This document shows positions 1-48,385 of a stretch of DNA of 48,385 nucleotides, in pieces. The DNA lies in the IMG/VR virus record IMGVR_UViG_3300037041_000868, positions 1 through 48,385 of that record. One strand, given 5' to 3'. The stretch comes from a virus. Each line of letters starts with the position of its first letter. Positions within the stretch are counted from its first letter, which is position 1. Below the pieces are notes generated by a model. It made no database searches and was not told where the DNA came from. It worked only from the letters and a program-made list of their open reading frames with translations. The translations under genes and the position numbers were made by a program.

Positions 1-158
1 CCCTGCCCTGCCTGGCCCTGCAGGCCCTGCAGGACCCGTTGAAACTGGGCGACGCCTCCCTGCCCTCCCTGTGGCGCCTGCTGTACCTGAGGCGCCTGTG
101 TCGGTGCCAGGGCCTGTGCCCGTGCCCCCCCGTGTGCCAACTGTGTCGTATCTACCAT
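1..158 (-). CDS. Putative scaffolding-like protein, N-terminal part only (runs off left edge)
   Basis: Fifty-two codons of an open frame start at ATG 158-156 behind a good ribosome site (AAGGAG, 7 bases upstream) and continue past the window edge. The visible peptide begins MVDTTQLAHGG and then becomes almost purely Gln, Ala, Gly, Pro and Val. That composition and the position just downstream of portal and a small protein, where podoviruses usually keep the capsid scaffold before the major capsid gene, suggest a scaffolding protein. This is inference from context; too little sequence is visible to see a fold, and a low-complexity virion protein is the alternative. It is the last gene of the minus-strand packaging operon visible here. 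Confidence 0.55.
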   Translation of the reverse strand, partial: MVDTTQLAHGGARAQALAPTQAPQVQQAPQGGQGGVAQFQRVLQGLQGQAGQ

Positions 159-170
159 GGTATTTCTCCT

Positions 171-461
171 TTATTCAAATCCAGAATCAGGACGATTTCT
201 CCAGCGCGCGTTGTATGGGGTGAGCTCCGCCGGTTTCTTTTGGGGAGGCTTCATCGCCTCTTGCCTCTTCTGCGCCGGAGTGGGGGAAGGGAGGTTCTGG
301 TCGTCAAAGCTGTTCGCTGCTTCCTCGTCTAGTTTTCTCGCTGCTTCTTGTTTCCTATATGCTTCCCTATTCGCCGCAACTTCTTTCGGGGACAGGGCAA
401 CGGGGGTTCCGGACTGATCGTCGAAGTTACCTGACTGGTCGTCATACTTACTTTTTGCCAT
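171..461 (-). CDS. Small hypothetical protein between portal and scaffold-like gene (96 aa)
   Basis: A 96-residue, hydrophilic, Lys/Glu/Gln-rich protein with no membrane segment. The N-terminus carries a short internal repeat (YDDQSGN then FDDQSGT, residues 6-18); the middle (about residues 25-50) looks like a charged helix, and the C-terminal third is Pro-rich. Start ATG at 461 follows AGGAG, and that ribosome site overlaps the end of the portal gene, so the two are probably translated together. I do not recognise the family. Its place between portal and the scaffold-like gene suggests a minor virion or assembly role, which is only inference. Confidence 0.75.
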   Translation of the reverse strand: MAKSKYDDQSGNFDDQSGTPVALSPKEVAANREAYRKQEAARKLDEEAANSFDDQNLPSPTPAQKRQEAMKPPQKKPAELTPYNARWRNRPDSGFE

Positions 462-470
462 TCTATTCTC

Positions 471-2663
471 CTATTGTCTTGTTGGTGAGAAGATGTCGGT
501 CGTAGGTGCACCATTCATCAGCTGCTGCCCGCCCCCCGGTTTTCCCGGCATTACCTGCATCCCAGTCATAGCCCCGCTAGGGTCGCGCTGAATGTTCATC
601 TGCTCCAACGGTACGTCCTGCCCCATCATCGCCTGTTGCTGGGCCATCTGTTGTTGCTGCACAGCCTGTTGTTGCTGCTGGAACAGCCTTGCTCGGATTA
701 CTTCCGGGGGAGGTATTAGCTTGTCTGTGTCCAAGTCCAGTCCCGACGCTGTGGCGCGTAGCAAGTCAGCTATGGCTTCTTCACCTACAACCTGCGCTAC
801 CAGAGGGCTGTTCAGTATCAACCCCAGGAACTCGGATCTCCGTACCTGTGCGGTTTCCTTGATGATTAGCGAGGCTGCTCCGCGCGCGACAACTTTCACG
901 TCCGTGTTCTTCAGCTCAGGGTCAGTTCCATACCGCATATTGTGGTAAAACAGCCGTTCTATCGCAGGGCCGAGCACATTCAGGTCAACCCCCAACGCGA
1001 CTGATTTGATTATCTTTCCAGACGAAGCCAGCATCATAGAGAGACCCGACGCGGTTCGCCCTGCGCCTGCTGCTGGCCCTTCCCCCGTGACGTACCTAGG
1101 AATACCGGAATACTCATCAGCCAGTAGTGCAAATTTGTCGTAGATTCCCATTAGCTCCTGTGCGTTGGAGCTCGGCTGGAAAAATGTAACCGGCGAGGAG
1201 TTGTTACCGTATGGGTCGCTGGTTACTTGGTGTAGTTTCCACGGATACAGATTGGATGGGTTCTCCCCGGGAGGGAGGCGGTCGATATTCAGTACGACCT
1301 GTGGGCCAGACGCTATGGCCATGTTGTTCGTCATGGCGCGCGCGGCGTTGTTACATGTTGTCTGGCAGTCAGCAATCAAGTCGATCGGGCTGTTACCCCA
1401 GAACGAACCGGGTAAATCTTCATAGGAACCCTTGAAATACGGGGTGCGGCCGAGTGGGTCGTAATTTAATATTGCCTTGATAACCCATGTTCCGATCACC
1501 CATATTTCGCAGTGGTACGTCTTGGTTACGTCCCCCACCTTGGATTCGTCCATGCCGTGTTCAATTAACTCCTTACCCAGGACTGGACCCCAGTACTGAA
1601 TCGCGGATATGGTGGGGGAAGTTGAGTCGCTCAGGGACAGGGATGTCTTGCCTTCTACGTCGGCGCGCGCTGAATCAATCGTGGTGAACTCTCGGAGCCC
1701 GCCTGTACCGTACGCGGCGATAACCGCCTTGATCGCACCTTCTGAGTATCCGTCAACCCCGATCAGTTCTTCGAGTGCGTGGGGGCGCAGCTTGTGTAAC
1801 TCAATTATGTACCCATCGTTTACGTCGCTTGATCCGGGGGCTGGGTATATGTTGAATGGACTTACCCTCTCCCATTCGGGTGTGAGTCTCGATACAGTCT
1901 GTGGTGAGTATGACCCATCTTCCGCCGGAATCCATGTCAGCTGGGGCTTGTTGCGTATAACCGGGCCTTTGAGTATCGCCGATGGGAATGTAGACAAGTC
2001 GTCAATAAAGTCAGAGAGTGCTTTGGTAAACCCGCCTTCCTGCAGCTGGTCTTCCATCTTGCTCTCCATGCGCAGCATGCTTTTTTTCGCATCCAGCATG
2101 ACTTCCATCTGGCCGCGACTCCGTGCGAGTTCCAGTAATTCTTCTACCTGCGACTCGGGCACTGCCTGCGGGCCGCCCATCATGTCCTGTATCTGCTGTA
2201 CCAACTCCCCGGCGCGCATAATCGCGGCATCCATCTGCATCTGTGGCAACTCGGGCTCTTTCGTCGGGCTGAGGGACCATGGCTTCTCGCCCCCATTCCC
2301 AAGAAATACATCACGCAGTATGGCCGTCGCGGCGCGTGCCTTCGCACTACTGAGCATCATATAAACTTCAGACGTGCCCGTGGCCCGTATTTTTGCTAGT
2401 GTATCTGGGTCATACTCACCCCGGCGCGCGCGGCACGAGCGGAGCATTCTCTGCTCTACTTCGTCTTTTTCTGACTTCGCCGCAGCGAAGCATTTCTGCA
2501 CCATCCCTGCCAGGCTGCGTACTAAAATGGAATCGTTAGTTGTCGTCGCGATTTTCAGCTTCTCGGCCTCTATACTCGCGTTGTTCTGCACGGGCACCAA
2601 GCCGGAATTTCCCGCCCTTGGGTTAGAAAACGGGGTATCGCTTGGGGGAATGGCAGCTATCAT
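471..2663 (-). CDS. Portal protein (head-tail connector, 730 aa)
   Basis: The portal forms the ring at the capsid vertex through which DNA is packaged and ejected. The call rests on length (730 residues, usual for podovirus portals), an N-terminal helical segment, the overall sequence character of podoviral portals (for example the SPFNIYPAPGSSDVNDG and GSFWGNSPIDLIADCQ regions) and position directly after the large terminase. The C-terminus from about residue 660 is rich in Gln, including the run QQQQQAVQQQQMAQQQ, and a Gly/Met tail, probably the flexible barrel or crown end. Start ATG at 2663 has AAGGA upstream. The next gene's ribosome site overlaps its 3' end. Confidence 0.88.
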   Translation of the reverse strand: MIAAIPPSDTPFSNPRAGNSGLVPVQNNASIEAEKLKIATTTNDSILVRSLAGMVQKCFAAAKSEKDEVEQRMLRSCRARRGEYDPDTLAKIRATGTSEVYMMLSSAKARAATAILRDVFLGNGGEKPWSLSPTKEPELPQMQMDAAIMRAGELVQQIQDMMGGPQAVPESQVEELLELARSRGQMEVMLDAKKSMLRMESKMEDQLQEGGFTKALSDFIDDLSTFPSAILKGPVIRNKPQLTWIPAEDGSYSPQTVSRLTPEWERVSPFNIYPAPGSSDVNDGYIIELHKLRPHALEELIGVDGYSEGAIKAVIAAYGTGGLREFTTIDSARADVEGKTSLSLSDSTSPTISAIQYWGPVLGKELIEHGMDESKVGDVTKTYHCEIWVIGTWVIKAILNYDPLGRTPYFKGSYEDLPGSFWGNSPIDLIADCQTTCNNAARAMTNNMAIASGPQVVLNIDRLPPGENPSNLYPWKLHQVTSDPYGNNSSPVTFFQPSSNAQELMGIYDKFALLADEYSGIPRYVTGEGPAAGAGRTASGLSMMLASSGKIIKSVALGVDLNVLGPAIERLFYHNMRYGTDPELKNTDVKVVARGAASLIIKETAQVRRSEFLGLILNSPLVAQVVGEEAIADLLRATASGLDLDTDKLIPPPEVIRARLFQQQQQAVQQQQMAQQQAMMGQDVPLEQMNIQRDPSGAMTGMQVMPGKPGGGQQLMNGAPTTDIFSPTRQ

Positions 2664-2726
2664 ATAACTTCCTTGTGTAGATTCTCGTGACAGTACCAGC
2701 CCTAGTATGAAAACGCAAGTGCTTGT

Positions 2727-4121
2727 CTAACACCAGCCAGCCATACTGACCTGCTTGACATCTCGTCGGGAAGTACTTCTCACTCCGTTTGTCCCAACCA
2801 CGTAGCTCGTAAGATAAGTAAATCCATCTCCGATATCGCTATGTGGATGGTCTTTGAGGGGTTTTTCTTCCATGTCCCCGTCTTTACGTGCAGCAAATTT
2901 GTACGAGTGGCCCAGTGCATTTATCAGGCCGGTACACCCGGCGTCAATTAACACCCCCGCCTTGCCCTCTATTTGCCGGCCGAACATCGTCTCTGCCGAC
3001 CCAATCCTGATTTCTATTTTGTTAGATGCTGCTGGGCGGTGCTTCATCCCTGCCTTTTCTAGCACACTAAGAACCGTTTCCTCGCTTGCCTGTGACGGCT
3101 GGTTAGCCGCCGGGTCCACGATGATCATTGCTGGTATACCGCTGAACTTACTTACGAGCATGGGCTTCAGCCGGTTGGCTAAAAACCTCTCCATACCAAT
3201 GGACTCATTCTTCGGGGTGTAACACTCCCCCAAAATATTCAAGCGCCCTTTCGGTGTTAGCTGCCCAATGATCGCCGCTGGCGTTAGCCCCGCGTCCAAA
3301 CCGATTAGAAGTGGGTAGTCTGGCGAATAGACGGCCAGCAGCGGCTCTTTGGCTACGTGGAAGTCCCGGATAAATGTCTGTCTGAACACCGGCATCCCTT
3401 CCCTGCTCTGACCGAACTCGCAGTCGATCATTGTGCGAATGTACTCTTCTGTCAGCCCTTCTGTATTGTAGTAGTCTGGTGGAAGGAAGACTAGATTTTC
3501 GGCCTCAGGTGTGCGTCCTCCCGGCTGTCTGAACGTCGTCCAGTCTCCCTCGTCTCCATCCATTATTTTCTGGTGGTAACTATCGAACGCTGGCATGTTT
3601 GTGTCTGCAATTATGCACGGGTACGTCGCACCTGGTCCCTGTTTTCTTGATGGGTACCGTCCGACTCTTTTGGAGCCGATCACGCCTTCGATAACAGCCT
3701 GGGAAATCTCGCGCAACTCGCACAGAAAAATGGTTGTGGCTTCTAGCGAAAGAAGCTGCCTGAGAGAAACCTCGTCTTCTAATGCCAAAAATAGTATTTC
3801 CGCGCGGACGTCTTCAAAATTTAGATAATACATCCGGTCAGCTATATTAAACCTTCCGAACACATCTGGTGGAAGCCAGTCGGTGAATGTCTTGATTACA
3901 GTCTGGCGTAACTGTGCGATGGTATTACGCACAACAATGTGTCTACTCCTCCGGAACCCATCTTCGTCAGGTTCTTGCTGCATTGCATTAAGTAGGGTGT
4001 GAATCACGCACGCACTTGTTTTTCCGCCCCCCACGGGTCCGGCCAGGATCTTACGCGGACTCCTGCTACCGAGGAACCTATCTACCGTGGGAGATGCTGT
4101 GTACTTCAGGGCGTAGCTCAT
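2727..4121 (-). CDS. terL: Large terminase subunit (packaging ATPase/nuclease, 464 aa)
   Basis: TerL is the motor that cuts concatemeric DNA and pumps it through the portal. Walker A is GPVGGGKT (residues 28-35). The Walker B-like strand is IFLCELREI (131-139), with Glu135 preceded by Cys rather than Asp. The RNase H-like nuclease domain starts with LLIGLDAGLTP (Asp276), and further acids follow near VDPAAN and the C-terminal DHPHSDIGDGF. The N-terminus is short: only 27 residues precede Walker A. The ATG at 4121-4119 overlaps the stop of the upstream GIY-YIG endonuclease gene (ATGA), so translation of this essential gene may depend on ribosomes leaving the endonuclease frame. Confidence 0.92.
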   Translation of the reverse strand: MSYALKYTASPTVDRFLGSRSPRKILAGPVGGGKTSACVIHTLLNAMQQEPDEDGFRRSRHIVVRNTIAQLRQTVIKTFTDWLPPDVFGRFNIADRMYYLNFEDVRAEILFLALEDEVSLRQLLSLEATTIFLCELREISQAVIEGVIGSKRVGRYPSRKQGPGATYPCIIADTNMPAFDSYHQKIMDGDEGDWTTFRQPGGRTPEAENLVFLPPDYYNTEGLTEEYIRTMIDCEFGQSREGMPVFRQTFIRDFHVAKEPLLAVYSPDYPLLIGLDAGLTPAAIIGQLTPKGRLNILGECYTPKNESIGMERFLANRLKPMLVSKFSGIPAMIIVDPAANQPSQASEETVLSVLEKAGMKHRPAASNKIEIRIGSAETMFGRQIEGKAGVLIDAGCTGLINALGHSYKFAARKDGDMEEKPLKDHPHSDIGDGFTYLTSYVVGTNGVRSTSRRDVKQVSMAGWC

Positions 4122-5011
4122 TTTTTCATCCCTGCGACAATCAACCTTCGGCGACGTGTCTCTGCCTGCTCTGGCGTCATCCTAACTGCCTCGTCTATAC
4201 TGAGCCCGGCTTTGAGCCTCCTGAGCAGCGCTGCCGCCGTGCAGCTGGATTCCTGCGTCAGCTCCGTTAGGTTCATCATTTTCCCATCGAAGCTATATTT
4301 GCGGTCTCCCCCGGCAGTGTGTTTTTTTACTGCCGGTTCTGTAGCCGCCCGCTCTACGTCCCATCCTCGCTGCATCCTACCCAGAAAAGTGCATCGAGCT
4401 ACTCCATACTGCTCACGTATCTCAGAGATCAATAACATCTCGCCACGCACATCATACCGAGTAGACCTTGCTTTCACAGACGCTCCTATCTTTTGCCGAA
4501 CTTCAACTGTATATGGTGCACTACGCTCTTTCTTTGTCATCGCGGCCAAACGTGTTTTGTTCTTTTCACCCTGAACTTTAGAGAGCCACGGGTTTTCTGC
4601 ATATATCTTTTTGATCCGTGCCGACTGCGCAGAACGCCATTCAGGTGTCCCACGGGCTTTCTTTCCACTAACGGAATTTGCTTTTCGCTGTGCTGCGGTG
4701 CGCTTCAGGCCAACCGAACTCCCCGCTACTTTGCATGAGTTATACGCGGGCTTCAGGGTATCGAAGTAGTGTTGCTCTCGGACAAGCAGTTGATCTACTG
4801 CGCACTCTTCCAGTACTGAAAATTCAAACGCTGACTGCCCATACTTTCTAGCCGCTCGCTGTAGCGCAATGCTGTGATGGTTGCCTGCTTTCATATATTT
4901 TCTGTGCTCTTCCCACCGCCGACGGATACTATTAGCCGACCCGATGTAGCATTTACCATTCTGGCCGTTGGTGATTTTATAAATTCCTGGGAAGTTGTAT
5001 GCGAGTTTCAT
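4118..5011 (-). CDS. GIY-YIG homing endonuclease with NUMOD-type repeats (297 aa)
   Basis: A free-standing homing endonuclease lies between the two terminase genes. Residues 9-24 hold the GIY...YIG core (GIYKI then KCYIG), followed by the RRRWEEH helix, and the catalytic Glu lies in VREQHYFDTLKPAYN (about residues 77-91). After a basic linker come two similar DNA-binding repeats at the C-terminus (around MLLISEIREQYGV...RGWDVERA and MMNLTELTQESSC...AGLSIDEA), like the NUMOD/helix-turn-helix repeats of this family. Such enzymes cut an allele lacking the gene and are copied in by repair. It overlaps terL by 4 bp (ATGA). It may have its own promoter (TTGACA at 5045-5040, minus strand). Confidence 0.9.
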   Translation of the reverse strand: MKLAYNFPGIYKITNGQNGKCYIGSANSIRRRWEEHRKYMKAGNHHSIALQRAARKYGQSAFEFSVLEECAVDQLLVREQHYFDTLKPAYNSCKVAGSSVGLKRTAAQRKANSVSGKKARGTPEWRSAQSARIKKIYAENPWLSKVQGEKNKTRLAAMTKKERSAPYTVEVRQKIGASVKARSTRYDVRGEMLLISEIREQYGVARCTFLGRMQRGWDVERAATEPAVKKHTAGGDRKYSFDGKMMNLTELTQESSCTAAALLRRLKAGLSIDEAVRMTPEQAETRRRRLIVAGMKK

Positions 5012-5017
5012 TCTCGC

Positions 5018-5045
5018 AGTGTACGGTATTTCTAATCATTGTCAA
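5018..5045 (-). promoter_or_regulatory. Candidate sigma70-type promoter for the homing endonuclease
   Basis: On the minus strand a perfect -35 TTGACA (5045-5040) is followed after 16 bases by TACACT (5023-5018; 4 of 6 consensus bases). The predicted transcript start falls at or next to the ATG at 5011, so the mRNA would be leaderless or nearly so; no good ribosome site precedes this ATG, which agrees. Prediction only. Confidence 0.4.
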
Positions 5046-5058
5046 TGTATTTCTAATC
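5027..5058 (-). repeat. 11-bp direct repeats flanking a short palindrome at the endonuclease promoter
   Basis: TATTTCTAATC occurs at 5027-5037 and again at 5048-5058. Between and touching the first copy is CATTGTCAATG (5037-5047), a near-perfect inverted repeat that contains the -35 hexamer of the candidate promoter. The arrangement could be an operator or a scar of the endonuclease insertion. Confidence 0.6.
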
Positions 5059-5075
5059 TTTTTAGCTTACTGTAC

Positions 5076-5633
5076 TCATACTCTCTCCATGAACAACTCA
5101 GTAGAATCATATGGAATCTCGAAATAGCCGCTGTTTTCGGTGTTTTCGGTGCTTTTAGCCTCAATCGGGGTGTAGTAATCGTCGCACTTGACCACTTTTT
5201 CGGGGGTTTTTACCCCTATTTCTACGGTATTTCCACCCCCTAAATTGATCGAAATACTGAATTTCGCACCCATTTCGGCCTCTTCTCTGGGTGGAGTCTC
5301 CAGTCCGGCTGCCCTGGCCATGAACTTCAGGGCTTCGAGCTGCGTATGGAAGCTAACCTCTTGATTTGCTGTAGCTTTTTTGTATACCTCAGCCAGCAGA
5401 TCCTCAGCCCCGATCGCTGCTTTCATCCGGAACGTATAGCCACTGGCAGTTAGCTCTATCTTTTTGAGATCCACCGCCTTAACGAATGGTGGGAAACCTT
5501 TTAGCTGGAGCCACTGGGGTCCGGAATAGCCATAATCTTCCGCTATTTCTTCTGGCGGCCTTACCCCCGAGGCGACTTCTAGTACGAACTTGGGGTCCAC
5601 CTCCAACATTTGCATCGTCGTTTTATTTTTCAT
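5076..5633 (-). CDS. terS: Putative small terminase subunit (185 aa)
   Basis: The call rests mainly on position: first gene of the minus-strand packaging operon, upstream of terL. The protein starts MKNKTTMQMLEVDPKFVLEVASG. Its N-terminal half looks helical with an HTH-like pattern (PPEEIAEDYGYSGPQWLQLKGFPPF), as in DNA-recognising TerS proteins, then a long helical segment (about 65-105) and a strand-rich tail (MGAKFSISINLGGGNTVEIGV). I choose ATG 5633; an in-frame TTG 36 bases upstream (5669) would lengthen it but coincides with a promoter -35 box. The C-terminus is acidic and polar, as expected for contacts with TerL. Confidence 0.7.
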   Translation of the reverse strand: MKNKTTMQMLEVDPKFVLEVASGVRPPEEIAEDYGYSGPQWLQLKGFPPFVKAVDLKKIELTASGYTFRMKAAIGAEDLLAEVYKKATANQEVSFHTQLEALKFMARAAGLETPPREEAEMGAKFSISINLGGGNTVEIGVKTPEKVVKCDDYYTPIEAKSTENTENSGYFEIPYDSTELFMERV

Positions 5634-5640
5634 GTCCCTA

Positions 5641-5669
5641 TTTTTACTCCCAAAATTTTTTTGTGTCAA
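5641..5669 (-). promoter_or_regulatory. Candidate promoter for the packaging (terminase-portal) operon
   Basis: Minus strand: perfect -35 TTGACA at 5669-5664, a 17-base spacer, then TAAAAA at 5646-5641 (4 of 6 of TATAAT). The expected start point lies within one or two bases of the terS ATG at 5633, giving a very short or leaderless transcript. It overlaps the candidate rightward promoter. Confidence 0.5.
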
Positions 5670-5691
5670 GTTTACGGGGGTGGGGTAATAT
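5663..5691 (+). promoter_or_regulatory. Candidate rightward promoter overlapping the leftward one
   Basis: Plus strand: GTGTCA (5663-5668; 4 of 6 of TTGACA), a 17-base spacer and TAATAT (5686-5691; 4 of 6). It would drive the methyltransferase gene at 5719. Its -35 box lies on the same base pairs as the leftward TTGACA, so the two polymerases should compete. Weaker match than the 6461 promoter. Confidence 0.35.
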
Positions 5692-5718
5692 AGAAGCCCG
5701 GCTTTTATAGGAGGGTAT

Positions 5719-6312
5719 ATGAGAATACTTGTGGCTTGTGAATACTCCGGTCGGGTGCGCGGCGCTTTCGCCGCCCTTGGTCATGACGCGTGGAGTTGTG
5801 ACCTTCTGGAAACCGAGGTGTTGGGCAACCATTACCGGGGGGACGTCCGTGACATGCTGGAGCAGGAGTGGGACCTGTTAATTGCACACCCCCCGTGCAC
5901 CTACCTGAGTGTTTCCGGTATGCACTGGACAACAAGAGGATTGCGTGACCCAAAATTAACTGAAGATGCGCTCGATTTTGTACGGCTGCTGATGGACGCG
6001 CCCGTACCACGAATTGCCATTGAAAATCCGGTAAGCGTAATTTCAAGCCGGATAAGAAAGCCTGATCAGATCATAAACCCATATCAGTTTGGTGAGGACG
6101 CTAGCAAGAAAACGTGCTTGTGGCTTAAAGGGCTACCACTTCTCACCCCAACGGAAATAATTGCACCTCGGGTTATCGGCGGCAAAAAGCGGTGGGGTAA
6201 TCAGTGTGATAGCGGACAGAACAACCTCGGCCCAAGCGAGGATCGCTGGAAGGTAAGAAGCCGGACGTACGAAGGAATTGCAAAAGCCTTTGCCGCCCAG
6301 TGGGGCGTGTAG
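5719..6312 (+). CDS. DNA C5-cytosine methyltransferase-like protein (197 aa)
   Basis: This resembles compact phage cytosine-C5 methyltransferases, which move a methyl group from SAM to cytosine and can shield phage DNA from host restriction. An SAM-binding start is seen (ILVACEYSGRVRGAF, residues 3-17), then motif IV with the catalytic cysteine in AHPPCTYLS (Cys60), then an ENP triad in AIENPVS (residues 102-104). The protein is about half the usual length and has no obvious separate target-recognition domain. Start ATG at 5719 has AGGAGG 5 bases upstream. It is the first rightward gene. The same fold can have lost activity or serve another role, so enzyme activity is inference. Confidence 0.72.
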   Translation: MRILVACEYSGRVRGAFAALGHDAWSCDLLETEVLGNHYRGDVRDMLEQEWDLLIAHPPCTYLSVSGMHWTTRGLRDPKLTEDALDFVRLLMDAPVPRIAIENPVSVISSRIRKPDQIINPYQFGEDASKKTCLWLKGLPLLTPTEIIAPRVIGGKKRWGNQCDSGQNNLGPSEDRWKVRSRTYEGIAKAFAAQWGV

Positions 6313-6321
6313 TCGGTTTAC
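6307..6321 (+). repeat. Solitary iteron-like copy overlapping the methyltransferase stop codon
   Basis: GTGTAGTCGGTTTAC differs by few bases from the inverted iterons at 7958 and 7981 (GTGTAGTCAGTTTGC). It includes the TAG stop of the methyltransferase gene and lies 1.4 kb upstream of the main array. Confidence 0.5.
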
Positions 6322-6422
6322 AGGGTCATGGGAGAGGGGCGGATAGCGGGGTGTACATAAAGGCCCATCGCCTGGCTCGCGCGCCTGTCCCACCCGCCCC
6401 CCATGTCCGAACAGGCTGGCCG

Positions 6423-6443
6423 TTTGTGTTTCTGGAACATAAC
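6423..6443 (+). repeat. Dispersed palindrome copy 1 (diverged)
   Basis: TTTGTGTTTC, then TGG, then AACATAAC. It matches the right arm of the family fully and the left arm with changes. It sits 17 bp upstream of the -35 box of the strong promoter, a position suited to a regulator. Confidence 0.6.
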
Positions 6444-6460
6444 TACATTGGCGCAAGTAC

Positions 6461-6488
6461 TTGACTTTTAGCGTAATTCGTGTATAAT
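6461..6488 (+). promoter_or_regulatory. Strong sigma70-type early promoter
   Basis: TTGACT (6461-6466), a 16-base spacer and a perfect TATAAT (6483-6488). This is the best promoter match in the window and should fire early with host RNA polymerase. It reads into the small gene at 6577 and onward up to the terminator at 7643. The 8-bp palindrome AAGTACTT (6455-6462) overlaps the start of the -35 box. Confidence 0.8.
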
Positions 6489-6531
6489 GTTAATCATCAA
6501 GTGGGGCTTTCCTGCCTGATGTGTCGCCGTC

Positions 6532-6553
6532 AGGCGCGCGGATATTCGCGCCT
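6532..6553 (+). promoter_or_regulatory. Leader hairpin in the early transcript
   Basis: AGGCGCG (6532-6538) pairs perfectly with CGCGCCT (6547-6553) across an 8-base loop, ending 23 bases before the ATG at 6577. It may protect the 5' end or tune translation of the first early gene. Confidence 0.55.
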
Positions 6554-6576
6554 ACCATTCTACGAAAGGATTTACC

Positions 6577-6810
6577 ATGAATAAGATTGCACGCATTGCG
6601 CCAATGTTACCGCATGAAAAAATGTCTGCTATCTTGACTACTAGCAAAAAAATATCACTTCTCAAACTAATGTCACGAAAAGAGCGTGTTCACTCGACTG
6701 TTGACCTGAACATCCAATTACTACTGATTAAGCTCAACAGGCTCGAATGCCAAGCCAAAGAATTAAAGAAAAGCATTATCGCCGCGAACAGAGAATTACG
6801 CGGCGAATAA
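6577..6810 (+). CDS. Small early hypothetical protein (77 aa)
   Basis: A Lys-rich, basic protein, MNKIARIAPMLPHEKM..., with a long probable helix from about residue 40 to the end (heptad-like leucines in LNIQLLLIKLNRLECQAKELKKSI). AAAGGA lies 8 bases before the ATG. It is the first gene behind the strong promoter at 6461, so it should be made early and abundantly, as many host-takeover peptides are. I do not recognise a family. The codon use is more AT-rich than in the replication genes. Confidence 0.75.
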   Translation: MNKIARIAPMLPHEKMSAILTTSKKISLLKLMSRKERVHSTVDLNIQLLLIKLNRLECQAKELKKSIIAANRELRGE

Positions 6811-6825
6811 AGGTTTAAAGCCGTA

Positions 6826-6847
6826 GGCTATGCGGTTTCACATAGCC
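6826..6847 (+). promoter_or_regulatory. Intercistronic hairpin
   Basis: GGCTATG (6826-6832) and CATAGCC (6841-6847) form a perfect 7-bp stem with an 8-base loop between the 77-aa gene and the next ATG at 6871. No T run follows, so it looks like an mRNA-stability or processing element rather than a terminator. Confidence 0.6.
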
Positions 6848-6870
6848 ATTACACTATGAGAGGATTCATC

Positions 6871-7620
6871 ATGTCTACATCTACTACTTTGAAGTCTGTT
6901 GTTATCGCTGCACCAAAGGTTAACCTAGAGCCTGTTCTCATGCAAGCTGAGATTATGGAACAATCACACAGTGCAAACAGCCTGTTGCTAGTCGAGAAAC
7001 TGATTGCTTGCGGAAAATCCATTGAGCCTATTGCGCAAGATTCAAACCGAAAATCAGCGCATAGTCTTTTCACCCAAAAGATTGCCATTGAACTTTCAAC
7101 GCGCAAAAAGCACACTTTAGACTATAAAGGCAAGGTAATTGCCAGCAAGGCAGAGCTGGCATTCACTGCCAGCACGGCGGCTGGTTACAAGAGCAAGTTT
7201 TCAAAAATTATCGTTTTCGCATCCAATGGATTCGACTTTACGCCTTGCGCGGGCATGTTTTTGGGTGAAGTGTACGCCTATATCAACGGGCTGGAGTCTG
7301 TGCCATTCTGGACTAAAAAGGCGGCTGGCAGGCATACGGCAACAGCTGCAAAGGCGAATGAGCAAAAGCATGGCACACTTGGGCAAGCCGCCACTGAGGC
7401 GACATATCACTTAACTGCTAAGCCTGATCAGTTCGTCAAGGCATTGCCCCACTCTACTCAAATACTTTTGGCGATCGCCACGCTGAAGGCTTTGGAAATT
7501 CCAGTCCCAAAACTGCTAACCTCCGCGCTGAGCGCAAAATCCGCCTTGCCTACTGTGGGGCGCAAGGAGCTAAGCGAGTCAAGAAAGCGTATGCTCATAG
7601 CGAAGGCAGTTGGCATTTAA
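6871..7620 (+). CDS. Early hypothetical protein (249 aa)
   Basis: I choose ATG 6871 because GAGAGGA lies 6 bases upstream; an in-frame ATG at 6856 has no ribosome site. The protein (MSTSTTLKSVVIAAPKVNLEP...) has a Lys/Ala-rich helical middle and a basic C-terminus (RKELSESRKRMLIAKAVGI). There are no membrane segments, signal peptide or catalytic motif that I can see. It is the second gene of the early transcript and is followed at once by a rho-independent terminator, so the 77-aa and 249-aa genes form a two-gene early operon. Function unknown; its place next to the repeat region makes a DNA-binding or origin role thinkable but unproven. Confidence 0.75.
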   Translation: MSTSTTLKSVVIAAPKVNLEPVLMQAEIMEQSHSANSLLLVEKLIACGKSIEPIAQDSNRKSAHSLFTQKIAIELSTRKKHTLDYKGKVIASKAELAFTASTAAGYKSKFSKIIVFASNGFDFTPCAGMFLGEVYAYINGLESVPFWTKKAAGRHTATAAKANEQKHGTLGQAATEATYHLTAKPDQFVKALPHSTQILLAIATLKALEIPVPKLLTSALSAKSALPTVGRKELSESRKRMLIAKAVGI

Positions 7621-7642
7621 GCCTCTAGTCCCCTAACCTTTC

Positions 7643-7668
7643 AGCCCCCCTTGTTAGGGGGGCTTTTT
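7643..7668 (+). terminator. Rho-independent terminator after the first early operon
   Basis: AGCCCCCC (7643-7650) pairs with GGGGGGCT (7657-7664) across a 6-base loop, followed by TTTTT (7664-7668). This ends the 6461-promoter transcript and separates it from the repeat region. Confidence 0.9.
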
Positions 7669-7679
7669 GTCGTCTTCAT

Positions 7680-7883
7680 TTTGTGAACTGACTATCCAGG
7701 TTTGTGAACTGACTATCCAGGTTTGTGAACTGGCTACACTTGTGAACTGACTATCCAGGTTTGTGAACTGGCTACACTTGTGAACTGACTATCCAGGTTT
7801 GTGAACTGGCTACACTTGTGAACTGGCTACACTTGTGAACTGGCTACACTTGTGAACTGGCTACACTTGTGAACTGGCTACAC
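7680..7883 (+). repeat. Tandem iteron array, 11 units of two types
   Basis: Units are type A, TTGTGAACTGACTATCCAGG (20-21 bp), and type B, TTGTGAACTGGCTACAC (17-18 bp), in the order A A B A B A B B B B B with no gaps. Copies: A at 7680, 7701, 7740, 7778; B at 7722, 7760, 7798, 7816, 7833, 7850, 7867. All point the same way and share the core AACTGRCTAYMC. There are no spacers, so it is not a CRISPR array. Spacing of 17-21 bp resembles replication-initiator iterons. Confidence 0.93.
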
Positions 7884-7885
7884 AA

Positions 7886-7906
7886 GTTATGTTTCCAAAA
7901 CATAAC
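7886..7906 (+). repeat. Dispersed palindrome copy 2 (perfect)
   Basis: Arms GTTATGTTT and AAACATAAC around the 3-base centre CCA. It lies two bases after the last unit of the iteron array. Confidence 0.9.
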
Positions 7907-7957
7907 AAAAAGTTTTCGGCACTGTAGTAAAAAATCCGGCGGACTGAGCGAAAATGT

Positions 7958-7996
7958 GTGTAGTCAGTTTGCAGTTTGATGTGTAGTCAGTTTGCA
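7958..7996 (-). repeat. Two inverted iteron copies
   Basis: GTGTAGTCAGTTTGCA occurs at 7958-7973 and 7981-7996. Read on the minus strand it is TGCAAACTGACTACAC, the same core as the main array, so the array and this pair face each other. Confidence 0.88.
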
Positions 7997-8014
7997 AAAC
8001 TGTGCGAATGTGGA

Positions 8015-8387
8015 CAATAAAACAGGATTTAGGCCACAAATACCCCAAAAAGGGCGGCGGCGGCCGATTTGTTTTATTACTTTGGCAATAAAAAACGTGT
8101 TCTGTTTTATTCCTGGAAGCCCTGTAGGCATTAGGCAAACTAAAGGTTCTCTCTCTCTCTCTTCCATATTAAAACAGAAATAGAAGTATATACCCAGTTC
8201 TGGAAAAATATATATTATGGCCATGTGAAGGAATGCGCGTAAAAACGAATATATATTTTTGAAAAGAGGTGTATAGTGAAAAATCCTGTTTTATTGCAAT
8301 ATTACCCCACTATCCTAGAACATTCAGTCACTTACGCGAAAACGATTTGTTTTATTGCCTGTTTTATAGGCAATTCCTGTTTTATTG
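8015..8387 (+). repeat. AT-rich core with a second repeat family (TGTTTTATT)
   Basis: CAATAAAACAGGATTT (8015-8030) is the exact inverse of 8281-8296, a 16-bp inverted repeat about 250 bp apart. Further related copies: TTGTTTTATTAC near 8068, TCTGTTTTATTCC near 8100, TTGTTTTATTGCC near 8347, and TCCTGTTTTATTGCC near 8375. A CT microsatellite (about 8149-8162) and ATATATAT tracts are in between. Confidence 0.8.
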
Positions 8388-8449
8388 CCAACTGGCTACA
8401 CAAGCAAACACCCCGTAAACTGACTATCCATGCAAACTGACTACACAAC
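8388..8449 (+). repeat. Right-hand iteron cluster, three diverged direct copies
   Basis: CCAACTGGCTACACAAG (8388-8404), GTAAACTGACTATCCATG (8415-8432) and TGCAAACTGACTACACAAC (8431-8449) share the AACTGRCTAYMC core and run in the same direction as the main array, closing the AT-rich core on the right. Confidence 0.85.
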
Positions 8450-8473
8450 TCCAAGTGGCCATAGGAACATTAT

Positions 8474-8498
8474 GGGGAACATAGTAAACCGGTTCCCC
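8474..8498 (+). promoter_or_regulatory. Inverted repeat overlapping a promoter, possible operator
   Basis: GGGGAAC (8474-8480) and GTTCCCC (8492-8498) are perfect inverted arms around 11 bases. The right arm ends 7 bases before the extended -10, so a protein bound here would block the -35/spacer region. Confidence 0.5.
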
Positions 8499-8505
8499 TC
8501 TTTTA

Positions 8506-8514
8506 TGTTATAAT
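8506..8514 (+). promoter_or_regulatory. Extended -10 promoter for the accessory gene block
   Basis: TGTTATAAT is a perfect extended -10 (TG, one base, TATAAT at 8509-8514). The -35 region (around TAAACC, 8485-8490) is poor, as usual for extended -10 promoters. It reads into the 80-aa gene at 8583. Confidence 0.6.
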
Positions 8515-8551
8515 GTAATTGTTGGAAAAAGTATTTTTGAAAAGTGCCCAA

Positions 8552-8572
8552 GTTATGTTTCCAAAACACAAG
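8552..8572 (+). repeat. Dispersed palindrome copy 3
   Basis: GTTATGTTT, CCA, AAACACAAG. The right arm runs straight into the ribosome site AAGGAG of the 8583 gene. Confidence 0.85.
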
Positions 8573-8582
8573 GAGAAACGAA

Positions 8583-8825
8583 ATGATAAAAGCATCCGCC
8601 CGACTGCTTGCCCCTGAAGCTGCCCGCGCCGCGTTTAATGCTGACCGTGCTGCGCGTAATGCCCGAAAGACGTTTAGAACTACACGTAGTGCATGTAATG
8701 CCCGTGTTGCTAAAGAAACCCTAGAAGCCGCACACGCTGCCCGCGCTGCATTAGAAACAGTGATTACTGACCGCACCCAATTTGAAGAAGCACTTACTAC
8801 CCTCAGTTATGTTTCCAAAACATAA
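8583..8825 (+). CDS. Small Ala/Arg-rich helical protein (80 aa)
   Basis: MIKASARLLAPEAARAAF... is a highly basic, alanine-rich helix made of loose repeats of the type A-ARAAF-NADRAARNARKTF-RTTRSACNAR. No family recognised; the composition suggests nucleic-acid or protein binding. ATG 8583 follows AAGGAGAAACGAA. The last codons are made by the dispersed palindrome at 8806, giving the C-terminal tail SYVSKT and the stop codon itself (within CATAAC). First gene behind the extended -10 promoter at 8506. Confidence 0.7.
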   Translation: MIKASARLLAPEAARAAFNADRAARNARKTFRTTRSACNARVAKETLEAAHAARAALETVITDRTQFEEALTTLSYVSKT

Positions 8826-8826
8826 C
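8806..8826 (+). repeat. Dispersed palindrome copy 4 (perfect)
   Basis: GTTATGTTT, CCA, AAACATAAC at the end of the 80-aa gene; it encodes YVSKT and supplies the TAA stop. Confidence 0.9.
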
Positions 8827-8852
8827 TCACACAACCCACGAAAGGAAATATC

Positions 8853-9416
8853 ATGACCGAAGACCAGTTGTTAGAAAAAGCAATCACCGAAGGTGATGAA
8901 ATCTTCATGGCGCGCATGAAGCAGATTCAGGAAATAGTGGATAGTCAGCTGGCAGTAGTGAGTGCGAAGCTGGAAGCAGCGCAGCTTAAATTAAAGCTAG
9001 CGAAGGAAGCATACGATGCCGAGACCTTTGAGATGTACCACCTGAGTGACCGAGCAACCTCAGCCGTCGTTAAAGAGTATGCCCACCGAATAGGAAGTTA
9101 TGTTTCCGAAACACAACCAATACCATCTCTCGTAGAGACATTGGCAAGAATGGAAGCCGAGATAATAGATGATGTGGCGCGTGGATTAGTTCCGGTAACC
9201 TGCGCTTCGTTCTCGGAACTGCATGACTACGTAGACGCTAACTGCTACGGTGGCTTTTGTAATATGGAGTTTGGCCAGCAGCATGGATACCCGTCAGATG
9301 ATAACTACCCACAAGAACTAGTAGACTTAATCAGTGAAGCGCAAGCCATCATAGACGGCTGGATAGGGAGAGGCGGCTTGAGTTATGTTTCCAAAACACA
9401 AGGAGAATCGAAATGA
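8853..9416 (+). CDS. Hypothetical two-part protein with internal palindrome scar (187 aa)
   Basis: Residues 1-80 form a charged coiled-coil-like helix (MTEDQLLEKAITEGDEIF...KLEAAQLKLKLAKEAYDAE). Residues 82-88 (SYVSETQ) come from an in-frame palindrome copy. Residues about 105-175 are a separate globular part (MEAEIIDDVARGLVPVTCASFSELHDYVDANCYGGFC), a pattern I associate with small phage proteins of unknown function. The C-terminus (LSYVSKTQGESK) again comes from a palindrome. ATG follows AAAGGA. The layout suggests that two once-separate genes were joined at the palindrome; this is inference. It overlaps the next gene by 4 bp (ATGA). Confidence 0.78.
   Translation: MTEDQLLEKAITEGDEIFMARMKQIQEIVDSQLAVVSAKLEAAQLKLKLAKEAYDAETFEMYHLSDRATSAVVKEYAHRIGSYVSETQPIPSLVETLARMEAEIIDDVARGLVPVTCASFSELHDYVDANCYGGFCNMEFGQQHGYPSDDNYPQELVDLISEAQAIIDGWIGRGGLSYVSKTQGESK
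9097..9117 (+). repeat. Dispersed palindrome copy 5, inside a gene
   Basis: GTTATGTTT, CCG, AAACACAAC, read in frame as YVSETQ within the 187-aa protein. Confidence 0.85.
9382..9402 (+). repeat. Dispersed palindrome copy 6
   Basis: GTTATGTTT, CCA, AAACACAAG. Encodes the tail YVSKTQ of the 187-aa protein and provides the AAGGAG region of the next gene (ATG 9413). Confidence 0.88.
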
Positions 9417-9706
9417 GTATCTACACATACGAAGTACATGACATAGATGCAGTAATAACATTCCCACCAGGCTCAGATCATTTGTTTGTGGCTAGACCAC
9501 GTGATGGAATTCTTTTCCTCACCGCTGCTGATGGCAGTACAGAACTAGACAATGACCTGGGCGCGCCTCATTGGGAAAGAACAGCGGATGGCGGGTATAC
9601 CACCAATGCGGAGTGGAACGGGGTTGAGTGTACGCACTTTTTTGTGGGCGCAAAGAATAGCATCGTTGCCCGTGTCGAAGCACTGGGCGGAACTGTTGAC
9701 TACTAA
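9413..9706 (+). CDS. Small hypothetical protein (97 aa)
   Basis: An acidic, beta-rich protein (MSIYTYEVHDIDAVITFPPGSDHLFVARPRDGILFL...), likely a compact soluble fold, without Cys/His clusters or membrane segments. AAGGAG lies 8 bases before the ATG, which overlaps the previous stop. The same AAGGAGAATCGAAATG leader precedes the next gene. Not recognised; probably an accessory early protein. Confidence 0.75.
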   Translation: MSIYTYEVHDIDAVITFPPGSDHLFVARPRDGILFLTAADGSTELDNDLGAPHWERTADGGYTTNAEWNGVECTHFFVGAKNSIVARVEALGGTVDY

Positions 9707-9717
9707 GGAGAATCGAA

Positions 9718-9930
9718 ATGATAAATGAAAAGGGGCAACTAATAATCACATGGCAAACTGAGGACGTAATAGTAGCGGCGGAAATTGGCAACATGCCCGT
9801 ACCAACTTACGATCAGTGCGTGGAAACCCTACACCTGGCCGACAGACACCACAATGCCTGCGTAGGAATCAACTGGGATATGTTGCGCGAGTGCCTTCGT
9901 ATAGTACAAGAGGGAGAACCAGATGACTGA
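9718..9930 (+). CDS. Small hypothetical protein (70 aa)
   Basis: MINEKGQLIITWQTEDVIVAA... starts with two predicted strands, followed by a helix with VETLHLADRHHNACVGINWDMLRECLRIVQEG. No known motif. Strong AAGGAG ribosome site; its last 8 bases overlap the next gene, so translation is probably coupled. Confidence 0.72.
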   Translation: MINEKGQLIITWQTEDVIVAAEIGNMPVPTYDQCVETLHLADRHHNACVGINWDMLRECLRIVQEGEPDD

Positions 9931-10198
9931 GTATGAGAGTCGAGGGTTCTCCAGCAGGGAAGACTACCTTTATTGGCTGGCCATAACACATGGCCTACCC
10001 GTGAAGCAGGTAACGAACTCAGCCCGCAGTCTGGGTGAGGCGGAAGACTTTGGACAACTGCTAACAATTTTGGATAAAATACTGGTAATAAAAAAGTGCC
10101 TGTTCAACGCCAGGATATGCACCAAGCACAAGAAGAAAGCAGCAAGGCGTACCAAGCGTAGGAAAAACGTAGCTAAACGAAAGGGAGAATTACCATGA
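9923..10198 (+). CDS. Small hypothetical protein with very basic tail (91 aa)
   Basis: The N-terminal half (MTEYESRGFSSREDYLYWLAITHGLP) looks like a small helical domain. The last 25 residues are almost all Lys, Arg and Ala (KHKKKAARRTKRRKNVAKRK), typical of a nucleic-acid-binding tail. AGGGAG lies upstream inside the preceding gene. The stop overlaps the ATG of a 16-codon leader ORF. Function unknown. Confidence 0.7.
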   Translation: MTEYESRGFSSREDYLYWLAITHGLPVKQVTNSARSLGEAEDFGQLLTILDKILVIKKCLFNARICTKHKKKAARRTKRRKNVAKRKGELP

Positions 10199-10245
10199 GT
10201 AAAGAGAGTTATGTTTCGGAAACACAAGCAGGAGAACCATCATGA
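10195..10245 (+). CDS. 16-aa leader-like peptide carrying the palindrome
   Basis: MSKESYVSETQAGEPS: ATG 10195 overlaps the previous stop (ATGA) and follows AAGGGAG; its TGA overlaps the ATG of the next gene at 10242. Most of the peptide is encoded by palindrome copy 7. It may exist only to couple translation across the palindrome hairpin, or may be a former gene remnant. Confidence 0.45.
   Translation: MSKESYVSETQAGEPS
10208..10228 (+). repeat. Dispersed palindrome copy 7
   Basis: GTTATGTTT, CGG, AAACACAAG within the 16-aa leader ORF, read as YVSETQ. Confidence 0.85.
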
Positions 10246-10412
10246 ATGGAAAACCAGTAGAAGAACTGGCCAACTGCCAGTCAGAGAAAGAAAGGAAACT
10301 CATCGAGCGTAGGAAAGAATCATTCAAACGAGAAATATCCGCCCGCGCCCTGCGAACTCGTAAGAGACTAAAGGCAAGGCGCAGTTCAACTAACCCAGAC
10401 GGGAGGAAATAA
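10242..10412 (+). CDS. Small basic protein (56 aa)
   Basis: MNGKPVEELANCQSEKERK... is a Lys/Arg/Glu-rich helix of 56 residues (about 20 basic residues), ending NPDGRK. GGAGAA lies upstream. The TAA stop overlaps the ATG of the next gene (TAATG). It could bind nucleic acid; nothing more can be said. Confidence 0.6.
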   Translation: MNGKPVEELANCQSEKERKLIERRKESFKREISARALRTRKRLKARRSSTNPDGRK

Positions 10413-10786
10413 TGAAAACAACTGAACTGAAAGGCCAAGCCCTCGATTGGGCAGTGGCTAAGTGTGAAGGATACACAGATTTAAGAACCAATCCGCACCA
10501 CCACGCCAGCACAGACGAGTTAGTTATGACCCCGCCTCGGCGCGAGTACGGAGCGGTACTTTTGGCAGACTACTGTTTCTCAACCGACTGGGCGCAGGGC
10601 GGGCCGATTATTGAGAGGGAAAGGATTGATATCTGGCGCAACGAACCATGCTGGAGTGCGTCCCGAGGGGTAGTGATACGTGGGATTGATGGGGCTACGC
10701 CACTAATTGCGGCCATGCGCTGTTATGTTGCATCTAAACTCGGTGCCGAAGTCGAGGTGCCAGACGAACTGAAAGAGGAAAAATAA
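10412..10786 (+). CDS. DUF2591-like phage protein (124 aa)
   Basis: The opening MKTTELKGQALDWAVAKCEG and later DWAQGGPIIERERIDIW...PLIAAMRCYVASKLG are typical of DUF2591, a widespread family of small proteins in phages and prophages with no established function. Length is normal for the family. GGGAGG lies 5 bases upstream; stop and next ATG overlap (TAATG). The family is usually found among accessory early genes, as here. Confidence 0.8.
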   Translation: MKTTELKGQALDWAVAKCEGYTDLRTNPHHHASTDELVMTPPRREYGAVLLADYCFSTDWAQGGPIIERERIDIWRNEPCWSASRGVVIRGIDGATPLIAAMRCYVASKLGAEVEVPDELKEEK

Positions 10787-11049
10787 TGGAACAGAAACTA
10801 ACCAACGCAATAGAGTACCTGCGCTCCAGGGACAGGTACGTACTGGACAAGGGGAATAAGTTCTTACCGACAACGTCAACCCACACTGACATAAGGAAAA
10901 CATTCGTGGAGTTCATGGAGTACCCCCGTGACATACGGGGGAGAGATGGCACTACACTGCCGCTCGCCGATTGTGTTTCTGAAACACAAGTAGTAGCAAC
11001 GCCAATAGCAGTATTTTCGTACCAAAATAGACATAGGAGAGAAGCATGA
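10786..11049 (+). CDS. Small phage protein (87 aa) with palindrome-encoded segment
   Basis: MEQKLTNAIEYLRSRDRYVLDKGNKFLPTTSTHTDIRKTFVEF resembles small phage proteins with a conserved LDKGNKF...TDIRKTF core; function unknown. After residue 60 the sequence CVSETQVVATPIAV comes from palindrome copy 8, and the remaining tail looks unrelated to the core, as if the original stop had been lost. It overlaps the next gene by 4 bases. Confidence 0.7.
   Translation: MEQKLTNAIEYLRSRDRYVLDKGNKFLPTTSTHTDIRKTFVEFMEYPRDIRGRDGTTLPLADCVSETQVVATPIAVFSYQNRHRREA
10970..10990 (+). repeat. Dispersed palindrome copy 8 (compensated arms)
   Basis: TTGTGTTT, CTG, AAACACAA. Both arms carry the A-to-G/T-to-C change relative to copy 2, so symmetry is kept: evidence that the palindrome itself is selected. 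Confidence 0.88.
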
Positions 11050-11948
11050 ACAACATGAACGGAAAACACGCAGAACTGAAAGTACAGTGGGTGCAAGACC
11101 AAAGGGATAACTGGACGCAGGTGTGGCAGTACAAAACCAAGTACCAAGATGAATGGCACGATAAAGCATCTAGTTTCGAACCCCTATGGGACGAAGACAC
11201 CCAGTACCGCAGGAAACCAGTAGTAGAAACACAAACCGAAGCACAACTTAACTTAGAGGAGAACAGCATGAACACAGATACAAAATTGATGTTAGCAAGA
11301 GTCATGGCAATAACCGCTATGAGTAAACTCATAGTAACCACAGATAACCTGGACGGGCTAACGGAGGTAATGATAAACCCACAACATAAGCACTTCCATA
11401 CCTTCGTGCAGTGGATGGCCGACCAAGTGAAAGACCCATCACGAGTATGGCAAGCCACCCGGAAAGATGGCACATGGATGGACTTGGATGCAGGGCAAGA
11501 ACCTAGGTTTTACGAGTCGAGGGAGTACCGTCCGAAACCAGAAGAAGCAGAGACTGAGTTCGACTGCGTAATAGAAACAACAGAAGACCCCGGCCTACCT
11601 GGCACAGAAGCAGCTGCGATGTGGCAGCACGACAGAGGCAACGTACCGCCCACTCCGTGGCAGGCGACCCGTAAGGACGGCTCATGGATGGATATAGGGA
11701 TTAACACCGAGCCTAGGTGGTTCAACTCGCGCAGGTATCGACGGAAACCAGCTGAAGCAGTGCCATTAGTGCGGAGAGACGGGGTGTATACCTACGCAAT
11801 GATGATAGACGCTGACAGAGACATCGGAGTTTGTTCGGGGGAGAAACCCGCGCATGAATTACTGGAGTATTGCCGCAGGGAAAACCTGACAATAATACGA
11901 GGGCCGTACACGGTAACTGTGCGTAATGGAAAGGTTATAGCAGGCTAA
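11046..11948 (+). CDS. Hypothetical protein with three W-x-W-type repeats (300 aa)
   Basis: Three copies of a roughly 35-45-residue unit are visible: residues about 14-58 (WVQDQRDNWTQVW...QYRRKP), 140-173 (WQATRKDGTWMDL...REYRPKP) and 205-240 (WQATRKDGSWMDIGI...RRYRRKP). Each begins with Trp, has a Gly/Trp turn and ends YR-KP; such repeats are common in phage accessory proteins of unknown role. Between them are acidic linkers. The C-terminal 55 residues (VRRDGVYTYAMMIDADRDIG) form another domain. ATG 11046 (or 11055) follows AGGAGAG. A UUCG hairpin follows the stop. Confidence 0.78.
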   Translation: MNNMNGKHAELKVQWVQDQRDNWTQVWQYKTKYQDEWHDKASSFEPLWDEDTQYRRKPVVETQTEAQLNLEENSMNTDTKLMLARVMAITAMSKLIVTTDNLDGLTEVMINPQHKHFHTFVQWMADQVKDPSRVWQATRKDGTWMDLDAGQEPRFYESREYRPKPEEAETEFDCVIETTEDPGLPGTEAAAMWQHDRGNVPPTPWQATRKDGSWMDIGINTEPRWFNSRRYRRKPAEAVPLVRRDGVYTYAMMIDADRDIGVCSGEKPAHELLEYCRRENLTIIRGPYTVTVRNGKVIAG

Positions 11949-11956
11949 CATCGAAC

Positions 11957-11972
11957 GGGGGCTTCGGCCCCC
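11957..11972 (+). terminator. GGGGGC-TTCG-GCCCCC hairpin
   Basis: A perfect 6-bp GC stem with a UUCG tetraloop directly after the 300-aa gene. The following bases (ACTATTTGTGTTT) are only moderately T-rich, so termination is probably partial. The same hairpin recurs at 26872. Confidence 0.6.
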
Positions 11973-11976
11973 ACTA

Positions 11977-11997
11977 TTTGTGTTTCCAAAACATAAT
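11977..11997 (+). repeat. Dispersed palindrome copy 9
   Basis: TTTGTGTTT, CCA, AAACATAAT, immediately after the UUCG hairpin and 16 bases before ATG 12014. Confidence 0.8.
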
Positions 11998-12013
11998 TAC
12001 GAAAGGGTTCACC

Positions 12014-14275
12014 ATGAAAAGATTATCAGTCAAGATTACTTCATTGGCAGAGATGCAAGCGGCTCTGGCAAATGGCCCAGCCATTGAGTATCTCCACTAC
12101 AGCAGCACCGGGAATTTAGCGGGCGAAAATATGCAGCGAGCGCAACACCACTTCGGAGAAATGAGTGAGGAGAATTTCTGGCAGCATCGCGAGTACCTAC
12201 GGGATACGGGGCTTATCCGTGAGACGCGTAGGGAGTTTGATCTGGTGGGGCTGATGTACGATATAGGAGTTATCGGGTGTGATGTGACAGCATCATACCG
12301 AGAGGCGTGGAGGGACAAGTTCATACACCACTCGGTCACGTCAGGGAAAGTTGCCTATACAGAGAACCCAGAGAAGGGTAAGCGAGACATTCAGCTGGCA
12401 ACCACAATAGGCAGGCTGGCGAAGAAACTAATCCCTGAGCTTACTGATGAGCAGGTAAAGAAAATATCCAGCGAGTATCACCTGCGATACGGTGACGTTG
12501 AGGTGATCTACGGAGAGACTGAAGAAGAGTTTATCGAAGGTATAAAAAATGGGCCGACTGAGAGCTGCATGGCGACAATTACACCGGCTGGGCACAAACA
12601 TCCGGCGGCGGCGTATGCGTCAGGTGACATGATAATAGCCACGATAAAGCCTGGGGGCGATCGAGTAACGGCGCGGACGATCATCAATAAAAGCACGAAG
12701 GAGTTCTCCAGGATATACGGGGATATCCCAAGGATAAAGGGGCGGCTGGAAGCAGCAGGGTTCACGCAGAAAGTCGGTGCGCTGGCTGGATGCAGGCTGT
12801 TAAAGATTACGAATGAGAATGGTAGAGGGTGGCTCATGCCGTATGTCGATGCGGGTATTGGGTCGGGCGGAGGGTCGCTACGCTTTTGTGATGACGGCGA
12901 TTACTGGATGCTCGCTAAAAGTGGGGGCGCAGATACCTATGCCGGTTACGCACAGAGAGGTGTGGCAACTTCCTGTGAGCCGGACGACGACGACGATGAG
13001 GGGGGTGACGGTAGCGTCGAGTGTGTGTGCTGTAACGATTGCTATGACTCAGGCGACATGCGGTATATAGAAGACGCAGGCGGGGATGTCTGTGACGGGT
13101 GCGTAGATGAATACTATCGACACGCTATTACAGGTCTCCGGGGTGGGGGTAACTACTACCACGAGTACCTGCATAGGGATAGCTGCACATATGTCGAGTG
13201 TATGGATGAGTGGGTTGCAGATAATGTGATAGATGATATTGGTCTCGTGTTGGATAGCGGGTCGGGGGATTATATACACGAGGAAGATGCGGTGACGTGC
13301 GTGGCAGACGAAGAGACTTACCACCGAGAAGACTGCGTAAAGGTAGGTACGGATAACGAAGGGGTGGTGTTGTATCTGTACGATAGTAGGCGCAGCCTTG
13401 AGAGACACGCTGACGAACTATACCGCTGTACTGATGCTACCACGAAAGACATAAGTAATGGGCTGAGGTTATTCTGGGATGAGTCGGAGGAGATAGTTAC
13501 TTGGCAAGAGAACGAAGATAGGGATGAGTGGAAGTACATCCGGCTCGACAGGTGGGATGAGTACGTCGGGTCTTTACATTACAGGCCAGTGGTCGAGGAA
13601 GTGTTACCTGCACCTGTACCTGTACCATTACCACACACACCCTCACAGTTTAGCGAAGCACTAAACCAGTTACTGGACACCCCAAATGTCGAGCCAGTCT
13701 GGGCGCAGGGTATGTCATGGGTGGAGTACTACAGGTCGTTACAAAACGCGAGAATAGAGATGGAATGTTTACAGGATGGGGGTGTGTGGGAAAGAGGGTG
13801 GTGGCAGTTCTCGGACGGACAATCAGGGTATCGGAGGGCGGACGGAGTGACACTACCAACTGGCCCCGAAGTTACACCTACTCCCGTACTACAGATGCCC
13901 GAGGACTTAACATGGCGGCAGCAGTGCGCGGCCCTCCAGAGGGAAGGGGTCAAGTTCGAGAGGAACGAAGGGGGGGTATTTGTACACGACTCCATATGCT
14001 ACGCGTTCAACATGGAGAAGGCGAAGTATCGCCGAGTAGACAGGGGCCCCATGCCCAGTGATATGTCATGGAAAACGCAGGCTCTGAGGATGCAGTGCGA
14101 GGGGTACATATTTAGCTACACAAGCTGGAACGGGGCGATTTCATACCATAAGGCGCTGCCGGTACCAGCACCCCCAGAATTTTACATCCAGTGCGTCGCG
14201 GACTTGGCATTCTCAGAAGATAGAGGCAGGTACGCCGTTGTAGCAGCACCATACGAAGCACCAGTTGTGTCTTGA
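12014..14275 (+). CDS. Large early protein with Cys-rich (zinc-finger-like) domain (753 aa)
   Basis: Start ATG 12014 has AAAGGG 8 bases upstream; an in-frame ATG at 11978 lies inside palindrome copy 9 and has no ribosome site. Residues about 1-320 form a conserved-looking domain with GPTESCMATITPAGHKHPAAAY and FSRIYGD, which I recall as a recurrent phage family of unknown function. Around residues 325-445 an acidic stretch is followed by CVCCNDCYDSGDM, DVCDGCVDE and further Cys/His pairs, probably zinc-binding. From about 560 three degenerate W/Q-rich repeats follow (MSWVEYYRSLQ, LTWRQQCAALQ, MSWKTQALRMQ). Too large for a typical moron gene. Not assigned a function. Confidence 0.82.
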   Translation: MKRLSVKITSLAEMQAALANGPAIEYLHYSSTGNLAGENMQRAQHHFGEMSEENFWQHREYLRDTGLIRETRREFDLVGLMYDIGVIGCDVTASYREAWRDKFIHHSVTSGKVAYTENPEKGKRDIQLATTIGRLAKKLIPELTDEQVKKISSEYHLRYGDVEVIYGETEEEFIEGIKNGPTESCMATITPAGHKHPAAAYASGDMIIATIKPGGDRVTARTIINKSTKEFSRIYGDIPRIKGRLEAAGFTQKVGALAGCRLLKITNENGRGWLMPYVDAGIGSGGGSLRFCDDGDYWMLAKSGGADTYAGYAQRGVATSCEPDDDDDEGGDGSVECVCCNDCYDSGDMRYIEDAGGDVCDGCVDEYYRHAITGLRGGGNYYHEYLHRDSCTYVECMDEWVADNVIDDIGLVLDSGSGDYIHEEDAVTCVADEETYHREDCVKVGTDNEGVVLYLYDSRRSLERHADELYRCTDATTKDISNGLRLFWDESEEIVTWQENEDRDEWKYIRLDRWDEYVGSLHYRPVVEEVLPAPVPVPLPHTPSQFSEALNQLLDTPNVEPVWAQGMSWVEYYRSLQNARIEMECLQDGGVWERGWWQFSDGQSGYRRADGVTLPTGPEVTPTPVLQMPEDLTWRQQCAALQREGVKFERNEGGVFVHDSICYAFNMEKAKYRRVDRGPMPSDMSWKTQALRMQCEGYIFSYTSWNGAISYHKALPVPAPPEFYIQCVADLAFSEDRGRYAVVAAPYEAPVVS

Positions 14276-14284
14276 AAACATAAC
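14264..14284 (+). repeat. Dispersed palindrome copy 10
   Basis: GTTGTGTCT, TGA, AAACATAAC (one arm mismatch), spanning the stop codon of the 753-aa gene. Confidence 0.7.
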
Positions 14285-14308
14285 TCCACACTTACGAGAG
14301 GAATCAAA

Positions 14309-15370
14309 ATGAAATTACTTACAGAGATACTAGGCATGAAGCGTCCGCACAAGGGTGTTAACGAACGGTTTGTTGGCGAGGTGATACTGCCCAGACTGGG
14401 TCTGCCAGTCGAGACGCTTGTCGATGGCACCGGAGAGACGATGGCATATAACATATGCACTGACGCAACTTCCAAGAGTTTATTTGTAGCCCACTTGGAT
14501 ACGGTACACCACATAGACGAGCCGAACCCCCTGCTATTTGACATGGAGTTGGAGTGGATGTGGAAGGAAGATGGCACAGCTCTTGGTGCTGACGATGGCG
14601 CGGGAGTCTGGTTGCTGTACAACATGATACAGGCGGGTATCCCAGGTTCGTACTTGTTCACGAAGGGGGAAGAGCGCGGGGGTATAGGTGCCAAGGCAGT
14701 TGCCCGACACTACCCTCTGTGGCTCAGTGGGTTCGACAGGGCGGTTACGTTTGACAGGAAGGGCACGACCAGTATCATTACTCACCAGATGGCATGCGGC
14801 AGGTGCTGCTCGAAAGAGTTCGCCCTTGCCCTGGGTGAGAGCCTTACCATAGGAGTGGCGGAGTCGGACTACACTGCTGAATGTATTTACGTCCCTGATG
14901 ATGGCGGAGTCTATACCGATACGGCGGAGTTCACGACGATGATACCCGAGTGTACAAATGTTTCAGCGGGGTACAGGAATGAACACGGGGGGTCTGAGAC
15001 GCTAGACGTGGGGTATCTACGTGGGCTCCTCTCGGCATGCCTGAAGACCAAGTGGGAGGAACTACCAGTCAAGCGAGATCCGACAGTCGTAGAGTATGAT
15101 TACGACTACTCGTCGAGTTGGGGCATGCCCCTCCCCCGCCGTTCCTGGAAGTCGAAGGTGTACCCAGCAGTAAACGACGATGACAACGGGTGGGAGTATG
15201 GTGTGCCTCCCCTACCCACGGAGTTCGACTACGACAACCCCATGGAGTCACTCATGGGTATGACTGACCAGGAAATACTGGATGCCTCCATAGCTGACCC
15301 TGAGTGGGCGGGGGACCTACTGATACTCGCCAAGTATGGTGAGCTTGATGCTAACGAATGGGAGAAATGA
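14309..15370 (+). CDS. M20/M28/M42-like zinc metallopeptidase (353 aa)
   Basis: The full metal-ligand pattern of the M20/M28/M42 peptidase clan is present: FVAHLDTV (His62, Asp64), LGADDGAGV (Asp95), KGEERGGIGA (catalytic pair Glu121-Glu122), TFDRKG (Asp149) and NEHGGSETL (His226). These enzymes are two-zinc aminopeptidases or dipeptidases. The C-terminal 110 residues (from about 245) are acidic, Tyr/Asp-rich and look separate. ATG 14309 follows GAGAGGAA. Such a peptidase among early phage genes is unusual; it could trim host peptides or inactivate a host factor. Fold assignment is firm, substrate unknown. Stop overlaps the leader of the next gene. Confidence 0.8.
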   Translation: MKLLTEILGMKRPHKGVNERFVGEVILPRLGLPVETLVDGTGETMAYNICTDATSKSLFVAHLDTVHHIDEPNPLLFDMELEWMWKEDGTALGADDGAGVWLLYNMIQAGIPGSYLFTKGEERGGIGAKAVARHYPLWLSGFDRAVTFDRKGTTSIITHQMACGRCCSKEFALALGESLTIGVAESDYTAECIYVPDDGGVYTDTAEFTTMIPECTNVSAGYRNEHGGSETLDVGYLRGLLSACLKTKWEELPVKRDPTVVEYDYDYSSSWGMPLPRRSWKSKVYPAVNDDDNGWEYGVPPLPTEFDYDNPMESLMGMTDQEILDASIADPEWAGDLLILAKYGELDANEWEK

Positions 15371-15371
15371 A

Positions 15372-15746
15372 ATGAGCTATAAAAGCATAGGCTACCATAC
15401 TAGACTGTATGGAGATACCACTAAAAAAATCTCTGGTGGGTCGTTTGGTGGGGCCATAGATATGGAAACGATTAACAGGCTGGTTAGTGCACACTTTAGA
15501 GTTAGTATAGAACCCTCAGGAACACCCGTATTTGTTGACCGGCAAGGTCGTGAGATACGGCTAACTATAGCAGTTGACCCCAAAGTAACTGAGATGGGGA
15601 AGGTGGCGATAGCTGCCCACAACAGAGAGAAACTAATCGAAAGAGAAAGACTGCAAGATATAGAAGATTCTAACCAGCAGGAAATAGAATACCTGCTAGA
15701 TGGATTAACTCACGATGAAATTGTACGACGACTGAGGGAGAATTGA
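15372..15746 (+). CDS. Hypothetical protein (124 aa)
   Basis: ATG 15372 is chosen because GGGAGAAATGAA precedes it. MSYKSIGYHTRLYGDTTKKISGG... begins with a mixed domain, then a strand pair (FRVSIEPSGTPVFVDRQGREIRLTI) and a C-terminal charged helix (REKLIERERLQDIEDSNQQEIEYLLDGL). The ending HDEIVRRLREN resembles a small helical clamp. No recognised family. Followed after 1 base by the next gene. Confidence 0.72.
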   Translation: MSYKSIGYHTRLYGDTTKKISGGSFGGAIDMETINRLVSAHFRVSIEPSGTPVFVDRQGREIRLTIAVDPKVTEMGKVAIAAHNREKLIERERLQDIEDSNQQEIEYLLDGLTHDEIVRRLREN

Positions 15747-15747
15747 A

Positions 15748-16182
15748 ATGACTACGATAATAAGCAACACCGACGACACGATAGATAGTAGCGATGTGAT
15801 CACCCGGATAGAGGAACTTTATAGTGATCTTCAGGATCTGGAAGACCAGAGGGATGAGACAGAGGGTGACGATGATCGGATAACAGAGAGAAACGAACTG
15901 GATGGAAAGATAAAAGAGTGGAAAACCAGTAGCGACGGACTGGAACTCGAAGCCCTGAAAGACCTAGCGAGTCAGGGGGAAAACTCAGCTGACGACTGGA
16001 GTTACGGAGCACAGCTAATCCGAGACAGTTACTTTGAGAAGGCCATGGATGAAATGATAGGTGACTGTTACGATTTTGGGAAAGACTTACCCTCATGGGT
16101 AACCATATCGTATGACTATGATGCACTGAAACAAGATTACACCTCCGTCGATTTCGATGGGGAAACTTACTGGGTGAGATGA
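15748..16182 (+). CDS. Acidic hypothetical protein (144 aa)
   Basis: A strongly acidic protein (many Asp/Glu in VITRIEELYSDLQDLEDQRDETEGDDDRITERNELDGKIKEW) with a long amphipathic coiled-coil-like helix at residues 15-65, then a globular part ending DYTSVDFDGETYWVR. The C-terminal part (SYGAQLIRDSYFEKAMDEMIGDCYDFGKDLPSW) resembles a pattern seen in phage antirestriction-like small proteins, but this is too weak to name. Ribosome site GGGAGAATTGAA. Confidence 0.72.
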   Translation: MTTIISNTDDTIDSSDVITRIEELYSDLQDLEDQRDETEGDDDRITERNELDGKIKEWKTSSDGLELEALKDLASQGENSADDWSYGAQLIRDSYFEKAMDEMIGDCYDFGKDLPSWVTISYDYDALKQDYTSVDFDGETYWVR

Positions 16183-16183
16183 T

Positions 16184-16468
16184 ATGATAGATTCAATAAA
16201 AGAAATACTAGACCGAGCGCGGCGCATCGAAACTAAACTTACTCGCCTGCTGATGGGCGAGGGGGACCAGGGAGCGAAGATAGAACACGTCATGGTGTTC
16301 GACATGGCAGAGGACATCTGGGCTTTAAAATTCAAGACGAGGAGTGTCACCCTCTCCCAGGTCGTGGACATCATGGAAGAAGCTGGAGTACGTAGCATGG
16401 AGGTAGTCGATGTGTACGAGAATGGAAACCTACTGTTCAGGGTAGAGAACTTCGATGCGCACAGGTAG
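16184..16468 (+). CDS. Small hypothetical protein (94 aa)
   Basis: Charged helix at the N-terminus (MIDSIKEILDRARRIETKLTRLLMGEG) followed by a beta-alpha-beta part (HVMVFDMAEDIWALKFKTRSVTLSQVVDIMEEAGVRSMEVVDVYENGNLLFRV). Starts 1 base after the preceding stop, consistent with coupling. No family recognised. Confidence 0.7.
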   Translation: MIDSIKEILDRARRIETKLTRLLMGEGDQGAKIEHVMVFDMAEDIWALKFKTRSVTLSQVVDIMEEAGVRSMEVVDVYENGNLLFRVENFDAHR

Positions 16469-16483
16469 AGGACTACACTGCCG

Positions 16484-16504
16484 CGTGTGTTTTGGAAACA
16501 CAAC
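16484..16504 (+). repeat. Dispersed palindrome copy 11
   Basis: GTGTGTTT, TGG, AAACACAAC, between the 94-aa and 169-aa genes. The centre TGG is the complement of the usual CCA, so this copy is inverted. Confidence 0.75.
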
Positions 16505-16524
16505 TTTAATTTAAGGAGATAGAA

Positions 16525-17034
16525 ATGGATAAAGACGAGAGAGTGTACCGCGCGTTCATGCTGACGCGAAAAGAGATGCGTAATGTAGAAAGTTTTCTAG
16601 AGGCGCTACGCAAAGATGGGAAGGTTTATTACCCGACACATGCTGGCGGCGGCGCTGGTGGTGGAACGTATCCTACTGCTGGGAAGGTTTATTACCCGAC
16701 ACATGCTGGCGGCGGTGCTGGTGGAGTGCCAAGCGGTCAACTCGCGTCAGCACTAGCAAAGGACAAGGAACAGTGGACGAAGGATAAACAACCACTCCCT
16801 CACCTTGAATCACGTATGTTGGTAGACCCGCCAATGAAAGTCAGTTTTATGGTTGAGATTACGGGGTGTGATGTTGACGAAGCACTATGTCCACACATGA
16901 GAACCGAAGAAGGTACACGTTGGTGTACGAAAGAAAAAAGCTGGCCTACATCACTAATAAACGTCATGGAAAACACAAGGGAACTAACCAAAACCTGCCC
17001 GATGGTTCGGGCGCAATTTGAAGCACTTGAATAG
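16525..17034 (+). CDS. Hypothetical protein with tandem GKVYYPTHAGGGAGG repeat (169 aa)
   Basis: After an N-terminal helix (MDKDERVYRAFMLTRKEMRNVESFLEALRKD) comes a 15-residue Gly-rich unit, GKVYYPTHAGGGAGG, twice with a 21-residue period (residues about 32-66), then a Lys-rich linker and a C-terminal domain with Cys residues (GCDVDEALCPHMRTEEGTRWCTKEKSW). The repeats look recently duplicated. AAGGAG precedes the ATG. The Cys pattern could bind metal. Unknown function. Confidence 0.73.
   Translation: MDKDERVYRAFMLTRKEMRNVESFLEALRKDGKVYYPTHAGGGAGGGTYPTAGKVYYPTHAGGGAGGVPSGQLASALAKDKEQWTKDKQPLPHLESRMLVDPPMKVSFMVEITGCDVDEALCPHMRTEEGTRWCTKEKSWPTSLINVMENTRELTKTCPMVRAQFEALE
16618..16724 (+). repeat. 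44-bp in-gene duplication with 63-bp period
   Basis: The 44 bases at 16618-16661 recur at 16681-16724 with a single base change, so the duplication is recent. It keeps the reading frame (21 codons). Confidence 0.92.
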
Positions 17035-17043
17035 GAGAATTTG

Positions 17044-17490
17044 ATGGCTAACTGTAACCCCCGGGGAGGTATCCTCTCCAAGGTATACGCAAAGATTGAA
17101 AGTGATTATGGGTTGGACAAGGAGTTCACTCACTGGGACTTCGAGGAGTTCCTCGGGAAGGACATATCAAAAGACCGCAACAGAATAGCGGTGCGCCTGG
17201 TGTTCTTGCTCAAGATGGGCATTCTCAAGAAGGTGGGTGAATGCTGTGCGAAACGTACCGGCAAGAACTACGGGGTGTACCAAGCACGGATATTTCCCCT
17301 TAGTGTGTCCAGCACCTCCAAGCTGGAGGAGCAGGGACTTAACAGCAGACCGAAGTTGGACTTGGACTCCCTATTTTTTAACCTGGGAAGAAAACCGCAT
17401 GAAGTGATTAACATTAGAGGGGAGCATAACAATGAATCCAACACACGAAAGAATCCCAAGGCTAGCCGAGTGCATTCAATGGGAGGGTAG
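17044..17490 (+). CDS. Hypothetical protein (148 aa)
   Basis: Start ATG 17044 (the TTG just before it is less likely; AGGAGA upstream fits). MANCNPRGGILSKVYAKIESDYGLDKEFTHWDFEEFLGKDISKDRNRIAVRLVFLLKMGIL has the look of a small winged-helix-like domain (helix, helix, KxGILKKVG turn), which could bind DNA. The C-terminal half is polar and disordered. Overlaps the next gene by 59 bases. Confidence 0.68.
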   Translation: MANCNPRGGILSKVYAKIESDYGLDKEFTHWDFEEFLGKDISKDRNRIAVRLVFLLKMGILKKVGECCAKRTGKNYGVYQARIFPLSVSSTSKLEEQGLNSRPKLDLDSLFFNLGRKPHEVINIRGEHNNESNTRKNPKASRVHSMGG

Positions 17491-17890
17491 CAATACACAG
17501 GCAGTTGCTGAGTTTTTAGGTAGGCACGGCATGACTGGTACGCTTTACCGAGACAAGTTCCTCACGGTGCGGGAGAACGGGCGCGTCATACACACGATGT
17601 GGCCTGACAGCTGGGCACTCGAAGGTGAAGATGGGAAAATCAGGTTCTATACTGACTACACATTTAAGTCGATGTACCGCCTGGTAAGGCGTAAACTGCC
17701 ATACCTGCCCTCGATGACTGACGAGGAGTTAATCTCTTGCTTGGAAAGCACGGGCGGGGTATCGGAGGTAGAGTCTCACCTACTGGGGAGACTCAAGGAG
17801 AGCATAGATCGTGCAGATGGACTAGAAGCACAAGCCGAAGCTACGCGGGCGGAAGAGTCACTTAAAGAGTACGAAGAACGAGAAACTTAA
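17432..17890 (+). CDS. Hypothetical protein (152 aa)
   Basis: MNPTHERIPRLAECIQWEGSNTQAVAEFLGRHGMTGTLYRDKFLTVRENGRVIHTMWPDSWALEGEDGKIRFYTDYTFKSMYR: the opening (PRLAECIQWEGSNTQAVAEFL) is common in small phage proteins with a W-[ED]-G-SN motif; function unknown. The last 60 residues form a charged helix (LLGRLKESIDRADGLEAQAEATRAEESLKEYEE). Starts inside the previous gene behind GAGGGGAG. Confidence 0.72.
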   Translation: MNPTHERIPRLAECIQWEGSNTQAVAEFLGRHGMTGTLYRDKFLTVRENGRVIHTMWPDSWALEGEDGKIRFYTDYTFKSMYRLVRRKLPYLPSMTDEELISCLESTGGVSEVESHLLGRLKESIDRADGLEAQAEATRAEESLKEYEERET

Positions 17891-17905
17891 CTAAGGAGAA
17901 TAGAA

Positions 17906-18073
17906 ATGCCAAAATGTGAAATTCAATCTATAGAAGAGGTTGGTGAACACGGCATGTATAAAGCCACGTTAAGCATCGACGATCACGGATGCGCGGTAAC
18001 GGTCATTGGAACAGATTTAACAGAGTGCGTCGAACGTGCTTGTAAGATAGTAGCTAAATTTAAGGAGAAATAA
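17906..18073 (+). CDS. Small hypothetical protein (55 aa)
   Basis: MPKCEIQSIEEVGEHGMYKATLSIDDHGCAVTVIGTDLTECVERACKIVAKFKEK is a compact alpha/beta fold with four Cys. It follows AAGGAG, and its own end carries the AAGGAG of the next gene, one base after its stop. Confidence 0.62.
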   Translation: MPKCEIQSIEEVGEHGMYKATLSIDDHGCAVTVIGTDLTECVERACKIVAKFKEK

Positions 18074-18074
18074 A

Positions 18075-18341
18075 ATGCCAAGTTCACCAGGATACAAGCG
18101 GGATCTGAAACAGGAAAGAAAAACAGAGTTGGCCCGAGGTGGGGCAGAGAAAAACATCGAGCGTAAGCAGGCTCGGCGGGATATGGAGAAGGCCGGTCTT
18201 GTCAAACCATTCGATGGGAAAGACGTGGATCATAAGAAGCCTCTCAGTAAGGGGGGGTCAGGGGCGCAGAGTAATCTGCGGGTTCAGAGTGTATCAGATA
18301 ACAGGTCGTTCCCCAGAACGAAAGCAGGGGCAATAAAATGA
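18075..18341 (+). CDS. Small HNH-like nuclease (88 aa)
   Basis: A basic protein whose core, DVDHKKPLSKGGSGAQSNLRVQSVSDNRSFPRT, matches the compact HNH pattern (Asp-His in DVDHK, Asn in SNLRV, final Asn/Arg in DNRSF). Residues 1-45 are Lys/Arg/Glu-rich. Such minimal HNH proteins are frequent in phages; the role may be DNA nicking. It lies 92 bp upstream of the intein-bearing polymerase gene. AAGGAG precedes the ATG; stop overlaps a tiny membrane ORF. Confidence 0.75.
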   Translation: MPSSPGYKRDLKQERKTELARGGAEKNIERKQARRDMEKAGLVKPFDGKDVDHKKPLSKGGSGAQSNLRVQSVSDNRSFPRTKAGAIK

Positions 18342-18412
18342 TAATAGATACGGCGGGGTATGTCATGGTCGGGCTGATAGCGATGGTGCTTCTGCCCGCA
18401 GTCTGGGAGTAA
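18338..18412 (+). CDS. Tiny hydrophobic peptide (24 aa)
   Basis: MIIDTAGYVMVGLIAMVLLPAVWE: a single predicted membrane helix. ATG overlaps the previous stop (ATGA). No clear ribosome site, so translation would rely on coupling. Could be a genuine membrane micro-protein or chance. Confidence 0.4.
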   Translation: MIIDTAGYVMVGLIAMVLLPAVWE

Positions 18413-18433
18413 ATGTAAATAAGGGGAGGATGA

Positions 18434-20824
18434 ATGGATTATTTTGTACTGGACTTCGAGACATACTTTGACTCGAAGGCGAAATACTCACTGCGCTGCA
18501 TGACCACCGAGGAATATATAAACGACCCAAGGTTTAAGTGCTTCGGGTTCTCGGTCCTTCGTAACGGGGGGAAGGCGCACTGGGTTCCCGAAGAGCGTGC
18601 GGAGTTCATGCTGAGGCAACTCAAGCTGCACGAACACGCGGTCATATCACACAACGCGCAGTTTGATATGGCAATTCTCAACTGGAAGTACGGGGTGAAG
18701 CCTAAGTTCCTCATAGATACGCTGTCTATGGCCAGGGGGATACTCGGCAACGAGAGTAAGCTGTCTCTGGCGGCGCTGTGCGAGCGGTATGGTATCGGTG
18801 ACAAGGGGGATACCCTCTTGCATATGGATGGGGTAAGGAGTCCATCGCCGTCTCTGATGCGGAAACTCGGGGAGTACTGCGAGAACGACTCAAACATGAC
18901 ATGGAAGTTGTGGAAGATACTACGTCCTGAGATTTCCAGGTCGGAGTTGGTCGTGATAGATATTACAACGCGCATGTTTACCGAGCCGTCGTTCGAGCTG
19001 GACCCCATACCGATTCTCCGTGAGCTGGAGCTGGGAGACATAAAGAAAGGGAAACTGCTGCAGGCTGCAGGGTGTACGATGGAAGATCTGCGGAGTGACC
19101 CTAAGTTTGCCATGCTGCTCCAGAACCTTGGGGTAGTACCGCCAAAGAAGTTGTCAGTCAAGAAGTCAGAGAAGCTAGGTAGTCCGGTATATGCCTGGGC
19201 GTTTGCCAAGAGTGACGTGGACTTCAAGGCACTGGGTGAGCATGAAGATGAGCTGGTGCGGTGGGCGGTGGAGGCGCGGCTGGGTCTCAAGTCTACTATC
19301 AAGCAGTCGCGCGCCGAGCGTTTTCTGGGGATACAGAAGCGTATGGGAAGCATGCCTGTGGCACTTACCTATTACGGCGCGGGCACCGGGCGGTATGCGG
19401 CTAGTAGCTCGGCCAAGGTCAACATGCAGAACCTGCCCTCTGTACGAGGGAGTAAAGACCCAGATGCCGGACTACTGCGGAAGGCACTGCGCGCACCTGA
19501 AGGTCAGTGTGTTGTCGTATCAGACGCAGCACAGATAGAAGCTAGGATACTGGCATGGCTAGCTGGGCAGCATAACGTGGTCGAAGCATTCGCCCAGGGT
19601 CGGGACGTGTACTCGGAAATGGCGAGCGTCATCTTCAGTCGGCACGTTGACCGGGAGAAAAATCCGGATGACTACATAGCCGGGTTCATAGGTAAGGCAG
19701 TAGTTTTGGGCTGCATAGCGGAAGGTGAGTTAGTGGCGACAGATATAGGGGAAGTTCCTATAGAAAAGGTAACAGTAGGCATGAAGGTATGGGACGGGGA
19801 GGAATGGGTTACACACACGGGAGTAGTGTATCAGGGGGATAAGCATGTCATACGATACGACGGGCTTACCGCGACATCTGACCACGTTGTATTTGTCCAA
19901 GGTGGGGGAACGTGCTATTTCGGAGATGCCGCCGTAACAGGCAGCATTATCCGAGGGCGTTGCACACGTCAGGAAAAGCGACATGGCAAATGCCACAGTA
20001 AACCGGAAGACATCGGGATTATGCGAACGTACGATATTACCAATGCCGGACCCCGCCATCGCTTTATTGTATCTGGAAAGCTAGTACATAATTGCGGGTA
20101 CGGCCTGGGGCACTTAAAGTTTGCGTCGATGATTTATTCGGGTATGCTGGGGGCTGAGGGAGTGTTCTTCGATGATGCAATGGTCGACCTCCTCGGAGCC
20201 GATGTAAGAGGGTACTCACGATTCATTAGTGACAAGCCCGACTTACTGGCCCGAATAGTAGAACTGCAACCGGCAGGGCTAGGTGATGTCGAGTGGCTCA
20301 AGCACGTAGCATGCGCATTCAAGATCATCAACACGTTCAGGGAGAAAAACCTAGCGATACCTGAGCTATGGAAAACTGGGGAACGACTGCTCCGCGCCAT
20401 GTACGAAGGCACCGGAGAGAAGATTCTCATGTTCCAGACAGCGAAGGACAAGCTGCTGCTACCCAACGGGATGTGGCTGCACTTCAAGGAACTGGAGCTG
20501 TCCAAGGATGGAGACTTCTCGTGCCTTCGCCGGAAGGAAGGCCGCATCCAGCGCGTCAAGATGTACGGCGGCAAAGTGGTGGAGAATCTATGCCAGGCCC
20601 TGGCCGGAGCATACGTAAAAGAAGCCATGGTTAGAATGTATCTGAAGGGTCATAGGACGATCTTGCAGGTTCACGATGAAGTAGTAGCACTAGCACTAAA
20701 AAATCAGGCAGAGCGCGTCCTGAAGGAGATTAACGCGTGTATGGAGACGGTTCCCGAGTGGGCGGTAGGTTTACCCCTATCGGCAAAGGGAGACTTCGCC
20801 GATTCTTATGGAGATGCAAAATAA
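18434..20824 (+). CDS. Family A DNA polymerase interrupted by a mini-intein (796 aa precursor)
   Basis: The replicative polymerase. The N-terminal 3'-5' exonuclease domain shows DFETYFD (Asp7, Glu9), NAQFDM (Asp78) and YCENDSNM (Asp152). The polymerase domain has motif A SDAAQIEAR (Asp364), the O-helix/motif B GKAVVLG...CGYGLGH, and motif C VHDEV (His747, Asp748, Glu749). Residues 427-553 are an intein (separate entry). After splicing the enzyme would be 669 residues, normal for phage Pol A. ATG 18434 follows GGGGAGGATGA. It heads the replication block with helicases and nucleases. Activity requires splicing, since the intein splits the dNTP-binding helix. Confidence 0.93.
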   Translation: MDYFVLDFETYFDSKAKYSLRCMTTEEYINDPRFKCFGFSVLRNGGKAHWVPEERAEFMLRQLKLHEHAVISHNAQFDMAILNWKYGVKPKFLIDTLSMARGILGNESKLSLAALCERYGIGDKGDTLLHMDGVRSPSPSLMRKLGEYCENDSNMTWKLWKILRPEISRSELVVIDITTRMFTEPSFELDPIPILRELELGDIKKGKLLQAAGCTMEDLRSDPKFAMLLQNLGVVPPKKLSVKKSEKLGSPVYAWAFAKSDVDFKALGEHEDELVRWAVEARLGLKSTIKQSRAERFLGIQKRMGSMPVALTYYGAGTGRYAASSSAKVNMQNLPSVRGSKDPDAGLLRKALRAPEGQCVVVSDAAQIEARILAWLAGQHNVVEAFAQGRDVYSEMASVIFSRHVDREKNPDDYIAGFIGKAVVLGCIAEGELVATDIGEVPIEKVTVGMKVWDGEEWVTHTGVVYQGDKHVIRYDGLTATSDHVVFVQGGGTCYFGDAAVTGSIIRGRCTRQEKRHGKCHSKPEDIGIMRTYDITNAGPRHRFIVSGKLVHNCGYGLGHLKFASMIYSGMLGAEGVFFDDAMVDLLGADVRGYSRFISDKPDLLARIVELQPAGLGDVEWLKHVACAFKIINTFREKNLAIPELWKTGERLLRAMYEGTGEKILMFQTAKDKLLLPNGMWLHFKELELSKDGDFSCLRRKEGRIQRVKMYGGKVVENLCQALAGAYVKEAMVRMYLKGHRTILQVHDEVVALALKNQAERVLKEINACMETVPEWAVGLPLSAKGDFADSYGDAK
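19712..20092 (+). other. Mini-intein inside DNA polymerase (127 aa, no endonuclease)
   Basis: Protein residues 427-553. The first residue is Cys (CIAEGELVATDIGEVPIEKV, block A), block B is TATSDHVVF (the T-x-x-H pattern), block F is TYDITNAGPRHRFIVSGK and block G ends LVHN followed by Cys (+1 extein). The four splicing blocks and all three key residue types (Cys1, block B His, His-Asn/Cys+1) are present. No LAGLIDADG or HNH domain separates B and F, and 127 residues is about the smallest size known to me for inteins. It sits between G426 and the CGYG of the O-helix. Confidence 0.92.
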
Positions 20825-20841
20825 CTAAGAGGAGGTAACAC

Positions 20842-21084
20842 ATGGGTACAGACGTATTTGGAAGCTATTTAGCAGTAACAGAGTACTTGTCATCGAGAGC
20901 GTTTGCGGTTCAGCCAGAGGGGGTGTATCTCCACGTAGTGGACAACCTCACCGGGGAAATACTATTGGTGGCTGATACCATAGACGAGATATGTGAGTGG
21001 GTACAGAAGAAGTTCAACGTTAATTTACTCAAGGAGGATGTATGCCCAAGAACAGTGGATCAGTCGGTCCTGCGGTCGACGTAA
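20842..21084 (+). CDS. Small hypothetical protein (80 aa)
   Basis: MGTDVFGSYLAVTEYLSSRAFAVQPEGVYLHVVDNLTGEILLVADTIDEICEWVQKKFNVNLL: an alpha/beta protein with a clear beta hairpin (EGVYLHVVDNLTGEILLVAD) and closing helix. GAGGAGG precedes the ATG. Its 3' end overlaps the next gene by 43 bases in another frame. No family recognised. Confidence 0.72.
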   Translation: MGTDVFGSYLAVTEYLSSRAFAVQPEGVYLHVVDNLTGEILLVADTIDEICEWVQKKFNVNLLKEDVCPRTVDQSVLRST

Positions 21085-21365
21085 CAGTATTACAGGAAGC
21101 GCACACTCTCATTAACGGGGAAAGGCAAGACGCGCATGGGGACCCGGGAGTTTGCCTTAACTCCATCGCCGATTTCTGGTCAACCTACATACTTCATCGG
21201 TTCAAGATACCGATTGTCGTAAATAGTGTAGATGTGTGCCAGATGATGGCACTTTTGAAAATGAGCCGGGAACTTACCGGCAGTTCCAGACGGGACAACC
21301 TTGTTGACCAGATTGGGTACTTAGGTCTGGTTGGGAAAGTCAAGTACGAGAAGGGAGGAACATGA
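21042..21365 (+). CDS. DUF6378-like phage protein (107 aa)
   Basis: The pattern EAHTLINGERQDAHGDPGVCLNSIADFW...VDVCQMMALLKMSRELTGSSRRDNLVDQIGYLGLVG is that of DUF6378, a small helical family common in phage replication regions, sometimes likened to MazG-like nucleotide hydrolase folds; its function is not established. AAGGAGG lies 5 bases before the ATG. Overlaps both neighbours, so the genes are tightly coupled. Confidence 0.8.
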   Translation: MPKNSGSVGPAVDVTVLQEAHTLINGERQDAHGDPGVCLNSIADFWSTYILHRFKIPIVVNSVDVCQMMALLKMSRELTGSSRRDNLVDQIGYLGLVGKVKYEKGGT

Positions 21366-21601
21366 AGATAAGTGAAAATGGATGGCGGGTTATCGGTGTG
21401 TTAGCAGCCTTGGCAATCACGGGGTTATTGTTGGGTATCGCAAGGGGGTACCAGAAGGCCAAGTACCCCGAAGTCACCAGCGTCTACTGGCTATGCAACA
21501 AAGACCAGATTAGCGAGATGCTGGTTAACCAGCCGAACGGTATGTCAGCGGCGATTGCGACTCACTGCGAACTGCGCACTTACGAGAGGAAGGTGCTATG
21601 A
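21362..21601 (+). CDS. Small membrane protein (79 aa)
   Basis: One membrane helix at residues about 9-26 (WRVIGVLAALAITGLLLGIA), then a soluble domain with YWLCNKDQISEMLVNQ and ATHCELRTYERKVL. Its topology would be a short cytoplasmic N-terminus and a periplasmic C-terminal part with two Cys (possibly disulfide-bonded). GGGAGG precedes ATG 21362; both ends overlap neighbouring genes by 4 bases. Function unknown, perhaps an exclusion or anti-host factor. Confidence 0.7.
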   Translation: MKISENGWRVIGVLAALAITGLLLGIARGYQKAKYPEVTSVYWLCNKDQISEMLVNQPNGMSAAIATHCELRTYERKVL

Positions 21602-22266
21602 CTACAATGCCGGCTTGGAGTTACAGTTCGCTCAATGACTTCCTGAACTGCCCAAGGAGCTACCAACTCAAGAGGGTGACCAAGGAGTGCAAGAGCGAGG
21701 GGTCAGAAGCCATGACCTATGGGAACGCTGTTCACAAGTATCTGGAAGACCGAGTCCGGCTGCAGGACCCCCTCCCAAAAGAACTAGACTGGATGGAACC
21801 ACACGTGGTAACGATGGAACGTGGCGGAGGGGACTTACTGGCGGAGCAAAGTGTGGGTATAACGGAGGCGCTCGAGCCTTGCGGGTACTGGGATAAAAAC
21901 GTATGGGCCAGGGGTAAGCTCGACCTCAGCATACGGTACAGCTATCCCATCCAGTCAGTCATCATCGACTACAAAACAGGCAAGAGGAAAGTCGATGCAG
22001 ACCAGCTGATGCTGTTCGCGGGGTTCGAGTTTGCACTGAACCCTGGTGTAGAGCGGGTCAAGACTGGGTACTTATGGCTGAAGGAACGGAAGATCGACAA
22101 GGAGGTTTTCTTCCCGCAGGACAAGGCGCGAATCTGGGGGCACTTTTTACCCAAGGTTGAGCGGCTGGCCCAGGCATATGAGAAGGATGTTTGGCCGTGT
22201 AAACCTAGCGGTCTCTGCCCCTGGTGTCCAGCGAAGATGTCTCAGTGCCAATACTCTACCAAGTAG
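21598..22266 (+). CDS. PD-(D/E)XK exonuclease of Cas4/RecB type with Fe-S cysteines (222 aa)
   Basis: Related to RecB/Cas4-family exonucleases. The first helix has SYSSLNDFLNCPRSYQL (Cys18), the active site is ARGKLDLSI (Asp109) and VIIDYKTGK (Asp124-x-Lys126), and the QxxxY-like helix is DADQLMLFAGFEF. The C-terminus carries Cys201, Cys207, Cys210 and Cys217 (CPWCPAKMSQC), which with Cys18 make the four-cysteine 4Fe-4S clamp seen in Cas4 and AddB. It may process DNA ends in recombination-driven replication, with the helicase and VRR-NUC neighbours. Starts by ATGA overlap. Confidence 0.85.
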   Translation: MTTMPAWSYSSLNDFLNCPRSYQLKRVTKECKSEGSEAMTYGNAVHKYLEDRVRLQDPLPKELDWMEPHVVTMERGGGDLLAEQSVGITEALEPCGYWDKNVWARGKLDLSIRYSYPIQSVIIDYKTGKRKVDADQLMLFAGFEFALNPGVERVKTGYLWLKERKIDKEVFFPQDKARIWGHFLPKVERLAQAYEKDVWPCKPSGLCPWCPAKMSQCQYSTK

Positions 22267-22274
22267 GGGAAGAT

Positions 22275-22487
22275 ATGTTTTATATAACAGTTCCTGACGA
22301 GGAAATTGAGGAACTGCGGGGGGAGGCGGCACTTCTTAGAAGCGTTGCCTCTGACTCCGGCGCAACTCGAAAAGAAATAGAAATGATGAAAATAATTATC
22401 CGTCTTAGATCGCAGGTGATCGACTTACGAGGTAGCCGAGCAGCCATCGCGTTATCCTCTGAGTTCTGTAAGGACGGGCCACATTAA
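22275..22487 (+). CDS. Small hypothetical protein (70 aa)
   Basis: MFYITVPDEEIEELRGEAALLRSVASDSGATRKEIEMMKIIIRLRSQVIDLRG: mostly an acidic coiled coil. ATG 22275 follows AGGGGAAG; the longer frame opening inside the nuclease gene is less likely. Unknown function. Confidence 0.62.
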   Translation: MFYITVPDEEIEELRGEAALLRSVASDSGATRKEIEMMKIIIRLRSQVIDLRGSRAAIALSSEFCKDGPH

Positions 22488-22498
22488 CAGGAGGAATT

Positions 22499-22732
22499 AT
22501 GCAACAAAGACACATAGCAGCGCGGTTCGTAGAACTACAATTCACCAGCATGTACCAGTGCGGTCGCCCGAAAGGGGGACATACCCACTACGGGGTGCAG
22601 GAAGTTAGAGAGCTACTGGACTTTATATACGGGGGGCCCCCGCTAGGGTATGAGAACAGAATTACAGCAGGGCCGGGGGGTGAAGCAAGGCGGGCGGAGG
22701 AGCTAAGGCGGGCGATAGAGGACTGCAAATAG
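22499..22732 (+). CDS. Small phage protein (77 aa)
   Basis: MQQRHIAARFVELQFTSMYQCGRPKGGHTHYGVQEVRELLDFIYGGPP: I recognise the general type of short phage protein with YGVQELRELLDFIYGG but not a function. C-terminal helix (GGEARRAEELRRAIEDCK). AGGAGG precedes the ATG. Confidence 0.72.
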   Translation: MQQRHIAARFVELQFTSMYQCGRPKGGHTHYGVQEVRELLDFIYGGPPLGYENRITAGPGGEARRAEELRRAIEDCK

Positions 22733-22743
22733 GAGGAATAAAA

Positions 22744-23046
22744 ATGGCTACACCAGAGGGGATAGTAAAAACGGCAGTGAAGAAGATCCTTGTAACATAT
22801 GGGTCGTACTACCACTGTCCTGTGCAAAACGGTATGGGGTCGCCTTCGCTCGACTTTGTGGGGTGTTACTTCGGAAGGTACTACGCGATAGAAACTAAGG
22901 CACCGGGGAAGAAGCCCACCCCCAGGCAGGAGTTTACCATCCAAGGTATCCGTGCGTCGGGAGGCAAGGTCTTCGTCATCTCGGGCGAGGAAGGGTATGA
23001 CGAGCTGCGGAGGTGGTTGGAACAGGTACGGGACGCACATGCGTAA
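22744..23046 (+). CDS. VRR-NUC domain nuclease (100 aa)
   Basis: The whole protein is one VRR-NUC domain, a PD-(D/E)XK nuclease type found alone in many phages. Motif: GSPSLDFVGCYFGRYYAIETKAPGKKPTPRQ (Asp37, Glu50-x-Lys52, Gln62). Family members cut branched DNA such as Holliday junctions or flaps. Placed directly before a SNF2-like helicase whose start overlaps its end by 8 bases, as is common for phage VRR-NUC genes. AGGAGGAATAAA precedes the ATG. Confidence 0.9.
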   Translation: MATPEGIVKTAVKKILVTYGSYYHCPVQNGMGSPSLDFVGCYFGRYYAIETKAPGKKPTPRQEFTIQGIRASGGKVFVISGEEGYDELRRWLEQVRDAHA

Positions 23047-24601
23047 GGCATTAGTTGTAAGTGACAAGCGGAGCATAATAGTCAGGGACAGCACCCCCGA
23101 ACGAATACTGACAGTAATCCCTACTGCTAAACGGATGCTGTACAAGGGGGTCAACCTGGTCGTTGTTCCTCACGCACTCGACGAGACGATCGTGCTTAAC
23201 AACATGGGGTACGATATACCGTCACCGGTGACGCAGTATTATAACTGGCCGAGCAGGTACCCTAACCCGCTGTATGCTCAGGTGGTAACGGCATCGAATC
23301 TGACGATGAGCAAGCGGCACTTTGTTCTTAACGATTTGGGGACGGGCAAGACCCTCAGTACTCTGTGGGCGTTTGACTACCTGCGTAGTATTGGCCATGC
23401 GAAGTCGATGCTGGTGGTAACCCCGCTGTCTACGATGGAAACGGTATGGGCGAACGAGATGTGGGAGCACCTCCCCCACTTGCAGTACCAAGTTCTCTAT
23501 GGGTCGGCGGCTAAACGGGTGGGGCAGCTGGCATTTCCGGCGGACGTTTACATCATTAACCACGACGGGCTGAAGGTTCCAGAAATCCTGCGCGCCCTCA
23601 CGGCTCGGAAGGACATCGACGTGCTGTGCGTAGATGAGTTGGCAGACTTTAAAAATGCTGGCACTGACAGGTGGAAGGCACTCAAGGTGCTAGTTGAGGG
23701 GAGGAAGTATTTCTGGGGGCTTACGGGTACTCCGATACCGAACAAGGTGACGGACGCATGGGCGCAATGCCGGTTGGTCAACCCAAGTAAAGTACCCCAG
23801 TACTTCGGGAAGTTCCGAGACTTGGTCATGCGGCAGGTATCCCAGTACAAGTGGGTGCCGAGGGATAACGCCCTTGAGATAGTCAAAGACGCCATGCAGC
23901 CAGCCACGTTGTTCAGGCGGGACGAATGTGTCGACTTGCCGCCCACGATGTATGTGAGCCGGTACGTCCCCATGACTGACGACCAGAACAAGGCATACAA
24001 GCAGATGATGAACTCACTGGTCGCCGAGGCGGGGCAGGGTCAGATTGTGGCGGTAAACGAGGCGGTCAAGATGGGCAAGTTGGTTCAAATCGCCTGTGGC
24101 GCGGCATATGGCCCAGACGGTGAGGTGCTGTACATAAAGTCTGATACTCGGACGGACGAGCTGAAGGGTCTGATTGAGGCCTCTCAGGGTAAGGTAATTG
24201 TATTTATCGCCCTGACCGGGGGGCTGCACAGCGTAGCCGAGGAATTAGGCAAGACGTGGAAGACAGAGGTTGTGCACGGTGGGGTCAGTAAAAACGAGAG
24301 GGTCAGGATATTTGAGGACTTTAAATCCCCCGGCGGGGTTCACGTAATCGTTGCCCACCCCCGCTGCATGGCTCACGGGCTCACGTTGGTATCAGCCAAT
24401 ACGATCATTTGGTACATACCGACGAATAACCCGAATGAGTATACCCAGGCCAACGGAAGAATAACCCGACCCGGGCAGACGCGGAGTACCTTCATAGTTC
24501 ACCTTGAAGGGTCAGAAGTAGAGAGGAGGATGTACAAGAAGTTGAAAGACAAGGAGCAAATACAGGGCACATTGTTAGAGTTAATCAAGGAGGATATGTA
24601 A
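23039..24601 (+). CDS. SNF2-type SF2 DNA helicase/translocase (520 aa)
   Basis: I choose ATG 23039 (MRKALVVSDKRSII), which overlaps the nuclease gene; a longer upstream frame would lie wholly within that gene. Motifs: I, LNDLGTGKTLSTLW (Lys104); II, CVDELADFKN (Asp199, Glu200); III, LTGTPIPN; V/VI, AHGLTLVSANTIIWYIP and NGRITRPGQT (Arg474, Arg477). Conserved order is that of SNF2-like helicases common in phages next to VRR-NUC and primase genes. It probably remodels DNA forks or recombination intermediates. ATP hydrolysis is certain from motifs; the substrate is inferred. Confidence 0.92.
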   Translation: MRKALVVSDKRSIIVRDSTPERILTVIPTAKRMLYKGVNLVVVPHALDETIVLNNMGYDIPSPVTQYYNWPSRYPNPLYAQVVTASNLTMSKRHFVLNDLGTGKTLSTLWAFDYLRSIGHAKSMLVVTPLSTMETVWANEMWEHLPHLQYQVLYGSAAKRVGQLAFPADVYIINHDGLKVPEILRALTARKDIDVLCVDELADFKNAGTDRWKALKVLVEGRKYFWGLTGTPIPNKVTDAWAQCRLVNPSKVPQYFGKFRDLVMRQVSQYKWVPRDNALEIVKDAMQPATLFRRDECVDLPPTMYVSRYVPMTDDQNKAYKQMMNSLVAEAGQGQIVAVNEAVKMGKLVQIACGAAYGPDGEVLYIKSDTRTDELKGLIEASQGKVIVFIALTGGLHSVAEELGKTWKTEVVHGGVSKNERVRIFEDFKSPGGVHVIVAHPRCMAHGLTLVSANTIIWYIPTNNPNEYTQANGRITRPGQTRSTFIVHLEGSEVERRMYKKLKDKEQIQGTLLELIKEDM

Positions 24602-25135
24602 ATGGATAATGTAATGTTGGATTTAGAGACGATGGGTACCGGCCCCAACGCGGCGATTATAGCTATCGGGGCAGTGGCGTTCGAGCCGACTGGAGGACTA
24701 GGAAGTACCTTTTACCGGGTAGTAGACCTTGCCTCTTCGGTAGAGTACGGAGGAGAGATAGATGTCAGTACCATACTTTGGTGGATGAAACAGGATGACG
24801 CGGCCAGGAAGGAGTTTGCGAGACCTAGTATCCATATACACTGCGCGCTGGATGACTTTAGTTTGTGGATTAAGGGACAGGAGTTTACGACCAGAGGAAA
24901 AATATGGGGGAATGGCGCGGCTTTCGACAATGTTATTCTGCGGTCGGCGTACGTTAGAGCTGGAGTGGAGGTACCATGGCAGTATAGTGGGGACAGGTGT
25001 TACAGAACTATCAAGGCAACACGACCCGATATAAAAATCGCCCCTCTCGGCACCGCACACAACGCGCTGGATGATGCTATGAACCAGGCTAAAACACTAA
25101 TAAGCATTGTGACGGGAGGAAATATGAAAATGTAA
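24602..25135 (+). CDS. DnaQ-like 3'-5' exonuclease (177 aa)
   Basis: An RNase H-fold DEDD exonuclease: MLDLETMG (Asp7, Glu9), WGNGAAFDN (third acid) and HNALDDAMNQA (catalytic His and fourth acid). The spacing and the STILWWMKQDDAARKEF helix resemble the phage exonuclease group that also holds Rv2179c-like exoribonucleases. The polymerase already carries its own proofreading domain, so this enzyme may degrade RNA or DNA elsewhere. Starts right after the helicase stop, sharing the GGAGG upstream. A promoter for the next gene overlaps its end. Confidence 0.88.
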   Translation: MDNVMLDLETMGTGPNAAIIAIGAVAFEPTGGLGSTFYRVVDLASSVEYGGEIDVSTILWWMKQDDAARKEFARPSIHIHCALDDFSLWIKGQEFTTRGKIWGNGAAFDNVILRSAYVRAGVEVPWQYSGDRCYRTIKATRPDIKIAPLGTAHNALDDAMNQAKTLISIVTGGNMKM

Positions 25136-25161
25136 ACAGAGTTAACAAAATAGTGTATACT
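25133..25161 (+). promoter_or_regulatory. Candidate promoter between exonuclease and 143-aa gene
   Basis: TAAACA (25133-25138; 4 of 6 for -35), a 17-base spacer and TATACT (25156-25161; 5 of 6). It could give a second start for the downstream SSB-like and primase genes. CTTATAACTCAT follows at 25160 and recurs at 30227. Confidence 0.45.
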
Positions 25162-25186
25162 TATAACTCATAGATAGGAGGATCTA

Positions 25187-25618
25187 ATGGATGAGAGCGA
25201 AGCAGGGTCACTGCCAGTCAGTGACGCACCAGAAGTAAGTAAAGACGTGGCAAAGTACATAAAGCTGCGTGAGTTCAAGGCTAGGCGCGCCGCAGTAGCT
25301 GCGGCAGAAGCTAGCGAAATAACAGCCCAGATGGAGATAATCGAGACTCGGCTAATGACGTTCCTCAACAAGACGGGACAAAGGGGTGGCAACACCGAGA
25401 ACGGGACGTTCTTCAAGAAGGTCTCCTCTACATCAAAAGTAGCCGATCGAGACGCATTTATGCAGTTCGTGAAGGAGGAAGATATGTTCAACTTCCTGGA
25501 GAGCCGGGTAAATAATACGGCGGTCAACGAGTATATTGAAGCTAATAAAAAGTTGCCGCCGGGGGTATCCGTTACGCGGATAGAGAAACTTTCGATCAAC
25601 AGACCGAAAACTAGGTAA
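25187..25618 (+). CDS. Hypothetical protein of replication region (143 aa)
   Basis: A mostly helical protein: acidic N-terminus (MDESEAGSLPVSDAPEVSKD), a long helix with Lys/Glu (YIKLREFKARRAAVAAAEASEITAQMEIIETRLMTFLNKTGQRGGNT), then FFKKVSSTSKVADRDAFMQFVKEEDMFNFLESRVNNTAVNEYIEAN. This pattern recurs in podovirus genomes near the SSB-like gene; I do not know a function. AGGAGG precedes the ATG. Basic C-terminus (KLSINRPKTR). Confidence 0.75.
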   Translation: MDESEAGSLPVSDAPEVSKDVAKYIKLREFKARRAAVAAAEASEITAQMEIIETRLMTFLNKTGQRGGNTENGTFFKKVSSTSKVADRDAFMQFVKEEDMFNFLESRVNNTAVNEYIEANKKLPPGVSVTRIEKLSINRPKTR

Positions 25619-25629
25619 GAGGAGGCAGT

Positions 25630-25824
25630 ATGGTAGATATAGGAGTTGTAGTACGAACACTGAAAACAAAAGACGGGGCAAGGTTCAGGCGCGATACTTG
25701 GGCCACCGACCATTGGGTAGAGATGCCCCACAAGAAAATAATGGTTCACGAGGGGGATTACTCGGGGGAATGGGTAACTACCCAAGAAAGAATCTTGGCT
25801 GATAACTGGGTAGAAATACTCTAA
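25630..25824 (+). CDS. Small hypothetical protein (64 aa)
   Basis: MVDIGVVVRTLKTKDGARFRRDTWATDHWVEMPHKKIMVHEGDYSGEWVTTQERILADNWVEIL: strand-rich, with several Trp residues, like a small DUF2829 (Thoeris anti-defence/Tad2-like) fold in the pattern RxxW-xxWVEM...Lxxx-DWVxxx. That comparison is tentative. GAGGAGG precedes the ATG. Confidence 0.65.
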   Translation: MVDIGVVVRTLKTKDGARFRRDTWATDHWVEMPHKKIMVHEGDYSGEWVTTQERILADNWVEIL

Positions 25825-25856
25825 AAACACAATTCATAACTAAAAGGAAAAATATC

Positions 25857-26864
25857 ATGATGCAAATTACACCATTCGACAGCGTAACAGACGTAACAGT
25901 ATACGACCCAAGCGACTTTGCCATGAACGCGGCGGCCGCTGAGTTTGCCTCAGTGAAGTTCCCAGTCATTTCGATCAAGGGGAATAGGTTCCACGTCAAG
26001 CGCGACGGGGAGAAGACTATCATCTCCCGCCCAAAGGCTAACCCTGCTGACCCAGACGAGCCAGCGTCATTTATAGATATGGCGGTTATTGCCCTCCAGA
26101 GGAGCAAGACTTACTACGTCGACGGGTGGGTTGAGGGTTCAGAAGAAAAGCCTGACTGCTTCTCTAACGACGGGCTTATTCCAGATGCACAAGCCAAGAA
26201 CATCCAGTGTTCCTCCTGCGCGCTGTGCCCCCATAACGTATGGGGTACCGGTAAAAATGACAAGGGTGAGGCCACCAAGGGCAAGGCATGCTCCGACGTT
26301 CTTCGGCTGGCAGTCGCTATTCCGGCGGCCCTGGATGACCAGTTTATGCTCAGGGTGCCACCTGCATCGCTGAAAAACTTCGCGGCAATGGCGAAGACAG
26401 TCTCGGACAAGCGCATCCCGCTGGGGGCTGTGGTAGTTCGTATCAGCTTCGATACAGACGTATCCGGGGTCATGCTCTTCCAGGCCATAGGCAAGATGGA
26501 CAGTACTGGATATGCGAAGTCCAAGGCTCTGTCAACCTCATCGCTGGTACTCGCCATCACTGGCAAGAGTTCTATAGTACCGTCCAGTGCCCCGGCAGCT
26601 ACAAGCGCTCCGGCTATTGCGGCGCCTGTAAGTGCTCCGTCGGCTCCCGACCCTAAGATTGCCGAGAAGGCGGAAGCTGATAAGGCAGCGGCGAAGAAGA
26701 AAGCAGCGGCTGCTGCGAAGATGGCTAAACTCAAGGCCGAGATGGATGCACTAGAGGCCACTGAGGACGAACCAGCCCCGACCCCAACGGTAGAAACAAA
26801 AACGCCGGTAACGAACTCACTTAGCGACGAGTTCAACTCCGCACTTGCCAACCTGGTCGACTAA
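25857..26864 (+). CDS. Putative single-stranded DNA-binding protein (335 aa)
   Basis: Residues 35-70 are strand-rich (VKFPVISIKGNRFHVKRDGEKTII). A Cys cluster (DCFSNDGLIP...CSSCALCPHNVWGTG...KACSD, about residues 100-145) may bind zinc. From about 245 the tail is Ala/Pro-rich, then a charged helix (KAEADKAAAKKKAAAAAKMAKLKAEMDALEATEDE), ending in an acidic tip (SLSDEFNSALANLVD). A globular domain, disordered linker and acidic tip, next to primase and polymerase, fits a phage SSB; the zinc-like cluster supports the T4 gp32-like idea only loosely. Two adjacent ATGs; 25857 follows AAAGGA. Confidence 0.55.
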   Translation: MMQITPFDSVTDVTVYDPSDFAMNAAAAEFASVKFPVISIKGNRFHVKRDGEKTIISRPKANPADPDEPASFIDMAVIALQRSKTYYVDGWVEGSEEKPDCFSNDGLIPDAQAKNIQCSSCALCPHNVWGTGKNDKGEATKGKACSDVLRLAVAIPAALDDQFMLRVPPASLKNFAAMAKTVSDKRIPLGAVVVRISFDTDVSGVMLFQAIGKMDSTGYAKSKALSTSSLVLAITGKSSIVPSSAPAATSAPAIAAPVSAPSAPDPKIAEKAEADKAAAKKKAAAAAKMAKLKAEMDALEATEDEPAPTPTVETKTPVTNSLSDEFNSALANLVD

Positions 26865-26871
26865 ACTTAAC

Positions 26872-26887
26872 GGGGGCTTCGGCCCCC
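26872..26887 (+). terminator. GGGGGC-TTCG-GCCCCC hairpin
   Basis: Identical 16-bp stem-loop to that at 11957, between the SSB-like gene and the HTH gene, followed by TCTTC. Probably a partial terminator that lowers expression of downstream genes relative to the abundant SSB. Confidence 0.65.
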
Positions 26888-26904
26888 TCTTCAGGAGAAA
26901 CAAT

Positions 26905-27195
26905 ATGATTAACATGAAAGACACACTAAAGGCGGCGGGGCTGACTGTCCCCGAGTTTGCCCAACTTATCGGGGTATCCCGCAACATGGTTTATAAGTGG
27001 TACAGGGGGTCCAAACCCCACGCACTGCGCGAAGCCCGTGTAAATAAACTTCTAGCAACAATCGTAGTTGCGACTGAAAGTGGGGACTTACCCGTTGGCG
27101 ACACACCATATACTCGCACCGCCGCGAACCTGCGGAGTGAACAAATACAGGCCATAATAATCAACACGATAAAAAAATCAGCGCCTGCAGCTTAA
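26905..27195 (+). CDS. HTH DNA-binding protein (96 aa)
   Basis: I start at ATG 26905 (MINMKDTL), since AGGAGA precedes it; the longer frame runs back through the terminator. A Cro/CI-like helix-turn-helix is seen in LKAAGLTVPEFAQLIGVSRNMVYKWYRGSKPHALREARVNKL (residues 6-50). The C-terminal half has ARTAANLRSEQIQAIIINTIKKSAPAA. Likely a transcription regulator of phage genes; possible targets are the inverted repeat at 27202, the palindrome family, or the 8474 repeat. No target is established. Confidence 0.75.
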   Translation: MINMKDTLKAAGLTVPEFAQLIGVSRNMVYKWYRGSKPHALREARVNKLLATIVVATESGDLPVGDTPYTRTAANLRSEQIQAIIINTIKKSAPAA

Positions 27196-27201
27196 CAATC
27201 T

Positions 27202-27225
27202 GACGAATCGAGCGTATTATTCGTC
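27202..27225 (+). promoter_or_regulatory. Inverted repeat between HTH and primase genes
   Basis: GACGAAT (27202-27208) and ATTCGTC (27219-27225) form a perfect 7-bp inverted repeat with a 10-base centre, 21 bases before the primase start. As RNA it can be a hairpin; as DNA it suits a dimeric HTH protein such as the one encoded just upstream. Confidence 0.5.
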
Positions 27226-27246
27226 GTTCACGCGGAGGAGGTCCCA

Positions 27247-30216
27247 TTGAACACACAACAGTTTCTGGCACTCATTTTGCCGGAAGGAAATAACTTTTTT
27301 GTCCTGGAATTAGACTCCAAGGGATACCCAGACCACCACCTAGCCACCACCCCAGAAGAAGCCGCAGCAACAGCACTGAAGAAAGACAGACGCCCGGGAA
27401 GCAATATCTACTTCGCTATGAGTTCGTTCAAACTCCCGTACTATACAGACGCCGGGGGTAAGACGAAGAAGCGTACCCAGGAAAACGTGGACCGAGTAAA
27501 GAGTTTCTGGCTAGACCTGGATGTCAAGGGCAGGTCGAAGGATTACCCAGATCAGGCGACGGCAGTTAAAGACATTAAGCGTCTGTGTACCGAAACGTCA
27601 CTCCCGCTCCCAACGCTACTGGTAAATTCCGGGTATGGCATCCACGCGTACTGGGTTCTGACCGAGAGCATCTCGGGGGAAGACTGGTCGCTGGTCGCTG
27701 GCGCATGGCGCAGCACCTTGGACGCACACAACATCAAGCACGACTCGTCCTGCACTACTGACAGATCCCGCGTACTGCGCCCCATAGGCATGCACAACCG
27801 CAAGGCCGATACCCCTGACGTAGAAGTGGCTCTCATAGGGCGCGTGAGAGAGCTGATAACGCTGGAAGAATTTACCAGTAAGCTGTCTGTCGCACCTCCC
27901 AGAGAGACTCGGTCGTTCGAAGCCCTGCCACTAGGCGGCGGAGAGTATGCCGGTGAAGACATGAGTATGAACGAGATGGCGGAGAGCATGGTTGAGTACC
28001 GCCCATCCTCTATCTTGGAAATAGTAAAAGAGTGCAGCCTCATCAGGAAAGTGGGAGAACTCAGGGGCAACGTCTCATACCCCATCTGGTTCAATACGCT
28101 GGGACTGGTAAAGCATACGATAGAAGCCAAGACAGCCATTCATGATTTCTCCGATGGCCACCCGGGATACGCCCCCGAAAAGGCCGAGAGAAAAGCTGAG
28201 TCGTGGGGGGCAAGCGCGGCTACCTGCGCTGTAATAGAGCGCGACTCCGCGCTGGAATTACCCGGACACTGCTCGGGCTGCAAGCACAGGGGGACTATCA
28301 CCTCCCCGATAGTTCTAGGTTACTCCAAAGTGCTGATGACAGAGGTTGTTCGAACTGTCGTCGAGTGCCAAGTATTCGAGGAAATTATAGAAGTGCCGGC
28401 CATACCGGGCAGCATGACGCACTCATTCAAGTGGGATAACGGAAAGCTGTGGAAATCAGTTGTCGACAAAGAACTGACCAAGACCAGTGATAAGACCGAG
28501 TTCAAGTGGGAAGCGTTCTGCGAGTTTTTCTTCTACCCGTTCAGCTACTTCGATAGTGAAGAAGGCAAGCATGTCTCTATGTGGAGACTTCGCGAGCGCG
28601 AGGGTTCGTTCAAAGATTTTAATTTAACTGGAGGTGCCATAGGCGCCGGAGGTCAGGCACTTTTCAAGGAGCTAGGCGACCAGGGTGTTGTATCTATACC
28701 GGGGGGGAAAATTAACATGGAAGCCTACATAACTAATTGGGCTAGTGACATAAAGAAGAACTCGCTAGGGTCAGAGTCGTACGTGCATTTCGGATGGAAC
28801 GGGGATAACTTCGTTGTCGGAGATACACTCATATCCCCCGATGGGGAACACAGAACTGTACGGCTCGGCGGTAGTGCCGCGCAACTGGCGGCAAAGGGAC
28901 TATTCGAGCCGAGGGGATCGAGAGACCGGTGGGTAGAGCTGATCGACAAGGCGTATAACTACGAAGACCAGGAACAGTATCAGTTCATTCTGGGCGCGGG
29001 ATTCGGCTCCCCCTTGATGCACCTGATGAACCTCCGTGGTGGGGCAGTCGTCTCTGCAATCTCACACGACTCGGGGCAGGGTAAATCGACCGCTGCGCAG
29101 CTGGCCATGGGAATCTGGGGGTCTGGTAGGCCGGGAGACTTAACACTAACACGTGAACAGGCGTCTCTCAAGGCTATGTATGCGATGGCCGGGGTATTGC
29201 ACAGCTTCCCTGTTGTCATAGATGAAATGACAAACTGCGACCCGGATGAAATATCCGAAATGGCGTACACGTTCAGTCAGGGGTCGGGGCGTATTACCCT
29301 CAACCAGACAGGGGTTCTCAACCTGAACAGGCACTCATGGGCGTCGCTCATGCTGACTAATGCCAACAAGTCGTTGACCAGTATAATTTCCAGTGCCAAA
29401 CCCGGAGCCGACGCAGAGCTGGCACGGATAATAGAGTTTCAGTTTGACAACGTGTCCAAGCTCAATAAGGACGGGGCCGATGATATATTTCTGGAACTGG
29501 TCGAGCAGTACGGATGGGTCGGGCTGGAGTACATAACCTGGGTACAAAAGCACAGAGCGGAAGTAAAAGAAATGCTGTTCAGCGTACAGAAACTCATCGA
29601 CAATAAAGCAAAACTGAACCGCAAGGATAGGTTCTGGTCCGCCGGCATCACAGTCATCATCGTGGGGCTGATGATCGCCAACAAGCTAGGGCTCACTCGT
29701 TTCAATATCGCCGGTATAATCAGGTGGGTTGTCGGGAAGATCGCTGATATGCGGTTAGATAACTCCCTCATGGTGGCTTCCCCAGCGGATTGCTTCAACA
29801 GGATGTTGAATGACCTGTCACCCGGGCTCATCGTGACAGACGTGCAAGGGGATAAACGTATCAAGAGCCCTGTATTCCCATCCATCCTGCGGGAGCCACG
29901 CGCACCCTATACAGGGCGTTCTGTTATGGATGAGGCCAGGGCGTATATTATTCAGCCAGCCATACACAAGTGGTGCACCACCCACCAAGTTAGCATGCGA
30001 GCCATGATGACAGCGGCGTGGTCGCGCGGGTGGCTAGTCTCCCCCGAGGCGGTTCTCAGGTTCCCAGCGAAGGGTACTGAAATCTCGATGGGGCAGTTCA
30101 GGTGCTACATAGTTGACCTGGAAAAGATGGAGACTTCTGCGTCGGCAGACCCGACTATCGCCAAGGTGGTATCCCTCATGGGACGGAAAAGGCAGGAGGT
30201 TGCATCTACAACGTAG
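27247..30216 (+). CDS. AEP-type primase/DUF927 helicase fusion (989 aa)
   Basis: A TTG start at 27247 is supported by GGAGGAGG 7 bases upstream. The N-terminal archaeo-eukaryotic primase-like domain has FWLDLDV (Asp90, Asp92), the strand-turn NSGYGIHAYW (residues 127-136) and TDRSRVLRPIGMHN (about 171-183). Residues about 330-350 hold a small Cys cluster (CAVIERDS...HCSGCKHRG). The C-terminal half is a DUF927-type ATPase: Walker A SHDSGQGKST (Lys613) and Walker B FPVVIDEMTN (Asp659, Glu660). So priming and helicase functions are in one chain, typical of phages lacking DnaG/DnaB-like proteins. It is the last rightward gene. Confidence 0.88.
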   Translation: MNTQQFLALILPEGNNFFVLELDSKGYPDHHLATTPEEAAATALKKDRRPGSNIYFAMSSFKLPYYTDAGGKTKKRTQENVDRVKSFWLDLDVKGRSKDYPDQATAVKDIKRLCTETSLPLPTLLVNSGYGIHAYWVLTESISGEDWSLVAGAWRSTLDAHNIKHDSSCTTDRSRVLRPIGMHNRKADTPDVEVALIGRVRELITLEEFTSKLSVAPPRETRSFEALPLGGGEYAGEDMSMNEMAESMVEYRPSSILEIVKECSLIRKVGELRGNVSYPIWFNTLGLVKHTIEAKTAIHDFSDGHPGYAPEKAERKAESWGASAATCAVIERDSALELPGHCSGCKHRGTITSPIVLGYSKVLMTEVVRTVVECQVFEEIIEVPAIPGSMTHSFKWDNGKLWKSVVDKELTKTSDKTEFKWEAFCEFFFYPFSYFDSEEGKHVSMWRLREREGSFKDFNLTGGAIGAGGQALFKELGDQGVVSIPGGKINMEAYITNWASDIKKNSLGSESYVHFGWNGDNFVVGDTLISPDGEHRTVRLGGSAAQLAAKGLFEPRGSRDRWVELIDKAYNYEDQEQYQFILGAGFGSPLMHLMNLRGGAVVSAISHDSGQGKSTAAQLAMGIWGSGRPGDLTLTREQASLKAMYAMAGVLHSFPVVIDEMTNCDPDEISEMAYTFSQGSGRITLNQTGVLNLNRHSWASLMLTNANKSLTSIISSAKPGADAELARIIEFQFDNVSKLNKDGADDIFLELVEQYGWVGLEYITWVQKHRAEVKEMLFSVQKLIDNKAKLNRKDRFWSAGITVIIVGLMIANKLGLTRFNIAGIIRWVVGKIADMRLDNSLMVASPADCFNRMLNDLSPGLIVTDVQGDKRIKSPVFPSILREPRAPYTGRSVMDEARAYIIQPAIHKWCTTHQVSMRAMMTAAWSRGWLVSPEAVLRFPAKGTEISMGQFRCYIVDLEKMETSASADPTIAKVVSLMGRKRQEVASTT

Positions 30217-30266
30217 ATAGGTTATTCTTATAACTCATTCAGCCTCCTCTGAGTGTAGCAGTACCG

Positions 30267-30294
30267 GGCCACCTTTCGGTGGCCTTTCCTTTTG
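30267..30294 (+). terminator. Rho-independent terminator at convergence point
   Basis: GGCCACC (30267-30273), loop TTTC, GGTGGCC (30278-30284), then TTTCCTTTT. It ends rightward transcription. On the minus strand the stem has a GAAA loop but no T run, so it is probably one-way. Confidence 0.85.
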
Positions 30295-33200
30295 CTACTC
30301 TTCTTGTGCGAAGTTCGCCAGAGGTGCGAATGCCTTGTTCTGCTTACTCATGGATATGCCGGATTCACTACGCTGCCGCGCGGCCATCTTGTGGGCCTGG
30401 ACGGATTTCAACCGACTGGAGGCGTCAATGCGAACCCCCTTCTCGGGGTGCCTGTCGTTGAAGTCGTTTATGGCATCCATAATGTCACCGGTGTCCTCGC
30501 CAGCCAGCCTTGCCTGCGCAAACTTATCCAAGAGGCGGGACCTGACTTCGGTGGCTGCAGCCTTGGCTTCCTGAATGGCCTGGGTTCCTTCGTAGTACTG
30601 CGACTCCTTAGTTGTAGCAAACCCTGCCGCTTTCAGACCAATATCGGCCATATCGAACTCGTCGGGCGGGAGAATTGTGTTCCCTCGCTTGTCGGTCATA
30701 CCATCGAGCCCGAACCGGTGCGCGCGGATTAAGTTCTGGATTCCCTTCGCAGGTACAAATTTCTCCATCCCCTTGTGCCACTCCCCCTGCCCCATTAGCT
30801 GGGCACCATTCACCATATCAACCAGAGTTCCTACCGGCGCACCAGCCGCAGCCAGTAGCCCGTACCCAGTTTTCTCCTCCGTGCTCTTACCGTGCCGCAT
30901 AAATGGAAGAGGTGAGGCAATGTCCCCCTGGCCCAGCCGTTTCTCCAGATCCATGCCCCACAGCGCGGCAGGGAGACCCTTCGTAATCGCAGTGGCAGTC
31001 TTTACCCCCACCAACTCAGCTAGCCAGTTCTGGTACTTCACCCGGTAATCCTCTGGCTCGTCGTCAGGGCCGCCGAACGAAGCGAGCGCGCTCGCTATCC
31101 ACAGCGCACTTCCAGCCATGGGCATGCCCAGTGTGCCAGCCATTATTCCTGTGGTGGTGAACAGACCGAACAGAGTTTTCCCGGCCTCCCATCTTTCTTT
31201 CGGAGTGGCACCTTTACCAATCAGCGCAACATATATGCTACGCCCAATCAGCCACAGCATGCCCTGCTGGTACTTACGGAACTGCATAATAACCTTGGCC
31301 GCCGGGGCACTCCCGAGAACCCGCCGCATGTGGCGCGGTGCGTTTAATGCCGAATAGTCCAACTGTGTAGCAGATACCGCCGTAGACGCAAATTCCTCAG
31401 CCTCAGCCTGATTCATCTTCAGCTCGTTTATAGCCAAGTTGTACGCTGCGATGGCCGTAACTGACCGGTTAGCCAACTCGGTTATATGCACCGGTAGGTT
31501 AGCCATTTTCAGTTTGTCGCCCAGCGCATGGCTCTTAAACTCGGCGATAGCTCCGAGGTCATGCTCGATGGTTATATCCAGCAGGTTCCGCTTCAGCAGA
31601 GTGTCCAGCATACTCGCGACCCCGGCAGGTACCTTACCTTCCCAGTTCAACTCCGCGCGCCATCCTTGTTCGTTATACGACGAGACAATCAGGTTCGCCG
31701 AAGTACCATATGCTTTCATTAGCGCGGCTGTAGCTTTCGCTGTCGATGTCCTGGCTGCCAGCCATGGGGTAGTAATCATCGCTACCTGTGTTGCGTTGGT
31801 AAGTATGAACGCCGGGTTTGCCCCCAAGTGTGCCAAGTAGGATACAGCAGCGAGTTTGTCTGCCCACGGAGCGTTGGTCTCTTCCATGTCCTGTCTGGAT
31901 CGCATAACTATTTCGTTGTAATACTTCCGGGCGTCGGGGCCTTTATCCCCTTCCTCGCTGATGGCGAACATCGCGCTTTTGAGCTGGTCAGTATATTTCA
32001 GGCGACTGAGGTAGTGGGCGCTACTGAGGGCCGACCGAGCAAACACCCGCCGCATGTCTTTCTCTTCCCCGTGAACGCCTTCCCGCTTCATCTCGTGCTT
32101 GAGAGTATGGTGCTCCGGGAGGGACTCGTAATATATCTCCGCCATCATGGTGCGAATCTCGTCTGCTACGCCCTTGTCGAACGAATCGAGGTACTTTTCC
32201 ACCTCCTGCATACCTGCGGCCGCCAGTACACGCGGAGCGTAACTTTTTTCCTCGGCCATGTTGAACTTGGTCACCGCATATTTCGCCGACAGTTCTTTTA
32301 CCGCAGCTTCTGCTTTACTCTTCGATGAGTAGGCTGACACGGTGTAGTGGGCTTCGTCTTTCCGTAGTTCGGATATCTTCTTCTCTTCGGCAGCCGAAGG
32401 ATCTTCGATACGCTCCAAGTCAGCTAGAGTTTTGGACATGCCGGTCGCGTACCATTTTCCAATACGCATCAACGGGAAGTACGGCCCCTTGGTCTCTTTG
32501 TATTTCTTGTCCAGGTTACCCAGCTGGCGCGCCAAGTCCCCTTCTGCCTTGGCAATCCTTTTCGCATCGCCGGATTTCTTGGCCGACGCAATTATCAGTC
32601 TATGCGCGGAGGTTAATATGCTACTGGCGATGTCTTGTCGTTCCACTCTGACTGCTGCGTAATGGTCTCGTGCTGCTTTGAACACCTTGACTGCATCGGG
32701 AGACAGCTTAATAAACATACCGGCTACTTTAGTCTCCTCGGCATTAACCGGCGCGACATTCAGCGTTGGGTCAAACTTGGCGCGCGTCGACAGCCGCATG
32801 ACGTCGTGAAGTTGGTCTGCCATACCACCGGGTTTGCCGTCGAGCTTACCCCACTCAGCGTCTATCTTGGCAGCCTTGACCACCCACTCTTTCGACATGG
32901 ACTGCATCGCCCTGGATACCGCGCGGTATTCCGCGAGCTTATCGTTGGTACCCCGCGCCACCTCGACGAGATGGTCCAGCGACAGCCACCCGAGATTATG
33001 ACTACCCAGCGCCGCCATAGGGTCACGGAAGAACGAATCAAACGCCGCGCCAGCTTTTTCCCACACACCCCTCGATGGAGACGTTGGTGATACTGTCATC
33101 GACCTTTCTGAAAACTGGACACTCTCCCGAGCTGCGCCAGGGTGAGTCTTTACGCGCACAAGGTTCTTATCGTTGAAGATAACGATATTGGAAGTCTTCC

Positions 33201-36200
33201 CACTCTTCTCTAGTTGGGCAAGCTCTTGCTTACGGTCTGTGAGGCTTTCACGTTTCTGTTGCATGTAAGAATTCCACGCCGCGTCAGACTTATCCTGTAC
33301 ACGTTTTGCTCCGAACGTGGTAGCCAACCAGTTACGCTTCGGCTCTGCTAGCTCCTTCTCTATCGTCTGAATGTCCGTCTTTAAGTACGACACCCGATCG
33401 TCGTAATCGCGACTATCCGCGTCCAAGAACTTGATACCCTTGATACCGATAGAGTCGAGGTATTTTGAGGCAGCTTTGTCTGACCCTAGAACCGCCTGTA
33501 AGTGGTTATACAGGGCCTTGCCTTTCATACCCTCACCCTTATTGAACTTAGCAGACAGATGATCCTTATACGCCCTATCCCATCCCACCCGTACCTTCTC
33601 GCTCTGTTCACTTAAAGGCTTGTCCCAATCCAGCATTTCGTCAGGCTGTACGTTTGCAGCTACGCGCATGAGATTGCCCTTCGGAACCACTGGGGCTGCG
33701 ACTTCCACCCTCACCCCCGAGTCTATAAAAGACTGCAAATAATCCAAGACTTCAGGCTCTATAAAACGCCCCATTTTTTGCCGTCCGGCTGTAACGAGTT
33801 CCTGTAGGTCCTTGCCCAGTTTTTTTGCTTTGTACGCGGTTTCCGCAGCTACGTAGAAGTATTGGTCATCAATAGATGCCGCACTAGGTATTATAGTTCT
33901 AACACCCACCTTATAGATCTCAAAGTCTGGGTACACCCCTCCTTTCCGGTTCACATCCTGCTTCCAGTAGCCCTTCGCAATCCCGACGCGCTGCGCCAGA
34001 TACGTGCCCCACCCGAATGCCTGCTCACCTTCACCGGAACCCATATATTCGTGGTTGAACTTTCTAAATTCCGCTGCTGTTCCGTGCCATCCAGCCGAGT
34101 CGCTCATCTCCAGCTCTGCTGCGCCGTAGGCTAGGTCGATCAGGTTCTGTCCGTTAAAGTCCAGACGCTTGAATCCAATTTTGCGTAGGGCTATTTTCAT
34201 CGCGGAGAACAGGCGACGGAACCACTGGTCGATATTTGATGTACCGAATGCCTGTGGGCTGACACCGTGGTTTGTCACTAGCTCGTCGACCATGTAGGCA
34301 ATGAGTTCTTCCCCCTTATTCGCAGAAGACGACGCCTCGGCTTGACGTACAGCAGCAATAGCGGCCAAGTTTTCTTTGGACCCGTCGTTCAGCTTCGACC
34401 ACGCAGTCACGCGGTTCTGTAGCCACTCCATGTTCGCCTTGCCGATTAGTTTCTCCATGCCGAGGTGGACGCCGATTTCATGCAGCGTGATGCCCAGCTC
34501 CGTACCCCGCGAGATATGCTCGGCGATCAAACCAACTTTGCCATCTGCCGTTGTGAACCCACCAATGAGTGACTTGACCTGGCTGAGTTTCATACCAGGG
34601 TTCTTGGTTGCGGCTTCTGCCTGCGTCGCATACACCACGACAACCCGGTTCAGGCGCTCCGACGATCGGAACAATCCGAGGAGAAAATCTTCTATCGACT
34701 TCTTGGTATGCGGGTTTTCTACTGTAGCTGGCTCGGCGTACTGTGTGTCCTCGTCCCCAGTACTTGTACCAATCTCGTCAATACCGATTTCGTTGGTTCT
34801 GGCGTCTAGTCCCGTGGGTTCTCCGGTAGGTTCGCCGGTCTCGTTAACCGGTGTCGCCGTCTTTTTTTGTTTGGCTATCCTATCCCGCTCGTACTTCGCG
34901 TCTTCCTTCTTCTGGTTCGTAGCCTCTTCCTCGTCAGCAGTTTTGTTATCTGCCACTACCTGAGGTTTACTTTTCGCTTCAGCCTTCTTGGCGGGGGCAG
35001 GGGCTACTTTTTCTTTGACTTTACTTTCGGGGGCAGGTTTAATCCCCTGCTCTGGCTGTCCCACTCTTTCACGGTCTTGGGCGATATTTTCTTTTCCGCC
35101 AGGAGTGCGTGAAACTTTTTCCTCTGTGCTTCCGACTTGTACGGCATGAGTTGCTCCTTTTGATATATTACCTTTAGGTGTAACCAGATTACTCTGCTTC
35201 GATGATACCTTCGGTACCGATGGCGTACTCTCTGGTACAGACATATCCCTCGCTGGTTCAACCCCACCGAATATCATCCCTTGATGCTCCGGGAGGAACA
35301 TGGAACGCTGGAGTGCATCTCCTTCCAGACTGTCTCTTTCCTGTTGGGCCGCTTCATCAGCTGCCTTCTTGTCGGCAGTTAGTTTTGCAAACGCCGCGTC
35401 CACCTCGTGCGACGTGCCACGTAAGGCACCGAGTGCAGCTAGTCCCTCATCCTGACGCGCGCGTAGCTCCGCGTTCTTCTTGGATTTTTCCTCGGCGTCG
35501 TACTGCGCGTTTCGTTGTTTCTCAGCCTGCTTGTCGCGCTCCGCTGCTACTTTTTCGTTCTCAGCCTCATACGCTGCCTGCTCCACTATAATCTTGTTCG
35601 ACTCGTCTGCCCTGATAAGTACCTCTATCAGCTTCTCGACGTTCCGCTTCTGAGCCTTGTTGAGCTTGTCCCGCCCTTCCTTAGTCTTGCTGTTCTCCAA
35701 GTGTTGCCTCATGGCCTCAATCGCCTCGGGGAAATTCTTCTCCTCGACCAGGGTTTTTATTGTATTTTGACTCGGCTTGGTGAGTCCAGCAAAACCTAGC
35801 CCGCCCAGTGGCACAGGCGCGTTGACGCGCGCACCGGCTTCTGCTGGTGTTTCCAGAGTTGCCTCTATGGGTTTCGGGGCAACAGGAGCTGCGGGTTGTG
35901 GCGGGGCAAATAACTCTGCTTGGGGAGTTGCCAGATTAGCGCCAGGGGGCGCCAGTCCGGGTATATTATTTACTTGCGGCTGTTCTTCTACCAGCGGAGC
36001 CGGTTCTACAGGGAACAGCGTCTTGGTCACGCCCTGAGGGGCGGGGGTGAGGTGTTCTTCTACCAGTTGGTCTATGCGTTTACTCCACTCCGTGCCGGCA
36101 TCCCCCTTCTTCTCGGGCTTGGGGAGGTGCGCCATAACATTCGCTTCATGCTGCTTAAGCGTCAATTCCGAACCCGCCGCTCGTGCCGCTGCTTGTGCTG

Positions 36201-37572
36201 CGGGGAAGTCTGCAATGGCCTCCTCTACAGCAGCTTTATATTCTGCGGTTTCCCTCTTTAGCCGGGCACCATCCTCTGCATCGAACTGCGCCCTGAACTC
36301 TGTCCAGGGGAGCTGCGGCTCTACGTATGTCCGTGCGGCCGCGCGTTGTTCTGCTAACTGCGCTGCCTGTTGCTGCGCCTCTGCCTGCTGCTGGGCCGCC
36401 ACCTGTTGAGCCTCTGCTTGTTGTCTCATACCCTCTTGACGCTGGGCTACGGCAGCTTCGGACTCCCCATGCCCCATTAGGGAACCACCAGCACTCATTA
36501 TGCTCCCGGCCACGCCAGCCTCGGCCATCGCTTGCCCTGTACCCGCCCCTAGGGGTTTATCGTTTGCATAGTTAGAGAGTACCTTCTCTGGCCCAGTCTG
36601 CAACACTTCTTCGGTCGCCCCTAGCCCCATCGAGGACAACCCTCTCCCGGCCCTTGCCACCAGCCCCAACCCCGACCCTTCGCGCCGAGCTGCTCGCCCA
36701 CCACCCATCGCCAGTATATCAATGTCGTTGTGCCCGAGCGCACCAGAGATACGCGCGCCTCCAGCTCCGATAATTGCGGTAGTAGCACCTGTTCCTAGGG
36801 CAGCCCAAGCTGCGCGTTGTTGGTTTGGACGGTCCGGGTCGTACTCTGATAACTGGTCTCCAGCTGCTACTCCTCCTTCGCCTATACCGGCAGCGGCGGG
36901 GTTTACCCACTTTTCACCTACAACGCGTTCCAGATACCCGGGGACGGCCGGTACGGTTGGGCCAGCAACGCCCTCTGCCACTCCAACCGCAACTTTCTCC
37001 CCTAACTTTTTGGCCGCTGCCCCAAGTAGCCCACCCCCCACTAACGCGGGTGCTGACCCGGCTACGTGACCCAACGTACTTCTTGGGTGCGTTACCAGTG
37101 AATAGGCATTGTTACCCCACTGCTCGAGGGTCTGGTCTGTCAAGTCGCGCTCTTGCCACTGGGCGTTCGCTTCTGTATCGGATGCTTGCCGTTCCGGAGA
37201 GTACTCTTGGCGTAGTCCCTCTGCCTTCTTGCCCGGATGGAGTCCTGTCACGTCCCCAACCCAGTTCCCGGCCCGCGTTAATGGGCGATCCCCCGTAGCT
37301 AACGTATAGGGTAGTTCTACAAGCGCGGCTAGCCCCCCGGGAATGTTGAGAGCACCACGCTTTAAGTCTGTCCACGTATCTCCGCCCCACCCACTATTCT
37401 GCTCTATATGAGGTGGGGGAGGAGCATTTATTTCCTCTTCTACCTTGCTAATCTCGGCCGGGGAATACCCCTTGGTTGCAAGCCTTCCAAAGGACGGATT
37501 TAGTTCAGATAGTACGGCGGAGATTTCGTCGTCCGAGTACCCCTTTGCGCTGAGTTTTTCGTAAATTCCCAC
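30295..37572 (-). CDS. Giant polyvalent virion protein with zincin-like and ART-like domains (2425 aa)
   Basis: A 2425-residue protein, probably packaged and injected with DNA. It starts at GTG 37572 (GGAG upstream; stop of the previous gene overlaps as TAGTG). Residues 1-50 hold two copies of a KLSAKGYSDDEISAVLSEL-type helix. About 375-415 is a Gln/Ala coiled coil. About 1020-1060 has a metallopeptidase-like motif LHEIGVHLGME (His1031, Glu1032, His1036; spacing HExxxH). About 1155-1475 resembles the ART-like domain of polyvalent proteins (GWHGTAAEFRKF, His1163; EQAFGWGTYLA; MLDWDKPLSE; IVIFNDKNLV). About 2134-2171 is hydrophobic. Domain names rest on my memory of motif shapes. Likely role: host-defence suppression or DNA ejection. 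Confidence 0.75.
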   Translation of the reverse strand: MGIYEKLSAKGYSDDEISAVLSELNPSFGRLATKGYSPAEISKVEEEINAPPPPHIEQNSGWGGDTWTDLKRGALNIPGGLAALVELPYTLATGDRPLTRAGNWVGDVTGLHPGKKAEGLRQEYSPERQASDTEANAQWQERDLTDQTLEQWGNNAYSLVTHPRSTLGHVAGSAPALVGGGLLGAAAKKLGEKVAVGVAEGVAGPTVPAVPGYLERVVGEKWVNPAAAGIGEGGVAAGDQLSEYDPDRPNQQRAAWAALGTGATTAIIGAGGARISGALGHNDIDILAMGGGRAARREGSGLGLVARAGRGLSSMGLGATEEVLQTGPEKVLSNYANDKPLGAGTGQAMAEAGVAGSIMSAGGSLMGHGESEAAVAQRQEGMRQQAEAQQVAAQQQAEAQQQAAQLAEQRAAARTYVEPQLPWTEFRAQFDAEDGARLKRETAEYKAAVEEAIADFPAAQAAARAAGSELTLKQHEANVMAHLPKPEKKGDAGTEWSKRIDQLVEEHLTPAPQGVTKTLFPVEPAPLVEEQPQVNNIPGLAPPGANLATPQAELFAPPQPAAPVAPKPIEATLETPAEAGARVNAPVPLGGLGFAGLTKPSQNTIKTLVEEKNFPEAIEAMRQHLENSKTKEGRDKLNKAQKRNVEKLIEVLIRADESNKIIVEQAAYEAENEKVAAERDKQAEKQRNAQYDAEEKSKKNAELRARQDEGLAALGALRGTSHEVDAAFAKLTADKKAADEAAQQERDSLEGDALQRSMFLPEHQGMIFGGVEPARDMSVPESTPSVPKVSSKQSNLVTPKGNISKGATHAVQVGSTEEKVSRTPGGKENIAQDRERVGQPEQGIKPAPESKVKEKVAPAPAKKAEAKSKPQVVADNKTADEEEATNQKKEDAKYERDRIAKQKKTATPVNETGEPTGEPTGLDARTNEIGIDEIGTSTGDEDTQYAEPATVENPHTKKSIEDFLLGLFRSSERLNRVVVVYATQAEAATKNPGMKLSQVKSLIGGFTTADGKVGLIAEHISRGTELGITLHEIGVHLGMEKLIGKANMEWLQNRVTAWSKLNDGSKENLAAIAAVRQAEASSSANKGEELIAYMVDELVTNHGVSPQAFGTSNIDQWFRRLFSAMKIALRKIGFKRLDFNGQNLIDLAYGAAELEMSDSAGWHGTAAEFRKFNHEYMGSGEGEQAFGWGTYLAQRVGIAKGYWKQDVNRKGGVYPDFEIYKVGVRTIIPSAASIDDQYFYVAAETAYKAKKLGKDLQELVTAGRQKMGRFIEPEVLDYLQSFIDSGVRVEVAAPVVPKGNLMRVAANVQPDEMLDWDKPLSEQSEKVRVGWDRAYKDHLSAKFNKGEGMKGKALYNHLQAVLGSDKAASKYLDSIGIKGIKFLDADSRDYDDRVSYLKTDIQTIEKELAEPKRNWLATTFGAKRVQDKSDAAWNSYMQQKRESLTDRKQELAQLEKSGKTSNIVIFNDKNLVRVKTHPGAARESVQFSERSMTVSPTSPSRGVWEKAGAAFDSFFRDPMAALGSHNLGWLSLDHLVEVARGTNDKLAEYRAVSRAMQSMSKEWVVKAAKIDAEWGKLDGKPGGMADQLHDVMRLSTRAKFDPTLNVAPVNAEETKVAGMFIKLSPDAVKVFKAARDHYAAVRVERQDIASSILTSAHRLIIASAKKSGDAKRIAKAEGDLARQLGNLDKKYKETKGPYFPLMRIGKWYATGMSKTLADLERIEDPSAAEEKKISELRKDEAHYTVSAYSSKSKAEAAVKELSAKYAVTKFNMAEEKSYAPRVLAAAGMQEVEKYLDSFDKGVADEIRTMMAEIYYESLPEHHTLKHEMKREGVHGEEKDMRRVFARSALSSAHYLSRLKYTDQLKSAMFAISEEGDKGPDARKYYNEIVMRSRQDMEETNAPWADKLAAVSYLAHLGANPAFILTNATQVAMITTPWLAARTSTAKATAALMKAYGTSANLIVSSYNEQGWRAELNWEGKVPAGVASMLDTLLKRNLLDITIEHDLGAIAEFKSHALGDKLKMANLPVHITELANRSVTAIAAYNLAINELKMNQAEAEEFASTAVSATQLDYSALNAPRHMRRVLGSAPAAKVIMQFRKYQQGMLWLIGRSIYVALIGKGATPKERWEAGKTLFGLFTTTGIMAGTLGMPMAGSALWIASALASFGGPDDEPEDYRVKYQNWLAELVGVKTATAITKGLPAALWGMDLEKRLGQGDIASPLPFMRHGKSTEEKTGYGLLAAAGAPVGTLVDMVNGAQLMGQGEWHKGMEKFVPAKGIQNLIRAHRFGLDGMTDKRGNTILPPDEFDMADIGLKAAGFATTKESQYYEGTQAIQEAKAAATEVRSRLLDKFAQARLAGEDTGDIMDAINDFNDRHPEKGVRIDASSRLKSVQAHKMAARQRSESGISMSKQNKAFAPLANFAQEE
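35004..35147 (-). CDS. Overprinted small phage protein in another frame of the giant gene (47 aa)
   Basis: MPYKSEAQRKKFHALLAEK...VKEWDSQSRG... is typical of a widespread small phage protein (MPYKSEAQR-x-FHAL...EWD), normally a stand-alone gene. Here it lies in a different frame inside codons about 809-857 of the giant gene. ATG 35147 is preceded by AAAGGAG with 7-base spacing, a much better ribosome site than most shadows would have. In that region the giant protein is a low-complexity linker, so it tolerates the second code. Both readings are on the same strand. Function unknown. Confidence 0.78.
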   Translation of the reverse strand: MPYKSEAQRKKFHALLAEKKISPKTVKEWDSQSRGLNLPPKVKSKKK

Positions 37573-40013
37573 TATCTATTCTCCTTCTCCTGCTGCATCT
37601 TTTTCCGGAGTTTCTCGTTCTCTTCCTTGACCGCCTTCTGGGCTGCGGCAATTCTTTTATTATTCACAGCTAACTGTGCCCGCATTTCTTCCAGAGTAGA
37701 CCCTTTTTCCTGTGCTGCTCTTAGGACCTTATTCGCCTCCAGGAGTTGTTGTGCCTGATTTTGAGTAAGCCCCTTAACTTTTACTGGCGCTGGTGTCGGC
37801 TCCTTAGCTCTCTCTTTGGCCGCGTTTTCTGTAGCTATACGACCTCTTTCTGCTTTCTCGAGGGCTATTATTTCCCCTTGTATTTTACGTTCCTCTGCTC
37901 GGTCGGCGGCCTCTTTCACGCGCTTACGGGATTCTTCCGCCCTCTTATCCGCCCCCGCCTTAGCCACAGCTGCTAGACGGGCTTCCTCCTTGACTGCATT
38001 CTCAAGAGCTATACGAGCTCTTTCTACGTTCTCAAGAGCTGTTATTTCCCTATTTTTAGCCGTATCTACCACCGCTGGCTTCGTCGCGCCTGCTGCTACT
38101 CCCCCAGTTGACACTGTCTCCTTAGCTTTTACTGGTGCTGGTGCCGGTGCTGGCTCCTTAGCTTTTACCGGTGCTGGTGCCGGTGCTGGCTCCTTAGCTT
38201 TTGCTGGCGCTGGTGTCGGAGCTGGATCCTTTTTACCCTCTAGTGTCGGCGTCGAAGCTGACGTCGGGGAAAGACCTTTTCGCTGTTGGTCTGCTGCTGC
38301 ATCAGTAGCCACTTTATCTTTTTCGAGCTTGTCCCTAATGGCGCGTTTGGCATTCGCCGCAATTCCCTCAGGAGTTTTTCCCCACGCTTCCAGGGCGGCG
38401 AGTTCCTTGCTAGGCATGGGGGCCGCCGGTACTGGCGCAGACGTTGCACTAGGCGCAGGTGTTGCACTCTGGGTTCCGCCTGCGGCTTTTCGTTGTTTTT
38501 CTGCCGCTTCTCTGTTTCTAATAGCTATTTGTTCGGGGTCCAGTGTAGGGGCAGCAGCCGACGCAGAACCGTGCCACTGTTCAGTCGAAAGTCCCCATCT
38601 ACCGAGTGCTCTGCCTAATATAGCTGCTTCTGCCTCGGCTAGTTTTTTAGGATCTCTTTTAACATCACTGTGCAGCTGCGCGACTTGATCATCTATCCAG
38701 GCGTTTACATTTTTCCTGGCGGTGTCAGAGACTTCAGGTTTCGCGGCTTTCTCGGTGGTCCGATTAAATACCGGAGCACCAGCAGGGTAACGGGTGCCGC
38801 TCCCGTCGTCTATTACATACCCCTGTCCATCGGGGGCGTGAATCAGCGGTACACCGCCCTCGCCCACAGCTACATGATTTCCTGCACGGCCACCCACCTG
38901 GATACTGGCAACCGCCGCAGTACCCTGGTTATGCTGCGCACCTTCTGCTAGTTTATTATCCCTATCGAGTTGTGACTTAGTCACTATCTCGGCATGCTCT
39001 TTTATACCGCCCAACACCTCGTCCGAGAATTGTTTTTTGTTTAAGTACGACTTCACGACTCTGTCGTCATCTTTCCCTGGGGTACTTTGTACAATATGGT
39101 AATTCCCATTTTCGGGGTTAGTATAGGTACCATACTTAAATCCGTCGTGGAGGTCATTGGTTAAAAAAATACCCACCGCTGCAGGGTCTGTAGATGCTAA
39201 TGTTTTATAAATTTTATCTATGTTTACGGCTCTAGCGTGTGTATACTTAGCTGACTCGTTTTGGGTCTTGGTATGCTCTAGTGTCGCTGCGCCCTGCGGG
39301 TCGAACGCCCTGTTCGCTGATTCTAACTTAGCTATCATTTTGGCGGCCTCCGGAGAGTCGGGCGGCAGAGCGGCTACTGCAGCGTAGCCTTCTCTTTGGG
39401 ATGCGTGGTGGGCGGCAGCTTTAATGCTCTCGTCCTCCTTACGCTGGGCTTCATTTATTTGCAGTCCGCCGAGTTTCCGTTGCTGCTCCGACGCATCAGA
39501 CGCCGAGATACGCTCAAGTATTTTACCTGCCGCGTCTACATCTCCCCGCCTGGACAAGTGCTCATACTGCGCTGTAAGTCCTCCACGGTGAATCTGCTCC
39601 CGGGTTGGGGCGGTATCGTAGTCCATAGCACTCGCGCCGTGCCCTACCGTATACTTCTTTCGGCTAGCCGGGGTATTCTGGTATTCTTTTTGCGCGGAGG
39701 CATCTGGGCTTTCCCATGCTCGTCCCTCTGCCGGAGCGCCTCTGTGCAGACCTCCTGATGTACCAGCAGTTACAGGGGCGTCTTGGCTTTCCCACGGCTG
39801 TCTATATGTGGTTGAGTTGGGGGGCGCCTCCCCCGGCATCAGTTCTCTCTGATATGGCTCAATCGGCTTTTCTTCGGGAAGGGTGTTCTCGGCTACTTCC
39901 CCCCCTTGGCCGTACGCACGGCCCAGTTGGTATTTATCGTATGCGTCGAGTACCGACGAGCCAGCTCTTGATACTGCGTCGTATGCTGCGGTATCGTTAC
40001 GTGTCCACCTCAT
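37572..40013 (-). CDS. Putative internal virion protein, low-complexity tail (813 aa)
   Basis: Residues 1-560 are polar and helical with scattered Asn/Gln/Gly (MRWTRNDTAAYDAVSRAGSSVLDAYDKYQLGRAYGQGGE, similar to opening helices of podovirus internal core proteins). From about 590 to 640 come tandem KAKEPAPAPAPV units; the last 150 residues are Ala/Lys/Glu-rich coiled coil. Gene order (GNAT, 337-aa virion protein, this, giant) suggests an inner core or ejection protein. GGAGG precedes ATG 40013. The C-terminal repeats resemble the linker of the giant protein. Specific function not shown. Confidence 0.62.
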   Translation of the reverse strand: MRWTRNDTAAYDAVSRAGSSVLDAYDKYQLGRAYGQGGEVAENTLPEEKPIEPYQRELMPGEAPPNSTTYRQPWESQDAPVTAGTSGGLHRGAPAEGRAWESPDASAQKEYQNTPASRKKYTVGHGASAMDYDTAPTREQIHRGGLTAQYEHLSRRGDVDAAGKILERISASDASEQQRKLGGLQINEAQRKEDESIKAAAHHASQREGYAAVAALPPDSPEAAKMIAKLESANRAFDPQGAATLEHTKTQNESAKYTHARAVNIDKIYKTLASTDPAAVGIFLTNDLHDGFKYGTYTNPENGNYHIVQSTPGKDDDRVVKSYLNKKQFSDEVLGGIKEHAEIVTKSQLDRDNKLAEGAQHNQGTAAVASIQVGGRAGNHVAVGEGGVPLIHAPDGQGYVIDDGSGTRYPAGAPVFNRTTEKAAKPEVSDTARKNVNAWIDDQVAQLHSDVKRDPKKLAEAEAAILGRALGRWGLSTEQWHGSASAAAPTLDPEQIAIRNREAAEKQRKAAGGTQSATPAPSATSAPVPAAPMPSKELAALEAWGKTPEGIAANAKRAIRDKLEKDKVATDAAADQQRKGLSPTSASTPTLEGKKDPAPTPAPAKAKEPAPAPAPVKAKEPAPAPAPVKAKETVSTGGVAAGATKPAVVDTAKNREITALENVERARIALENAVKEEARLAAVAKAGADKRAEESRKRVKEAADRAEERKIQGEIIALEKAERGRIATENAAKERAKEPTPAPVKVKGLTQNQAQQLLEANKVLRAAQEKGSTLEEMRAQLAVNNKRIAAAQKAVKEENEKLRKKMQQEKENR
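38118..38225 (-). repeat. Three tandem 36-bp coding repeats
   Basis: Units at 38118-38153, 38154-38189 and 38190-38225 encode the KAKEPAPAPAP motif of the 813-aa protein. The first two are nearly identical, the third is diverged. A fourth degenerate copy lies around 37775-37810. Confidence 0.85.
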
Positions 40014-40054
40014 TTTAAACCTCCGTCATTTCTAATTGTCCCGCTCACTTACCG

Positions 40055-41068
40055 TTATGATGGTACGCCGTGCATCGCCCCATAAACTCTCGCCCCAGTG
40101 CCGACAACCCCCAGTACCGCACCTAGACCGCCGCCGCTGTTCTGGCTGTTTGCATAACTGGTCTGCGCACCAAGAACTCCTGTTTGGCCCTGAATTTGTT
40201 GACCCATACCGGTCTGCTGCATACCCGCGCCTTGGGCCATACCTGTCATCAGTCCTTGGCCCGGAGCCATTTGGTTCGCCATTGCCGAGTTACCGGCGTT
40301 GATGCCAGTCTGGTAAGCTCCCGTCGACGCGCCGGTGAGGCCGCGATACAGTCCAGCTACGTCCATCCTGCGGCCCCAGCCGAGGTTTTCGTCCTGGAGT
40401 CTGAGGTTCCTACCCTGACCGATAAGCCCCCGCGCTTGGTCTGTAGCGCCTTGACGCGCTTGGTTGGTTGCTGCTGCTATCGCAGAACTCTGCTGGCCGG
40501 CCTGTGACGCCGCTTGCGCAGCTAGTTTAGCCGGGTCGAAGCCATATCTCATTCCTTGTCTAGCGGCAACATTAAGTGCCCGGGTGTACCCACTCATCTG
40601 GTCTACCCCGGCTTGCCCCGCCTTCGCACTAATATCCGCACCGTACCTGGCGTCTGACTGAATCGCAGCATCTCCACCGGTCATTAACCCCATCTCGGCG
40701 GCACTAGCTGCACTCGTGTCTGGTCGCATGGACTGTGTGTTAAGCGCACCCTCAACTGGACGTTGGTTGGCCTTCATGTAGTCGAAGTAGTCCTGGCCCT
40801 GCGCTGCAGTTTGTTCCTGAGTCCTAATCTGGGACGCGATAACAGGTTGTGCCGCCGCGTAGTTTTGGTCGTACTGCCGCTTTGCTTCAGCCATCTGTTC
40901 CCTACCGAGCTCGGCTCCTACTTTGGCAGCTTCAACAGACGAGGCAGCGAGCGGGGTGTAGTCGGGTGCGTCGGCGCCTTTCCCTCCGCCCTCTAACGTC
41001 AGTAGCTTTCCACCCAATTCGCGGAACGCCCGTTCTGGCAGCATCGTGTTCCAAGCATCATATCTCAT
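40055..41068 (-). CDS. Putative virion (internal) protein (337 aa)
   Basis: An Ala/Gln/Gly-rich, helical protein: MRYDAWNTMLPERAFRELGGKLLTLEGGGKG, then DYTPLAASSVEAAKVGAELGREQMAEAKRQYDQNYAAAQPVIASQIRTQEQTAAQGQDYFDYMKANQRPVE. The C-terminal third is Gly/Met/Gln-rich (GQGLMTGMAQGAGMQQTGMGQQIQGQ). This composition and the DYTPLAASSVEAAK opening recur in podovirus internal virion proteins encoded after an acetyltransferase gene. AAGGAG precedes ATG 41068. Probably carried in the capsid and ejected early. Confidence 0.7.
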   Translation of the reverse strand: MRYDAWNTMLPERAFRELGGKLLTLEGGGKGADAPDYTPLAASSVEAAKVGAELGREQMAEAKRQYDQNYAAAQPVIASQIRTQEQTAAQGQDYFDYMKANQRPVEGALNTQSMRPDTSAASAAEMGLMTGGDAAIQSDARYGADISAKAGQAGVDQMSGYTRALNVAARQGMRYGFDPAKLAAQAASQAGQQSSAIAAATNQARQGATDQARGLIGQGRNLRLQDENLGWGRRMDVAGLYRGLTGASTGAYQTGINAGNSAMANQMAPGQGLMTGMAQGAGMQQTGMGQQIQGQTGVLGAQTSYANSQNSGGGLGAVLGVVGTGARVYGAMHGVPS

Positions 41069-41069
41069 G

Positions 41070-41498
41070 TTATCTCCTTGCCAGCCAGCGGCAGTTTTCT
41101 TTGCGCAGTTCTAAAATAACTAAATCACAGTCCCCAGCTCCGTCTTTTATCCTAGCGACTTCCACGAACCCGAAGTGTGTGTCAAATTTCATAGCTTTTT
41201 CGTTGTCGGCATCCACCAGTCCTATGACAACTTTGCAGCCCATCTGGTTGAACATGTAGTCGCAACAGCTAAACAGATATTCCTTATTCAACCACCGCTT
41301 CCCTACCCCAGCCAAATGCACCACGCACCGGGCGTTTTTTACGTACCCTTCTACCACCATCCCGGCGATAAGTTCCTCATTTTCTTCTAACCCAATCGCC
41401 TGAAAAGAGTCCTGAGCACCCCACGATGACTGCCGGTTCACTTGCTTGGCGACCCAGTCTCCGACGCGCTCTTTCTGGTTAGTGACAAGTTGTTTCAT
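41070..41498 (-). CDS. GNAT-like N-acetyltransferase (142 aa)
   Basis: The fold is that of GNAT acetyltransferases: central strands (EELIAGMVVEGYVKNARCVVHLAGV), then KEYLFSCCDYMFNQMGCKVVIGLVDADNEKAMKFDTHFGFVEVARIKDG, whose final N-x-(R/K)-A-x-xF-(x)-x-x-xGF motif is the usual end of the acetyl-CoA-binding domain. Such proteins are regularly found in the tail/virion gene block of podoviruses, where they may be structural or modify a virion protein. Whether it is catalytic is not clear. It lies 1 bp from the neighbouring gene. Confidence 0.8.
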   Translation of the reverse strand: MKQLVTNQKERVGDWVAKQVNRQSSWGAQDSFQAIGLEENEELIAGMVVEGYVKNARCVVHLAGVGKRWLNKEYLFSCCDYMFNQMGCKVVIGLVDADNEKAMKFDTHFGFVEVARIKDGAGDCDLVILELRKENCRWLARR

Positions 41499-41513
41499 GC
41501 GCGTGTTATACCA

Positions 41514-41720
41514 CTAATCTTGGAGTCTAGCCAGCAACTCGTTAACTTTATTTGATATGACATCATCGGTAGTCAGGGGAGCTATTGTGTTCGGCTCTAG
41601 CGGGGTAATCCGGTCCGCCCTGCGCGAGAGTAAAATCTCCAGACATTCTTTCACCGCGCTGTCGAAACGACTGCGGTTGTCTCCAGGTTTGGGTACCGAT
41701 GGGATAGCTGGTTTATGCAT
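41514..41720 (-). CDS. Small virion-region protein (68 aa)
   Basis: MHKPAIPSVPKPGDNRSRFDSAVKECLEILLSRRADRITPLEPNTIAPLTTDDVISNKVNELLARLQD: a Pro-rich N-terminus and helical remainder. This type of short protein with a PGDNRSRFDSAVKE core commonly precedes GNAT and tail genes in podoviruses, and may be a minor tail or head protein. The ribosome site is weak. Two bases separate it from the upstream 665-aa gene. Confidence 0.72.
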   Translation of the reverse strand: MHKPAIPSVPKPGDNRSRFDSAVKECLEILLSRRADRITPLEPNTIAPLTTDDVISNKVNELLARLQD

Positions 41721-41722
41721 AA

Positions 41723-43720
41723 CTACGCTTGCCTCAGCCCATCCGGAGTTTCCGCAACGCGAATCTCCTCGATACTAGATTGCGACAGAACTTCGACGAA
41801 GAAATTATCGTACTTATACCCCGCCGGGAGACGTACTACTTTGGTGTTTATTACCACCCTAGAGGCGATAAGCCTGTACTCGGGACCGCCGTATAGGTTG
41901 AACGTAACCGCGTTTGTTACCGACACCTCTGGGATATCCTGTATACCAGACCCGTTTATTGCTTGTACGTTTATAGCGTCGTCGTTCACACCGCCGAGTA
42001 CACTCCCGGTAGCTAGTAGAACAGCATTCGCGGCTATAACTGCGGCTCGTAAAACTGCCAGCGCGTCTAAGGCGGCCTGCGGTATTGCACTATTAAAGTC
42101 TATCTTCACAGCTCCCAGATTTACTGGCTTGGGGAATACGTACTCATGGCTTTTCCACTGTCCGGTCATCGGCGCTGCGGTAGAGCTATTCCATAGCGAG
42201 ATACCGTCTGACCCCCCTACGTATAGTTTGCCGGTTGCCTCGTCGGTGTATAGTTCATCGGTCTCGGTCGAGTTACTCGTAAGTGCCCCGTGGTCAATTA
42301 TCAGAACACTCTTATGCCCATCTTCATCAGTAACCCTCATGTACAACGCGCCTGCAGCTAGCGCAAATATCATCGTCGACGGCGTGTATGTTTCCCACTC
42401 GTAACTGGTGAATAGATCCCCCGCGAATAATGTAGCGCCACTAAGGTTTACGATACACGGCCCGTCAGACGAGGAATACATAACGCCGTCGCCAGCCCCA
42501 ATTACGCTCCGTTTGGACAGGCAGGGGAAACCCCCACGTATAGACTCCCCGGTCATACTAGCCGGCTCTGTTCCAGATGCCACGAATGGATCACCTGACG
42601 TGGCCAAAACTACTGACGACCCGTAGGCGGCGATCCCTACGCCGCTGAACTCAGCGGACAACCTGTTCGCGGTAATCCACGCGTGAGGCTGGAGCGGCTC
42701 AGAGAAACATATGGTATTGTCGATAAACCCTGCTATCGCTCCGGACGAATGGACACATAGCCCCACCAAGTTCGTCGGCGGAGGTTCCCACCCCGTAGTT
42801 ATAAGTTCGTCTCCCAAAATATCCGCGTCTACTCTGGTGTCGCTCTTTGTTGTGACCGTTATATCAAGCCCATCATATACCAAGAGGAAGTTTGCGAGCG
42901 TCCCCGATGTTCTGTAAATTCTGCGAGTCATCCCGCTCGTATTCCAGTTTGCGCGGCGAGCCCAGGTTGTTTCGGCGATAATACTTGCCCCCGCTACTGT
43001 GAATGCCGAAGCTGAATTTATAACCGTAATTGCGCGAAACACAGTGGGGGCAGAACCGAATGCCACCTCGTCGCCGACTCTCAGCCAGTGCTTGGCTGAG
43101 GCCGTGTTCGTAAAAACTGTTGCTGTCGCCGTACCGGCACCACTGTTTGCTGGGGCGGTGTTCATGGCGCTGAGATCCCACGAGCTGTCAACTTTACCCG
43201 TGCTAACGGTAGACACCGGGGATGGCCCCGACTCCTCTCCATCGGCGGAGAAGAACGTGTAGCAGTAGTACCGCGTAACCGCCGCACCAACACCTCCTGT
43301 GGGCGTAACAGTTGGCTTAGTCTGTGGCACTGGTATTCCCAGATCGAGGAAAAGCGCTGGGTAGTTATTTCCCGCGCCGGTTATGGCTGTAGTGTATTTA
43401 GCAACTTTCGGGGCACCATCCCCTGTCCAGCAGAACCGGGACTCAACCTCGGTAGCGAGCGGGACGCGGACGCAGTCTACGTCGAACGGCCAGGTGAACC
43501 ACGAGGACAATGACGGGGTAGTACGCGCAGAAAATATAGTAAGCGGAGGAAGCGTCTTGGGGCTTGCTGGCACGTAGGACAAGCCCGGGGAGTTTATTGG
43601 ACGTAGTTCGCCCGACTGGAGGCGCACGTTTGTTGCAATCATGGCCGCAGAATCCGGCATAACACGATCCCCTAGCTTAGGGATCATCCCCCCGAACGTC
43701 GAGAGCTTTATCATAGCCAT
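41723..43720 (-). CDS. Putative tail tubular/virion structural protein (665 aa)
   Basis: MAMIKLSTFGGMIPKLGDRVMPDSAAMIATNVRLQSGELRPINSPG is the typical opening of a podovirus tail or virion protein. The rest is beta-rich, with a fibronectin-like stretch (PTVTPTGGVGAAVTRYYCYTFFSADGEESGPSP) and repeats of the propeller type. Position between fibres and GNAT gene supports a role in the short tail tube/nozzle. Start ATG 43720 follows AAGGAC. I assign it by architecture, not exact family. Confidence 0.75.
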   Translation of the reverse strand: MAMIKLSTFGGMIPKLGDRVMPDSAAMIATNVRLQSGELRPINSPGLSYVPASPKTLPPLTIFSARTTPSLSSWFTWPFDVDCVRVPLATEVESRFCWTGDGAPKVAKYTTAITGAGNNYPALFLDLGIPVPQTKPTVTPTGGVGAAVTRYYCYTFFSADGEESGPSPVSTVSTGKVDSSWDLSAMNTAPANSGAGTATATVFTNTASAKHWLRVGDEVAFGSAPTVFRAITVINSASAFTVAGASIIAETTWARRANWNTSGMTRRIYRTSGTLANFLLVYDGLDITVTTKSDTRVDADILGDELITTGWEPPPTNLVGLCVHSSGAIAGFIDNTICFSEPLQPHAWITANRLSAEFSGVGIAAYGSSVVLATSGDPFVASGTEPASMTGESIRGGFPCLSKRSVIGAGDGVMYSSSDGPCIVNLSGATLFAGDLFTSYEWETYTPSTMIFALAAGALYMRVTDEDGHKSVLIIDHGALTSNSTETDELYTDEATGKLYVGGSDGISLWNSSTAAPMTGQWKSHEYVFPKPVNLGAVKIDFNSAIPQAALDALAVLRAAVIAANAVLLATGSVLGGVNDDAINVQAINGSGIQDIPEVSVTNAVTFNLYGGPEYRLIASRVVINTKVVRLPAGYKYDNFFVEVLSQSSIEEIRVAETPDGLRQA

Positions 43721-43728
43721 AGCAGTCC

Positions 43729-45429
43729 TTAGGGGTGAGTTAGAACGTAAGCATCAAACTTCGCGTTAAGCTCCTGCAGCGCGTTCACCAGCACAGCGAT
43801 CATAGACTGGTCGTTGAACCGGAGTTTATCGAGATCCTCAGTATCTACAATAACTGGGTTGTTACCCTCCAGCTCCAAGACCTCTTGCGCCTTGAACCCG
43901 TACCTGACTGGGCCGTGCCCCTCTGTACCTTCACGGGATACCTTATAACGGTAAGAGGTAGGTTTTAATCTGCTGACGAAATCCAGCCCGTGGGGTACTC
44001 GGGCGAATTCTGTTTTGTCCCGGGCGTCGGATACGACTGTCCACGCAACCTGAATGTAGGCGTTAGTCGTGCTTGTAGACCCCGCACAGAGGCGGTTGCT
44101 TTGGGTCGTTACATTAAACACCGTAGCATACGCGCCGGCCGAGTTTATGGGGCCGAACTCTGCATTGCCAGATCCCGAAGTGACGTTCCCCAGCGCGTTG
44201 ACCCCGCACCCTGTGTTACCGATACCTGAAAGGTTAAACTGAAGTGCATACCCGCCTATAGCGGTGTTGTACCAGCCTGTAGTATTAGTGGTGAGCGCGT
44301 TCGTACCTAGTGCGGCGTTGGTGTAACCTGTAGTAGTCACCATAAGTGCTTGCGAACCTACCGCCGTGTTGGTGTAGGCCGTAGTGGTGAGAGCAAGTGT
44401 GTTGAACCCTACCGCGACGTTATTATCGGATGCATTCTGGTACAGGGCTCCGGTTCCGATCGCGACATTCTGACTATACGTAGTGCTATTTTGTAACGCA
44501 TTCACACCTACTGCTACGTTGTCTCTACCTGTGGTGTTGGCCTGGAGTGCTAGATAACCCACTGCCGTGAGATTGTATCCTGTAAGGTTATTTTGTATCG
44601 CAGCCGAACCTACCCCTGTGTTGTTGTAGCCGGTAGTGTTGCTTTGTACCGCAAACGAGCCGAATGCCGTATTGCTGCTAGCCGTAGTATTAGAGTAAAG
44701 AGCATTTTTTCCGACTGCTGTGTTGTAATTACCTGAAGTGTTGGCTTGGAGTGATAAACCACCTATCGCTGTGTTGGCAGAACCTGTATTAACGGCGGCG
44801 AGTGCACTTTTACCTACTGCCGTGTTGTATGTACCTGTGGTGTTAGCAGCAAGCGCGCCATCCCCCGCCGCGAAGTTCGTCGTTATTCCCCCCGTGCCGT
44901 AGGAGCCTAGGAGGGAGCCGGAGGATATAGTTTGGCTAGCTGTGAAGGTATTGGCGGCCAGCTTCGCTTTTTCTGTATCCAGTTCGTTAATGGCTGCCTG
45001 TACTGTGGTTGCGGATATATTACCCGCTGCGGTATTTCCGATAAGGGCGGCTCCGCCGACTGCGGCTAATTCTGCAGCGGTTTTAGCGTTACCTCCCCTC
45101 GTTACGAGGGCGGCCGTCATACGGCAGGAAACAATGTCTCCAATCGCCCATGTTGTCGCGGTCGTACCTTCCAGACCTCTGCCGACGTTATTCGCCGCCG
45201 CACTACCAACATCTCCAACAGTGAGAACATCTGTACTCCTGCCTACAATCCTGACTATTTCTCTGGTTGTACCGCTCTCGAGCGTGATTAACGTGTAGTC
45301 ACCTCCCGAGGGAGACGGGAACCTGGCGCCGTGTCCTGCGGCGAGCGTTATGGTCGTCTGCGTTGAAGTAGTTACCGCAGCGGCTAGTGTGGAGGTACCA
45401 TTATTTGAGGCTATGTAGGCGGACGACAT
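43729..45429 (-). CDS. Tail fibre with S74 intramolecular chaperone (566 aa)
   Basis: Residues about 190-440 are built from repeats of the type NTAVGxxAL-xxNTTG (NTAVGKSALAAVNTG, NTAIGGLSLQANTSG, NTAVGKNALYSNTT and so on), which should form a trimeric beta-helix-like shaft. The C-terminal 104 residues are an endosialidase-type chaperone (peptidase S74): VVSDARDK places the self-cleaving Ser467 before Asp468, then LKPTSYRYK and YGFKAQEV. The chaperone folds the trimer and is cut off. AAAGGA precedes ATG 45429. Likely one of two adhesins. Confidence 0.9.
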   Translation of the reverse strand: MSSAYIASNNGTSTLAAAVTTSTQTTITLAAGHGARFPSPSGGDYTLITLESGTTREIVRIVGRSTDVLTVGDVGSAAANNVGRGLEGTTATTWAIGDIVSCRMTAALVTRGGNAKTAAELAAVGGAALIGNTAAGNISATTVQAAINELDTEKAKLAANTFTASQTISSGSLLGSYGTGGITTNFAAGDGALAANTTGTYNTAVGKSALAAVNTGSANTAIGGLSLQANTSGNYNTAVGKNALYSNTTASSNTAFGSFAVQSNTTGYNNTGVGSAAIQNNLTGYNLTAVGYLALQANTTGRDNVAVGVNALQNSTTYSQNVAIGTGALYQNASDNNVAVGFNTLALTTTAYTNTAVGSQALMVTTTGYTNAALGTNALTTNTTGWYNTAIGGYALQFNLSGIGNTGCGVNALGNVTSGSGNAEFGPINSAGAYATVFNVTTQSNRLCAGSTSTTNAYIQVAWTVVSDARDKTEFARVPHGLDFVSRLKPTSYRYKVSREGTEGHGPVRYGFKAQEVLELEGNNPVIVDTEDLDKLRFNDQSMIAVLVNALQELNAKFDAYVLTHP

Positions 45430-45468
45430 TTACTGTCCTTTCTCAAGGTTTGTGTTTTGTTCAGCATA

Positions 45469-45939
45469 TCACTTTTTGGGTGTGAGTATGTCGACTATTC
45501 CGTTGTTATTGGCAGCACATTTTTTATACTGATCTTGGGCTCTGGCAATCCAGTTAACGATGTCGGTATCGGAGGCAACTCCTCCGGCACTTTCTTCAGC
45601 AGGGTCGCGGGGACGTGGGGACAGACCAGAGACCTTAGTGGGTTTGTTGAGCAGCCTGACAGCATCAGCAGACAGGCAAGGCTTATTGGTAGTGATTTTG
45701 GAAACATTGATTAGTACCTCCGTTAATGCCTCAGCAGATGAGCGCTCTAGTTCTTGCACCTCGGCAGCTTTCTTGTTGCCGTATTCAACTGCTACTTTAT
45801 ACTCCTCAGCGGCTTTGGCAGCGATCTTAGCATTCTCTACTTTCACCTCATCGTCACGCGCTCCACGACCTTGAAAGTAAGCAGTGGTATGTGAGCCGAC
45901 AAGGAAGAGTATCACTGCAAGCAGCACGTAGGGATTCAT
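45469..45939 (-). CDS. Rz: Rz-like inner-membrane spanin (156 aa)
   Basis: An N-terminal signal-anchor (residues about 4-22, YVLLAVILFLVGSHTTAYF) followed by a charged coiled coil (DDEVKVENAKIAAKAAEEYKVAVEYGNKKAAEVQELER) and a periplasmic tail. That is the plan of i-spanin, which joins an outer-membrane lipoprotein to fuse both membranes at the end of lysis. The gene for the partner (Rz1) is embedded in its 3' half. ATG 45939 overlaps the upstream gene's stop (ATGA); AAAGGA upstream. Confidence 0.88.
   Translation of the reverse strand: MNPYVLLAVILFLVGSHTTAYFQGRGARDDEVKVENAKIAAKAAEEYKVAVEYGNKKAAEVQELERSSAEALTEVLINVSKITTNKPCLSADAVRLLNKPTKVSGLSPRPRDPAEESAGGVASDTDIVNWIARAQDQYKKCAANNNGIVDILTPKK
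45495..45707 (-). CDS. Rz1: Rz1-like outer-membrane lipoprotein spanin, nested in Rz (70 aa)
   Basis: MFPKSLPISLACLLMLSGC is a lipoprotein signal peptide with lipobox LSGC (lipidated Cys19), followed by a short Pro-rich periplasmic part (PEELPPIPTSLTGLPEPKI), the hallmark of o-spanins. The reading frame lies entirely within Rz in another frame, the classic nested arrangement. GGAGG lies 9 bases before ATG 45707. Confidence 0.88.
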   Translation of the reverse strand: MFPKSLPISLACLLMLSGCSTNPLRSLVCPHVPATLLKKVPEELPPIPTSLTGLPEPKISIKNVLPITTE

Positions 45940-46166
45940 TCTGGTTTTCCTTTGTTGGCTAAGTACGAATCGAGCGCAGACTTCTGCAAGTACGCCACGG
46001 GCGCGGTGAAGGCTGCTATAACAGCGGCGGTTCCAACCCCATCGAACCTGGACACCAGTGCAAAGTCGTAACCGAGTCTGAATGCGAGATAAGTCATCAC
46101 CAGAGTGAACAGCACCACGCCGCGCCTGACGATCTGCCGCTTATCAACCCACTCCCAGAATGCCAT
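45936..46166 (-). CDS. Candidate holin / small membrane protein (76 aa)
   Basis: Start at ATG 46166 (MAFWEWVDKRQIVRRGVVLF); an upstream in-frame ATG at 46196 lies within the preceding tiny ORF and lacks a ribosome site. One membrane helix (VVLFTLVMTYLAFRLGYDFAL) and a second hydrophobic stretch (VGTAAVIAAFTAPVAYLQ), between endolysin and spanins, make it a plausible holin. Known holin families were not matched, so this is positional inference. Confidence 0.68.
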   Translation of the reverse strand: MAFWEWVDKRQIVRRGVVLFTLVMTYLAFRLGYDFALVSRFDGVGTAAVIAAFTAPVAYLQKSALDSYLANKGKPE

Positions 46167-46246
46167 TATTTCTCTTTCGGGAAAGTACGAAACCAAATTT
46201 TGAATTCAAGGAACCAGCCTTTAACACGTTCTATAAGATTCTTCAT
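46166..46246 (-). CDS. 26-aa coupled peptide in lysis cassette
   Basis: MKNLIERVKGWFLEFKIWFRTFPKEK, an amphipathic basic/aromatic helix. Its ATG overlaps the endolysin stop (ATGA), a GGGGGGAA site sits just before, and its stop overlaps the ATG of the candidate holin (TAATG). Tight coupling on both sides suggests it is translated; possibly a lysis-timing or membrane-active peptide. Confidence 0.5.
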   Translation of the reverse strand: MKNLIERVKGWFLEFKIWFRTFPKEK

Positions 46247-46716
46247 TTTCCCCCCATAGCCATTATAAATAAACGATTAAACCACCCTGAACCGAATCTA
46301 TCGAAATTACTTGTATGCATGTATCGCATAGCGCGTAATGTCATAAACCTGGCACATACTCCATTATCAGAAGCTCTAGCAGCAGCTAGTGTATTAGCCC
46401 CTATCTTACCGTCTACATCTACGCACAAAGCAGTCTGCATCATTGATATAGCAGTTGCTACACCTTGATTAACAGCCGCATCAAATACAAAATGGCTTAG
46501 TGGATCAGGTAGTTCATCACCATGTATTGCATCCCAATAGTCTCTACGATAAATAGATTTAGCTTGATCAAGAGCTAGATTTTTAATATCTACGTCTGGG
46601 TACGCACGTTGACTAATGCCGTACTTAGTCACCCCGCCGGGGTCTTGCGGATCATTAACGTACCCGCCTTCAACCGAGACTACTTTGGCGAACGCGAAAC
46701 TAAAACTCCCTATCAT
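46243..46716 (-). CDS. Endolysin, GH108-type N-acetylmuramidase (157 aa)
   Basis: The signature VEGGYVNDPQDPGGVTKYGIS (about residues 14-34, Glu16 as catalytic acid; EGGYxNDPxDPGGxTxxGI) is that of GH108 muramidases. The C-terminal part (LSHFVFDAAVNQGVATAISMMQTALCVDVDGKIGANTLAAARA) is the usual helical second half with peptidoglycan-binding-like motif. It cleaves peptidoglycan glycan strands in lysis. There is no signal peptide, so it needs a holin. AAGGACC precedes ATG 46716. Confidence 0.93.
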   Translation of the reverse strand: MIGSFSFAFAKVVSVEGGYVNDPQDPGGVTKYGISQRAYPDVDIKNLALDQAKSIYRRDYWDAIHGDELPDPLSHFVFDAAVNQGVATAISMMQTALCVDVDGKIGANTLAAARASDNGVCARFMTLRAMRYMHTSNFDRFGSGWFNRLFIMAMGGK

Positions 46717-47027
46717 GGTCCTTCCCCAGTTCTACGCTCGAGGAGCCGCGTTACCTTAGCATCAATCTCCCGCACGGTTGTTCTTAACTCGGCGGTTTCG
46801 CGTATTCGTTCTGCTTTCAAGTTGGCAATCTCGGCGGTATTGGTTGCGATGATGGTTTTAACTTCTGTCGCCCAACTGAACATAGAAACTATCAGACCTA
46901 TAGTAGCTATAATATGTGTGATATTAAATGCGGCACTAACTGAGAATTTATTGTCGCTCCTCCGCCTGTTGTGCTGGTCTGGCCGCCTGTCCCGGTAGCT
47001 ATCATCATCTCCAACATTATCACTCAT
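46713..47027 (-). CDS. Small membrane protein upstream of endolysin (104 aa)
   Basis: A charged, polar N-terminus (DDDSYRDRRPDQHNRRRSDNK), one membrane helix (FNITHIIATIGLIVSMFSWA, residues about 35-54) and a C-terminal coiled coil (TIIATNTAEIANLKAERIRETAELRTTVREIDAKVTRLLERR). Its place before the endolysin suggests a lysis role, perhaps holin or antiholin; the single helix and coiled coil would suit a regulator. AAGGAAG precedes the ATG; the stop overlaps the endolysin start (ATGA). Confidence 0.72.
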   Translation of the reverse strand: MSDNVGDDDSYRDRRPDQHNRRRSDNKFSVSAAFNITHIIATIGLIVSMFSWATEVKTIIATNTAEIANLKAERIRETAELRTTVREIDAKVTRLLERRTGEGP

Positions 47028-47062
47028 CTCAGACTTCCTTGTTTATTGTTGTGAAATCGTTT

Positions 47063-47398
47063 CTACGCAAGAATCTCAGCCGCACGTCCTGCGCCTATCA
47101 ATCCTGCCGACTCAAGCGCGTTAATCCCCGCAATGGTTTGGTCATGGGTAACATTGACATCTTTTGCGGAAGCCAGATCATCAATCCATACCTGAATGGC
47201 TACAACCGACTTCGCCGCCGTGTAGATCGCAATCTTTTCATCCTGAGTAAATCGGTTGCGGAAGTCTAGGACGGATATTGGTTGTTTGATTTCAGGCTCT
47301 ACAGTAGTTTCTTCTTGCAATACCGCGTCTGGATGATGCGCTGCGATAAAATCAGCGTCAGCTAGTATTACATTCCCATCTTTTAGTTTATAGCGCAT
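47063..47398 (-). CDS. Small fibre-associated protein (111 aa)
   Basis: MRYKLKDGNVILADADFIAAHHPDAV resembles short proteins that follow Gly-rich fibre genes in phages and often act in fibre assembly or are structural. The C-terminal half (DEKIAIYTAAKSVVAIQVWIDDLASAKDVNVTHDQTIAGINALESAGLIGAGRAAEILA) is helical. Its ATG overlaps the fibre stop (TAATG), which supports a functional tie. AAAGGA precedes. Function is inference. Confidence 0.75.
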   Translation of the reverse strand: MRYKLKDGNVILADADFIAAHHPDAVLQEETTVEPEIKQPISVLDFRNRFTQDEKIAIYTAAKSVVAIQVWIDDLASAKDVNVTHDQTIAGINALESAGLIGAGRAAEILA

Positions 47399-48384
47399 TA
47401 GCCTATCCTTTCGATTACGACAAGACCTTTACCGCCAACCCCACTCGCACCTTGGCCTGATGTGGTGTTACAGCCACCACCAGACCCGCCGCCCAGTGAG
47501 GGTGTTCCGCTTTTACCACTCGCTGCCGTTGCACATACGCCACCACTACCCCCTAGAACCCCGACCGTAACAGCATTAATCGTTGTATTTGAGCCAGCCG
47601 TTCCGCATCCACTACCACTTTCGTTACTTCCGCCACCGCTACCGCCAGACATAGCCCTGAACGGGTCATATATAGAATCAAATCCAAACTCCATTCCTCC
47701 CGCAGCCTGTGTTGCAAGAGATCGCCTGATACCGTCAGCACTTGCCGTTGATCGTCCGATGTTACTCTTACAAGCCCCGCCAGCGCTTGTTGCAGTTGCT
47801 CCGCTTAGTGCATCTCCGGCAGTTCCAGCACCGCCGCCACCGGAAGCGCTTGTTGTTGCAGTGCTGGTATTTGCGCCACCAGCACCACCTGTTCCGAATG
47901 GAGACCCCGCACCGCCGCCACCTGCTGCCGTACCCTTAAGCGATGTACATAAGGCGCTACCCCCGGCTCCGCCTGAGTTGTTAAGCAGCGTGCCGCCAGA
48001 GCATGTACCCCCTGCGCCACCCGCTGCTGTTGCCCCGTTGGTTGTAGAAATCGCACCCCCGGAGCCGCCAATAGCAGTGATCGTGGTCATTCCTGTGCCG
48101 CTTAATGAAGATGTGCCACCTACGTTACCCGCTGCATTTGTCACGCCAGCACCACCAGCACCAACAGTAACAGTTAATACAGTCGCAGCGGGTAGATAAA
48201 CTTCTGTTTCTCCAAAACTACCCCCGCCCCCACCGCTTGCTGCATTTGTAGAGCCGTTAGAATTACCGCCCCCGCTACCACCAGCACCAAGCACAGATAG
48301 CCGATACGTTCCGCCTACTGGTATTGTGTAAGTAGTCGATGAAGGAAAGAATCTAGCTGGGCTTCTTACGCCAGCACCGCCTAT
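47398..48384 (-). CDS. Gly-rich tail adhesin / receptor-binding protein, C-terminal part (runs off right edge)
   Basis: At least 328 codons are in frame to the window edge with no upstream stop, so the true start lies outside (the GTG at 48294 is an internal codon). The visible part starts ...FFPSSTTYTIPVGGTYRLSVLGAGG, followed by many GGxGG runs (polyglycine sandwich-like), ending SGVGGKGLVVIERIG. Similar Gly-rich proteins with this end are common phage adhesins or tail-tip proteins. It lies first in the late lysis/fibre block, followed by a small fibre-associated gene. Confidence 0.82.
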   Translation of the reverse strand: MGGAGVRSPARFFPSSTTYTIPVGGTYRLSVLGAGGSGGGNSNGSTNAASGGGGGSFGETEVYLPAATVLTVTVGAGGAGVTNAAGNVGGTSSLSGTGMTTITAIGGSGGAISTTNGATAAGGAGGTCSGGTLLNNSGGAGGSALCTSLKGTAAGGGGAGSPFGTGGAGGANTSTATTSASGGGGAGTAGDALSGATATSAGGACKSNIGRSTASADGIRRSLATQAAGGMEFGFDSIYDPFRAMSGGSGGGSNESGSGCGTAGSNTTINAVTVGVLGGSGGVCATAASGKSGTPSLGGGSGGGCNTTSGQGASGVGGKGLVVIERIG

Positions 48385-48385
48385 G

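Follow-up and report, generated by a model that had tools for sequence, protein, structure and literature searches.

A mini-intein in the O-helix of a viral DNA polymerase, probably descended from mobile PolA inteins with an overlapping HNH gene

Why is the gene of a viral DNA polymerase interrupted, in frame, by 127 codons in the helix that binds dNTP, and where did these codons come from? The question is raised by the IMG/VR record IMGVR_UViG_3300037041_000868, whose 48,385 nucleotides were analysed as a whole and are here called the window. The gene encodes a precursor of 796 residues, with Pfam matches to a DEDD exonuclease domain at 3.8e-9 (PF01612) and to a family A polymerase domain at 3.9e-22 (PF00476), and a PHROG match to DNA polymerase (phrog_17, 2.8e-68). 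The bounds that a first-pass annotation had given for the open frame and the insert were exact (Table 1), as was its spliced length of 669 residues, the difference between 796 and 127. Our results indicate that the segment is very probably a functional class-1, cis-splicing mini-intein that goes back to a mobile PolA element of about 310 residues with a nested +1-frame HNH gene, the endonuclease having since been lost.

Table 1. Features of the interrupted polymerase gene, in window coordinates.
Feature	Position	Strand	Basis
Precursor gene: DnaQ-type 3'-5' exonuclease and family A DNA polymerase, intein-interrupted	18434..20824	+	PF01612, PF00476, phrog_17
N-extein, ending ..GKAVVLG at the O-helix	18434..19711	+	Alignment with intein-free KPP25 and TM3_14A polymerases; KPP25 vs Klenow
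Class-1 Cys mini-intein, 127 aa	19712..20092	+	Translation; alignment A2; AlphaFold; Hint fold
Degenerate remnant of a nested-gene start: CATGTCAT and ACG where relatives have GAGGTNAT and ATG	19839..19859	+	Sequence; anti-Shine-Dalgarno energy
Block B, GLTATSDH (T-x-x-H = T55..H58)	19862..19885	+	G51, T55 and H58 invariant in A2
Low-confidence 21-aa linker CTRQEKRHGKCHSKPEDIGIM, in place of the ~190-codon nested-HNH region of relatives	19961..20023	+	Pairwise alignment to L003; pLDDT 68-75
Blocks F and G, TYDITNAGPRHRFIVSGKLVHN (D108, H116, H126, N127)	20027..20092	+	Y107, D108 and H126 invariant in A2, N127 nearly
C-extein, first residue the +1 nucleophile Cys (CGYGLG)	20093..20824	+	+1 Cys in 136/136 family members

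The junctions are defined by homologues that have no insert. The order GKAVVLG, intein, CGYGLG in the window corresponds to GKTSILGLGYGMG and GKQCILGLGFGLG in the intein-free polymerases of Pseudomonas KPP25 and Rhizobium TM3_14A, and the joined exteins of the window match the KPP25 polymerase in a single ungapped alignment that spans the junction, at 44.9% identity. The segment is an in-frame insertion into a conserved protein with insert-free homologues, as a class-1 intein should be. When the C-extein alone was used as query, no relatives were found in IMG/VR. Alignment of the intein-free KPP25 protein to Klenow places the insertion site in the RRSAKAINFGLIYGM helix, as the first-pass annotation had located it. 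Since the insertion interrupts the dNTP-binding O-helix, the precursor should be inactive before splicing; read from position and family, polymerase activity would have to depend on splicing, as had also been proposed.

The intein comprises precursor residues 427-553 and reads CIAEGELVATD...TATSDH...RTYDITNAGPRHRFIVSGKLVHN, followed by Cys. Its set of splicing residues is complete (C1, T55-S-D-H58, Y107-D108...H116, H126-N127 and Cys+1), and the blocks noticed at first reading (Cys1, T-x-x-H, block F, His-Asn, Cys+1) are all present both on translation and in A2, an alignment of the window copy with 24 other mini-inteins. C1, T55, H58, Y107, D108 and H126 are invariant among the 25 and N127 nearly so, with about 30 invariant columns overall. 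Identity to the other 24 ranges from 43 to 60%, the nearest among the matches listed being at 60%, which together with the invariant columns argues that the likeness to inteins is not due to chance.

An AlphaFold2 model built from A2 (pLDDT 92.9, pTM 0.85) has the Hint fold and can be superposed along its entire length on intein splicing domains: that of the Mtu RecA mini-intein with Z 17.1 and rmsd 2.1 A (121 aa), and those of Ssp DnaB (Z 16.7), Npu DnaE (16.5) and gp41-1 (16.1). In Pfam, the intein scored 15.9 bits against Hint_2, for which the cutoff is 28.4, and searches of NCBIfam and of PDB sequences gave no match above threshold. As the intein and Hint models of Pfam and NCBIfam stay below cutoff, the assignment depends on the motifs, the family and the fold; these, with the empty-site homologues, agree with the mini-intein identity first proposed.

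The first reading was also correct in finding no endonuclease in the intein: a search with an HNH profile in six frames, covering the intein and the rest of the window, returned no HNH relative in any frame. The +1 and +2 frames of the intein are interrupted by stops, and no trans-acting relative of the nested HNH of other family members occurs in the window. The suggestion that the intein is richer in AT than the polymerase holds as to direction, the difference being modest (GC 50.1% vs 54.5% and 53.2% in the exteins; GC3 46% vs 65% and 63%). The intein lies below every 381-base stretch of the joined exteins in GC, and in 86% of the family the intein is likewise below its flanks.

The insert belongs to a large family. 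When the first 64 residues of the intein were used in a scan, well over 80 viral loci and 77 loci in bacterial genomes were obtained, and phages and prophages of several phyla yielded at least 119 inteins of 110 to 321 aa at the PolA O-helix site. The hosts include Bacillota, Actinomycetota, Spirochaetota, Synergistota, Bacteroidota and Pseudomonadota. Among the inteins listed, C1, the penultimate His, the terminal Asn and the +1 Cys are each found in 136 of 136, and the window copy carries the CIAEG..WDG..NAG..HN splicing domain at a PolA site that defines the family (alignments A1 and A2). Two size classes are seen among the at least 119 listed at the O-helix site, one with 29 inteins (110-168 aa) and one with 90 (257-321 aa), with 67 of the listed copies measuring exactly 309 aa. 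With lengths going down to 110 aa, the 127 aa of the window copy are not extreme, and the earlier idea that it approaches the lower limit for inteins does not stand, given members of 110 and of 120-125 aa. The 110-aa copy, 17 aa shorter than that of the window and with complete splicing residues, is found at the O-helix site in two loci (L096 and L168, 4001-4330), in polymerases near-identical to those that carry 309-aa Allobaculum copies. At least two other PolA sites also hold related inteins, in P45 of APSE-1 and in Jerseyvirus polymerases, the latter annotated as intein-containing precursors. The class of site was known, as some deposited records already label such polymerases as intein-containing; the window copy by itself is an ordinary addition to a known kind, and the interest comes from the family that it exposes.

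Full, mini and empty alleles replace one another within this family. The site is empty in Streptococcus phages whose polymerases are about 94% identical, which amounts to the presence/absence polymorphism that a homing element should show. In a tree built from 103 polymerase exteins, at least 22 changes between full and mini are required, of which at least 17 are forced by supported branches. Mini-inteins have arisen at least about 17 times, in the clear cases through deletions that keep the frame. In one of them (L070 vs L090 and L171), a single 555-bp deletion between two copies of ATCATCAGC separates inteins that are 93-94% identical outside the gap. The same 555-bp deletion is found in another pair (L165 vs L149), at ATCATCAGTGC, and both are bounded by ATCATCAGC-type direct repeats. 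Two further pairs (L036 vs L125 and L132 vs L145) differ by deletions of 522 and 516 bp, and every one of these sizes is divisible by three. The remaining mini/full pairs give fragmented alignments without sharp breakpoints, and Javan422 has a 168-aa intein that retains half of the HNH gene. The two ends of the window intein align to those of a 318-aa relative (L003), with an unrelated linker of 21 residues replacing about 190 codons; its own deletion is not reconstructable, since the polymerase is only 39-45% identical to those of its nearest relatives.

This interchange bears on whether the intein has a regulatory role. The first-pass annotation had suggested that splicing is a post-translational switch of phage DNA replication, and a redox-, temperature- or metal-sensitive mini-intein could act in this way: it sits in the catalytic helix, where the unspliced polymerase is expected to be inactive, and it has three extra Cys (C68, C84 and C94), two of which lie in its private linker. 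However, the linker Cys are absent from the relatives in A2, no conserved sensor feature was seen, and the swapping of full, mini and empty alleles among near-identical polymerases is in keeping with a selfish element that has no regulatory role. With no pointer to conditional splicing in the sequence, and with minis and full-length copies interchanging freely as expected of a neutral or selfish element, we consider a switch improbable.

It could also be argued that the segment is a Hint domain that is dead or only cleaves, such as a bacterial intein-like domain (BIL), or that it is a permanent structural part of the polymerase. The fold search did return BIL and Hedgehog Hint domains (Z 14-16). 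Nevertheless, the terminal His-Asn and Cys+1 are kept in all of the 136 family members listed, and an insert that stayed in the O-helix would leave an essential enzyme without function. Homologous polymerases either do without the segment, with a clean junction, or have an intein (110 to 321 aa) in its place; a homologue with the same residues as a normal structural insert, which had been named as the observation that would speak against an intein, was not found. Both versions are therefore very improbable, and the 127-aa segment is almost certainly a self-excising intein that leaves the protein following translation.

For this mini-intein, we infer splicing in cells by the class-1 route. Cys1 would undergo an N-S acyl shift aided by the TSDH motif of block B, Cys+1 of the C-extein would capture the N-extein through thioester exchange, and cyclisation of Asn127, aided by His126 and residues of block F, would free the intein. 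The product would be the 669-aa polymerase with its O-helix intact (..GKAVVLG-CGYGLG..).

The long members of the family indicate what was lost. Between blocks B and F, their translation in the intein frame is noise-like, and other frames hold a long HNH-type ORF. An HNH profile built from ten of these nested ORFs was used to class 106 inteins of 200-350 aa at all sites; among these full-length inteins listed, the HNH frame is +1 in 97, +2 in 9 and the intein frame in none. At the O-helix site, nested HNH genes were found at loci such as L017, L018, L034 and L036 and at about 90 others among those listed, and they are also seen at other PolA sites (L019, L022, L023, L025, L004 and L011). One copy, from Eubacterium plexicaudatum (L180, 4001 onward), has its intein frame broken past 45 codons and its HNH in frame with the intein start; it is probably a frameshifted, dead allele.

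Both frames of the long inteins bear marks of selection. In 43 non-redundant copies of 309 aa, variability at the three intein codon positions is.25/.16/.58 in the N-terminal splicing block and about.60/.31/.24 in the endonuclease region. The peak moves from position 3 to position 1, so that the silent position belongs to the +1 frame. In the endonuclease region of the same 43 copies, amino acid identity is.32,.64 and.32 in frames +0, +1 and +2, and stops number 0, 2 and 515. If synonymous codons of the HNH frame are shuffled, 416 stops are expected in the intein frame, against 0 observed, and the converse shuffle, of synonymous codons in the intein frame, predicts 201 against 2 observed. Together with the identity pattern, the two shuffles show selection on both frames, for an endonuclease sequence in one and for openness in the other. 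Out-of-frame dual coding in the relatives, with each frame under selection, is thereby shown by computation.

The nested ORF matches the phrog_374 HNH endonuclease (4e-24 to 1.6e-48, three proteins), has an invariant Cys4 formed by a pair of CxxC motifs, and is modelled with a pLDDT of about 90 over residues 30-250. A Foldseek search of the PDB with this model gave no significant match, the HNH enzyme PacI appearing at E 1.9, and the HNH label consequently rests on the PHROG profiles. We infer that the nested HNH is translated and active, and that it cuts the empty site in homing. That the ORFs stem from errors of annotation or sequencing, or from the decay of endonucleases once in frame, is barely credible, even if most records leave the nested gene unannotated, in view of its recurrence in many isolate genomes among the 106 inteins classed, the fixed 309-aa length of 67 O-helix-site copies, the purifying selection on the +1 frame and the selected openness of the intein frame, and the deposited record of APSE-1 (NC_000935), in which P45 contains the nested HNH gene P46.

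Start signals for such a gene can be recognised. At intein nucleotide 146, in the +1 frame, 62 of the 70 full-length copies listed have an ATG preceded by a Shine-Dalgarno sequence like GAGGTNAT. The motif falls on the intein residues EVI-Y-(D/E)-G, and for this reason a control on synonymous codons was run: the Glu codon is GAG in 49/62 (background 336/845, p 2e-9) and the Tyr codon is TAT in 61/67 (195/375, p 3e-10), these p values being nominal because the sequences share ancestry. Loss of these signals was considered as a general divider of minis from full-length inteins and discarded, with the ATG still present in 21/26 minis and the pairing energies alike (p 0.93). Overlapping conserved intein residues and persisting in most minis, the signals are suggestive of translation rather than proof of it. 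In the window copy, which has neither HNH nor Shine-Dalgarno and shows ACG for ATG, the anti-Shine-Dalgarno pairing energy is 0.2 kcal/mol, against a family median of -7.1 kcal/mol. On its sequence, this copy is a derived form and not a carrier of the nested endonuclease.

Taken together, these data suggest a course for the window lineage. The ancestor, about 310 aa long, would have been a mobile intein of PolA, homing by means of an HNH-type endonuclease that was encoded by a separate +1-frame gene nested within the intein coding sequence and started from an internal Shine-Dalgarno/ATG. The endonuclease would then have been deleted with the intein frame kept, and the start signals would have decayed, leaving a copy that is immobile and that is retained because its imprecise loss would destroy the polymerase. 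On balance, we favour the broader view that this intein is the remnant of a hitherto undescribed intein type, with an endonuclease that is never one of the intein's own domains and is overprinted out of frame, a host frame selected to stay open, and recurrent collapse to minis through frame-keeping deletions at short repeats.

The nearest counterparts are other minis at the same PolA site (../CIAEG..HN/CGY..), also without endonuclease: those of Ruminococcus phages NatCom_29429/23091 (140 aa), with 48-49% full-length identity to the window copy, and one from IMG/VR (L001, about 134 aa, ending at the contig end), with 60%. They differ in linkers and hosts, and the window copy additionally lacks the +1-frame start codon and Shine-Dalgarno. 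The 309-aa inteins in phages of Streptococcus and Gardnerella, and likewise that of L003, share site and splicing domain with the window copy, but carry the overlapping +1-frame HNH gene. Those of APSE-1 (P45/P46) and Jerseyvirus (Salmonella) occupy other PolA sites, near EN/C..Q and, four residues upstream, at GKA/CELGLGY. P46 is annotated as a nested gene in the deposited APSE-1 record, and no generalisation of it was found.

In the literature, no out-of-frame endonuclease was found in true inteins; a 2025 preprint of the ShiLan group, which reportedly describes a 'non-canonical architecture' of actinobacteriophage inteins, may overlap with our results. The only published parallel found is the ShiLan domain, a 'hidden HNH' encoded out of frame in a mycobacteriophage DNA methylase whose host frame is open (PMC11855218). 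It shares the out-of-frame HNH with the PolA family; however, it lacks a splicing domain and is probably retained in the protein (PMC11855218), whereas the HNH carrier in the PolA family is a true intein. In canonical endonuclease-containing inteins such as Sce VMA and TliVMA, the homing endonuclease that accompanies the Hint splicing domain is part of the intein polypeptide, as an in-frame domain, and minis form by endonuclease loss (PMC8966425). The PolA family resembles them in combining Hint and endonuclease and in mini formation, and differs in the frame of the endonuclease.

Splicing and homing would be divided between two overlapping frames in the PolA family, an arrangement comparable to that of group I introns, whose homing endonucleases are encoded in free ORFs. 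Endonuclease searches confined to the intein frame would misclassify these full-length inteins. The family provides a natural series of endonuclease loss with readable breakpoints, in which the loss step of the homing cycle can be counted directly, and the clean catalytic-helix site of the window mini-intein could be useful in splicing assays.

Some other features of the window deserve mention. Immediately 5' of the polymerase gene lies an 88-aa HNH-like ORF (18075-18341, + strand; phrog_4590). It was considered as the missing endonuclease and rejected, being of other families and having no profile kinship to the nested endonucleases. A GIY-YIG endonuclease gene (4118-5011, - strand; PF01541, 9.7e-11) adjoins the same-strand ORF 2727-4121 and is probably a free-standing homing endonuclease. 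Shortly 3' of ORF 6856-7620, at 7680-7883, there are iteron-like tandem repeats of 17/21/38 bp (TTGTGAACTGGCTACAC), possibly a replication origin. Finally, ten copies of an operator-like, TGTTTC-rich palindrome (of the GTTTCGGAAACA type) are confined to the early-gene region, between 6427 and 16500; the motif has 24 strand matches in the window, with 3.6 expected.
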